From assembly GCA_012270795.1 (NCBI GenBank), contig JAAXHO010000142.1, positions 1 through 43,580 of the forward strand: DNA of 43,580 bases, read 5' to 3'. Shown piece after piece: positions 1 to 43,580 of the stretch. This stretch comes from Candidatus Poribacteria bacterium. GTDB lineage: Bacteria > Poribacteria > WGA-4E > WGA-3G. Made by a program: the position numbers and the translations under genes. The notes below the pieces were generated by a model. The model had not been told where the DNA came from, did not search any database, and saw only the letters and a program-made list of their open reading frames with translations. Position 1 is the stretch's first letter. Each line of letters starts with the position of its first letter.

Positions 1-356
1 TTGGAGGCGGAGTCACCAGCACAAGTCAAGATATTGCAAGTTTAACGAATGGTACGACGTATGAGTTTAAGGTGCGCGCTGTGAATGCTGTTGGGGAAGG
101 TGCAGAATCAAGTTCTATGACAGCAACACCGCAAGCTCCGACACCACCGATAGTGCTAACACCACCAGGTGCACCCATTAACTTATCAGGGACCAGATTT
201 ACAAAATGGACTTCAATGGGGAGTGCAACCACCTCATTCATTGTGACAGGATTGACAAACGGCAAGAATCACTTTTTCCAACTCAGAGCAGTAAATGGTC
301 ATGGTCTAAATACAAGAGCAAATAACGTGTTTGTAACACCTAACAACTCACAGTAA
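1..356 (+). CDS. Fibronectin type III domain protein, C-terminal fragment
   Basis: The frame is open from base 3 to a TAA at 354-356; the start lies before the window. The translation holds the end of one FN3 domain (TTYEFKVRAVNAVGEG, then a TATP linker), a proline-rich linker, and a last, more diverged FN3-like domain containing KNHFFQLRAVNGHGLN. The pattern 'Y/F-x-hydrophobic-RAVN-x-x-G' is the F/G strand signature of FN3 domains. Such domains act as extracellular spacers or carbohydrate- and protein-binding modules. Length and N-terminal function cannot be told from this piece, and no enzyme domain is visible. The protein ends right after the FN3-like domain (NNSQ) with no sorting signal. 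Confidence 0.75.
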   Translation, partial: GGGVTSTSQDIASLTNGTTYEFKVRAVNAVGEGAESSSMTATPQAPTPPIVLTPPGAPINLSGTRFTKWTSMGSATTSFIVTGLTNGKNHFFQLRAVNGHGLNTRANNVFVTPNNSQ

Positions 357-762
357 TAGCACTATTATTGTTTTAATTATGGTGAACTTTAAAAAGGATA
401 CACATTTTCTGTAGGAATAATTTCCGAATCGAGACATAACACATAGATGGTCGAGAATCGGAGTTCTCTCATACACAAAAGGTAAAATTAATTGTTATAC
501 CATTTCTAAAAAATAAGATGCCATTTGTCAAAATGTTCTGGTAGGAGCGACCTCCCGGTCGCGACCCGGGGAATGCCATAAGGCATTCATACCGTTGATT
601 TGGAGGTCGCTCCTACCGAAGAGAGGCACCCTAACCAGCAATAAAAGTGGAATTCCTTAATGGGACAATATTAATTTGAATCGGTATTATATTCACTGTA
701 TGAGATAAACTGTAGTATTCCAATGTATTGCATAATGAAATTTAGGAGGATAATGTTAACAA
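357..762. other. Intergenic region, 406 bp, repeat-bearing
   Basis: No convincing gene. It holds a TATGGTGAA motif near 379 resembling the ends of the small elements at 11974 and 25911, a TATACCATTTCTA motif near 496 like the ends of the element at 27543, and the palindrome at 541-616. The PhyH gene at 763 has an AGGAGG ribosome site at 744-749. A weak promoter-like pair (GGGACA, 17 bp, TATTAT) lies near 663-691. Confidence 0.5.
541..616. repeat. Palindromic intergenic repeat (GTAGGAGCGACC family) with a nested module
   Basis: The arms begin GTAGGAGCGACCTCC and end GGAGGTCGCTCCTAC, so the 76 bp can fold as one long hairpin. Its loop holds a second hairpin, GAATGCC/GGCATTC (571-588). The 35 bp at 565-599 recur identically, inverted, at 40504-40538 inside a different repeat. 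A shorter member of the outer family is at 12008-12048. Confidence 0.85.
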
Positions 763-1686
763 ATGGGTCCTGAAACAAATGATAGAATTGAGGTTCCTGA
801 TATTGTTTCAGAGAAGGAATGTCAATTCTTTGTAGAAAACGGCTATCTTGTCGTACCAGACCTTCTTTCCGATAGCGAAATTGAGGAACTTCGGAAAGAT
901 ACAGTCAGGCTTGCGCGTGGTGGATATGAAACGGATAACATGAAGCCGCTGCCAGAAAGCGTTACAGACGAAGAAGCAATCGGTAGAATACTCTGCATTC
1001 ATCAACCTCATTTCGTTAGTGGGACGATTGAGAAGTACGTCAAGCACCCAAAAATCTGTGGGATATTGAGTCAGATCACCGCTGCGCATCTGCCGTTTTG
1101 GGATGGCAGTGTCAAGTGCATGCAGTCAATGCTTTTCGTCAAACCGCCTAATTTTCAAGGACAAGCTTGGCATCAAGATGAGATATATATTCCAACGCGC
1201 GACCGCTCTTTAATCGGTGCATGGATTGCAATGGATGATGCCACTATAGAAAATGGGTGTTTGTGGGTATTGTCCGGTTCACATCGGCAAGGCTACCTAT
1301 ATCCACAACGCAGCCATGAAAATCCTGACGAATTTGACTTCACGCCAGAGAGTTATGGTTTTGACGGGACAAAAGAGGTGCCCGTAGAGGTAACAACGGG
1401 AACACTTGTTTTCTTTAACGGTTATTTACTTCACCGCTCACGCAAAAATCGTGGGAACACATATAGACGTGTTCTTGTCAATCACTACTGTAATTCATGG
1501 TCGCTTCTACCTTGGTCAATTAAGGAAGGGGAACGTCCTGCCAGTGCAGACCGTCGTTGTGTTATTCCAGTTTCAGGTGTTGATCCTTATGCGTGGAAAG
1601 GATATGATGAACCACCTAAAAGCATTGGTCTGCGATCCTGTAAAGCAGTAAATGAATTACCCCCTATCACAGAGGAAGGAAAGTAA
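763..1686 (+). CDS. Phytanoyl-CoA dioxygenase (PhyH) family protein
   Basis: This is a predicted Fe(II)/2-oxoglutarate-dependent oxygenase of 307 aa, a normal PhyH length. The iron-binding triad is visible: H137-x-D139 in AWHQDEIY and the distal H224 in GYLLHRSR. R236, twelve residues later, is positioned to bind the 2-oxoglutarate carboxylate. The jelly-roll neighbourhood GAWIAMDDATIENGCLWVLS and GSHRQG is typical. AGGAGG at 744-749 supports the ATG at 763, with a rather long spacing of 13. A small gene follows after 5 bp, then rph. The family hydroxylates varied small molecules (phytanoyl-CoA, ectoine, halogenated metabolites), so the substrate cannot be assigned. A second, clearly different PhyH paralogue lies at 13096. 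Poribacteria-like genomes are known for expanded PhyH families. Confidence 0.9.
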   Translation: MGPETNDRIEVPDIVSEKECQFFVENGYLVVPDLLSDSEIEELRKDTVRLARGGYETDNMKPLPESVTDEEAIGRILCIHQPHFVSGTIEKYVKHPKICGILSQITAAHLPFWDGSVKCMQSMLFVKPPNFQGQAWHQDEIYIPTRDRSLIGAWIAMDDATIENGCLWVLSGSHRQGYLYPQRSHENPDEFDFTPESYGFDGTKEVPVEVTTGTLVFFNGYLLHRSRKNRGNTYRRVLVNHYCNSWSLLPWSIKEGERPASADRRCVIPVSGVDPYAWKGYDEPPKSIGLRSCKAVNELPPITEEGK

Positions 1687-1691
1687 AAATT

Positions 1692-1895
1692 ATGACAACA
1701 GAACAATCGGCAGAACTACAAAATACCTTAGAAGAAATGATGAGTCGTATAAATACTGGAGATGACATCACTGAACAGTTACTCCTAATAAAGAGAATCT
1801 CCGCTGACATTGAAGCATCTGCACCGAAAATGCTTACACACTATTTAGAACGAAGAAGTTATGCGAAAGCATTAGATTTTCTTAAAGACTTGTAG
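1692..1895 (+). CDS. Small helical protein of unknown function
   Basis: A 67-aa acidic protein with a purine-rich ribosome site (GAGGAAGGAAAG, 1673-1684) just before the ATG. It has no signal peptide or membrane segment. Heptad-like spacing of hydrophobics in residues 8-60 suggests two or three helices, ending AKALDFLKDL. It lies 5 bp after the PhyH gene and 27 bp before rph, so it is probably cotranscribed. I recognise no family. The good ribosome site and tight spacing support a real gene. Confidence 0.6.
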   Translation: MTTEQSAELQNTLEEMMSRINTGDDITEQLLLIKRISADIEASAPKMLTHYLERRSYAKALDFLKDL

Positions 1896-1922
1896 AGTTT
1901 TAATTGAAGAAATGAGGATTTC

Positions 1923-2681
1923 ATGACAAGAGAAGATGGACGAAAAACAGACGAATTGCGTCACGTTACAGTGAAACGTAATTACATCAAACACGCTGAG
2001 GGGGCAGTTCTTATAGCCACTGGAGATACGCAAGTTATCTGCACAGCATCAGTTGAAGAACGACAACCGAGTTTTATGCGTGGACAGGACCAACGTAATC
2101 GCGGATGGGTCACCGCAGAATATTCTATGCTGCCGCGTTCCACATCCCAAAGAATGCGACGCGAGGCAACCCAAGGAAGGCTCGGTGGCAGGACCCAGGA
2201 AATTCAACGACTGATTGGCAGGTCACTTCGCGCAGCTGTTGACCTTGATACGTTAGGTGAAAGAACAATCTGGATAGATTGTGATGTAATTCAAGCGGAT
2301 GGCGGTACCCGGACAGCTGCTATCACAGGTGCATTTATTGCACTTTGGGATGCTTGTAAAACACTCAAAAACCAAAGCAAAATTGAACAACTTCCTATCA
2401 TCGATAATATTGCGGCAACAAGCGTAGGAATCATAAAAGGCACTCCGATGCTGGATCTCTGTTATTCCGAAGATTTTGCTGCAGATGTTGATATGAATGT
2501 CGTTATGACAGGTAGTAGTAAGTTCATTGAAATACAAGGAACAGCTGAACACAACCCATTTTCGCGGGAAGAATATGACCAATTAATTGACCTCTCTGTT
2601 AACGGTATACAACAACTCGTCCGTTTACAGAATAAGATGATGCTTGAGGACCTTGATGAAGTTAGTCTTAGCAACGCGTAA
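1923..2681 (+). CDS. rph: Ribonuclease PH
   Basis: A 3'-5' phosphorolytic exoribonuclease that trims tRNA 3' ends using phosphate. It matches the family along its length: [20 protein letters not shown] at the N-terminus, [13 protein letters not shown], the RNA-binding arginines in [20 protein letters not shown], and the phosphate-site stretch [19 protein letters not shown]. The length of 252 aa is close to the usual 238-245, with a few extra residues around [19 protein letters not shown] precedes the ATG. Its last codons overlap the start of the next gene; the pair rph-rdgB is a common bacterial arrangement. Confidence 0.96.
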
Positions 2682-3300
2682 TCTTGGAAAAGTAAATGAG
2701 CTAACTGCAATGCTCAGTAACGAACAAAAACATAAAGACCTACAACTTTTATCATTGCAGGATTTTCCTGATGCTCCTGAAGTTGTTGAAGATGGTGAAA
2801 CATACCAAGAAAATGCTATAAAAAAAGCAACGATCATTGCAGATTACACTGGGTTTCGAACGCTTGCTGATGATGCAGGTTTAGAAATAGACGCACTTGA
2901 TGGAGCACCAGGGGTTCATTCAAAACGTTGGGCAGGGGAAGATGCAACAGATGCCATCCGTATAGAGAAATTGCTTGCTGCGTTAGAAGATGAAACCAAT
3001 AGGAATGCGCGATTTGTTGCAGCTATTGCCATCGCAGAAGCTACAGTGTCAATAAGCAATAATGTAGTTGACGACACAACTATACATAAAGAAGTTTCAG
3101 TTACAAAAAATGTGCAGGTCGTGGTAGGGATATGTGATGGATACATAACGAACACACCTGTCGGAGATAGTGGTTTTGGATATGATCCAATCTTTGTTCC
3201 TGATGGATATGACAAGACTTTTGCAGAATTGGGTGATGTAATCAAGAACCAAATCAGTCATAGAAGTCATGCACTCAGGTCAGCACTCAAATTATTGTGA
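2656..3300 (+). CDS. rdgB: XTP/dITP pyrophosphatase (RdgB/HAM1)
   Basis: Hydrolyses deaminated purine nucleoside triphosphates (dITP, XTP) to monophosphates, keeping them out of DNA and RNA. The N-terminal TxNxxKxxE signature is present ([12 protein letters not shown]7, N9, K12, E15), followed by [38 protein letters not shown] and SHRSHAL. I place the start at ATG 2656: GAGGA at 2646-2650 lies 5 bp upstream and the protein begins exactly like the family (214 aa). An upstream in-frame TTG at 2644 would add four residues. The gene overlaps rph by 26 bp, implying translational coupling. A non-conserved insertion (about residues 132-156) precedes the GFGYDP motif. Confidence 0.95.
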
Positions 3301-3476
3301 GATATACAAAAAATGTACTGTCACCACTAAGTCTATTGATTTAGAAAGCTACAAACAGGCTCCAGGAAACATAATCAGGTAGTTGTCACCGATACCCTAA
3401 AACTTGGAATAGTTGTCATGAAAAGGTAAATAATCAACTCGCATTATACAAGTTTTCATATTCGGAGGAAATTCCA

Positions 3477-3542
3477 ATGTTCACAACTAAAAATGGTAAG
3501 ATTTACATTGGTGATGAAACGGACGCAATACTAAAAAGTTAG
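3477..3542 (+). CDS. Possible 21-aa leader or relic peptide before the zeta-like gene
   Basis: ATG at 3477 follows a strong GGAGGAAATTCCA ribosome site and reads MFTTKNGKIYIGDETDAILK before an AGT and a TAG at 3540-3542. The P-loop kinase gene starts 11 bp later. It may be the surviving start of a longer antitoxin gene, a coupling leader peptide, or chance. Only the ribosome site and placement support it. Confidence 0.35.
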   Translation: MFTTKNGKIYIGDETDAILKS

Positions 3543-3553
3543 AAGGTAGGACC

Positions 3554-4069
3554 TTGTTGAGAAATGTAATAATCATAGCCGGTCCAAACGGATCCGGAAA
3601 AACGACTTTTGTGTCCGAATATCTCCGAGATTCAGAGATCTCTGTATATATCAGTGCCGATGCGATCGCAGGAGGACTGGTATCCAGAACGGAGGAGATG
3701 GACAGCGTTAAAGTTCAAGCAGGAAGACTTTTTATACAAGGAATCCAGAGTCTTATCCAAGCAGGGACAGATTTTATTGTAGAAGTGACGCTTGCAGGTA
3801 AAGGATTTGCAAGAACTATCTCTCAATTAAAAAGTGCTGGCTATACGGTTGCCATTGTATTTATTTTTCTCAAATCACCTGAGACAAGTGTTGCGCGTGT
3901 GCGGAATCGTGTACAGGCGAGGGGACACCATGTGCCAACGGAAGATGTGGTGCGTCGGTTTTATCGGAGCAAGCACAACTTTTGGTATATGTATAGAAAT
4001 TTGGTAGATCGGTGGAGTCTGTTCTATAATTCTGGTGAACATCCTCAAAAAATCGCTTCAGGTGATTAA
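3554..4069 (+). CDS. Zeta-toxin-like P-loop kinase
   Basis: 171 aa beginning with the family pattern RNVIIIAGPNGSGKTTF: a beta strand and then Walker A (GPNGSGKT). YISADAI holds the position where zeta-type kinases have the substrate-orienting Asp, and FIVEVTLAGKGF (in place of the usual E-T-T-hydrophobic) follows. An R-rich segment (VARVRNRVQARGHHVP) matches the lid arginines. Zeta/PezT proteins phosphorylate UDP-GlcNAc or related substrates; chromosomal relatives are often called zeta toxin family proteins without proof. The start is TTG (3554 or the adjacent 3557) after GAAGGTAGG. TAATG links its stop to an ATG of the following frame. There is no epsilon-type antitoxin upstream, but a small partner gene follows. 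Confidence 0.8.
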   Translation: MLRNVIIIAGPNGSGKTTFVSEYLRDSEISVYISADAIAGGLVSRTEEMDSVKVQAGRLFIQGIQSLIQAGTDFIVEVTLAGKGFARTISQLKSAGYTVAIVFIFLKSPETSVARVRNRVQARGHHVPTEDVVRRFYRSKHNFWYMYRNLVDRWSLFYNSGEHPQKIASGD

Positions 4070-4119
4070 TGAAACTTTTTTTAAATATTTATGCAAGACA
4101 TTCACAATGGAGGTGTATA

Positions 4120-4332
4120 ATGCATAACGACAAATTAAGCCTTGAAACCCATGAGTGGGCGGATGAGATGCTGCGGATTGGCATTCGGGCTGCGAAAAGA
4201 GCACAAGAAGAAAACCGCAAAAAAGGGATTCCGAATGTGTATGATATTAACGGGTATCGTTACTATGAACTGCCAAATGGTGAATTAACGAGGGAAGATC
4301 CGTATCCGTTATCGAAAGAAGGGGACAGATGA
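4120..4332 (+). CDS. Small partner of the zeta-like kinase (antitoxin candidate)
   Basis: A 70-aa soluble, highly charged protein starting at ATG 4120, chosen because GGAGGT at 4109-4114 sits 5 bp upstream. An in-frame ATG at 4069 would add 17 residues but lacks its own site. Sequence features: a helical, basic middle (AAKRAQEENRKKGIPNVY) and a beta-like tail, DINGYRYYELPNGELTREDP. I recall the 'GIPNVY...G..YY.LPNGE' pattern from small proteins beside zeta-like kinases, which suggests an antitoxin or accessory subunit. That role is inferred from position and memory, not demonstrated. Confidence 0.6.
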   Translation: MHNDKLSLETHEWADEMLRIGIRAAKRAQEENRKKGIPNVYDINGYRYYELPNGELTREDPYPLSKEGDR

Positions 4333-4497
4333 GAACACAGCATCTAATTATGGGTATATACATACTCTCAATACTATTTCGGAAGTAATGTTCTGTACGG
4401 GCAATCTTGATTGCTAAGTTTTCAAGTTTGCCACACATTATATATAGTAAAACACAAATAGAAATATATACTTCACAATTAATAGAAAGGAATAATA

Positions 4498-5055
4498 ATG
4501 GCAGCACTAAAGGATTTACGAAATGGGTTAGTTATTCGTCTTGATGATGTCGTCTACACCGTTGTAGATTGCCAGCATGTGAAACCTGGAAAAGGAGGTG
4601 CCTTTGCTCGAACAAAAGTCAAAAGAGTTCGTGACGATGCAGTACTTGACCGAACATTCCGGGCAAATGATACGATTGAAACCGTCAGACTCACCGACCA
4701 GGAAATGCAGTACCTTTACAGTGAAGGTGATGCACTCTGGTTTATGGATAACGAATCTTTTGACCAGATACAACTATCAAAAACGCTCCTTGGTGAAGAT
4801 GTCAAATTTTTAAAGGAAGGGGAAAACATAATCATCAAAATGGATGGGAATACCCCACTTGCAGCAGAGTTGCCAAACTTTGTTGAACTCCAAATTATTG
4901 AAACTGATCCGGGATTACGAGGTGATACAGTGAGTGGTGGCACAAAACCAGCGAAATTAGAAACGGGTGCTGTTGTCAATGTGCCTCTCTTTGTAAAGAA
5001 TGAGACCGTCATCAAAGTTGACACGCGGACAGGGAAATATGTTGAAAGGGTATAA
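4498..5055 (+). CDS. efp: Elongation factor P
   Basis: Binds ribosomes stalled at polyproline and stimulates peptide bond formation. Its 185 aa is the standard three-barrel length. The domain I loop reads HVKPGKGGAFARTK; K32 is the position modified by beta-lysyl, rhamnosyl-Arg or other groups in different lineages, and here it is a lysine with the KPGKG context. Domain III has GDTVSGGTKPAKLETGAVVNV and ends DTRTGKYVERV. GAAAGGAATAATA precedes the ATG. The gene heads the run efp-accB-accC, a very common bacterial arrangement, with only 3 bp to accB. The modifying enzyme (EpmA/EpmB or other) is not in the window. Confidence 0.97.
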   Translation: MAALKDLRNGLVIRLDDVVYTVVDCQHVKPGKGGAFARTKVKRVRDDAVLDRTFRANDTIETVRLTDQEMQYLYSEGDALWFMDNESFDQIQLSKTLLGEDVKFLKEGENIIIKMDGNTPLAAELPNFVELQIIETDPGLRGDTVSGGTKPAKLETGAVVNVPLFVKNETVIKVDTRTGKYVERV

Positions 5056-5058
5056 GAC

Positions 5059-5574
5059 ATGAGACAAAACAAACAGAGTGAAGAACATGATTCTTCTGCC
5101 GATACGGAAGTTAATGCTGGTGAGAGTGATAATTCTGAACTTGATACCGATCAGATGTTTGCACGTCTTCAGCAACTCATTGACATCGCTGAACGCGCTG
5201 ATTTAGCATCCGCACGTATACGCGATGGTGACTTAGAGATAGAGATTTCCCGTACAACCACACATCATATAGGAGCTGCGCCTGCCCTTGTAAATCCACC
5301 TATGCAATCCCTCGTTACTGAGAACGAAACAGGTGATGATATTATCCGTTCTCCTATGCCAGCACGGTTTTATCGATCCCCTGCTCCTGATGAACCCCCT
5401 TTTGTTGAAGTTGGTGATAGTGTATCTGCAGGAGCTTCTATAGCAACCTTGGAAGTCATGAAAACATACAACGATGTTGAGGCCCCATTTGACTGTGAAA
5501 TCCTTGAAATTCTCGTTGAAGATGGACAGGCGGTAGAATTTAATCAAGCCCTATTTCGTGTGAGGCAAAGTTAA
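5059..5574 (+). CDS. accB: Biotin carboxyl carrier protein of acetyl-CoA carboxylase
   Basis: Carries CO2 on biotin between biotin carboxylase and carboxyltransferase in the first step of fatty acid synthesis. Residues 1-30 are acidic and disordered. A helical region follows (FARLQQLIDIAERADLASARI, roughly 34-54). The C-terminal biotinyl domain (about 96-170) holds SPMPARFYRSPAPDEPPFVEVGD and the biotinylation loop LEVMKTYNDVEAP, with K135 the modified lysine. The usual motif is EAMK; EVMK is an accepted variant in this family. It begins 3 bp after efp and ends 4 bp before accC, so it is clearly part of the same transcript. Confidence 0.95.
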   Translation: MRQNKQSEEHDSSADTEVNAGESDNSELDTDQMFARLQQLIDIAERADLASARIRDGDLEIEISRTTTHHIGAAPALVNPPMQSLVTENETGDDIIRSPMPARFYRSPAPDEPPFVEVGDSVSAGASIATLEVMKTYNDVEAPFDCEILEILVEDGQAVEFNQALFRVRQS

Positions 5575-5578
5575 GAAA

Positions 5579-6937
5579 ATGTTTCAAAAAATACTAATCG
5601 CCAACCGCGGTGAGATTGCAATACGTGTCATTCGTGCATGTAAAGACATGGATATTAAAACTGTTGCGATCTTTTCCACTGCTGACAAAGACGCTCTCCA
5701 CGTCAAGCTTGCTGATGAATGTTACTGTATCGGGCCTCCTCCTTCAGCAGAAAGTTATCTAAAATACGCGAACATCATTGCTGTTGCGGATTTTGCTAAT
5801 GTTGATGCTATTCACCCTGGTGCGGGGTTCCTTTCTGAAGACGCACAGTTCGCAGAAATCTGTGAGGCACACAAAATAAAATTCATTGGACCTTCTATCA
5901 ATGACCTTACGACTATGGGTGATAAAGTGCGTGCACTTGAGACCGTCGCGAAAGCAGGATTAAAGCTTGTCCTTGGCAGTCATAACAGAAAAAGAAAAAA
6001 AGATAAAAAAGGCACCGTTGAAACAGCTGAGGAAGCAGCTGAACTTGCTGAAAAAATCGGCTATCCGGTTGGAATCAAAGCCTCTGCGGGTGGCGGTGGT
6101 CGTGGTATTCGCATTGCACACAATAAACCGAGTCTGTTCAACCTTTTTCACACAGCACGGGCAGAAAGTGAAGCTGCATTCGGTAATAGTGATGTCTACA
6201 TAGAAAAATGGATTGAAGATGCACGGCATATTGAAGTTCAGGTTTTAGGGGATGCACACGGAAATATCGTACACTTTGGAGAACGTGAATGTTCAATTCA
6301 ACGCAAACAGCAAAAACTTCTTGAAGAAGCCCCCTCCCCATCTATATCTACAAAACTACGGAATGACATCTGTAAGGCAGCAGTAAAAGCAGCAAAGTCT
6401 ATCGGATATACAAATGCTGGAACAATTGAGTTCGTGGTAGACAAAGACGAAAAATACTATTTCCTTGAAATGAATACACGGATTCAAGTTGAGCATACAA
6501 TAACTGAATGTATCACGGGTGTCGATTTAATCAAAGAACAGATCCGATTAGCAATGGGAGAAGAACTCGGATACAACCAATCTGATATAAGTATCAATGG
6601 ACATGCAATTGAATGTAGAATTAATGCCGAAGACCCAGCTAATCAATTTATGCCATCACCAGGGTTAATTACAGACTACCAGCCACCCGGTGGTATTGGA
6701 ATTAGGGTTGATGGATATGCCTACACAGGTTATACAGTTCCTCCCCATTACGATTCTCTTGTTGCAAAACTTATCGCCTTGGGCAGAGATCGAGACGAAA
6801 CGATTGCACGACTCAAACGTGCCTTATCTGAATTCAAAATTGAAGGTATTAAAACTACAATTCCACTCCATTTAAATATCCTAAATGATGAGCGATTTCT
6901 CAGTCGTAACATCTTTACTAACTTCCTCAAATCATGA
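5579..6937 (+). CDS. accC: Biotin carboxylase subunit of acetyl-CoA carboxylase
   Basis: An ATP-grasp enzyme that carboxylates the biotin on AccB. Start: FQKILIANRGEIAIRVIRAC. The glycine-rich ATP loop is ASAGGGGRGIRIA, and the catalytic stretch EMNTRIQVEHTITE is intact. HAIECRINAEDP and SPGLITDYQPPGG are typical. The length of 452 aa is normal. Oddity: a lysine/arginine-rich insertion of about 8 residues (NRKRKKDKKG) after the central GS, where other enzymes have a short acidic or neutral linker; the frame stays open through it. The gene overlaps the next by 4 bp (ATGA). No carboxyltransferase genes (accA/accD) are in the window. Confidence 0.96.
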   Translation: MFQKILIANRGEIAIRVIRACKDMDIKTVAIFSTADKDALHVKLADECYCIGPPPSAESYLKYANIIAVADFANVDAIHPGAGFLSEDAQFAEICEAHKIKFIGPSINDLTTMGDKVRALETVAKAGLKLVLGSHNRKRKKDKKGTVETAEEAAELAEKIGYPVGIKASAGGGGRGIRIAHNKPSLFNLFHTARAESEAAFGNSDVYIEKWIEDARHIEVQVLGDAHGNIVHFGERECSIQRKQQKLLEEAPSPSISTKLRNDICKAAVKAAKSIGYTNAGTIEFVVDKDEKYYFLEMNTRIQVEHTITECITGVDLIKEQIRLAMGEELGYNQSDISINGHAIECRINAEDPANQFMPSPGLITDYQPPGGIGIRVDGYAYTGYTVPPHYDSLVAKLIALGRDRDETIARLKRALSEFKIEGIKTTIPLHLNILNDERFLSRNIFTNFLKS

Positions 6938-8661
6938 TTGCCATTTTTTGTAAACCGACTATGACATGGAATCCCATTATATATATCCTGAGTTTTGCAT
7001 TGCTCGTAACTGCCACACTTGATGGAAATACGCAATCTCCTACTTTCGTTGATGTTACACAAGAAGCAGGAATTCGTTTTCAACATGCAAATGGAACTCG
7101 CACAAGTATGCTCCCAGAAGACATGGGGTCGGGCGCAGGTTTCGCTGATATAGATAACGATGGGGACCTTGATCTATATATTGTCAATATACCTGGTGGA
7201 TTTGAGAAATGGCTATCCAAGAAACTTGTAAAATCCTCCAAAAACGTCCTGTATAGAAATAACGGAGATGGAACTTTTTCAGATATAACACAATCTGCCA
7301 AAGTTGGTGATCTTGGATACGGCATGGGGTGTGTATTTGCAGATTATGATGGTGATGGCTACGTTGACCTATATGTAACAAACTATGGAGATAATGTACT
7401 ATATCGTAATAATGGAGACAGCACTTTTACAGATGTAACTAAAATCGCGGGTGTTGAATGTCCACTATGGAGTACTGGTGCAGCCTTTGCAGATTATGAT
7501 GGCGACGAAGATGTGGATCTGTACGTGTGTAACTACGTAAACTATGATCTTGAGAAATTTCAACAGAAAAAAGTTGAATCCCTACAATCAGGTAAATTAG
7601 TGCCGAATGCGCTGAACCCTACAGTTTTTGAACCACAAGATAATTTCTTGTATAGAAATAATGGGGATGGCACTTTCACTGATGTTACTGCTGAAGCAGG
7701 TGTCGCAGCTCCTGGTGGTAGGAGTATGCAAGCCATTTTCAGCGACTTTGACCAAGACAATGATATGGACCTATATGTTGCAAATGACACCTCCGAAAAC
7801 CACATCTATCGCAATAATGGAGACAGAACATATACTGATGTTAGTGATGATTCTTGGGCAGCAGATTTTCGCGGTTCTATGGGTTTAGCTGCAGGTGATT
7901 ACGATGCCGATGGAGATGTTGATATATTCATTAGTCATTGGATTGATCAAGAAAATGTCTTATACAGAAATCTATTGAAAGAGAACAGAAATGCAGGAAA
8001 TAACATACCCAAACCCATCCGCTTTGTTGATGAGGCTTATTCTACAATGCTGGCAGAGATTAGTATCAAGGAGATTGGGTGGGGAACATCACTATTTGAT
8101 TACGATAACGATGGTGATTTAGATATTTTCGTTGCAAACGGTAGCACTTTTCAGAAGTTGGACGCACCAGGAACGCTTATTCCACAACATAATCAGTTGT
8201 TTCAAAATGAAGGTGATGGCACATTCAGTGATGTCAGCAAGAGTTCTGGGGTTGCTGCACTACCAGCGCGTGTTAGTCGTGGCACAGCATTTGCAGACTA
8301 CGACAATGATGGTGACATAGATATTTTCATTGTGAATAATTATGACCGACCAACACTATTACAGAATAACACATCTTCAAAAAATGATCCTAATGGTTGG
8401 TTGCATGTAAAGTTGGTCGGCACGGATAAGAACAGAAATGCTATCGGCGCAAAAATTCTACTCAAAGCAGCAAATACTACACAAGTTCAGGAAATATACG
8501 CTGGAGAAAGTTACATGTCCGCCAATGGATTCATAGTGGAATTCGGGTTAGGAAAAGCTACTAAGGTTGACATGGTTCAAGTTATCTGGACAAACGGTAA
8601 AACACAGACACTTCAGTTTGTCCCAGCGAACCAGAAAATTCAGATGATACAAAACCCATAA
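6934..8661 (+). CDS. Secreted FG-GAP/VCBS repeat protein with UnbV domain (CRTAC1-like)
   Basis: 575 aa. An N-terminal hydrophobic stretch (IIYILSFALLVTAT) suggests export; the mature part opens with TFVDVTQEAGIRFQHANG, the usual start of this family. At least seven calcium-loop repeats follow, of the form D-x-D/N-x-D-G-D-x-D-hydrophobic-Y/F-hydrophobic-x-N (for example DIDNDGDLDLYIVN and DYDNDGDIDIFIVNN), building an integrin-alpha-like beta-propeller. The last ~90 residues, from GWLHVKLVGTDKNRNAIGAK to WTNGKTQTLQFV, form an ASPIC/UnbV domain. Role: probably extracellular binding or adhesion; no catalytic site is evident. The ATG at 6934 overlaps the accC stop. An ATG at 6961 would give a tidier signal peptide and may be the true start. 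Its place in an acc/pncB run looks like simple cotranscription. Confidence 0.9.
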   Translation: MIAIFCKPTMTWNPIIYILSFALLVTATLDGNTQSPTFVDVTQEAGIRFQHANGTRTSMLPEDMGSGAGFADIDNDGDLDLYIVNIPGGFEKWLSKKLVKSSKNVLYRNNGDGTFSDITQSAKVGDLGYGMGCVFADYDGDGYVDLYVTNYGDNVLYRNNGDSTFTDVTKIAGVECPLWSTGAAFADYDGDEDVDLYVCNYVNYDLEKFQQKKVESLQSGKLVPNALNPTVFEPQDNFLYRNNGDGTFTDVTAEAGVAAPGGRSMQAIFSDFDQDNDMDLYVANDTSENHIYRNNGDRTYTDVSDDSWAADFRGSMGLAAGDYDADGDVDIFISHWIDQENVLYRNLLKENRNAGNNIPKPIRFVDEAYSTMLAEISIKEIGWGTSLFDYDNDGDLDIFVANGSTFQKLDAPGTLIPQHNQLFQNEGDGTFSDVSKSSGVAALPARVSRGTAFADYDNDGDIDIFIVNNYDRPTLLQNNTSSKNDPNGWLHVKLVGTDKNRNAIGAKILLKAANTTQVQEIYAGESYMSANGFIVEFGLGKATKVDMVQVIWTNGKTQTLQFVPANQKIQMIQNP

Positions 8662-8676
8662 AATGTATAACTTGTT

Positions 8677-10086
8677 ATGGACATCAACACCTTCACATCA
8701 GCAGAACTTACTCACGCAACTACCCCAAAGTCTGCCCTATTGACAGAAGCGGAGATAGCACTTTTTGTTGATTACTATCAACTCACGATGGGACAAGCAG
8801 ATTTCATTAACCGTAACGATGCTATTATCACTGCCAATTACTATGTTCGCAAAATCCCACAAGGTGAATATCTCATTGCTGCTGGTCTTGAACAGATCAT
8901 CCATTACATTCTAAATCTACATTTTACAGATGACACCCTTAACTGGCTGTCTCAAAACGGTGAATTATCTGATGATTACCTGGAATCGTTGAAAGGTTTT
9001 CGATTCAGCGGTGATGTTTATGCTGTTCCCGAAGGCACTCCTGTTTTTCCCAATGAACCGATAATCAATGTTACAGGTCTATCCCGTGATGTGCAACTTT
9101 TTGAAACCTATCTTCTCTGTGTGATGAATTTCCAGACGTTGATTGCAACCAAAGCATCAAGGATAGTGCAGGCAGCAAACGGGAGACCTGTCTATGATTT
9201 CGGTGCAAGACGTGCACATGGAAGAGATGCGGGGATCCTTGCAGCGCGTGCTGCTTTCATTGGTGGTGCAGAAGGTACTTCCCTTGTGCTTGCAGGTAGG
9301 TATTTTGATATTCCTTATGTAGGCACGATGGCACATAAGTTTGTGATGGATCGGTCAACAGAGGTTGATGCCTTCCGAGATTACGCGAATGTTTTCTCGC
9401 GCAACGCGACATTTCTGATTGATACATACGATACGATACAAGGCGCAAAAAACGCATGTATTGTTGCACAGGAAATGGAAAAACGTGGATGCCAACTGAA
9501 AGCAGTGAGATTGGATAGTGGTGACCTCTTATCTCTCAGTAAAGAGGTACGGCGTATCCTTGATGAAGAAGGACTTAACTACGTGCAAATCATCGCAAGT
9601 CATGACCTTGATGAGTTTGAGATAGATAGATTACTGAAAAATGGCGCACCGATCGATAGCTTCGGAGTCGGTACTCGCCTTGCAACTGGTGCAAACTTCA
9701 ATCCGATGTCTGGTGAAGGTGGACCATCTGCCCTTGGTGGTGTCTTCAAGTCAGTCGAACGTGATGGTATCCCTGTTGGTAAACAGTCTCTTGATGAGCC
9801 TACAAAAGCCACTGTCCCCGGAAGAAAACAGGTCTATCGGCAAACCGACACCGATGGCAATTACTGTAATGACTGCGTCACACTTTGGGACGAACTCAAT
9901 ACCGATGGAGAACCGCTTTTAATTCCTATTGTCAAAGATGGGGAATTGGTGTATAATTTTCCAAATCTGGCAGACATTCAGGCGCGAGCAGGGGCAGAAC
10001 TTGCAAGATTTGATGCATCTCATAAAGTTTTGACTGATGCTGAACTGTATCCAGTTGAAGTACATTCAGGGTTGAGAACAGAATAG
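8677..10086 (+). CDS. pncB: Nicotinate phosphoribosyltransferase
   Basis: Makes nicotinate mononucleotide from nicotinate and PRPP (ATP-assisted) in the Preiss-Handler NAD salvage route. 469 aa, bacterial long-form type. Landmarks: LFVDYYQLTMGQADF and YYVRKIPQGEYLIAAGLEQ near the N-terminus, DFGARRAHGRDAGILAARAA (substrate site), GTMAHKFVM, LDSGDLLSLS, and the phosphate-binding region GVGTRLATG. It starts at ATG 8677, 15 bp after the FG-GAP gene, closing the efp-accBC run. The later pathway enzyme NAD synthetase is encoded at 27741. Confidence 0.95.
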   Translation: MDINTFTSAELTHATTPKSALLTEAEIALFVDYYQLTMGQADFINRNDAIITANYYVRKIPQGEYLIAAGLEQIIHYILNLHFTDDTLNWLSQNGELSDDYLESLKGFRFSGDVYAVPEGTPVFPNEPIINVTGLSRDVQLFETYLLCVMNFQTLIATKASRIVQAANGRPVYDFGARRAHGRDAGILAARAAFIGGAEGTSLVLAGRYFDIPYVGTMAHKFVMDRSTEVDAFRDYANVFSRNATFLIDTYDTIQGAKNACIVAQEMEKRGCQLKAVRLDSGDLLSLSKEVRRILDEEGLNYVQIIASHDLDEFEIDRLLKNGAPIDSFGVGTRLATGANFNPMSGEGGPSALGGVFKSVERDGIPVGKQSLDEPTKATVPGRKQVYRQTDTDGNYCNDCVTLWDELNTDGEPLLIPIVKDGELVYNFPNLADIQARAGAELARFDASHKVLTDAELYPVEVHSGLRTE

Positions 10087-10123
10087 TAATGAAAACAATA
10101 TATATACCGCTTTAACGATATAT

Positions 10124-10270
10124 AGGACTTACGCATTCCCCCTTGATAAGGGGTTAGGGGGGTTAAAAAGCCTCTATTTCAGTGAATTAACCCCCACCCT
10201 CCCATACGCTATCGCTATGGGAACCCTTCCCCCTTATCAGTGGGACTTTAAGAAGAAATGCGTAGGTCCT
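10124..10270. repeat. Palindromic element with AGGACTTACGCATT ends
   Basis: Terminal arms AGGACTTACGCATT (10124-10137) and AATGCGTAGGTCCT (10257-10270) match with one difference. Inside are paired CCCCCTTGATAAGGGG/CCCCCTTATCAG and GGGGGGTTAA/TTAACCCCC segments and an imperfect palindrome around CCATACGCTATCGCTATGG. It resembles a non-coding MITE. The surrounding gap (10087-10392) holds no gene. The element at 36544-36714 is of a related C-rich style. Confidence 0.75.
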
Positions 10271-10392
10271 GCAATATATTTTACATACAAAGTGTAACGC
10301 GTCCTAAATTCCGATGCTGCACACACAATTATAATTTTGTCGTAACATCACTGTTATGCTATGCAGCTATATGCTGAAGGAACACAATATTA

Positions 10393-11559
10393 GTGTCTAC
10401 AGAACCAAACAATTCCCGTTCCGCCCATGCGGCGGATATTATTCATCCTCAACCTGTACCTTTTATACTAATTCATCTTGCCTGTTTTGCTATTTTCTGG
10501 GTAGATGTGCAATCCACGGATTGGATTATATGCGGTGTCCTTTACGTTGTTCGTATGTTTGGTATCACTGGGGGATTTCATCGTTATTTTTCACACCGAG
10601 CATTTAAAACAAGCCGTGGTTTCCAATTCTTTTTGGCATTTCTTGGACAGTGTTCAGCACAACGCTCGGTACTCTGGTGGGCTGCTAAGCATCGGGAACA
10701 TCACAAGTATTCCGATACAGAAAAAGATGTTCATTCACCAGTCAAACACGGATTTTGGTATTCTCATATAGGTTGGATTCTATGCTCACGTGGCCTGAGT
10801 GTAGATTACAATTTGATAAAGGACTTTCGGAAATATCCGGAACTTGTCTGGCTTGGTAAAATCCATTCACTACCAGCGACATTATTAGGTATTTCTGTTT
10901 GGGCAATTGCAGGCTGGTCTGGTCTGGTCGTGGGTTTTATATTAAGTACTGTGCTTCTATATCACGGAACTTTTTCAATTAATTCTCTTTCCCACATTTA
11001 TGGTAAACAGGATTATGTCACCGGTGATAATTCTCGCAACAACATTTTTCTCGCCATCATTACGCTCGGGGAAGGATGGCATAATAACCACCACCACTTT
11101 CCAAGTGCAGCCCCACAAGGTTTTCGTTGGTGGCAAATTGATATTACATACTATATCCTAAGACTCTTATCCGTATTTAGAATTGTATGGGACCTCCGCT
11201 TACCCCCAGCACATGTTGTTGAGGGTAAACGCAGAATGTCTCTCACTACCGTTGAAAACGCTGCCCAGCAACTTGCTGGGAGTTTCTCTATTGAACAGAT
11301 TAGCAAAACGATTTTACAAATATGGGCACATACACCAAAATTAGAAGAACTCCGTAGACGCGCTCGTATCGGTCAAACAGAGGTTGAAGCATTTCTCAAA
11401 GAGATGAAGATACTTGAGCTACCAATAATAGGTAATATGAAAGGTAAAGCACAAGCCATGTTTACACACATACCATCCTTAAATCCGATTGTTGAGCGGG
11501 CAAATCAAATCATTGTGCAGTCAGTTTCGGTGTGGCTACTTCAGAACGACATGGGCTAA
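10393..11559 (+). CDS. Acyl-lipid/acyl-CoA delta-9 fatty acid desaturase family protein
   Basis: A di-iron membrane desaturase introducing a double bond into fatty acyl chains. The three histidine boxes are present with standard spacing: HRYFSH (63-68), HREHH (100-104) and HNNHH (230-234). Hydrophobic segments flank them (about 22-55, 75-95, 160-190). The start is a GTG at 10393; no strong ribosome site precedes it. Residues ~265-388 form a C-terminal extension beyond the usual desaturase core, predicted soluble and helical (LEELRRRARIGQTEVEAFLK), without cytochrome b5 motifs. The gene stands alone between two repeat-bearing gaps. Confidence 0.9.
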   Translation: MSTEPNNSRSAHAADIIHPQPVPFILIHLACFAIFWVDVQSTDWIICGVLYVVRMFGITGGFHRYFSHRAFKTSRGFQFFLAFLGQCSAQRSVLWWAAKHREHHKYSDTEKDVHSPVKHGFWYSHIGWILCSRGLSVDYNLIKDFRKYPELVWLGKIHSLPATLLGISVWAIAGWSGLVVGFILSTVLLYHGTFSINSLSHIYGKQDYVTGDNSRNNIFLAIITLGEGWHNNHHHFPSAAPQGFRWWQIDITYYILRLLSVFRIVWDLRLPPAHVVEGKRRMSLTTVENAAQQLAGSFSIEQISKTILQIWAHTPKLEELRRRARIGQTEVEAFLKEMKILELPIIGNMKGKAQAMFTHIPSLNPIVERANQIIVQSVSVWLLQNDMG

Positions 11560-11678
11560 ACAGCAGTTGAGGTTTAGTGAATACTGATTAGGGTTAGGTT
11601 AGACTGAAAGCAAATCTAACTCCACTCTAACGGCACAGGAATCTCATAAAACCTTGACAGAAGCTAAACCATAAACGG

Positions 11679-12176
11679 TTGAATTATTCAGGTTTGAAAC
11701 AGAATAGTAACGAAGACGCGTATATTCCGCTTGCAGAGCATCAAGAGTTGAAAAAATTAGTAGACGAGTATACACATGAAATGGAGGTGGAAGTTATGGC
11801 AAAGTCTATGGTAGATGTGCTTAAAGAGCAAGGTAAAGCTGAAGGTTTAGCACTTGGTATCGTTGAAGGTATAGAACAAGGGGAAACAAATGCTAAGAGA
11901 GCAGCAGTCCTCAAGTTAATACAACTCCGATTTAATGATATGCCAGAAGCAATTACTAATCAGGTTGATTTATGGTAAATTATACAATTAATTCTACATT
12001 CTGAGTTGTAGGAGCGACCTTTGGTCGCGACCGGGAGGTCGCTCCTACAGAAGATGTGTATAATTATTTCAAAATTCACCATAATAAATGATTTATCGCG
12101 CCTTGATTCACTCTTTGATGAGGTTTGGGATGCGGATTCACTTGATGACATTGATTTTAGTAATGATGCCAATTAA
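11679..12176 (+). pseudogene. Rpn/PD-(D/E)XK-transposase-like C-terminal remnant split by a small element
   Basis: Residues from about 11679 to 11978 read as the helical tail seen in Rpn-type (recombination-promoting nuclease) proteins: KSMVDVLKEQGKAEGLALG, then EGIEQGETNAKRAAVLKLIQ and LRFNDMPEAITNQVDLW, ending at a TAA inside an inserted palindrome. Past the insertion the same frame resumes at 12090 as DLSRLDSLFDEVWDADSLDD and ends at a TAA (12174-12176). Removing the 123 bp from 11966 to 12088 joins NQVDL to SRLDSLF in frame. The nuclease core is absent and no ribosome site supports the TTG at 11679, so the gene is also truncated at its 5' end. The family assignment rests on recall of the tail pattern. 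Confidence 0.6.
11974..12088. mobile_element. MITE-like palindromic insertion
   Basis: The segment is flanked by direct repeats TGATTTAT at 11966-11973 and 12089-12096. Near its ends it has TGGTAAATT and AATTCACCA, imperfect inverted repeats of the same style as the palindrome at 25911-25940. At its centre is a GTAGGAGCGACC...GGTCGCTCCTAC hairpin (12008-12048), the family of 541-616. No transposase is encoded. It interrupts the Rpn-like remnant. Confidence 0.6.
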
Positions 12177-12182
12177 TTCCAA

Positions 12183-12341
12183 ATGAACTTGTGTACACTT
12201 CAATCGCGGGTTGGCAAAGGCAATCTCGGTCAAACTGCGAAAGTAAAACAGGATTTTCAAACCGCGTTGAAACTCGCTACACAGACGGGAGATATAGAAC
12301 TTCAAAACAAAATTCAAGATACCCTACTTAAACTCAAATAG
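12183..12341 (+). pseudogene. Fragment of a TPR-type protein C-terminus
   Basis: An open stretch of 52 codons reads MNLCTLQSRVGKGNLGQ, then FQTALKLATQTGDIELQNK and ends TLLKLK. The 'A/T-K-x-D-F-Q-x-A-L-x-L-A-x-x-T-G-D' pattern is typical of the last TPR repeat of larger proteins. There is no ribosome site and no upstream continuation, so this looks like a relic. It sits in the same decayed area as the split Rpn-like gene. 12342-12495 shows nothing further. Confidence 0.4.
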
Positions 12342-12513
12342 TGTTGCCCTATTCTGTGCAATCGAACACGGAGTCTGTCCTTTTTTGTGCAGTTCTCTCA
12401 GGTATTTCACAAAGCAGTCCATCAGCCGTTTAGATTGTATAAACAAAGATTAACAAATCAAGTTCTTTTTTAGTAAAATATTAAAAAATATCATTTTGGA
12501 GGTGCCTCCCTTT

Positions 12514-12990
12514 ATGCAACAAATTGATCAAAGACAATTCCTTGAAACCGATACATTGCTCAATAAGTTCCAAGGACAAGCAGTACTTGTAACGTATGAC
12601 GGTATTAAACAACTAAAGATTACTAAAATAGGTAGATATGAGATCTATTCCGCTGATGACTCATTGTATAAAGTAGATATCGTCTTTTGTCTAACCCCAG
12701 AAGCAGCGAATAACTTGGGTGACGCATTGCGGGTGAACAAAAAACTTGAAGCTGAAAAACTACGCACAGATAAAGACCCCCAAAAACGACCACTAATCAT
12801 TGGAAAACGCCCTATGCGTAAGTTGGCACAGAAAAACGTCAAGGTGACACTCCGAAATGGACACATCCTTTACGGCATACCGATAGAATACAATAAATAT
12901 AACTTTACAATGAATGTAAATAATCAGGTGGTACTTGTTTATAGACACGCTGTCTATCAATTCGAAATTGTCACTATAAAAAGAGGGTAA
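12514..12990 (+). CDS. Putative double-Sm (Hfq-like) protein
   Basis: 158 aa from ATG 12514, with GGAGGTG at 12498-12504; an in-frame TTG at 12496 lies at the ribosome site itself. The C-terminal part (about 105-155) reads like an Sm fold: KNVKVTLRNGHILYGIPIEY, then NNQVVLVYRHAVYQFEI. Compare Hfq, where Sm1 carries 'V-x-x-Y/L-L-x-NG-x-x-L-x-G' and Sm2 'V-Y-K-H-A-I'. The N-terminal part (LLNKFQGQAVLVTYDGIKQL...YKVDIVFCL, 15-60) looks like a second, degenerate Sm half, and a charged linker joins them (75-104). No signal or membrane segments. An RNA-binding role is inferred only. The gene stands alone, 105 bp before the second PhyH gene. Confidence 0.55.
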   Translation: MQQIDQRQFLETDTLLNKFQGQAVLVTYDGIKQLKITKIGRYEIYSADDSLYKVDIVFCLTPEAANNLGDALRVNKKLEAEKLRTDKDPQKRPLIIGKRPMRKLAQKNVKVTLRNGHILYGIPIEYNKYNFTMNVNNQVVLVYRHAVYQFEIVTIKRG

Positions 12991-13054
12991 CTCAACAGAC
13001 ACAAATTCAGAAAGCGTACTCCCATGACCACTAAAAATAGAGTATATTTCAGAC

Positions 13055-13070
13055 TGGCATAAAACTTGCA
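13055..13070 (+). promoter_or_regulatory. Sigma54-like promoter
   Basis: TGGCATAAAACTTGCA matches the -24/-12 consensus (TGGCAC-N5-TTGCA) at all invariant positions: GG and GC are at the correct spacing, with one mismatch in the -24 hexamer. The predicted start, about 13081, would give a ~15-nt leader carrying the AGGAGGT ribosome site of the PhyH gene at 13096. Activator sites were not identified. Confidence 0.35.
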
Positions 13071-13095
13071 TTTTTTCAAAGAAAGGAGGTAGCCA

Positions 13096-13995
13096 ATGGA
13101 ATCTGAACTAACATATCGTGTTGCACCCCCAGGATTTACAACGGAACAGTGGAAGACATTCAACAAAGACGGTATCATCTTCATTGAGGACGCTATCTCT
13201 GATGAAGACGTTGAAATCTACAAGGATGCAATAGATCGGGTTGCATCAAATAATCCAAAATATAAACCGGGAAATTATCTCGGCATGCAGAACATCGTTG
13301 AACGCGACCCTGTCTTTACAGGACTGATAGACAATGATCGACATGTCGGTTATGCTTATGACCTTTTTGGCGAACTTCTCAAACTACATATAAGCCAATT
13401 TTTCCTGCGTCCACCAGGTGGCAAACAGTACAATCAGTGGCATCCGGACGGTGCACGCGCACTCCCCTATGGTGTGTTTTCTCCGAAATTACCGTTACAA
13501 ATCAAAATCGGATATTGGCTAACAGACCTTCCGCATGAGAAGATGGGGAATCTCGTTGTGCTTCCGGGAAGCCATAGACAGCAATATATGGACGGTTATG
13601 ATACCCACAAGAGTATCCCTGGAGAGATGGTTATTTGTCCGCGTAAAGGCACAATGACGGTGATGCACTCCAGCATCTGGCATCGTGTGGAACCAAATGA
13701 AAGCGACGTAGTACGTTACAACATCTTTGTGGCATACTGCCCGTCTTGGGTAACTCCTGCAGACCGTTTCCATTCCTCACCAGAATGGTTAAAGACACTC
13801 AACCGTGAACAACGTATCATCATGCGGAGTTATGGTAACGCCTATCATAATGCGAAACCACCCGCATCCGAATTTCCTCTCTTTTTAGATCGTGAAACTG
13901 GTTCTGAAGTGGATGCAGATAAGTATTTGGATCATGTCCAACTTCATAGACGCAAGCGACAGACAATGTCTGAGCGAATTGCAGCCTCTGTGTAG
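13096..13995 (+). CDS. Phytanoyl-CoA dioxygenase (PhyH) family protein, second copy
   Basis: 299 aa, Fe(II)/2-oxoglutarate oxygenase fold. The iron ligands are H116-x-D118 (NQWHPDGAR) and the distal H196 (SSIWHRVEPN), with R207 as the likely 2-oxoglutarate ligand. Preceding structural hints are LHISQFFLRPPGGKQYNQWH and, after the first ligands, IGYWLTDLPHEKMGNLVVLP, GSHRQQY. AAGGAGGT at 13084-13091 sits just before the ATG. It shares little with the PhyH at 763 beyond motifs, so the two probably act on different substrates. A sigma54-like element lies upstream and a small membrane protein follows 8 bp downstream. Substrate unknown. Confidence 0.9.
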   Translation: MESELTYRVAPPGFTTEQWKTFNKDGIIFIEDAISDEDVEIYKDAIDRVASNNPKYKPGNYLGMQNIVERDPVFTGLIDNDRHVGYAYDLFGELLKLHISQFFLRPPGGKQYNQWHPDGARALPYGVFSPKLPLQIKIGYWLTDLPHEKMGNLVVLPGSHRQQYMDGYDTHKSIPGEMVICPRKGTMTVMHSSIWHRVEPNESDVVRYNIFVAYCPSWVTPADRFHSSPEWLKTLNREQRIIMRSYGNAYHNAKPPASEFPLFLDRETGSEVDADKYLDHVQLHRRKRQTMSERIAASV

Positions 13996-14003
13996 AAATA
14001 TGA

Positions 14004-14312
14004 ATGAAAAGGTGTAGTTTGAAAAAATTTAAGAAGTTACTTAGGTTGATGGCTCATGCCGCCGATATAACATTGCTTACAATATGTTATATCTGTGGTA
14101 TTTGGATTGCCATGATCCCTCTCGGCTTAGCGATATTTGTCAATGTCCGAGCATGGCATCGGACTGATCATACACTCTCAAATTTTGAAAGGTTCAATCA
14201 GACAATACAATCTACGTTTTGGGAATTAATGCTATTATGTGTGTTACTATTTGTTATGCGGAAAATTATGATTTGGGCAATGAATTATTTTGACGAAAAG
14301 GAAAGAAATTAG
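14004..14312 (+). CDS. Small two-helix membrane protein, unknown function
   Basis: Up to 102 aa with two predicted membrane spans: ITLLTICYICGIWIAMIPLG (continuing to IFV) and LMLLCVLLFVMRKIMIWAM. A basic N-terminus (KKFKKLLRL) suggests cytoplasmic N-in topology. ATG 14004 is given; a TTG at 14019 has a better ribosome site (AAAGGTG). It lies 8 bp after the PhyH gene and 75 bp before the ABC permease gene. It could be an accessory subunit of that transporter, but no family is recognised. Confidence 0.6.
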   Translation: MKRCSLKKFKKLLRLMAHAADITLLTICYICGIWIAMIPLGLAIFVNVRAWHRTDHTLSNFERFNQTIQSTFWELMLLCVLLFVMRKIMIWAMNYFDEKERN

Positions 14313-14387
14313 AGTATATGTAAGTTAACGAGTTAAAAAATCAATTAAAGTACATACGTTGTTGGATACAACTGATTAGAGACAAAT

Positions 14388-15581
14388 ATGAAAACGTTAT
14401 TTCTCAAAGACATGCGCTACCGTCAAGCACGAGTTGTGCTGACAGCCATCGGTATCACCGTCCTGATTTCACTGATCCTGTTGTTAGGTGGCATCATGAA
14501 TGGGATGCGAATCCAAGCACAGCAGTATGTGAAATTTACAGGTGCGGACATCTGGATTTCTGCAGAGGGTTCTGGTGGGGCGTTCATTGGGTTTTCCCTC
14601 CTGATAGAAGAAAATATGGCACCGTTGAGTTCTAGGAAAGACTTTGAGGAAGGGACTGTGTCTCCGCTCATTTTTGCCCAAGCACAACCAAAAATAAGAG
14701 AGAAAAATACGAAAGCAATTGTTGTTGGATATCAGTTAGGGAAACTTGGTGGACCTAAGAATGTTATCAAAGGTGAAGGTAGAATGTTCGAATCCAGCAA
14801 ATTTGCAGATTATCGTCCCGAAGACCCAGTTCTGCATGAAGTTGTGGTAGATGAAAAAATGGGACTTGAAATCGGTGAACAAATTACCATCGGAACAGAA
14901 ACCGTCAAGGTTGTTGGAAAAGCAAGTAGTCTGATGTTTGTTTTAGATACACCCCTACTTTTTATGGATATTCGCGTGGCACAACAGGTTCTTCTGGGAA
15001 ACTATCCGCGTGTAAATATGATGATAGCGAAGACAAATGTACATCAAAAACCGGAAGAAGTCGTAGCGAATTTAAATGCTTCCATGACAATTGAAGCACG
15101 AACTGTGGGGCAAACACTCAAAGATATTATCGGATATTATGTTGATGAACCGATGAAAGCGGTACAATTTCTGCGAGTCATGTTGTGGTTAGCGGCCGGC
15201 TTACTCGTTGGGATGATTACTTATGTTACTATGTTGGAAAAGACACAAGAGATTGGCGTGCTAAAAGCCATCGGGGCATCCAACGGTTATGTAATGGCAC
15301 TGCTGCTAAAGCAGGTTGCAATTATCTCTGTTGTGGGTGTTGTTTCGGGATTCTGTCTCTCCTTTATATTCGCTGCTGCTGCACCAATCTTTGTCTCAAT
15401 ACACTTAGTTGAATCCATTATCGTAGCAATCATCAGTTTTATTGTCTGTTGTGGAAGTGGTTATCTTGCTGCGCGTAAAGCAATTATGGTAGATCCAATG
15501 ATCGCTTTCCGTGGTGAGATTGATAGTGGTATGTCCAGACCAAATCCAAGTCTGCAGACTTTCGTTTATGAAGAAACTTAA
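14388..15581 (+). CDS. ABC transporter permease, FtsX/MacB/DevC type
   Basis: 397 aa with the four-helix FtsX layout: one N-terminal helix (ARVVLTAIGITVLISLILLL), a large periplasmic domain (about 45-265), then three C-terminal helices (FLRVMLWLAAGLLVGMITYV; VAIISVVGVVSGFCLSFIFA; IVAIISFIVCCGSGYLAA). The conserved cytoplasmic loop EKTQEIGVLKAIGASNGYVM is present. Such permeases work in lipoprotein release or export of lipids, peptides or siderophores. The short ATPase-binding style and the partner ATPase 84 bp downstream define a two-gene transporter. No membrane-fusion (HlyD/MacA) protein is adjacent, so the substrate and whether it reaches the outer membrane are unclear. Confidence 0.9.
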   Translation: MKTLFLKDMRYRQARVVLTAIGITVLISLILLLGGIMNGMRIQAQQYVKFTGADIWISAEGSGGAFIGFSLLIEENMAPLSSRKDFEEGTVSPLIFAQAQPKIREKNTKAIVVGYQLGKLGGPKNVIKGEGRMFESSKFADYRPEDPVLHEVVVDEKMGLEIGEQITIGTETVKVVGKASSLMFVLDTPLLFMDIRVAQQVLLGNYPRVNMMIAKTNVHQKPEEVVANLNASMTIEARTVGQTLKDIIGYYVDEPMKAVQFLRVMLWLAAGLLVGMITYVTMLEKTQEIGVLKAIGASNGYVMALLLKQVAIISVVGVVSGFCLSFIFAAAAPIFVSIHLVESIIVAIISFIVCCGSGYLAARKAIMVDPMIAFRGEIDSGMSRPNPSLQTFVYEET

Positions 15582-15665
15582 AAACTTTCTCATCACATTC
15601 TCAGATAATTCTCCATTTGAGATTGTGGTTCACGATACATTATTATACATTATAGGATATATGAT

Positions 15666-16340
15666 ATGGCAACCATCGTAGAAGGGATCGGTTTAAAGAA
15701 ACGATTTGGTTTTGGTGATGCTGCTGTCACTGCAATTGATTCGGTTGATATCCAGATTGAAGAGAGCGAATTGGTGATGCTCATGGGGGACAGCGGATGC
15801 GGTAAAACAACTCTAATTAGTCTTCTCGGATGTATTCTGACCCCAGATGAAGGTGAATTACATATTGATGGTGAAGCGATTGATCCCTCTAATCAAGACT
15901 TAAGTGCCGTACGTAGAGAAAAAATCGGGTTTGTTTTTCAGATGTTTCACCTCCTACCATACCTCACCGCGCTTGAAAATGTCATGGTTGCTATGGATAT
16001 TGCAAAGACAAACAGGACTGAAGCCGAAAATCGTGGAATAGAACTGCTTACACGTATCGGCTTAAGTGAACGGTTACATCATCGTCCAGCCCAGTTGTCA
16101 GGTGGTGAAAAGCAACGTGTCTCCTTTGCACGTGCCCTTGCAAACCGTCCCAAAATCATCTTTGCTGATGAACCCACCGCGAACTTAGATAGTAGACAAA
16201 GCGATAACTTGATGAACCTATTTCAAGAACTACGGGAGGAACATCAGACAACTATAGTCATCGTAACACACCATGAGGGTTTAAGAAAGAACGCTGACCG
16301 TATCATTCACATGAAAGACGGAAGGATTATTGCATCTTGA
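15666..16340 (+). CDS. ABC transporter ATP-binding protein, LolD/MacB type
   Basis: 224 aa, the usual single-domain length. Walker A GDSGCGKTT (41-49; most relatives have GxSGxGKST), Q-loop Q92 in FVFQMFHLLPYLTALENV, signature LSGGE (144-148) followed by KQRVSFARALA, Walker B IIFADE (164-169), D-loop LDS, H-loop H202. It powers the FtsX-type permease encoded 84 bp upstream. Its TGA overlaps the TTG start of the next gene, so the outer-membrane-type protein downstream is likely cotranslated. Confidence 0.95.
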   Translation: MATIVEGIGLKKRFGFGDAAVTAIDSVDIQIEESELVMLMGDSGCGKTTLISLLGCILTPDEGELHIDGEAIDPSNQDLSAVRREKIGFVFQMFHLLPYLTALENVMVAMDIAKTNRTEAENRGIELLTRIGLSERLHHRPAQLSGGEKQRVSFARALANRPKIIFADEPTANLDSRQSDNLMNLFQELREEHQTTIVIVTHHEGLRKNADRIIHMKDGRIIAS

Positions 16341-17746
16341 TAAGTAAGACTGGAATAAGTATCAAAAGCAACGATATTTTTGCTGTTATTTTGTTGTTAT
16401 TTTTATATGTTACCCCGATAACTGCCGAAGAACTTTTAACCCCAATGGACCAACAAAACTTTCTAACAAGCGGGTTTTACGGTGGAGGTTTATCGTTTAT
16501 CAACGGTGATGCTTATGTTCGACTGCAACTTCAACCGGAAATCCCAATTGGAAAGGTTCGTGTGGGGTTTGACCTTGTACTACTCTACAACCCCTACGCA
16601 GAAGATGGTGAAAATCTGTTCCTTGCAGAAGATGGTGAAAAATGGGACAGTGCAAGTACGTGGTTCCGGTTGATTCGTTTTATCAGTTATGGAGCTCCTT
16701 ACGATCCTTTTTATTTCCGCGTTGGTGAATTCGACTATCTCACGATTGGACACGGTTCGATTATGTCGGGATATTCCAATCATGATCGTCGCGGAATTCA
16801 CCTGAACGTTAGAAGGGATGATAACCAATACGGTGTTGAAACGATGCTCAATGACCTTGGTGATCCTACAATTTTTGGTGGACGTAGTTTTATCCGACCT
16901 TTTCAACAACCTGCAAACAATAATCTGTTTACACGTTTTGAAATTGGAGCTACCTATATCACGGATATTGACCCTATTCCGTTAGAAGTTGATGAAGAAC
17001 CTTTCAATGTTGTGGGTGTGGATGTGGGTTTTCCCATAATTGAACGAAGTTCTTTTCGTTTGGATTTATACAACGATATTGCATTGCAGAATCCACCACG
17101 TGATCCCACTATACTTGCAGCGGCTGCAAATGAAACTGAAGAAAATGCTGAATCAGATACCGAAGAGACCATGTTAGCAGGGGAACCCATGCCAACAGAA
17201 CTCACATGGGGGAACGCTACAGGATTAGGCTTTACTTCTACCAAAGCAATTCTAAAATTTGAATACCGCATTTTTGATGATGGATATATTCCAACTGTGT
17301 TTGATTATACTTATGAAACTGGAGCACCTGAGTTCTGGGGTTATGAAAAAAGTAGTGTAGCACGTCGTGGGTTTTTCACACAACTCATCTGGAAACCAAT
17401 TCCGCAACTCCATTTCTTAAGCACTTTTGAAAGTTACAACAACAACACCTCCAAAATCTATCTCGGTGTGATAGAATCGGGATTAGTACCACGTCTTACA
17501 TTTCGTGCATTCTACGCAAAACGCAATATCGGTGAAGATGGGGACACAAACTTTTTCGCTGACCTCTTTGACCTTGACGAGAAGTCTGCACTAAACCTTG
17601 AAATCCGATATATGATCTTCCCACCTGTAGAAACGATAGTCATCAAAGAATACCGATTTAGACGCGTACAAACTGATTCTGGTCTTACAGAATTTGAACC
17701 TATCCACAAAACTTCTATCATGTTTGGTGTAAGTACTAAGTTTTAA
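16337..17746 (+). CDS. Putative outer-membrane beta-barrel protein
   Basis: 469 aa. A hydrophobic N-terminus (FAVILLLFLYVTPITAEE) looks like a signal peptide cleaved near TAEE. The body is rich in alternating aromatic/polar strands (FDLVLLYNPY, FYFRVGEFDYLTIGHG, ILKFEYRIF, LTFRAFYAKRNIG) and the chain ends in phenylalanine (FGVSTKF), the classical barrel C-terminus. An acidic low-complexity loop (ETEENAESDTEE) is near residue 265. The TTG start overlaps the ATPase stop by 4 bp; the TRAP permease follows after 6 bp. The context suggests an outer-membrane partner of the ABC exporter or of the TRAP importer. The family is not recognised with certainty. Confidence 0.65.
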   Translation: MISKTGISIKSNDIFAVILLLFLYVTPITAEELLTPMDQQNFLTSGFYGGGLSFINGDAYVRLQLQPEIPIGKVRVGFDLVLLYNPYAEDGENLFLAEDGEKWDSASTWFRLIRFISYGAPYDPFYFRVGEFDYLTIGHGSIMSGYSNHDRRGIHLNVRRDDNQYGVETMLNDLGDPTIFGGRSFIRPFQQPANNNLFTRFEIGATYITDIDPIPLEVDEEPFNVVGVDVGFPIIERSSFRLDLYNDIALQNPPRDPTILAAAANETEENAESDTEETMLAGEPMPTELTWGNATGLGFTSTKAILKFEYRIFDDGYIPTVFDYTYETGAPEFWGYEKSSVARRGFFTQLIWKPIPQLHFLSTFESYNNNTSKIYLGVIESGLVPRLTFRAFYAKRNIGEDGDTNFFADLFDLDEKSALNLEIRYMIFPPVETIVIKEYRFRRVQTDSGLTEFEPIHKTSIMFGVSTKF

Positions 17747-17752
17747 AATCCT

Positions 17753-19648
17753 ATGGAACAGACAGATACAACGGATATCGCAGATTTTACGAAGCAACGG
17801 ACTGAATTAGAAGGTATTTCAAAATGGATGTTTGAGATAGCATCAGTCTTTTTTGTTTGTTTCTACATCTATAGTGCGGGTTTTGGCTCGGCTGCGGAAC
17901 AGTATCATCTCGGTCTTTATCTTCTGCTTACTTTTGTTTTAATTGGCTTCCTTTATAAATTCCGTCAGGGTTCACCCTCTAAACGTCCCTCTATTATTGA
18001 CATATTGCTTGCAGGTTTGAGTGTAATTTCCATCGGTTATTGGATTGTAGAATATCCTAACATTGCTAACCGTGCAGGTGCATATACATTTTTAGATATT
18101 GTGATGGCAGCTATCGGTGTCATTATTAGTTTAGAGATGGGTAGGCGGACGGTTGGTTGGGGGTTACCCATCATCGCAACGATTGGAATATTGTATGCGC
18201 TTTTTGGTCGGTATATGCCAAATGCTATCTCCCACCAAGGTTTTTCTATACGCCGAATTATTGAGCACTGTTTTTTTGCACAAGATGGGGTTTTCGGCAT
18301 AATGGCAAGCGTTATGGCGACCTATGTGATTCTCTTTATCTTTTTCGGTGCGTTTTTAGAGAAATCAGGAGTTGGTCAGTTCTTCATAAACCTACCGATG
18401 TCACTTACTGGTCGTTCAATTGGCGGTACTGCGAAAGTTTCTGTCGTAACCTCCGGTTTCTTCGGTTCTGTTGCTGGCAGTGCAATAGCAAACACTGTCA
18501 CAACCGGTGCTTTTACGATACCATTGATGAAGCGAACAGGTTTTCGTTCGCATATTGCAGGTGCAGTTGAAGCATCTGCCTCTGTCGGCGGACAGTTCCT
18601 TCCACCCGTGATGGGGGCGGGAGCATTCTTGATAGCGGAACGGACAGGTGTATCGTATAGCAAAATTGCCCTTATATCTATTGTCCCCGCAGTCTTATAC
18701 TTTCTATCGGTTTGGGTAATGGTGCATTATGAGGCAAAAAAACAGGGACTTGAACCGATTCCTGCTGAAGAAATACCGAAACTTTCCACACTCCTAAAAA
18801 CAGATTGGTACTATCTATTGCCATTAATTACACTCATTACCGCACTTATGTTGGGGTATTCTGCATATAAATCTGCATTTTACTCTATTCTGGTCACGAT
18901 TGTCGTAAGTTATTTCCGTCCAGAAACACGGTTAACACCGAAAAGGATTTGGGAAGCGATGGTCAACGGTTGCAAGAATTCACTTGTCATTGGCGGTGCA
19001 GTCGGAACTATTGGCGTTATCGTAGCAGTAATTGATCTGACAAGTTTAGGCACTATATTTCCAGAATTGGTCGTTTCAATTGCTGGGAACAACAAAGCCA
19101 TTGCCATATTGTTTCTTGCTGCTGCTTCTTTAGTACTTGGTATGGGGATTCCTGTTACAGCTGCATATCTGATTACATCCCAAATTGCTGTGCCGATTTT
19201 GAGGGGTCCAGAAATGGGGGTTCCGATAGTCGCAGCACATCTGATAATATTTTGGTTGAGTCAAGATTCCAACATTACGCCTCCAGTTGCATTAGGAGCT
19301 TATGCAGGTGCTGCTATTGCAAGAGCGGATCCGTGGAAGACGGGTTGGGCATGTTTTAAATTTGCCAAACTGTTGTATATCATGCCACTGTTATTTGCCT
19401 ATACACATATCCTATTTCTATCGGGAACACTGTTGCAACAGGTAATGTCAGTTGTAACAGCATTGGTCGGTACAATTATCTTCTCTATTGTAACAATGGG
19501 TTTCTTTGTTAGGAAAACCCGTTGGTATGAATCTATATTGCTTGCAGCAGCTGCGTTTCTGGCATATACACATAACGTTTGGGCATTCATTATTGGCATG
19601 GCATTGTTTGTCGTAGTCTTTGTTGTTCAAAAACGGACTGCAGTGTAA
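17753..19648 (+). CDS. TRAP transporter fused permease (4TM/12TM)
   Basis: 631 aa, matching the fused DctQ-DctM permeases of TAXI-type TRAP transporters, which import organic acids with an ion gradient. Residues ~20-130 hold the four-helix small-subunit part. The large-subunit part follows with the family hallmarks GTAKVSVVTSGFFGSVAGSA, EASASVGGQFLPPVMGAGAF and MGIPVTAAYLI, then SQDSNITPPVALGAYAGAAI. The C-terminus has four extra helices. It begins 6 bp after the barrel gene and ends 8 bp from the convergent gene. The expected periplasmic TAXI receptor is not in the window, which is unusual as these genes are normally paired. Confidence 0.93.
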   Translation: MEQTDTTDIADFTKQRTELEGISKWMFEIASVFFVCFYIYSAGFGSAAEQYHLGLYLLLTFVLIGFLYKFRQGSPSKRPSIIDILLAGLSVISIGYWIVEYPNIANRAGAYTFLDIVMAAIGVIISLEMGRRTVGWGLPIIATIGILYALFGRYMPNAISHQGFSIRRIIEHCFFAQDGVFGIMASVMATYVILFIFFGAFLEKSGVGQFFINLPMSLTGRSIGGTAKVSVVTSGFFGSVAGSAIANTVTTGAFTIPLMKRTGFRSHIAGAVEASASVGGQFLPPVMGAGAFLIAERTGVSYSKIALISIVPAVLYFLSVWVMVHYEAKKQGLEPIPAEEIPKLSTLLKTDWYYLLPLITLITALMLGYSAYKSAFYSILVTIVVSYFRPETRLTPKRIWEAMVNGCKNSLVIGGAVGTIGVIVAVIDLTSLGTIFPELVVSIAGNNKAIAILFLAAASLVLGMGIPVTAAYLITSQIAVPILRGPEMGVPIVAAHLIIFWLSQDSNITPPVALGAYAGAAIARADPWKTGWACFKFAKLLYIMPLLFAYTHILFLSGTLLQQVMSVVTALVGTIIFSIVTMGFFVRKTRWYESILLAAAAFLAYTHNVWAFIIGMALFVVVFVVQKRTAV

Positions 19649-19656
19649 TTTTTCAT

Positions 19657-20508
19657 TCACGGATTTTTCGCGATTTCTTGAAGTCTTTTCAGTATTTTCA
19701 TTGCAGCTCGATGAGACACTTCTTCATTGAATTCCTCAACTGTCCTCCCTGCTCTGTATAAGTTTCCCCTATAATACCGTTGAAAAATGAAGTATGTCCA
19801 TAGTACGGCATCAATGTAATTCGCTTCCAGTACTGTATCTACTGTAACATATCCAAGTACTCCATTTAACAATAGTGCGTTAATCCCACTACGCCATTTT
19901 CCTGCATACATCTGACCTGTACCTGGTATGATTGCAGATAGTACTTTAGCAAATCGGGTAGATTTTTGCGGCAGTTTTACTGCTTCTTCCAATAGTCTGT
20001 TAAGTTTTTCATCATTTGCATAGTTCTGTAATGCCTCGCGCGCCGCTTCCCAGCGGAACTGATAGATATTTGCCACTGCCTGCAAAAAGAGTGAACGTTT
20101 GATTTGGGCATCATCTACATTTCGTAGCATCACTTTTATCAGTTCTAACCTTGCAAGATCGTAGTGCTTTACAGCTAACAGAATCACTGCAAGATCAAGT
20201 TGATATTCCGATTTCTCTTTCAGCGTTGTGGCGTGCAGCATAGCATTTCGCATGGCTACAGTAGCGTCTTGCCACAATCCTTGTGCTCTAAAGGCGAGTC
20301 CGATTTTATGGTAGGTTTCGGCTGCACGCGTATCATCAGGATTAAAAAACAGAAACCTTTTGTATTCTGTTATTGCAGCGTCATAATTCTCTGATGCAAA
20401 AAAATGGTTACCAATTACAAGCGGGTTATCGTTAGCAATTGCAATTATATTGCACTTGAGAAACACAAAGATCACAGATAAAAGAATAGTGAGATGTTTT
20501 AATTTCAT
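19657..20508 (-). CDS. Exported TPR protein with a GTGQMYAG membrane motif
   Basis: 283 aa from the ATG at 20508; an in-frame TTG at 20520 would add four residues. An N-terminal signal or anchor (LTILLSVIFVFL) is followed by TPR-like repeats (about 35-175: ENYDAAITEYKRFLFFNPDD, AETYHKIGLAFRAQGLWQDA). A C-terminal membrane region starts AIIPGTGQMYAGKWRSGINA. That 'P-G-x-G-Q-x-Y-x-G-x-x-x-x-G' motif occurs in small membrane proteins (TM2/DUF5683-like) near envelope genes. Role unknown; probably envelope-associated. It converges on the TRAP gene with an 8-bp gap and is divergent from the GalU-like gene across a large palindrome. Confidence 0.7.
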   Translation of the reverse strand: MKLKHLTILLSVIFVFLKCNIIAIANDNPLVIGNHFFASENYDAAITEYKRFLFFNPDDTRAAETYHKIGLAFRAQGLWQDATVAMRNAMLHATTLKEKSEYQLDLAVILLAVKHYDLARLELIKVMLRNVDDAQIKRSLFLQAVANIYQFRWEAAREALQNYANDEKLNRLLEEAVKLPQKSTRFAKVLSAIIPGTGQMYAGKWRSGINALLLNGVLGYVTVDTVLEANYIDAVLWTYFIFQRYYRGNLYRAGRTVEEFNEEVSHRAAMKILKRLQEIAKNP

Positions 20509-20624
20509 TTTGTTACCCAAAATGAGTGTAATAATGAGATTTGTCTGTTTAATTATGTGATTTCTTGGGTAATGTTCTTTCTATGGTAAATATTCCCATT
20601 TGCGAATATTTTAAATCGCCAGAT

Positions 20625-20963
20625 GGGTGTGTAAAGTTTTTGTCACCCTTTTTGTCAGAATCACGGAATTCACGGAAGACACGGAATTCGCGGAAAAGAC
20701 TGCTGCATCACAATTTATTGCTAAGTATAAACATCATATAAGTAAGACCATTTATTGGGAGGTATCTTTTCCGTGTCTTCCGCGAATTCTGCGATTCTGT
20801 CTGAACCAGGATTTACAGATTACCAGGATTACCTCATCAATAGTTTTTGATACAGATTTATGCCAACTTATGAATGGTGCGTAATTCCTCAAACTCATAA
20901 TCCTGGTAATCTGTAAATCCTGTAAATCCTGGTTCAGACAAGTGACAAAAACTTTACACACCC
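20625..20963. repeat. Large composite palindromic element, copy 1
   Basis: Perfect 22-bp outer arms (20625-20646 GGGTGTGTAAAGTTTTTGTC.. and 20942-20963) enclose two nested hairpins: A (CAGAATCACGGAATTC.../...GAATTCTGCGATTCTG, about 20656-20799) and B (GTCTGAACCAGGATTTACAG.../...CCTGGTTCAGAC, 20799-20939). The central 64 bp of B (20833-20896) is inverted relative to copy 2 at 40343-40668. It fills most of the 20509-20982 gap between divergent genes; any open frame inside is a by-product of the repeat. Confidence 0.85.
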
Positions 20964-21018
20964 TATTTGAAAGATATTCTTAATGGCAATTATTAAAAAA
21001 AATGGTATAATAGTTCTT

Positions 21019-21933
21019 ATGTCAAAGATTCAAAAGGCGATTATTCCGATCGCTGGATACGGAACACGTCTCTTCCCGGCTACGAAAGCTGTCCCAAAAG
21101 CACTTTTTCCAATAATCGACAAAGACGGTTTCGCTAAACCGATAATCCAGTTGATTATTGAGGAAGCACTATCAACAGGTGTGAAAGAGGTGTGTCTCGT
21201 TGCACAACCCCATCAGGTTGAACTGATTACCGATTATTTTTCTGGGGATATACCTACTGCTATCCGGGAAAAACCTGAATTTGCAGTACAGGTTGACAGT
21301 TTAACTGAAATAGGTAAACGCCTGCAATTCGCAATACAATCCGAACCGCAAGGGTTCGGGCATGCAATCTATTGCGCGAAGGATTTTGCGACAGACGATC
21401 CTGTTATGATTCTGCTTGGGGACCATCTCTATATATCTGAAACAGAAGTTACTTGTGCGAAACAGTTAGTAGATGTCTATGAGCAAGTTGGACGATCCGT
21501 GACGAGTCTTGATGTTTGCGACGAAAGTGAACTCTCTCTGAACGGTATTGTACAAGGCGAAGTATCTGACGATAATCCAAGTCTTTTCAAGTTAGCACGT
21601 ATCTCGGAAAAGCCTTCTGTAGACTTTGCCCGAGAACACATGCAAGTTGAAGGGATATGGGATGCGAGGAAAACACATAAATACCTATGCCATTTTGGTA
21701 TTGACCTTCTTACGTCACTCTTGTTTGATATACTGGATTACAACTACCGCAACAAAATTCTGACACACGGCGAGATTCAGTTGCGGGATGCAATGTCTGA
21801 AATGGTGCGACAGGAAGGTATGTACGGTTTCTGTGTTGCTGGCAACCGATATGATACTGGAAATCCACAAGAATTACTTACAACTACTTACGCCTTTGGT
21901 CTTCACGGTCCCTACCGTGATACCTTAATCTAA
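21019..21933 (+). CDS. GalU-like nucleotidyltransferase (UTP-glucose-1-phosphate uridylyltransferase family)
   Basis: 304 aa from ATG 21019. The nucleotide loop GYGTRLFPATKAVPKALFP matches GalU (G-x-G-T-R-x-L-P-x-T-K). GLU-type lines follow: KPIIQLIIEEALSTGVKEVCL, PQGFGHAIYCAKDF, VMILLGDHLYI (metal-binding Asp), and the C-terminal RYDTGNPQELL resembles GalU 'xDxGxKxG'. It likely makes UDP-glucose or another NDP-sugar for envelope glycans. GalU usually carries FVVVLPDD; here it is LLGDHL, so sugar specificity may differ. An upstream in-frame ATG (20983) starts in A-rich DNA without a ribosome site. A perfect TATAAT at 21006-21011 puts transcription near 21018, suggesting a leaderless mRNA. The 3' end overlaps the convergent hydrolase gene by 9 bp. 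Confidence 0.85.
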   Translation: MSKIQKAIIPIAGYGTRLFPATKAVPKALFPIIDKDGFAKPIIQLIIEEALSTGVKEVCLVAQPHQVELITDYFSGDIPTAIREKPEFAVQVDSLTEIGKRLQFAIQSEPQGFGHAIYCAKDFATDDPVMILLGDHLYISETEVTCAKQLVDVYEQVGRSVTSLDVCDESELSLNGIVQGEVSDDNPSLFKLARISEKPSVDFAREHMQVEGIWDARKTHKYLCHFGIDLLTSLLFDILDYNYRNKILTHGEIQLRDAMSEMVRQEGMYGFCVAGNRYDTGNPQELLTTTYAFGLHGPYRDTLI

Positions 21934-22635
21934 TGTTTCTCCCACCTCTAATTCTACTATCTCTACATCCTGATGAGCAGTTAATTGACGGTATTCTTCA
22001 ATTGTACCGGTCAAAAGTGGAAATGTACCGTAGTGCATTGGTAGAACTGTGGGAACATTGAGTAGTTTTGTTGCATAAGCGGCTTCACGCGGTCCCATAG
22101 TGAAATGGTCACCTATAGGAATGATTGCTAAATCAGGTTGATATATTTCACCGATGATTTTCATGTCACCAAAAACACATGTGTCACCAGCATAATATAT
22201 TTTATATCCGTTTGTGAATTCAAGGACAAACCCTGCAGGTTCTCCTAAATAAACTATCGTTCCATCTTCTTCAACGCAGCTGCTGCTATGGTTGGCTGTA
22301 ACCATTGTTGCTTTCACACCATCAACTGGCACAGTGCCGCCTTTGTTCATTCCTATAGTGTTTTCCACACCTTTACTTTCAAGGTATTTTGCTATTTCAA
22401 TCATAGCAACGACAGTGGGTGAGTGCTTTTTGGCTATTGGAACAGCATCTTCCATGTGATCCCAATGTCCGTGTGTTATCAGCATAACGTCAAGGTTTTC
22501 AAAGGTTTTGAGTTCATCTGGACAAACAGGATTGCTATCAACCCACGGATCTATTAAGTAGGTTTTGCCATCGTTTTCAATCTTATATGTCGCATGACCT
22601 AACCACGTTAGGTTTATTCCGTTGTTTAGTTTCAT
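21925..22635 (-). CDS. UPF0173-type metal-dependent hydrolase (metallo-beta-lactamase fold)
   Basis: 236 aa. Family landmarks: LTWLGHATYKIENDGKTYLIDPWVDSNP, the metal motif THGHWDHMEDA (HxHxDH), IYYAGDTCVFGDM (bridging Asp), LAIIPIGDHFTMGPREAAYA and LPMHYGTFPLL (last His). Proteins of this group are cytoplasmic hydrolases of unknown natural substrate. AGGGAA precedes the ATG at 22635. Its last 9 bp overlap the end of the convergent GalU-like gene. Confidence 0.92.
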   Translation of the reverse strand: MKLNNGINLTWLGHATYKIENDGKTYLIDPWVDSNPVCPDELKTFENLDVMLITHGHWDHMEDAVPIAKKHSPTVVAMIEIAKYLESKGVENTIGMNKGGTVPVDGVKATMVTANHSSSCVEEDGTIVYLGEPAGFVLEFTNGYKIYYAGDTCVFGDMKIIGEIYQPDLAIIPIGDHFTMGPREAAYATKLLNVPTVLPMHYGTFPLLTGTIEEYRQLTAHQDVEIVELEVGETLD

Positions 22636-22732
22636 TTAATTTCCCTATTCTTATCAGAACTAATTAGATCGAAATTATATCACAATTTTGTTTTGATAGC
22701 GACCTAAATCTCGATGAAACACTCCGATTAAC

Positions 22733-22762
22733 TTGATAAAAATACAATAGATATGGTAAAAT
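22733..22762 (+). promoter_or_regulatory. Sigma70-like promoter
   Basis: TTGATA (22733-22738), an 18-bp spacer and TAAAAT (22757-22762). It would start transcription near 22770, about 60 nt before the secreted protein gene at 22830. Confidence 0.4.
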
Positions 22763-22829
22763 GAAAATCAGAAAGAAAGGAAACTACATACTATCAGGAA
22801 AATGGACTTAATACGGAGAAAATGAAGCC

Positions 22830-25709
22830 ATGAAACGATTGATAATATTTGCACTCGTTATTTGTGTTGGATTAGTCCTTAATTCAACAATCTATGCACA
22901 ACAATCTACCCCTTCCAATTCAAAAAATGTTCCCGCAGATGTTAACAAAATGAATGCCACGCTATTAGGCAATGTTGTTTGGAAAGGTAAAGACCTCACA
23001 CAAACAAATGTGTCTATCTATCGCGATGAGAAACTCAAGGACCTATATACCAGTGGACTGACAAATGCAGGTTCCGGTGCTTTCACGCTACGGGTAGAGC
23101 CGGGCAGGTATTATCTGGTGGCTTATGTGGATATTGATAAATCAGGGAAATTTGACGAAGGTGATGGATATGGTGTCTTGGGAATAACGGAATGGCAGAA
23201 CGAAAAACAGAAGCATCAACCCGTAGAGATTGCAGCGAAAGCAAAAAAGGAGGGGCTACAGATACAGATTACTGCGCGACTTCAACGTATTGAGGATGAA
23301 CTAAAACTTGTCCCCATATCCCATTACAAACCGAGTGAATATAAAAAGTTTCAATCTGATTTAACGCTTGCAACTTCGGGGTGTCGTGGAATTGTAAAAT
23401 ACTCAGAAGCACAACCACAGGAAAAAGTCCGAACCCTAATTCTTGCATATACAGATACCTCTTGGAAGTTCCGTGCTGGCATTACCGTCGTTGATGCCAA
23501 TACAAACACATGGGAACTCCGTTTGAAACCGGGCAAATACTACATTATGGCAGTCGTAGACAAGAATTCTAACGACAAACTTGATGCTGGTGACAAATAT
23601 GGATTTTACGGTGTATCGGATATGAAAAGTCGGAGAGCATTTCCTGAACCTGTCTTGGTAAAATCAAATACTTTTTCTTTGCACATTGATATCCCTATCA
23701 CTGCAGATTATACTGCAACAACAAATTCGGAAAACAGAGAAAACAGTGTGTTAATCAAAGGACGAGTAGAACCCTTATCAGAGAATGCAAGTAAAGTTCA
23801 GGTGGAAGTTTACGCCACTTCCACATTAGTAAAGCCTATTGCAACTACTAAAACCGATAGCGATGGAAAATATCAATTCCAACTGCCTCCTGGAGATTAC
23901 TATTTGATAGCCAATCATGATGTTGACGGTGATGGCAGGTATAGTGCAGGTGACACCCTCGGTGCTTTAGGAACGTCATCTATCGCGTCGACTCCTCCCC
24001 CCGCAGTAGTTTTTCATGCTGGTGAAACACGTGCTGTGAACATCCAGTTGAGTGCACGTTATGATGCAGATGGACAGCTTGAACCAATTACTAACCCAGA
24101 GAATAGTTTGTCTGTTAGTGATATAGGACCTTCACCTATAGGGTCAGAACCATCAGATAAACAGATGGGAAGAATTACAGGTAGAATTACGTCATTTTTA
24201 TCCACCACAACCGCACCAAAGAAAATCGAGCAAACCGACGTAGAGAACCAAAAACCGACCCCTACAGGACTATTAAGTCTTTCTACGTCACCTGATTTTG
24301 ATGACCCCATGTATATGCCCCTATTTCTTGACGAGAACGGTACGTTTATTGTTGATGTCAAACCGGGTAAGTACTACGTAATGGCAGTTGTTGACCATAA
24401 CAGTGATGGTAAGTCTGGAATAAAGGATGGAATCGGCATCTATGGTACGCATCAACCCGTGCGTGGCACGCCAGCGGAAATTAATGTATATGCTGGTAAA
24501 ACCACACCCCATGTAGATATTGACATATTAGCGTCTTATATTGACGAAGAAGGCACAATGGCAGAACTCTCGGATGGTGGAAAGTGGAATATTGTACGTA
24601 TGTATGGTGAACCAGAAGACATCTTCAAATATACACAGAACGGTAAATTGATTGAAGAATGGATGTACTGGACAAGAGGTGTTGGGTTCTATTTTGAAGC
24701 TGAAGGTGCTGGATGGAAACTGACAAAACAGGACAAGTTTAACCTCAAGAAAGAAAACAAAAATACCGAAACACCAGCTCCTAAGAACGACAAACAGGTT
24801 AGTGAAGGAACACCGAAATCAGAAGTATTGACGCATCGCAGTGCTAACGGTTTTTCACTGGCATCAGAATCTGTGTTTGTCTATTACAGTCACGATGGTG
24901 TATTATGGCGGATTGCACCGACTACAGCAGCAGATTTTGCTCTAAATGCTAATCGTGAAGTTCCGATTGACGCGCGAGTTGCACCACTTGATGCAGGATT
25001 TCGACCCTCAGCATCAGCAAACGGTTTGCTGGTATACCACGATTTTGATGATAATGTCATACTCAAAGATATAGCATCAGGAAAAAGCAGAGTCTTCCTT
25101 GACAAACGTGAACATATTGAAGATGTTACTATTTCACCTGATGGAGAGTATCTTGCTTATGCACACACAGAACCGACAGGAAGAAAGCGTATCGTTATCC
25201 AGCATCTACGAAGTAGAGATACTTTCCGTGTCCCATCAACTGCAGTAGAAATGACGAATCCTGCATGGAGCAAAGATGGGCGTTTACTTGCCTATGCAAC
25301 GGCTGGTAGCATTGAAAACCGAGAATCTGGACCATCTCGCAATATATACGGTTTTGACACGAAAACAAGTAGTGTTGAGCCGATTGTCGTCTCACCTGCA
25401 GATGACGCTGAACCTGCGTGGCATCCTGACGACAAGAACACACTTGCATTCTCCCGCGGCATTGATGAAGATTCGCGTCAAATCTGGATTGTTTCTTACT
25501 CTAACACTGGTAAACCCACCGAGAAACAGGTAACAGTAATGGGTGGAAGTCGTCCCGTATGGGTGCCTTCAAACGGGAATTGGATTCTCTATGAAAATAA
25601 TGGGCAGCTTTGGACTGTTGATGTCCATGACCCCGGTAGCGAAGCACCGTTATTGAGCAATGGAAAAGCTGTGTTTGGATATCAACCGGTCGCTGTTTCG
25701 TTTGATTGA
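22830..25709 (+). CDS. Large secreted protein: four prealbumin-like repeats plus a TolB/PD40 propeller
   Basis: 959 aa with a clear signal peptide (KRLIIFALVICVGLVLNST, cut near YAQ). Four copies of an ~80-residue beta-sandwich-like module occur (about 44-120, 190-268, 308-384, 445-535). Each ends in a 'L-x-P-G-x-Y-Y-hydrophobic-hydrophobic-A-x-x-D-x-D/N-x-x-G-K-x-D-x-G-D-x-x-G' block, for example LRLKPGKYYIMAVVDKNSND. The acidic loop resembles a calcium site. A short domain (about 568-625, WNIVRMYGEPEDIFKY) follows, then a C-terminal PD40/TolB beta-propeller (about 690-955; DVTISPDGEYLAYAHTEPTG, NPAWSKDGRLLAYA). Probably cell-surface or periplasmic; binding partner unknown. It is monocistronic, flanked by its own promoter and a palindrome at 25746. 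Confidence 0.85.
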   Translation: MKRLIIFALVICVGLVLNSTIYAQQSTPSNSKNVPADVNKMNATLLGNVVWKGKDLTQTNVSIYRDEKLKDLYTSGLTNAGSGAFTLRVEPGRYYLVAYVDIDKSGKFDEGDGYGVLGITEWQNEKQKHQPVEIAAKAKKEGLQIQITARLQRIEDELKLVPISHYKPSEYKKFQSDLTLATSGCRGIVKYSEAQPQEKVRTLILAYTDTSWKFRAGITVVDANTNTWELRLKPGKYYIMAVVDKNSNDKLDAGDKYGFYGVSDMKSRRAFPEPVLVKSNTFSLHIDIPITADYTATTNSENRENSVLIKGRVEPLSENASKVQVEVYATSTLVKPIATTKTDSDGKYQFQLPPGDYYLIANHDVDGDGRYSAGDTLGALGTSSIASTPPPAVVFHAGETRAVNIQLSARYDADGQLEPITNPENSLSVSDIGPSPIGSEPSDKQMGRITGRITSFLSTTTAPKKIEQTDVENQKPTPTGLLSLSTSPDFDDPMYMPLFLDENGTFIVDVKPGKYYVMAVVDHNSDGKSGIKDGIGIYGTHQPVRGTPAEINVYAGKTTPHVDIDILASYIDEEGTMAELSDGGKWNIVRMYGEPEDIFKYTQNGKLIEEWMYWTRGVGFYFEAEGAGWKLTKQDKFNLKKENKNTETPAPKNDKQVSEGTPKSEVLTHRSANGFSLASESVFVYYSHDGVLWRIAPTTAADFALNANREVPIDARVAPLDAGFRPSASANGLLVYHDFDDNVILKDIASGKSRVFLDKREHIEDVTISPDGEYLAYAHTEPTGRKRIVIQHLRSRDTFRVPSTAVEMTNPAWSKDGRLLAYATAGSIENRESGPSRNIYGFDTKTSSVEPIVVSPADDAEPAWHPDDKNTLAFSRGIDEDSRQIWIVSYSNTGKPTEKQVTVMGGSRPVWVPSNGNWILYENNGQLWTVDVHDPGSEAPLLSNGKAVFGYQPVAVSFD

Positions 25710-25745
25710 GGTGTATTGATTTTCTGTACCAAAATTTTCATGAAT

Positions 25746-25879
25746 TCTGAACCAGGATTTTCAGATTTCCAGGATTTTTCTCATCAAGGATTATTGATGT
25801 ACTTTGATGTCAACTTTGGGAATAGAACCTTTTGAGGGAAATCCTGGAAATCTGAAAATCCTGAAAATCCTGGTTCAGA
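25746..25879. repeat. Palindrome of the TCTGAACCAGGATTT family
   Basis: The arms TCTGAACCAGGATTTTCAG... and ...CTGAAAATCCTGGTTCAGA form a ~134-bp hairpin. It is a B-type module like those nested at 20799-20939 and 40484-40668, but with a different loop. It lies 36 bp after the 959-aa gene and could also stop transcription. Confidence 0.8.
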
Positions 25880-25910
25880 CAAAAAAGTGTCTGTAGGTCT
25901 AAAATCCTAT

Positions 25911-25940
25911 TATGGTGAATTATTGAAATAATTCACCATA
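25911..25940. repeat. Perfect 30-bp palindrome, TATGGTGAATTATT arms
   Basis: TATGGTGAATTATT, a GA centre, then AATAATTCACCATA: 14-bp perfect arms with a 2-nt centre. The sequence resembles the ends of the insertion at 11974-12088 and could be its solo-end form. The rest of 25941-26165 shows no gene. Confidence 0.75.
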
Positions 25941-26165
25941 AAATATATCAGACATCAAAGTGGTAGTCCCAGAGGGACGGAATGTGTATAGATTATTTCC
26001 AGTCCCACTCCAAGCCCCAGAGAGGCGAAATGTGTTTTAGCACGAGATTTAAAATGAAAATGAAAAGCATCACACCTCAAAAAACTGTCCAAACTGTAGT
26101 TAAATTTAAGTCAAAAATTGCTAATTGCGTAAATTTACTCACAATTTGAGAATAGGAAAAACACT

Positions 26166-27479
26166 ATGGATAAACAAAAAAAGTTCACACTATCTTTATT
26201 AATAATACTCTGTCTTACGATGATTGTGTCCACCGCATCAGCGCAGTATTTGCTGGTACCGATGGATCAGAAACAGACGAACCATCTTAAAGCCTATGGA
26301 CTGACATATTGGGCATTAGAAGTGCCTCGCGAACACAAATGCTATTGGTGGTTGAACTATCGCGGTGGTGCTTTCGTGATTCCTGATAACGAAAACGTGC
26401 GTCTACGCGCTGCACAAATGGGTGTCACCGTTGAACAGATGAGTGCTGCAGAATATCAAACTATCAAAGAGACGACCATAGAAACCAGCAATATGGATGA
26501 GATATTGCTGGAAAAGGCACCAAAGATCGCTGTTTACGCACCGCCAGAAGATACGCAATATCGTGACCCCTGGGACGATGCTGTGAAAATTGCTTTGGAA
26601 TATGCGGAGATACCGTATGACCAAATCTGGGACAAAGAGGTACAACGCGGGGCACTACACACAGAAGGATATGACTGGCTGCATCTACACCATGAAGATT
26701 TCACGGGACAACACGGAAAATTTCATGGGAGCTACTCTCACCAAGTCTGGTATCAACAACGCATGGCACTCTTTGAAACCGCAGCAAAGGAGGCAGGATT
26801 CAAGACCGTGGCAGAACATAAGGGGCAAACTGCACAAGATATTGCTGATTATGTCGCAAAAGGTGGTTTCATCTTTGCGATGTGTTCTGCACCTGAAACT
26901 TTGGACATAGCCTTATCAACAAAAGGGGGAAAAGTTGATATAGTTGATCCTGCCTTAGACGCAACACCACTTGATCCAGACTATCAGAAAAAGTTGGATT
27001 TTAAGCGGACATTTGCATTTGAGAACTTCATACTCTACCCAAATCCAAATCGGTATGAATTCTCGGATGTTGACAATCCGAAGCCGGACCTTAGTCCACA
27101 ATCCGGCGTTGAGAATTTCAAACTATTTGAATTTTCCGCAAAACACGACCCAATTCCTACGATGCTGACACAGAATCATGTGACCGAAGTTCGCGGTTTT
27201 CTTGGACAGACAACTTCCTTCAATGCTGATAGAGTACACAAATCCGTCACGATTTTAGGAAAAATTGAGGGCACAAACTATGTAAAATACATTCACGGTA
27301 CTTTGGGTAAAGGCACATTCACCTTCCTCGGTGGACATGACCCAGAGGATTACCGACATCTTGTGGGTGAAGGAAAAGTACCTACGAACTTAGATCTACA
27401 TAAACATTCGCCCGGTTATCGGTTGATTTTAAACAACATCTTATTCCCTGCAGCACGCAAAAAACCGCAGAAAACATAA
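26166..27479 (+). CDS. Exported protein of the family often auto-named 'asparagine synthetase B'
   Basis: 437 aa; the signal peptide runs FTLSLLIILCLTMIVSTASA with a likely cut after SAQ. The mature start YLLVPMDQKQTNHLKAYGLT matches a family I recall mainly from Bacteroidetes, where databases label it asparagine synthetase B. No PP-loop (SGGxDS) or glutaminase domain is present, so that name is not supported. Other notable parts are WLHLHHEDFTGQHGKFHGSY (His-rich, metal-like), GGFIFAMCSAPETLD and the C-terminal GTFTFLGGHDPEDYRH. The middle looks like a glutamine-amidotransferase-like or PIG-L-like fold, but I cannot decide. The function is unknown; secretion is likely. AGGAAAAACACT precedes the ATG. 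Confidence 0.75.
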   Translation: MDKQKKFTLSLLIILCLTMIVSTASAQYLLVPMDQKQTNHLKAYGLTYWALEVPREHKCYWWLNYRGGAFVIPDNENVRLRAAQMGVTVEQMSAAEYQTIKETTIETSNMDEILLEKAPKIAVYAPPEDTQYRDPWDDAVKIALEYAEIPYDQIWDKEVQRGALHTEGYDWLHLHHEDFTGQHGKFHGSYSHQVWYQQRMALFETAAKEAGFKTVAEHKGQTAQDIADYVAKGGFIFAMCSAPETLDIALSTKGGKVDIVDPALDATPLDPDYQKKLDFKRTFAFENFILYPNPNRYEFSDVDNPKPDLSPQSGVENFKLFEFSAKHDPIPTMLTQNHVTEVRGFLGQTTSFNADRVHKSVTILGKIEGTNYVKYIHGTLGKGTFTFLGGHDPEDYRHLVGEGKVPTNLDLHKHSPGYRLILNNILFPAARKKPQKT

Positions 27480-27542
27480 TAGTCATCAGCAGTCAGCAGT
27501 TAGTTAAGAGAAATCCTCTTTGCTGAATGTTGATGACTGATA

Positions 27543-27728
27543 ATACCATTTCTATAAATTATTGTCTCATTAGAACGGTTGTTATGGTTGTCATTCTTTA
27601 GGCACAAACTGGAAGTTTATGCTACTAAAAAGAGACATTATAGGTTTTTGTGAAATGTAATCTAATACGGAAATCCAAACTGGAAGTTTATGCTACTAAA
27701 AAGAGGCATTATCAATTAGAAATGGTAT
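27543..27728. repeat. Element with 12-bp inverted ends and an internal 37-bp direct repeat
   Basis: The ends ATACCATTTCTA (27543-27554) and TAGAAATGGTAT (27717-27728) are perfect inverted repeats. Inside, CAAACTGGAAGTTTATGCTA.. occurs at 27605-27641 and again at 27676-27712, 37 bp each with one difference, 71 bp apart. The right end lies 12 bp before the nadE ATG, so it forms the gene's 5' flank. A similar end motif is near 496. A separate weak hairpin (AGTCATCA/TGATGACT) sits at 27481-27535. Confidence 0.7.
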
Positions 27729-27740
27729 AACTATAAAAAA

Positions 27741-29846
27741 ATGAAAGCAACGCTTGCAACATGCAACTTAAATCAGTGGGCACTTGATTTTGACGGGAAC
27801 TGTGATCGTATCATAGAATCTATAGAGCTTGCGAAAGCAGCTGGTGCAAAGTATCGGCTTGGTCCGGAACTGGAAATAACTGGCTATTCTTGCGAAGATC
27901 ATTTTCTTGAGGAAGATACATTACAACACAGCTGGGAATCGCTTGCCTGTATCATCAACGGTGGACATACGGATGGGATTTTGTGTGATATTGGTATGCC
28001 AGTGATGCACAAGAGCGTCCGATACAATTGCCGTGTGTTTGTCTGTGATGGTAAAATCCTGCTCATACGTCCGAAAAAGATACTCGCTGCAGAAGGCAAT
28101 TACCGAGAACCGCGCTGGTTCGCTGCATGGCAAAAAGGATGGACAACAGAGCCGTTTCAAGTACCGCCAGAGATATTTGCCATTACTGCAAATAGGACTG
28201 TGCCGATAGGTTGTGCAGTCATCGTGACTCATGACACGGTTTTGGCATCCGAAACATGTGAGGAGTTGTTTGCCCCGTATTCTCCACACATAGACCTTGC
28301 CTATAACGGTGTAGAGATAATCGCGAATGGTTCAGGTTCACATCACGAACTCCGCAAACTTGATACACGATTATCACTTATCTGCAATGCAACTGACAAA
28401 TGTGGCGGTGTCTACTTATATGCGAATCAGCAAGGATGTGATGGTGGAAGACTCTACTTTGACGGTTGTGCTTCAATTGCTCAAAACGGCGAGATTCTGG
28501 CTCAAGGTTCACAATTTTCCATCAGTGATGTTGAGGTCGTAACTGCAACAGTAGACCTTACAGATGTGCGTTCCTATCGCGGTTCCAGAATGAGCGGGGC
28601 AGTGCAAGCAAGCCATGCGACTTCTATCCCACAAATCTATGCTGACTTTAAGATCACGGATTCCCAAAACCGTCCTGTTACTTTACCCAAAACACATCTC
28701 AACATTCACTTGCCAGAAGAAGAGATTGCACTCGGTCCTGCTTGTTGGTTATGGGATTACCTGAGACGCTCAGAAGCTGCAGGTTATTTCGTTCCGCTTT
28801 CAGGGGGTTCAGATAGCGGTGCTGTTGCCACTTTAGTCGGTTCAATGTGCCAACTCGTTGCTAAAGGTATCTTTGATGATGTGCCACATGTTATCAGAGA
28901 TGCAGAAAAGTTACTGGGAACTGATTTTGTCAAAAAAGTAAAGATCGATTTCAACGATCCATCAACAGCTGCACAACACATCGCAAATCAATTGCTTTAT
29001 ACATGCTATATGGGCACAGCAAACAGTTCTCGTGAAACACAGCGGCGCGCAAAAGAATTGGCAAGTGAAATAGGGAGTTACCACCTAAATATCAATATGG
29101 AATCACTTGTCATAGCAATGCACAAGCTCTTTACAAGTATAACTGGCAAAACTCCAAAGTTTAAGACAGAAGGTGGCAGCACAATAGAGAATCAGGCACT
29201 TCAAAACATACAAGCACGGTTGAGAATGGTCATCAGTTATTTCTTTGCGCAAACATTACCGTGGGTCAGGAACAGACGCGGGACACTGCTTGTATTAGGC
29301 ACAGGAAACGTTGACGAAGCGTTGCGTGGTTATCTCACCAAATATGATTGCAGCAGTGCAGATATCAATCCTATTGGTAGCATCAGCAAAACGGACCTAC
29401 GTAGTTTTCTCCATTGGGCAAAAGACCATCTCGGTTATCCGAGTCTCAATGGAATATTAGAAGCACCACCGACCGCAGAATTAGAACCCATAACTGAGAC
29501 ATACACTCAAACCGATGAAGAAGACATGGGTATGACATATTCAGAACTCAGTCGTTTTGGGCAGCTACGAAAAACGCATCGGTGCGGTCCTGTGAGTATG
29601 TTTGAAAAACTTGTGCAGGAGTGGAATCACTTACCGCCAAGCGAAGTTGCTGATAAAGTCAAAAGGTTTTTCTGCTACTATGCCATCAATCGACACAAGA
29701 TGACAACCTTGACTCCCGCATACCACGCTGAACCTTATTCCCCAGACGACAACCGATTTGACTTGCGCCAGTTTCTATATAATACGCGATGGACCTGGCA
29801 GTTCCGCAAAATTGATAGGATGTTAGAGGAGATGGAAAGCGAATGA
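27741..29846 (+). CDS. nadE: Glutamine-dependent NAD+ synthetase, eukaryote-type long form
   Basis: Converts nicotinate adenine dinucleotide to NAD+ using ATP and glutamine-derived ammonia. 701 aa: an N-terminal nitrilase-type glutaminase (1-290) and a C-terminal synthetase (about 330-690). Glutaminase triad: E45 ([15 protein letters not shown]), a lysine in [18 protein letters not shown], and C173 ([14 protein letters not shown]). Synthetase P-loop [18 protein letters not shown] (353-370); [19 protein letters not shown] and [20 protein letters not shown] follow. These motifs and the length fit the Qns1-like eukaryotic class better than the ~540-aa bacterial enzymes. It overlaps the next gene by 4 bp. 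It pairs functionally with pncB at 8677. Confidence 0.95.
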
Positions 29847-31477
29847 ATGCAAAATCTACTCCCAGATTCAATCCACATGCATTGCCATTCCTTTTCTTGA
29901 CAACCATTTTGCTACTATCTATCTCTTTTGCCGTTTATGCAGTGCCAAATGTTCCCCTCAACTTTGATGGTTGGGTGATTGATGCACTTGCAAGGCTTGA
30001 AACTGTTGGTGTAATAGACGGCTTTCATCGGAATTCATTACCACTATCACGTGCCGATGTTGCAAGAATCGTACAACGAACTGATGAGCGAATTAACGCA
30101 GGTGATGTCGTTGTTTCACAAATAGACAGCCAACTCTTAGAGAAACTAAAACGCGAGTTTCAGGTTGAGATACTCAGATTAAATGAACAGACATCTAAGC
30201 AGAAAACATACATTCGACTTCAACCTGAACTGCGTGGTGCAAATGAGGAAATTGCCCCCGCACTCCACAGTGGATTGCACTATTCTATTGGCAACAGAAG
30301 GAATAACCTAACTATATATTCAGAGTTAGAATTCACAAACTTTGAGCAAGGACCCGATTTTGTTGAGAGCTACTTTCTCCCTGAACCGCCACCACTGCTA
30401 AAATCTGCTGACCAACGTTATGAAAGATGGCGTGGGGATTATGTCGTTGACTTCAAGAGAAGCTATCTGCAATACCACATGATGCCATTCGGTGATGCAG
30501 AATTGGACATATTAGTCGGTAGAGATTTTGTCTTTTGGGGAGCAGGTTCTGATAAATCTGTCGGGATTTCGGACAACTCACCTCCATTTGAACTGATACG
30601 ATTAGTAGGCACTTTTCCGTGCAAAATTGGCACTCTAAAAGTAACGGTATTTTCTGCACAACTTGATGCAACGTGGTTTGATGATGGCACAAAACGTTAT
30701 GAAGCAAGGCGTTACCTCAGTGCACATCGGTTAGATTACCGATACGGTGATTGGCTTGAAGTTGGCGTATCGGAATGGGTGCTATATGGTGGTAATGTCC
30801 AGTCTGTTGAATGGAACTATCTCAACCCTGTTATTCCTTATTATGCTGTTCAATACAATGCAAAGCGGGATGACAATCTTATGCTCGGATTTGATGCTGC
30901 AGTACGCCCCATAGATGGTGTCCGTCTCTATGCGGAATGGGTTGCAGATGATTTTCAGTATAACCCAGAGACCGATGATCCCAATGCAGTTACTTGGTTG
31001 ACAGGCGTTGAATGGTATCCGATGCTGACAAAACGACAACTTGGTATTCATACTGAATATGTTCGCGTCAATCGCTGGGCATATACGCACCTTGATCCTG
31101 ATAACCAATTCACACACTTCGGAACGATGATTGGACATCCGATTGGCACGGATGCGGATTTATTTACCTTTCGCGTGTCCTATCAGGCAACACCATCAGC
31201 AGTCTTTGAGACCCGCATGAGCCATCAACGCAATGGAGAAGCAGACATAACTGACCGCTTTTATGGTGAAGACTATGAGAACATCCCGTTTCCATCAGGT
31301 GTCGTTGAGCGGTTGATAGAACTTCGGATAGGTTGTAAATACAGACCTATTTCTGGTTTGAACGGTTCAGTTGATTACGGTTGGCGACACATTCAAAACA
31401 GTGAACATAAACAGGATATATCAAAACAGCAACACCGTATAGTTTTCCTGATTGCTTATGCATGGGGTATTCCATAG
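29843..31477 (+). CDS. Capsule assembly Wzi family outer-membrane protein
   Basis: 544 aa with a signal peptide ([18 protein letters not shown]). A short N-terminal domain ([29 protein letters not shown]) resembles the helical region common before Wzi-type barrels. The barrel carries the family pattern [73 protein letters not shown], and [16 protein letters not shown]. Wzi proteins anchor or shape capsular polysaccharide at the outer membrane. The gene overlaps nadE (ATGA), and a lytic transglycosylase follows 12 bp downstream. No capsule synthesis genes are present here, so the ligand is unknown. Confidence 0.85.
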
Positions 31478-31489
31478 CAGGTGACACTC

Positions 31490-32182
31490 ATGTTGAAGAT
31501 GACAAAACGCACTGTCGTGAAAATAATTATCTTCACGATATTCATAGCTGGTTTCGTTGTTTTTATCCGTGACTTGAACGGGGTACGTCTTCTTCTTGTC
31601 TCTCCAAAGATACTTAAATACCGTCCTATCATTCAAGAACATGCTGTGAAACATCAGTTAGATTGGAGGCTTATTACAGCACTGATCGTTCAAGAATCTG
31701 GGTTCAATGAGCGTGCTGTGAGTTCCGCTGGTGCGAAAAGTTTGATGCAACTGATGCCAGATACCGCAAAAGAGCTGGGTGTCACTGACCCTTTTGCGTC
31801 ACATGAAAGTATCGCTGGTGCAACTCGGTATTTACGTAGTTTATATGATCTCTATCCAGAGAGTCCGCATCCGGATCGCATTCGTATCGCTTTAGCAAGT
31901 TATAATGGTGGACGCGGGCATATCAAAGATGCACAACAGATTACGGAATATCAAAACCTTGATTCTCATAAATGGGATAGTCTAAAATCGAGTCTTGTTC
32001 TACTCACCGAGAGAGATAAGGAATTGCATAAAGAAGTTTGGGGGTTCGCTAAACCACCACACGGCTATTTTAACGGGTATAACGAGACACGGAACTATGT
32101 TAAGCGGGTGATGCGGTACTATGATCGGTTGTGCTTTTATTCTGGGATTGTAAGGAGCGTGAAATCTTTTTTGCGATTATAA
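31490..32182 (+). CDS. Membrane-anchored lytic transglycosylase (Slt/GH23 type)
   Basis: 230 aa from ATG 31490 (CAGGTG ribosome site upstream; an in-frame GTG at 31481 overlaps that site). A single N-terminal membrane span (VVKIIIFTIFIAGFVVFI) is followed by an SLT domain (about 45-215). Catalytic Glu E69 lies in LIVQESGFNERAVSSAGAKS, followed by LMQLMPDTAKELG and ALASYNGGRGHI; the C-terminal ETRNYVKRVMRYYDR is typical. It cleaves peptidoglycan glycan strands to 1,6-anhydro products, in remodelling or to make room for envelope machinery. It converges with the TolB-like gene across a 19-bp gap. Confidence 0.93.
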   Translation: MLKMTKRTVVKIIIFTIFIAGFVVFIRDLNGVRLLLVSPKILKYRPIIQEHAVKHQLDWRLITALIVQESGFNERAVSSAGAKSLMQLMPDTAKELGVTDPFASHESIAGATRYLRSLYDLYPESPHPDRIRIALASYNGGRGHIKDAQQITEYQNLDSHKWDSLKSSLVLLTERDKELHKEVWGFAKPPHGYFNGYNETRNYVKRVMRYYDRLCFYSGIVRSVKSFLRL

Positions 32183-32201
32183 CTAACATTAAAAAAGAAT
32201 C

Positions 32202-33131
32202 TCACTGTTTCAGTTTTCCCCAGAGTGTTGCCAATTTGTCTTTGGGTTCAACAGACAAATTGACGCTATTTGTCCAATCAAACGACACACCCCTATCAAA
32301 CTCTATGAAAATCTCTATATGGGCACCTCCATTCACGGGTGCTGCATAATTCTTTTTCGCTGTTCTGTAAAAGATGTATTTTCTATCAGGTGACCATTTG
32401 ATATTACCAGAAACATTACGGTCTTTAGTTGTTATAATTTTCCGATTTTGTGGATTATTCAGTGAGGAAATAAGAATATCTTGATGCGTTCTGTATGCGA
32501 GTTCTCTACCATCTGGTGAGTAGGACAAGGATATTGCAAAATTGCTAACATGTTTAAACTGTCGAGTTGCAATATCATAGGTAAAAACCCCTTCTCTGTT
32601 GATGTAGGCAATTTGTTCTCCATCCGGTGCCCAGACAACTTCTGATGCTGAAGTTCTATTTACCAATTTTATATTTGGTATTCCTTTGTGTATCTCACTA
32701 TGTGGAATCAGAAAGATACCTATCTTTGGAAATGGATTATCACCAGCCGGTAGATTTGTAAATATAATATCTCCGTTTATTGAGATGTCAAGGTCCCAAA
32801 TTACCTCAAATCCTCTATGTGTTAAGTTAATAACTTCTTTGTCAGGTTGAAATCTATCAAAAAGATATACATTATCTTCAAATACATCTAAACCGTGCCC
32901 CCCATTAAAAATGATATATTGACCATCCTTTTGGACAGCGAAATCCCAAATGATATGTGAATGTTTATAAATTCGATAAGCGTTTTGTGTGTCCCATATA
33001 TCTGTCATCCACAGTTCATTGTTACTATTTCCTGAAGGTCTAAATATCACTTGATCAATAAGTTTTGCTTGTATTGTGAGTGGCACGAAGACTATCAGAT
33101 ATAAACAAAAGTATTTGAAAAAGGACTTCAT
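32202..33131 (-). CDS. Secreted TolB/PD40-like beta-propeller protein
   Basis: 309 aa with a signal peptide (FFKYFCLYLIVFVPLTIQA). Repeated 'hydrophobic-x-W/S-P-D-G/R-x-x-hydrophobic-A/F-Y' blades are seen: DFAVQKDGQYIIFNGG, EVVWAPDGEQIAYINREG, SLSYSPDGRELAYR, NIKWSPDRKYIFYR. It looks like a lone beta-propeller, about five or six blades; TolB's N-terminal domain is lacking. Probably a periplasmic binding or scaffold protein. It is the last gene of a three-gene minus-strand set behind the tandem promoters at 34388-34543; a 20-bp tandem duplication lies just before its start. Confidence 0.75.
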   Translation of the reverse strand: MKSFFKYFCLYLIVFVPLTIQAKLIDQVIFRPSGNSNNELWMTDIWDTQNAYRIYKHSHIIWDFAVQKDGQYIIFNGGHGLDVFEDNVYLFDRFQPDKEVINLTHRGFEVIWDLDISINGDIIFTNLPAGDNPFPKIGIFLIPHSEIHKGIPNIKLVNRTSASEVVWAPDGEQIAYINREGVFTYDIATRQFKHVSNFAISLSYSPDGRELAYRTHQDILISSLNNPQNRKIITTKDRNVSGNIKWSPDRKYIFYRTAKKNYAAPVNGGAHIEIFIEFDRGVSFDWTNSVNLSVEPKDKLATLWGKLKQ

Positions 33132-33132
33132 G

Positions 33133-33172
33133 ATAACACCTATTCTTCTGAAATAACACCTATTCTTCTGAA
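33133..33172. repeat. 20-bp perfect tandem duplication over a stop codon and ribosome site
   Basis: ATAACACCTATTCTTCTGAA occurs twice in a row (33133-33152, 33153-33172). On the minus strand it contains the lipoprotein gene's TAG and an AGGTG that serves as ribosome site for the gene starting at 33131, so the junction now carries two such sites. Confidence 0.85.
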
Positions 33173-33651
33173 GGAATTTTATCGGGAAGTTCCATCTTCA
33201 TAGGAAACTCACCTAAGTCAATAATCTTGTCAGTCGAAAAGTCGGAGGGTTTCGGTACAGGATAAAGTGGTTTACCAAAACGAAAACGATATTTTATCTG
33301 TGGTAACTCTATCCGCTCAAGGTATCTTAGTTCCTTATCAAGATCATCAAGTTGTTTTTCAAAAGTTTGAATTTTAGATTTAATTTCTTGCATACGTGCC
33401 TTTTCTGCCTTTGTTAGCGGACGTGGGTTCGGGTTTGTCCACACCCCCGTTGCGCGGTAGGAAAGGTCTGGATTGATATTCCAGACCTTTCCACCTACAG
33501 TCACATCCGTTGTTACCTTACTTTTTTGTTCGTTTGGGCGATTTCGACGAGAATGTTGTTCATCAAGTTGACACCCTATAAACAAAAAAAGCATCATGGT
33601 TATAACAAGAAAAGGTCCCATGTTTTGGTGACGGTGTGATATATGTATCAT
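33160..33651 (-). CDS. Putative lipoprotein with coiled coil
   Basis: Up to 163 aa. The N-terminal hydrophobic segment FLVITMMLFLFIGC ends in a lipobox-like FIGC (C27, or C17 if translation begins at the internal ATG that gives MGPFLV). The mature part has a charged spacer, NPRPLTKAEKARMQEIKSKI, and a predicted coiled coil to about residue 112 (FEKQLDDLDKELRYLERIEL), then a proline-rich tail. Probably attached to an envelope membrane and rod-shaped. Its ATG overlaps the stop of the upstream gene by 4 bp, showing coupling. No family recognised. Confidence 0.7.
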   Translation of the reverse strand: MIHISHRHQNMGPFLVITMMLFLFIGCQLDEQHSRRNRPNEQKSKVTTDVTVGGKVWNINPDLSYRATGVWTNPNPRPLTKAEKARMQEIKSKIQTFEKQLDDLDKELRYLERIELPQIKYRFRFGKPLYPVPKPSDFSTDKIIDLGEFPMKMELPDKIPSEE

Positions 33652-34235
33652 AGAACAATTCTTGCCTCATATCCAATTTTTATTCTACCACCAGGGGCAC
33701 TTACAGCTGCAGATGCCATCACCCTGCCCCATGGATGAGCGTCAAAGATTCGGAAATCATCTACTTCTACTGAAAGTTTTTCATGTCCTTTACCTATATC
33801 AGCATCACCTGGGTCATTCGGATTATGATTGATTCGAGTTTCATGAGGAAATTTAATCCAAGCATTCGCTCTACCCGTACGTTCGTAATGAATATCTGAT
33901 GATGCCCATGCCCAAACAACGAGTTGTTCGTCTTCGTTAAGGAAGGCATGTCCTCCGATGTAAACTCCACTTAAGTAATCAAGATTCTCACCTTCATCAT
34001 CACCGTCATCTTCATATCGAGCCGCGTATACACTAATTGAGGCACTACCTTGGGGGTCTATATTGTCATTAACAAAATAAAAGTCGTGTAAATCTGCGTT
34101 TTCATCAATACCTTCTTTAATATATTCGACATCAAGATCTACTCCGATAGCGTTTTTGAGTAGAAATCCGCCAAGACAGCATACACCTACCAACAGCAGT
34201 GCTGCAAGTAGTTTTTTTGATTTGATCCTTTGCAT
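33648..34235 (-). CDS. Exported beta-rich protein, unknown function
   Basis: 195 aa from ATG 34235, chosen for its AAGGAG site; longer in-frame starts up to 34319 lack one. N-terminal membrane segment LLAALLLVGVCCLGGFLL, then an acidic region (IKEGIDENADLHDFYFVND, DDGDDEGENLDY) and alternating strands with repeated 'hydrophobic-x-V/I-x-A' (SISVYAARY, LVVWAWASSD, GRVMASAAVSAPGGRIKIGY). It looks like a secreted beta-sandwich or surface protein; no homolog recognised. First gene of the minus-strand operon driven by the tandem promoters, with a leader of about 145 nt. Confidence 0.65.
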   Translation of the reverse strand: MQRIKSKKLLAALLLVGVCCLGGFLLKNAIGVDLDVEYIKEGIDENADLHDFYFVNDNIDPQGSASISVYAARYEDDGDDEGENLDYLSGVYIGGHAFLNEDEQLVVWAWASSDIHYERTGRANAWIKFPHETRINHNPNDPGDADIGKGHEKLSVEVDDFRIFDAHPWGRVMASAAVSAPGGRIKIGYEARIVL

Positions 34236-34387
34236 TATAATTCTCCTTATTATTGTGTGACACGTCACAATAGCGTGTCTGTTATTAAGAGTCCCTTTGA
34301 TGTACCAAAGGTTTTCCACTTGTTAGTGAAAGACGTGCACCTTGCGTGTCACGTTTTTGGTGCAGAATCTCTCTATAATTAACAATA

Positions 34388-34416
34388 ATTATACACAAAA
34401 CACAATTGAATGTCAA
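34388..34416 (-). promoter_or_regulatory. Sigma70 promoter P1 (perfect consensus)
   Basis: On the minus strand TTGACA (34416-34411), a 17-bp spacer and TATAAT (34393-34388): both hexamers are consensus. Predicted start near 34381, giving ~146 nt of leader to the ATG at 34235. It is the promoter nearest the gene in a 63-bp-period triplet. Confidence 0.75.
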
Positions 34417-34450
34417 GTAATTAACATCAAATTTCATAATTTTAACAATA

Positions 34451-34479
34451 ATTATACACAAAAAATCAAAAATTGCCAA
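34451..34479 (-). promoter_or_regulatory. Sigma70 promoter P2 of the tandem triplet
   Basis: On the minus strand TTGGCA (34479-34474), 17 bp, TATAAT (34456-34451), exactly 63 bp upstream of P1 and in the same orientation. The -10 and its flank (AACAATAATTATACACAAAA on the plus strand) are identical to P1. Confidence 0.65.
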
Positions 34480-34513
34480 TAAATCAACATTAAATTAGTA
34501 TGTTTTGACAATA

Positions 34514-34543
34514 ATTATGCAAAATATACTAATGCTTAGTCAA
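34514..34543 (-). promoter_or_regulatory. Sigma70-like promoter P3 of the tandem triplet
   Basis: On the minus strand TTGACT (34543-34538), 18 bp, CATAAT (34519-34514). The -10 is exactly 63 bp beyond that of P2; this unit is the most diverged. Confidence 0.5.
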
Positions 34544-34564
34544 CATCTGTTTGATAGTTCAATT

Positions 34565-34646
34565 GTAGGTCGGGTAGAAGCACGAAACCCGACAGGCATA
34601 CATTTATTATTGATAAAGTCGGGTTTCGTGCCTCTACCCGACCTAC
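34565..34646. repeat. GTAGGTCGGG hairpin repeat, copy 1
   Basis: Arms GTAGGTCGGGTAGAAGCACG and CGTGCCTCTACCCGACCTAC, an 82-bp near-palindrome. Related copies are at 34719-34792 and 36723-36810. Confidence 0.85.
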
Positions 34647-34718
34647 AGAAGAATGGTATAAAAATAATTTGAAGTGGTATTCTACATGATTCGCCATGAT
34701 TCTTCATACCGTTGATTT

Positions 34719-34792
34719 CGGATAGAGGCATGAAACCCGACATGTATTGATTGTGGCTATCCTGTCGGGTTTCGTGCCTCTACCCGACCTAC
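34719..34792. repeat. GTAGGTCGGG hairpin repeat, copy 2
   Basis: The left arm is cut down to GGATAGAGGCATGAAACCCGACA; the right arm (GTGCCTCTACCCGACCTAC) is intact. It is preceded by CATACCGTTGATTT (34705-34718), the end of the 35-bp module found at 565-599, so the left side looks replaced. The right arm and 34 bp after it duplicate those of copy 1. Confidence 0.8.
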
Positions 34793-34932
34793 AGAAGAAT
34801 GGTATAAAAATAATTTGAAGTGGTATAAAAAGTTAAGTTTAAAGGAGATTTTTAGGGTTAAGATTTCCTCAATTAATTTGTCGAATTCACCTAAAAAGAC
34901 AAAACAGAGTTTCATTTCAGTCTGAATATTCA

Positions 34933-35343
34933 CTATAAGGGGTCTTCTTCAAGCAATGCTGTGATAAGTTCTGCTATTGGCGATTTTTTCGAGGAAGGGA
35001 TTATCGCAAGTGCTTGTGCTAATCTTTTTTTTTCATCTACCCAATCAATTCTTGCGCGTGCATTTTCATCTCCAAAATATGCAGCATTAAAATCTTCAAT
35101 AAGTATTTGTTGTATTTCAAGGCACAACCCGCCTGCTTCAATGCCAAATAATTTTTCCAGATCAAATTGGTGTCTTTGGCTCGGTTGCCGTCTTCCAGTT
35201 TCCCAGTGTTGAACCAATTCGGTTTCAACACCTATTTCTTGTGCAAGTTGTTCCCGTGTAAGATGAGCGTCTTCGCGTAGATAACGCAAGAAGTGTCTAT
35301 TGACTTGCTGTGCTTCTTGTGTGTTTTCATCTATGTTCGCCAT
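34933..35343 (-). CDS. XRE-family helix-turn-helix regulator
   Basis: 136 aa from ATG 35343, chosen because GGAGGGAC lies just upstream; an in-frame start at 35370 is less likely. An XRE/Cro-type HTH occupies about 17-68: FLRYLREDAHLTREQLAQEI, GVETELVQHWETGRRQPSQR. The C-terminal half is helical and acidic, ending PIAELITALLEEDPL. Probably a DNA-binding repressor of local genes. It lies 39 bp after the KOW/barrel-sandwich gene on the same strand and may be cotranscribed with it. Confidence 0.85.
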   Translation of the reverse strand: MANIDENTQEAQQVNRHFLRYLREDAHLTREQLAQEIGVETELVQHWETGRRQPSQRHQFDLEKLFGIEAGGLCLEIQQILIEDFNAAYFGDENARARIDWVDEKKRLAQALAIIPSSKKSPIAELITALLEEDPL

Positions 35344-35382
35344 ATAGTGTCCCTCCAACTGAATATTCATCTGTTTACGGTT

Positions 35383-36507
35383 TTATCCTATTTCAATTGC
35401 TTCAACGTTGGCGCGGGGGAGAGTTGTTTTTTTACCATCTTCGAATTCCACCTGTAGCACACGCACTTCTGCCTCCGTTTCCAATTGCTGCAGTTCAATC
35501 GGGAGTTCAGTGACGTATCCCAATTTGCCGAAATGGGGTTCACGAATAACACGGACAGAACTGCCAATTTCTAATGTGCCTTCGGACACATCAGAGTCTA
35601 TATCTTTTCCATCTGAAACGAAAGGAATGACAATTTCTGGGCGCACGACACCTGCGCGTATTTGGGTAGCACCGTTGATTGAGGTTTTCATACCTTCGCG
35701 TGCTTTCAAGAGTGCAAAAGTGCGGTCAGCCATAGCAATACTGCCGAAACCTTCGGTAATGACAAGGGTGATGCCGAGTTCCTCGGAGCCGGTGATTGCT
35801 ACGCCAAGTTCGTATCCGAGAAGTTGTCGTAAATCCGCATCATCAATGCCGCCTGCGATGATGCCGTGGACACCGATTTCTACGGCTTTCTGAATTGCAT
35901 CGGTTGCAACAAGCGAGCCGCCTACAATGATCTTTCCTTTGTGTTCTGGTAATATTTGCTCTACTCGTAGGTTGTCACTTGGGGAATCAACGACTACAAC
36001 TAAGTCGCCTAACGTCTCCCCTCCGACTCCAAAAATACCTTGGACATAAGTGCCGTAGGTTTCCACTGTGACACCTTCATTTGGGATAGTTTCTGTTATA
36101 GTTCCGTCAGTGTATGCTTTTACTTCAACTGGGATGGGGGGTTCACGAAGGATGACCTGTCCTGTTACATCGGATACAGCCTCAATTGTGCCATCAATCG
36201 GAGAACGTGCTTGAGATTTGAATAGTCCAAAAATCCCTTTTGTGGAAGCAATAATTTCATTTTCTAATATCTTCTCACCTGTCTGTTTTAGCATGTATTC
36301 TTCAATTTCTTCGGGTGAAATACTGAGCAGGTTTGCTACGTTCAACAACTGCACGTTCCCGGGCAGGTCTGCTTTCGCAACAACATCTTCTGCCTTAACA
36401 GAAACACCTGTTTCAACAAGCACTTCCCCTTCAAGTGGAAGCCGTCTTCTTTTTTGTATCGTCATTCCCTCGGTGACTTTCAGTCCGGGGGTATATGCGT
36501 GTGCCAT
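35383..36507 (-). CDS. Barrel-sandwich and KOW domain protein, unknown function
   Basis: 374 aa, cytoplasmic (no signal). N-terminus: AHAYTPGLKVTEGMTIQKRR, RLPLEGEVLVETGVSVKAED, a lipoyl/RnfC-like barrel-sandwich motif; SPIDGTIEAVSDVTGQVIL is a second half. The middle (about 185-275) is a Rossmann-like segment: GKIIVGGSLVATDAIQKAVE, IGVHGIIAGGIDD, ELGITLVITEGFGSIAM. The C-terminus (about 325-374) is a KOW/SH3-like barrel, GSSVRVIREPHFGKLGYVTE. The combination is odd: cofactor-carrier-like, nucleotide-like and KOW folds together, with no lysine of the biotin/lipoyl type evident. I recognise it only as a conserved uncharacterised architecture. It has its own start region after the 36544 repeat. 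Confidence 0.7.
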   Translation of the reverse strand: MAHAYTPGLKVTEGMTIQKRRRLPLEGEVLVETGVSVKAEDVVAKADLPGNVQLLNVANLLSISPEEIEEYMLKQTGEKILENEIIASTKGIFGLFKSQARSPIDGTIEAVSDVTGQVILREPPIPVEVKAYTDGTITETIPNEGVTVETYGTYVQGIFGVGGETLGDLVVVVDSPSDNLRVEQILPEHKGKIIVGGSLVATDAIQKAVEIGVHGIIAGGIDDADLRQLLGYELGVAITGSEELGITLVITEGFGSIAMADRTFALLKAREGMKTSINGATQIRAGVVRPEIVIPFVSDGKDIDSDVSEGTLEIGSSVRVIREPHFGKLGYVTELPIELQQLETEAEVRVLQVEFEDGKKTTLPRANVEAIEIG

Positions 36508-36543
36508 TTATTATCCTACATAATAGAAGTTTATTTTATTTAG

Positions 36544-36714
36544 TGGTTTACTCGGCAATTAATATTGGTATTTTGGACACCCCAAATTCACCCCCCTTTA
36601 TCCCGACCCTCCAACCCCCCGCAAGCGGGGGGCTAAGAATAGCAAGCGAGGGGAAGGGACTTTTGGGTTTATTCTGTCTGTTCTATATATAATAAATGTT
36701 TAGCGAGTAAACCA
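36544..36714. repeat. MITE-like element with TGGTTTACTCG ends
   Basis: TGGTTTACTCG (36544-36554) and CGAGTAAACCA (36704-36714) are perfect 11-bp inverted ends. Inside is a C/G-rich stretch with CCCCCCGCAAGCGGGGGG (36616-36633). Non-coding; about 37 bp upstream of the KOW gene's start. Confidence 0.75.
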
Positions 36715-36722
36715 TTTAGTTT

Positions 36723-36810
36723 TGTAGGTCGGGTAGAGCGCAGCGAAACCCGGCATTAATTCAAATAGGTGGCATCCTGTCGGGTTTCGCTGCGCTCTAC
36801 CCGACCTACA
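36723..36810. repeat. GTAGGTCGGG hairpin repeat, copy 3
   Basis: TGTAGGTCGGGTAGAGCGCA...TGCGCTCTACCCGACCTACA: an 88-bp near-palindrome with ~31-bp arms. It lies 20 bp past the 3' end of the dehydrogenase gene, where it could also act as a terminator. Confidence 0.85.
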
Positions 36811-36830
36811 ATGTAAGAGTGGACAATCCA

Positions 36831-37862
36831 TTAGATTGTTTTCTTTAGTTTTTTCATGAGTATTGGATTGTCTATTACATCTCTGTTTACAATATATTTT
36901 GGTATTTGTCCTGAAGCAACACTGATGATACTTTCACATGCCCTCTTTCCGTTTCCTTCAAAGCACTGGTCTGTCCAACAAATACTGTGTGGTGTCAGGA
37001 TAACATTGTCTAAACTTAGGAGTGGATCATTATCGTCGATCGGTTCTCGTTCAAATACATCAAGACCTGCTCCTTGTATGCGTCGATTTTGAAGCGCGTC
37101 TGTAAGTGCTTTCTGGTCAACAATGGGACCGCGGGCAGTGTTAATCAGATAGGCTGTCGGTTTCATCAGACTGATGCATCTTGCGTCAATAAGTCCATGT
37201 GTATTCTCATTCAACGGACAGCAGACACAGATAAAATCTGCAGTTCGCATCAAAGTCTCCAGATTAACGAGTTCAACGTCTACCTCTGCTGTCTCTGCAG
37301 GCGTGATGTACGGATCAAAAGCGATATGACGCATACCGAAGGGTTTTGCCAATTTGAATGTCTCTTTACCGATATTCCCCATACCAACGAGACCGAGTGT
37401 CTTACCGACTAAACCCATACCCATAAAGTCTTTCGTGTCTTCCCATTTGCCTGAACGGATGAGTCTGTCTTTTATCAACAACTGATGGCTTAGAGATAGC
37501 ACAAAAGTAAGGATTGAAGTTGCTACAGGTCGTTTCACACCGTCCGGTGCAATTGTCAGTAAGACACCATGCTTTGTGCATGCTGCAACGTCTATTTTAT
37601 CATAACCGACACCAAACCTTGCAATAATTGCAAGTCTGTCATTGTTGTTAAGTGTTTCTTCTGTGATTTTTGCACCTAATACCAACAAAGCATCATAGTC
37701 TTTTACTTGAGAATTTGACAATACTGAAGTTTTATTGTCAATATATTCCCAGTTCAAACCTGCTTCATCAAACAGTGGACCTGCTATGTCATCTAAATCA
37801 GAACTACTATCCGGTTTGAGGAAGTCAGGTGTGACACCTATCCGAAATTCCGTTTTGTTCAT
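36831..37862 (-). CDS. D-isomer specific 2-hydroxyacid dehydrogenase (phosphoglycerate dehydrogenase-like)
   Basis: 343 aa. NAD-binding fold with GLVGMGNIGKETFKLAKPFG (GxGxxG 160-165). Catalytic residues R244 (NTARGPIVDQKAL), E273 (DVFEREP) and H292 (LTPHSICWTDQC) are all in place; ARFGVGYDKIDV and PVATSILTFVL match the family. It reduces a 2-keto acid or oxidises a D-2-hydroxyacid with NAD(H). There is no ACT or extended C-terminal domain, so this is not the long SerA form; the substrate is open (glycerate, phosphoglycerate, others). Genes of this type are common near oxidoreductases in Poribacteria-like genomes. A repeat-rich gap lies upstream. Confidence 0.92.
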   Translation of the reverse strand: MNKTEFRIGVTPDFLKPDSSSDLDDIAGPLFDEAGLNWEYIDNKTSVLSNSQVKDYDALLVLGAKITEETLNNNDRLAIIARFGVGYDKIDVAACTKHGVLLTIAPDGVKRPVATSILTFVLSLSHQLLIKDRLIRSGKWEDTKDFMGMGLVGKTLGLVGMGNIGKETFKLAKPFGMRHIAFDPYITPAETAEVDVELVNLETLMRTADFICVCCPLNENTHGLIDARCISLMKPTAYLINTARGPIVDQKALTDALQNRRIQGAGLDVFEREPIDDNDPLLSLDNVILTPHSICWTDQCFEGNGKRACESIISVASGQIPKYIVNRDVIDNPILMKKLKKTI

Positions 37863-38403
37863 TTACGATTCCTGCTATCTCCAATCTATTTGAAAATTAT
37901 ATCATTTTCTGTTTTTAAAATCAACACCAAGAATTTTCTTGGGGTGTGTAGTGTTTTTGGCATCCAGAATCGTGGAATTCGCGGATGACACTGAAGACGC
38001 GGAAAAGATTGATGCATTCAGTAAAATTAAATCAATTCTTGTTTAATTTTTTGTTAGCTTTGATTTTGCAAAACATACCACGTGGTATGAAATAACATAC
38101 CGTGGTATGTTTTGCAAATTTGCTATTAGTCCAGTCGTAGTATGGTCTGAAAGGCATTTTTTTCGAAAACAGAAAATTTTTTCTAAGGTTGTTGTTTTTC
38201 TGTCTATTTTTCTGATTTCGTTGTATTCAATTTTGATCTCTTTTAAGTAAAGAATGATTGCAATTTGTTTGTGTTTTTTGTGTTTTTTGTTGTTGATTTA
38301 TGTATGTAATATTATATATGATGGAGTGGTGATATGGAAGGTTTTTTGGGATATGTTTATTGGGATTTCCAATAGATATCCAATAGGTTTGGGGATTGGT
38401 TAT
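37863..38403. other. 541-bp gap: half repeat, cruciform site and T-rich tract
   Basis: No gene. 37941-38010 is a single left arm of the large composite palindrome (GTGTGTAGTGTTTTTGGCAT, then GAATTCGCGGAT and GACGCGGAAAAGATTG). A strong inverted repeat is at 38065-38118. 38119-38403 is G+T-rich on the plus strand, with runs such as GTGTTTTTTGTGTTTTTTG (38272-38290), at the 3' side of the minus-strand Panacea operon. Confidence 0.55.
38065..38118. repeat. 18-bp inverted repeat with embedded 16-bp palindrome
   Basis: Perfect arms TTTGCAAAACATACCACG (38065-38082) and CGTGGTATGTTTTGCAAA (38101-38118). CATACCACGTGGTATG (38074-38089) is itself a perfect palindrome, and a near copy (CATACCGTGGTATG) lies at 38096-38109. 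It could form a cruciform, an operator with two half-overlapping sites, or a bidirectional terminator. It is unlike any other repeat in the window. Confidence 0.75.
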
Positions 38404-38853
38404 TTACGTCCGCTTTTTGCGTGAGGGACAAATTTCATGATTAGGATCCCCCCACAGTAGAAAGGCTTTTTCTTCTGACCGAATCGCCCAAATCCGTTCC
38501 CTACCTGTTATATGAAATGAAACCAATGTTTCTTTATCATCATACCCCAATTCTTCTAAACGCTTTTGAGCAGGACTTATGATGTTGCTAATAGGTATAA
38601 CATGGTGACTCGCGCCGAGTATGTCAACCCATCTCATAGTTTCAAAGTTGCGCATCTTTTTCCAAATTTTTCTTAAAAAGTCAGGACAAGATATAGTATG
38701 CCAACCCCAGCTGCTATTGTCATCAATGTTTGAAACTATCCATACGAGCTTTTTATTTTGGGTCGATTCAACCGGTAGAGATGATGGTTTTTTGGTTTTT
38801 GTAGGATTGTCTTTTCGTCTTGGTTTTTTCTTATTCATCTTCAAGGTCTTCAT
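38404..38853 (-). CDS. Putative toxin paired with a Panacea-domain protein
   Basis: 149 aa (144 if the ATG at 38838 is used). The N-terminus is basic and disordered (KKKPRRKDNPTKTKKPSS); the rest is compact: LVWIVSNIDDNSSWGWHTIS, then FHITGRERIWAIRSEEKAF, LLWGDPNHEICPS. The tail 'R-x-W-A/G-I-R...F-x-L-L-W-x-D-P-x-H-x-x-x-P' resembles the last strands of RelE/HigB-type mRNA interferases, though the family is not certain. The gene overlaps the end of the Panacea gene by 23 bp, so the proteins are made in coupled amounts. In known Panacea pairs the adjacent small protein is a toxin; I infer that here. Confidence 0.6.
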   Translation of the reverse strand: MKTLKMNKKKPRRKDNPTKTKKPSSLPVESTQNKKLVWIVSNIDDNSSWGWHTISCPDFLRKIWKKMRNFETMRWVDILGASHHVIPISNIISPAQKRLEELGYDDKETLVSFHITGRERIWAIRSEEKAFLLWGDPNHEICPSRKKRT

Positions 38854-39469
38854 GAACAGATAAGGAACTATAATAATCTGCCATTGAGTCTAAAGGTATA
38901 ACTCGATTTCCCCGTTCTAATGGAGGCAGTCCTTTCCTTGCATGAACCCAAGGAACTTCCATGTGCGATAAGTCAATTAACCATTGAGCAGGCCTATTCC
39001 CGTAATACTCAAGGACAGCATCAACCGTATCTCGTTGTATCTGATCTAACAAACGTGGATTGCCAATCGGTATTTCAGATATTTCGTACATTCCGCGATG
39101 GTAATCAAATAATTCTCTAACTACTGGACCATTTGCCCAAGCTTCAATGTCTTCCTCAAAAAGGCGTTTCTCGTCCCAAACCAACGACCACGCTTGACTG
39201 TAATATACCAATTTTTGCAACTTCATAGTAGTCATTGTATCCATTTTCTTTAAAATATATGCTGCAACATCAAAGACGCGGATTTTCGGTGGTTCAAGAT
39301 TCTGTTGCTGCGGTTTTTCCCAATTTACATTTTCTTCCATTGTTTCGGAGGCAATTTTCTCATCAAATTCCAAATCAAATGTGTTTTTTGGTTTTTCAAA
39401 ACCTACAACATTTTGAGAAAAAGTATCATCATCTTCAAACGTTGTGCTTGTATCAGTCCATTTACTCAT
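38831..39469 (-). CDS. Panacea-domain (SocA/GepA/PanA-type, DUF4065) antitoxin-like protein
   Basis: 212 aa. Residues 1-62 are an acidic, disordered extension. Panacea domain at about 64-200: VFDVAAYILKKMDTMTTMKL, QKLVYYSQAWSLVWDEKRLF, EEDIEAWANGPVVRELFDYH. The 'M-K-L-Q-K-L-V-Y-Y-x-Q/H-x-W' (82-94) and 'I-E-A-W-x-x-G-P-V' (109-117) motifs are diagnostic. Panacea proteins neutralise diverse toxins (PanAT systems) or act as adaptors (SocA). The usual antitoxin role is inferred from the coupled small gene downstream. ATG 39469 has GGAGGAGG just before it, inside the end of the upstream gene, which it overlaps by 8 bp. Confidence 0.85.
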   Translation of the reverse strand: MSKWTDTSTTFEDDDTFSQNVVGFEKPKNTFDLEFDEKIASETMEENVNWEKPQQQNLEPPKIRVFDVAAYILKKMDTMTTMKLQKLVYYSQAWSLVWDEKRLFEEDIEAWANGPVVRELFDYHRGMYEISEIPIGNPRLLDQIQRDTVDAVLEYYGNRPAQWLIDLSHMEVPWVHARKGLPPLERGNRVIPLDSMADYYSSLSVHEDLEDE

Positions 39470-40119
39470 TCAGTGCCTCCTCCAATTCTAAGTGGTAAAT
39501 TTCACTCATGAATTGTACTGCTTCATGTTTTAATTCAAGTATTGAGATTTCTGAAATTTTCGCCTTAAACGCAACAAGATCGTCAATTTTAAAATGGAAA
39601 TTAAAATCAAAGATAGCTCTTTTTCCATCAAGTTTTATAGTAAAATTCAATGTCTGTCCATTTACCCTCAAACGACGAGTGTATTGCTCACCGGTCAATG
39701 AAGCATTTAACTTTTTAAATTCATCTAAATCTCCAGGGCGTATATGGTTTACCAATTCTTCACTAATACTGTCCTCAGTAAAGAGAAAGTTAACACCGTA
39801 CCCCGTGACAGGAGTATGCGGCAGGTAATCTGCGAGTTGCATGGCAAGTTCTTGTATTTGATCGTAATGTTCGTTTTTGTTTTCTACCGGGTTAAAGCTT
39901 AGCCTATTTTCTTGCAAAAGAATTCGGACTTCTTTGGAAGAGATACGTGGTGAAATGAATTGTGTGTTGAAATCAAGAGAGAACGGAGTTGGCATCTCTA
40001 TCGTGAAATCCTCGTGTTCACCAGGAAAAAGGTACTTTTTTATCCATGTGGGGGGTAAATATACGACTATTCCAACCCCCGACAATAACTAAAGCACTTG
40101 CTTTATGGTCTAATTTCAT
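39462..40119 (-). CDS. Third gene of the Panacea operon, with an apparent one-base frameshift
   Basis: The long frame gives 207 aa from a TTG at 40085 that has no ribosome site. A better start is ATG 40119, preceded by AAAGGAATTGCTT, reading MKLDHKASALVIVGGWNSRI and then FTP before running into the run of six G at 40050-40055 (C on the coding strand). Dropping one C joins FTP to TWIKKYLFPGEHEDF in the long frame. So the intact protein would be about 218 aa and the TTG-derived first residues are probably spurious. The body has ILLQENRLSFNPVENKNEHY, LADYLPHTPVTGYGVNFLF and a beta-rich C-terminus; no signal, no recognised family. It is the promoter-proximal member of the three-gene operon. Confidence 0.65.
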
Positions 40120-40255
40120 AAGCAATTCCTTTGGATGTTTCGCTTAAGTAGTTATATAAGCGTCCGGTTATCTATAATTATCAAACTCCGAATTTCGTAT
40201 TTATTCTATTTTAAAATTAACTATCCGTTGTAATTTTAATTGTTGTATTGTAAAT

Positions 40256-40284
40256 ATTATAGCATATTCTCATACTGAAGTCAA
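40256..40284 (-). promoter_or_regulatory. Sigma70 promoter of the Panacea operon
   Basis: On the minus strand TTGACT (40284-40279), a 17-bp spacer and TATAAT (40261-40256). Predicted start near 40249, giving a ~130-nt AT-rich leader to the ATG at 40119. Confidence 0.6.
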
Positions 40285-40342
40285 TTATTTTATAGGGTTA
40301 TTTACAGAAGCATTCAATTGTCGGTTTTTGCGGATTTGGGTT

Positions 40343-40668
40343 CGGAATCACGGAATGCGCGGAGTACACGGAAAACACGGAAAAGACTGCTGCCACGGAT
40401 CGTCTTGTTTAGTTATGGGTTATTCTTTGCAATAAATGTTCATGAGGTATCTTTTCCGCGTCTTCCGTGTATTCCGCGATTCTGTCTGAACCAGGATTTA
40501 CATATCAACGGTATGAATGCCTTATGGCATTCCCCGGGATTATCAGATTTACAGGATTATGAGTTTGAGGTATTATGCACCATTCATAAATAAGTATAAA
40601 TCTGTGTCAAAAAACTATTGAGGAGAAAATCCTGCTAATCTGATAATCCTGCAAATCCTGGTTCAGAC
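40343..40668. repeat. Large composite palindromic element, copy 2
   Basis: Hairpin A: CGGAATCACGGAATGCGCGG... and ...ATTCCGCGATTCTG (about 40343-40484). Hairpin B: GTCTGAACCAGGATTTACA... and ...CCTGGTTCAGAC (40484-40668). Compared with copy 1 (20656-20939), its left B arm has an extra 35-bp module (40504-40538) absent from its own right arm, and the central ~64 bp (40561-40625) are in the opposite orientation. Confidence 0.85.
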
Positions 40669-40684
40669 AACACCAAGAATTTCC

Positions 40685-40713
40685 TTGCATACAAAACCTA
40701 AATTGCGTATACT
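40685..40713 (+). promoter_or_regulatory. Sigma70-like promoter of the helicase gene
   Basis: TTGCAT (40685-40690), a 17-bp spacer, TATACT (40708-40713). Predicted start near 40720, about 35 nt before the TTG start at 40755. Confidence 0.4.
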
Positions 40714-40754
40714 TTATACATTATCATTATACTCCAAAGCAAAGGAGACAATTC

Positions 40755-42914
40755 TTGTCTGACAATCTATTGAGTTCCTTAAACGATGTCCAACGTGATG
40801 CTGTTCAACACACTGAGGGACCTCTCCTTATCTTATCTGGTGCGGGAAGCGGTAAGACACGCGTCATAACACACCGTATTGCCTACCTCATCAAACATCA
40901 CCGAGTTTCTCCTTTCCGTATTCTTGCCGTTACGTTTACCAACAAAGCAGCAAACGAAATGAAGGAACGATTGGATACACTTTTGGGAGAGGGACCGAGC
41001 AGAAATCTATGGGTAGCAACATTCCACGCAACCTGTGCGCGAATTCTGCGAAAAGACATTGAACAATTAGACGGTTTTACACGGAACTTTACGATATTTG
41101 ACAAAAGCGAACAACTCACTATTGTAAAAGATATACTCAGACAGTTCCATTTGGATGATAAACAGTATCATCCGCGCACAATACACGATCTTGTTAGTAA
41201 AGCAAAGAACAAATTTATAAATCCTAATAACTATGCAAACACAGCTGACGGTTTCTATGAAAAGATTGTAGCAAAAGTATATCCAATGTATCAAAATACA
41301 TTGAAAAAAAACAACGCCTTGGATTTTGATGATCTGCTTAACTTTACCATAAAGTTATTTAGGAACTATCCGGATGTGCTTGAATTCTATCAGAAAAAGT
41401 TTGAGCATGTGCTTGTAGATGAATATCAGGACACCAACCATAGCCAATATGAATTGGTGCGATTTTTGTCAGGGGAAAAGAAGAATGTATGTGTTGTCGG
41501 TGATGATGACCAATCCATTTACGGCTTTCGTGGGGCAGACATACACAATATCCTCAATTTTGAAAATCACTATCCAAACATACGAGTATTGCGTTTGGAG
41601 CAAAACTATCGTTCGACCAAAAATATATTGGATGCTGCATGGAGTGTCGTTCAAAACAACAAGGCACGAAAAGAGAAAAAACTGTGGACAGAGAAAGAAC
41701 AAGGGGAGCTGATCACCTGTTATGAAGCGATGGATGAGCGCGACGAAGCCGGTTATGTTGGGACGAAGATTGAAGACTGGTACTCTGAAGGTGTTGAATA
41801 CAAGGATTTTGCTATCTTTTATAGAACAAACGCACAATCCCGTATTTTTGAGGAGGCACTGCGTTCAGCTAATATTCCATATCAGATTGTGGGTGGGTTG
41901 GGTTTCTATGACCGAATGGAGGTCAAAGATCTTATTGCCTACATGCGAGTGATGTGCAATCCACGTGATACATTGAGTCTCAGGCGTATCATCAATGTAC
42001 CCAGTCGTGGTATTGGTGCAACATCTCTTGAACGACTTATGCAATTTGCTGACAATGAAGATATACCACTATTTGAAGCGGTGCAACGTGTTGACGAAAT
42101 AGACACTATTAACGCAGGAATAAAGGGTAAAATTCGTCGTTTCTCAAATATCTTTGATGGATATGACGAAACTGACCTACCTGCAGATGCGCTTGAACAT
42201 GTCTTAGATACCACTGGATACCTTGAAAACTTCAAGGGGCAACGGACAATAGAAGCACAGAATAGAGTAGAGAACATTGAAGAACTTCTAAACGCGGTCT
42301 ATGAATATGAGATGATCGTTGAAGATCCATCTTTATCTGAATACTTGGAAAATGTTGCACTTATAGCTGATATAGACACAATGGAAACTGATGACGATAC
42401 TGATAAATCCAATGTCGTAACGATGATGACACTACATAGTGCAAAGGGTTTGGAATTTCCGTTTGTCTTTATGGTCGGCATGGAGGAAGGTTATATGCCG
42501 CATCAACGTTCCATCAATGCTGAAGCAGATTTAGAGGAAGAACGTAGATTGTGTTATGTTGGTATCACGCGAGCGGAGGAGCAGTTATTTCTGGTGCATG
42601 CACAATCGCGTAGAACCTGGAGCGGATCAGAGTATCGAGTGCAATCTCGTTTCATTGACGAGATTGCATCAGATCTTATTAAACATGTTGACCGATATAA
42701 CTCCGCATTTTCTAATCAACAAACCCAGTATGTGATTGAAGAAACAGAAGACACATACTGGGTTGAACAGATTGTATTCCATCCGAGTTTTGGACGGGGC
42801 AAGGTGACAAAACTAAGTGGTACTGGATTGAATACCTTTGTCACTGTGCGATTTGACCGCGGGGGTTCAAAACGTTTTGCTGCTGCTTTAGCACCATTAC
42901 AGACAGTAACATAA
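40755..42914 (+). CDS. pcrA: UvrD/Rep/PcrA-type ATP-dependent DNA helicase
   Basis: A superfamily 1A 3'-5' helicase for repair and replication restart. 719 aa. Motif Q: LNDVQRDAV; Walker A GAGSGKT (29-35); Ia AVTFTNKAANEMKERL; Walker B VDEYQDTNHSQYEL; III VVGDDDQSIYGFRGAD; IV QNYRST; V TLHSAKGLEFPFVFMVGMEE; VI RRLCYVGITRAE. The C-terminal ~50 residues (WVEQIVFHPSFGRGKVTKLS, TVRFDRGGSKRF) form the Tudor-like domain that lets PcrA/UvrD bind RNA polymerase. The start is TTG 40755 with AAGGAG at 40742-40747. I favour PcrA over UvrD or Rep because of overall length and non-proteobacterial context. gatC follows after 26 bp. Confidence 0.93.
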   Translation: MSDNLLSSLNDVQRDAVQHTEGPLLILSGAGSGKTRVITHRIAYLIKHHRVSPFRILAVTFTNKAANEMKERLDTLLGEGPSRNLWVATFHATCARILRKDIEQLDGFTRNFTIFDKSEQLTIVKDILRQFHLDDKQYHPRTIHDLVSKAKNKFINPNNYANTADGFYEKIVAKVYPMYQNTLKKNNALDFDDLLNFTIKLFRNYPDVLEFYQKKFEHVLVDEYQDTNHSQYELVRFLSGEKKNVCVVGDDDQSIYGFRGADIHNILNFENHYPNIRVLRLEQNYRSTKNILDAAWSVVQNNKARKEKKLWTEKEQGELITCYEAMDERDEAGYVGTKIEDWYSEGVEYKDFAIFYRTNAQSRIFEEALRSANIPYQIVGGLGFYDRMEVKDLIAYMRVMCNPRDTLSLRRIINVPSRGIGATSLERLMQFADNEDIPLFEAVQRVDEIDTINAGIKGKIRRFSNIFDGYDETDLPADALEHVLDTTGYLENFKGQRTIEAQNRVENIEELLNAVYEYEMIVEDPSLSEYLENVALIADIDTMETDDDTDKSNVVTMMTLHSAKGLEFPFVFMVGMEEGYMPHQRSINAEADLEEERRLCYVGITRAEEQLFLVHAQSRRTWSGSEYRVQSRFIDEIASDLIKHVDRYNSAFSNQQTQYVIEETEDTYWVEQIVFHPSFGRGKVTKLSGTGLNTFVTVRFDRGGSKRFAAALAPLQTVT

Positions 42915-42940
42915 ATTAAAAGTGAAAGGAATGAAAATAA

Positions 42941-43237
42941 ATGGCAACAATTACGACTGATGGGGTTAGTCACGTAGCAAATTTAGCACGTCTTGAGTTC
43001 AACGAGGAAGAGACAGAAGATTTTACGGAACAACTCAGCAGAATCTTGGAATATATCGGGAAGTTAAACGAATTGGATACGGATGATGTTCCACTGACAT
43101 CACATATCCATCTGCAATATAATATAACCAAAGCTGATGTTGTGAAAACCTCGTTAAATCGGAATGCAGTACTTGCCAACGCACCAGAAGTAGAAGAAGG
43201 TTATTTCGGTGTTCCCAGAGTCATTGACACCGCGTAA
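42941..43237 (+). CDS. gatC: Asp-tRNA(Asn)/Glu-tRNA(Gln) amidotransferase subunit C
   Basis: 98 aa, normal size. It stabilises GatA and helps couple the amidase to the kinase subunit GatB in making Gln-tRNA(Gln) or Asn-tRNA(Asn). The family pattern is clear: VSHVANLARLEFNEEETEDF, then LSRILEYIGKLNELDTDDVP, and a C-terminal EVEEGYFGVPRVIDTA. AAAGGA lies 13 bp before the ATG. It is followed after 14 bp by gatA, a common arrangement, so the lineage probably makes Gln- and/or Asn-tRNA indirectly. Confidence 0.95.
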   Translation: MATITTDGVSHVANLARLEFNEEETEDFTEQLSRILEYIGKLNELDTDDVPLTSHIHLQYNITKADVVKTSLNRNAVLANAPEVEEGYFGVPRVIDTA

Positions 43238-43251
43238 GGAGCAGAGACTGA

Positions 43252-43580
43252 ATGGCACTATCCCAATTAACTGCACATGAATTACATGAAAAACTAAAGA
43301 CACGCGAAATTACTGCTGTAGAATTAACCGAGTCTGTCTTCAAACGCATAAAAGAGGTAGAACCACAGGTCAAAGGTTATTTGACATTAACAGAAGAACT
43401 TGCATTAGAACAAGCGGCTGCAGCGGATCGCGGTTTTCAAAATGGTGACGCTATGCCATCATTGGCAGGTATTCCCTTTGCAATCAAGGATGTGATATGC
43501 ACCAAAGGTGTGCGGACAACATGTGCATCAAAGATATTGGAAAACTTCGTGCCACCTTACGATGCGACTGTCATGACAAA
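43252..43580 (+). CDS. gatA: Asp-tRNA(Asn)/Glu-tRNA(Gln) amidotransferase subunit A, 5' part
   Basis: Glutaminase (amidase-signature) subunit that releases ammonia for tRNA-bound Glu/Asp amidation. The frame starts at ATG 43252 with AAGGAG at 43236-43241 and runs off the window at 43580 (109 codons). Seen: SQLTAHELHEKLKTREITAV, SLAGIPFAIKDVICTKGVRT, with the catalytic lysine K79 of the Ser-cisSer-Lys triad in AIKD; the serines lie beyond the end of the window. Confidence 0.93.
   Translation, partial: MALSQLTAHELHEKLKTREITAVELTESVFKRIKEVEPQVKGYLTLTEELALEQAAAADRGFQNGDAMPSLAGIPFAIKDVICTKGVRTTCASKILENFVPPYDATVMT

Follow-up and report, generated by a model that had tools for sequence, protein, structure and literature searches.

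INTRODUCTION

Poribacteria live in sponges as abundant symbionts that have not been cultured, and no paper on their promoters was found in the literature searched. In contig JAAXHO010000142.1 of a Candidatus Poribacteria bacterium (43,580 nt; this whole stretch is hereafter called the window), a preliminary description had reported three sigma70 promoters in an exact 63-bp tandem repeat ahead of an operon, which raises the question of what a promoter repeated at six helical turns is for. Exact promoter repeats had no direct precedent in the literature searched. The locus shows what form a strong promoter takes in the phylum, offers a candidate regulator-operator pair together with a family-less leader RNA before variable exported proteins of a kind likely to meet the host, and provides a natural test of whether selection acts on the six-turn phasing of repeated promoters. 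We compared it with four other species of the same genus (G001, G003, G016 and G017; five species with that of the window) and extended the analysis to the adjoining HTH gene, the leader structure and the islet that carries them, none of which the preliminary description had recognised. With a probability of about 0.5, we read the feature as a fixed, helically phased promoter-operator array, in which two near-perfect sigma70 promoters would be joined by an upstream promoterless box.

RESULTS

Two sigma70-type promoters and a distal box recur at 63 bp

On the minus strand the -10 hexamers start at 34393, 34456 and 34519, i.e. at a spacing of exactly 63 bp, and the units read TTGACA-17-TATAAT (proximal, 34416..34388), TTGGCA-17-TATAAT (middle, 34479..34451) and TTGACT-18-CATAAT (distal, 34543..34514); the -10 coordinates, -35 hexamers and spacing reported earlier were all correct. 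The features of the array are:

34379..34534, minus strand: array of 63-bp period (distal, middle and proximal -10/box blocks), ungapped in the four other species
34388..34416, minus strand: proximal promoter, perfect, predicted start near 34381; kept in four of five species, -10 lost in G016
34451..34479, minus strand: middle promoter, 11/12; perfect in G003, G016 and G017
34502..34524, minus strand: distal box, -10-like, without a conserved -35; TTTTGCATAATTATTGTYAAAA also in the relatives
34528..34647, minus strand: dispersed hairpin element of ~120 bp, the end of which carries the distal -35 TTGACT (34543-34538)

No tandem repeat in the window scores higher than the array (157 versus 80 for the runner-up), and the repeat search found two full copies of the 63-bp unit that are 71% alike, as well as a 30-nt core in three copies. 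Identity between the units is concentrated around the -10, with the remainder diverged (~70% overall); the repeated module consists of yATAATTATTGTyAA over each -10/start site and TGTTAATTAC just 5′ of each conserved -35. The repeat is exact in its period but not in its copies, which are only 68-71% alike within a species (84% in one), and the distal -35 lies outside it.

Judged by hexamers, a spacing of 16-18 bp and genome-wide enrichment, the proximal and middle units belong to the sigma70 class, whereas the distal one does not, as a conserved -35 is missing. Three of the five species have a perfect middle unit and two have one that matches 11/12. The proximal unit is perfect in four and has a -10 of TCCAAT in G016, one of the species with a perfect middle unit. 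The distal unit matches the promoter consensus at only 7-8/12 in the four relatives because no -35 exists there (2-3/6 in that region; TTGACT occurs in the window only), yet its 17-mer TTTTGCATAATTATTGT is unchanged in all five species, so that the feature kept in the relatives is not a promoter. Thus the proposed trio of sigma70 promoters holds for the middle and proximal units and not for the distal one.

The hairpin element that supplies TTGACT has at least seven further copies in the genome (90-97% identical). Since the hexamer lies inside the element's end, inserted 5′ of the old -10-like box, the third promoter would combine the end of a repeat with an ancient box; it may be active in this species, but it is not the part that selection has maintained. 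In the window the hairpin element GTCGGGTTTCGTGCCTCTACCCGACCTACA was seen at 34528-34826 and 36708-36812, with two identical 63-nt copies 146 bp apart, and in many copies its end reads CAAACAGATGTTGACTAAGCACTA.

The array promoters are of the rRNA type

A perfect consensus promoter had been described as rare in ordinary chromosomes; it is not rare here. The genome holds 86 sites of TTGACA-17-TATAAT versus 3 of the reversed control pattern, and most rRNA promoters are perfect with the 17-bp spacing (28 of the 28 examined in the family, 4/7 beyond it). By their sequence, the array promoters are assigned to the strongest class of the phylum, the rRNA type. Two further groups of perfect promoters were noted: about 12 share the palindromic spacer TTGACACACATTATTATATGTGTTATAAT (e.g. 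G000:C215:48053, C192:155395, C256:32446) and resemble a regulon whose operator lies between -35 and -10, and a second group reads TTGACATTTTTTGAAnCCAATATTATAAT (e.g. G000:C22:429, C139:21954, C278:17723), being either a dispersed promoter-bearing repeat or a second regulon.

Unit number and phase are fixed across five species

All five species have the same syntenic order, namely the 374-aa gene, the HTH gene, the array, the leader and exported-protein genes. Between the distal and proximal -10, not one indel occurs in any of them at an identity of 71-89%. Each unit is closer to the unit at its own position in other species (0.81 and 0.85) than to its neighbours within a species (0.68-0.71; 0.84 in G003), which dates the array to before the split of these species. 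In G003 the middle and proximal units have been homogenised, so recombination acts, yet the unit number stays at three, as in each of the five species, while spacers vary. A box-gap-box pattern with 48-78 bp between box starts, searched in 194 genomes (~85 in the phylum), gave seven matches distributed over the array genomes other than that of G001, all at 63 bp and all at the array locus, besides one unrelated 51-bp match and none for the reversed control; the G001 array carries TACTGT and so escapes the exact pattern. No array was found elsewhere in the ~85 phylum genomes, and it is confined to the five species at the syntenic locus. The 63-bp unit is thus not a dispersed repeat unrelated to promoters, an outcome that had been considered beforehand; the distal -35 alone lies in a dispersed element.

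An earlier suggestion was that promoter multiplication tunes dosage. In the form considered here, several strong constitutive promoters would set the expression of the exported proteins by their number, with no dedicated regulator. The two conserved, perfect or near-perfect units of the rRNA class would suit this, as would their 63-bp spacing, since occlusion between tandem promoters in Escherichia coli is reported up to a limit of 35 bp (PMC8830795). Against it, the copy number is three in every species, as is not expected of a copy-number-variable (contingency) promoter repeat, the distal box is kept without a -35, and dosage needs no exact phasing. A synthetic tandem promoter trio, moreover, gave an output below that of each promoter alone (PMC11339919), and more promoters need not mean a higher dosage. 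The constant unit number and the weak synthetic trio weaken this explanation, and we regard it as unlikely. Those E. coli promoters (PMC8830795) and synthetic pairs and trios (PMC11339919) resemble the array in lying on the same strand close upstream of one gene with starts >35 bp apart; here, however, one sequence is repeated with a constant 63-bp period, a further box without a conserved -35 is present, and the whole is kept across species.

A slightly less probable explanation is that an A/T-rich promoter was duplicated in tandem long ago and the copies were merely kept by descent, their spacing functionless and one promoter being enough. The lost proximal -10 of G016 and the homogenised units of G003 are in keeping with this, as are the paralogous genes in G017 and G016, which have a single promoter, and common ancestry could account in part for the ungapped conservation. 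A functionless spacing, however, accords poorly with the lack of any inter-unit indel in five species despite 11-29% substitution, and with the invariant distal 17-mer and boxes conserved beyond the -10. Because the layout is kept in four related species, it has the look of a dedicated switch and not of copying at random.

Phase-locked TGTYAA boxes and an adjoining Xre-type gene

The promoter-operator reading draws on a second motif of the array, TGTYAA, the five positions of which lie at -117, -96, -54, -33 and +9 from the start of the proximal -10, i.e. in steps of 21, 42, 21 and 42 bp:

34505..34510, minus strand: box 1, TGTCAA, at -117
34484..34489, minus strand: box 2 position, at -96, TGTTGA in the window and TGTTAA in four relatives
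34442..34447, minus strand: box 3, TGTTAA, at -54
34421..34426, minus strand: box 4, TGTTAA, at -33
34379..34384, minus strand: box 5, TGTTAA, at +9, absent in G016

All five positions are filled in three species and four of the five in the other two, compared with about one occurrence expected by chance in the same stretch on both strands. That the boxes are locked in phase, and that one is retained where there is no conserved promoter, speaks for the binding of a regulator, and the idea of an amplified regulator site is the one from the preliminary description that fits best.

A candidate for the regulator is encoded directly 5′ of the array:

34933..35343, minus strand: Xre-type HTH protein with an HTH_3 domain, 136 aa from the inner ATG

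The domain and the adjacency place it with the Xre family; its fold was modelled with low confidence (pLDDT 66), and the model had generic Xre structural neighbours only. Within the genus the gene and the array share one distribution, the five species, with one paralogue of the gene in G003, and homologues in a related genus are 46-58% identical. The paralogue (G003:C51) is followed, 38 nt after the gene, by an exact AATTATTGTTAA (shuffle P 0.0005), whereas the box downstream of distant HTH homologues (G018, G072, G078 and G065) was not above chance; the former makes a link between HTH protein and array plausible, and the protein probably reads the array boxes. There are counter-points to an operator: the link to the HTH gene is mainly one of linkage, and the repeated block is largely the promoter consensus itself. 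The paralogue locus (L181, 2294-2410) shows AATTATTGTTAA and then repeats of AAAAATACGGAAATTTAAG, with other exported-protein genes present, and is possibly a second operator array.

Lambda CI, P22 c2 and SinR are Xre/Cro-CI-type repressors that act on multiple phased operators. The present locus is like theirs in having an HTH_3 gene beside repeated boxes that overlap -10/+1, and differs in that the putative operators are direct repeats at 21/42/63 bp and in that no recognised relative was found for the C-terminal part of the HTH protein.

A conserved leader and exchangeable cargo lie downstream

The transcript from the array would begin with a structured leader:

34242..34384, minus strand: conserved structured leader of ~145 nt, predicted to form two hairpins enclosed by two closing stems, and a third hairpin just 5′ of the ribosome-binding site

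Six of seven leader copies clearly fold better than their shuffles (z -3.1 to -3.9; the exception is G016b), and among 11 related sequences, in an alignment fitted to the structure, the covariation score was moderate, 0.224 versus 0.174, a value reached by 1/500 shuffles. The leader has many indels between species, unlike the equally long ungapped array. The leader model matches the five array species, three extra single-promoter copies beside the array in G017 and G016, and one copy at G016:C101; diverged leaders stand before a GFGPYPEVP-family gene at G015:C72 and, at G016:C3, before a homologue of the operon found in the window. A weak match at G015:C53 was discarded as chance, as no family gene lies behind it. 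In being conserved, multi-stemmed, placed before a ribosome-binding site and recurrent before paralogous genes, the leader is like Rfam leaders and riboswitches. In contrast to these, an Rfam scan of the window region and the relatives' leaders gave no match, neither an intrinsic terminator on the minus strand nor an expression platform was recognised in it, and G003 is without most of it, so that the leader is not essential to the array. Terminator calls on the plus strand proved to be the leader hairpins read backwards.

The leader and array belong to an islet between conserved flanks:

32152..35380, no strand assigned: variable islet of 3.2 kb (HTH gene, array, leader and cargo operon)
35383..36507, minus strand: 374-aa flank gene upstream of the islet, conserved
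33648..34235, minus strand: ORF1, 195 aa, with a membrane/signal segment at the N-terminus and without a Pfam family
33160..33651, minus strand: ORF2, 163-aa putative lipoprotein with lipobox FIGC, its start overlapping the ORF1 stop (ATGA)
32202..33131, minus strand: ORF3, 309-aa exported TolB-like beta-propeller

L061 and L065 lack the islet, the two flanks (to 35381 and from 32151) adjoining each other there, and in the closest species (L054) WD40 genes stand in its place. The flank gene had high-identity matches in Candidatus Poribacteria only (best 96%), which assigns the window to a metagenome-assembled genome (MAG) of this uncultured sponge-symbiont lineage. In the relatives the first cargo gene encodes a membrane-anchored GFGPYPEVP-type protein, which in the window is replaced by the three-gene operon that G016 carries elsewhere; cargo thus changes behind a constant control region. 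Cargo proteins had no convincing family in Pfam, NCBIfam or PADLOC, and their assignment as defence genes was rejected. The GFGPYPEVP-type family, which likewise has no convincing Pfam family, is large in Poribacteria (≤19 copies per genome; L037:3128-3871, L034, L035, L036 and many genomes) and has the motifs SPFGFGPYPEVPEDYP and SGIDPYQYLNL. Between ORF2 and ORF3 of the window, at 33133-33172, lies a perfect 20-bp tandem duplication, ATAACACCTATTCTTCTGAA.

DISCUSSION

A helically phased 63-bp array of sigma70 type ahead of a ~145-nt leader and a three-gene exported-protein operon is supported as first described, and we propose that it works as a promoter-operator array. A regulator, for which the adjoining Xre-type HTH protein is the best candidate, would bind cooperatively to the boxes, all from one side of the helix. 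Bound on a -10 it would block that promoter; each block is also placed at about -69 from the promoter that follows, which it could assist. A centre near -69 is a position where upstream-class activators can act. Upon release of the regulator, the rRNA-class promoters would express the cargo operon through the structured leader. A bolder extension, which we hold improbable, is a two-layer switch for interchangeable exported-protein cargo: the array would act as a relay, in which a bound box shuts its own promoter and supports the next ~69 bp downstream, and the leader shared by the cargo genes would move with them as a structured cis-regulatory RNA of a new class.

The array shares several traits with the rRNA promoters of Poribacteria. 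These too have a perfect TTGACA-17-TATAAT after an A/T-rich stretch, and in this genome the sole other occurrence of TAATTATTGTYAA precedes a 16S gene, where the upstream 19-mer equals that of the distal box exactly and lies 64 bp from the rRNA promoter -10. Unlike the array, they are single promoters with no 63-bp repetition, and the box is not consistently conserved. Least probable of all is that the array copies an rRNA upstream control region (through a factor common to both whose position is Fis-like, or by an arrangement of the UP-element type) and answers to growth rate instead of the HTH protein, since the rRNA site that matches the distal 19-mer at 18/19 in G001 does so at just 14-15/19 in G003, G016 and G017 and is better described in the genus as a varying dyad. 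With matches of 14-18/19 in the other array species, the rRNA kinship is treated as a lead; as a general rule it was rejected, being marked in this genome and G001 and inconsistent in the other array species. Two further observations were made on rRNA promoters: those of the family have a conserved A/T-rich block, AAATTATGCATTTTTTTTACAATTTTAT, immediately 5′ of TTGACA (L216-L238), and the upstream regions in the genus of the window contain the dyad GCATAA..TTATGC.
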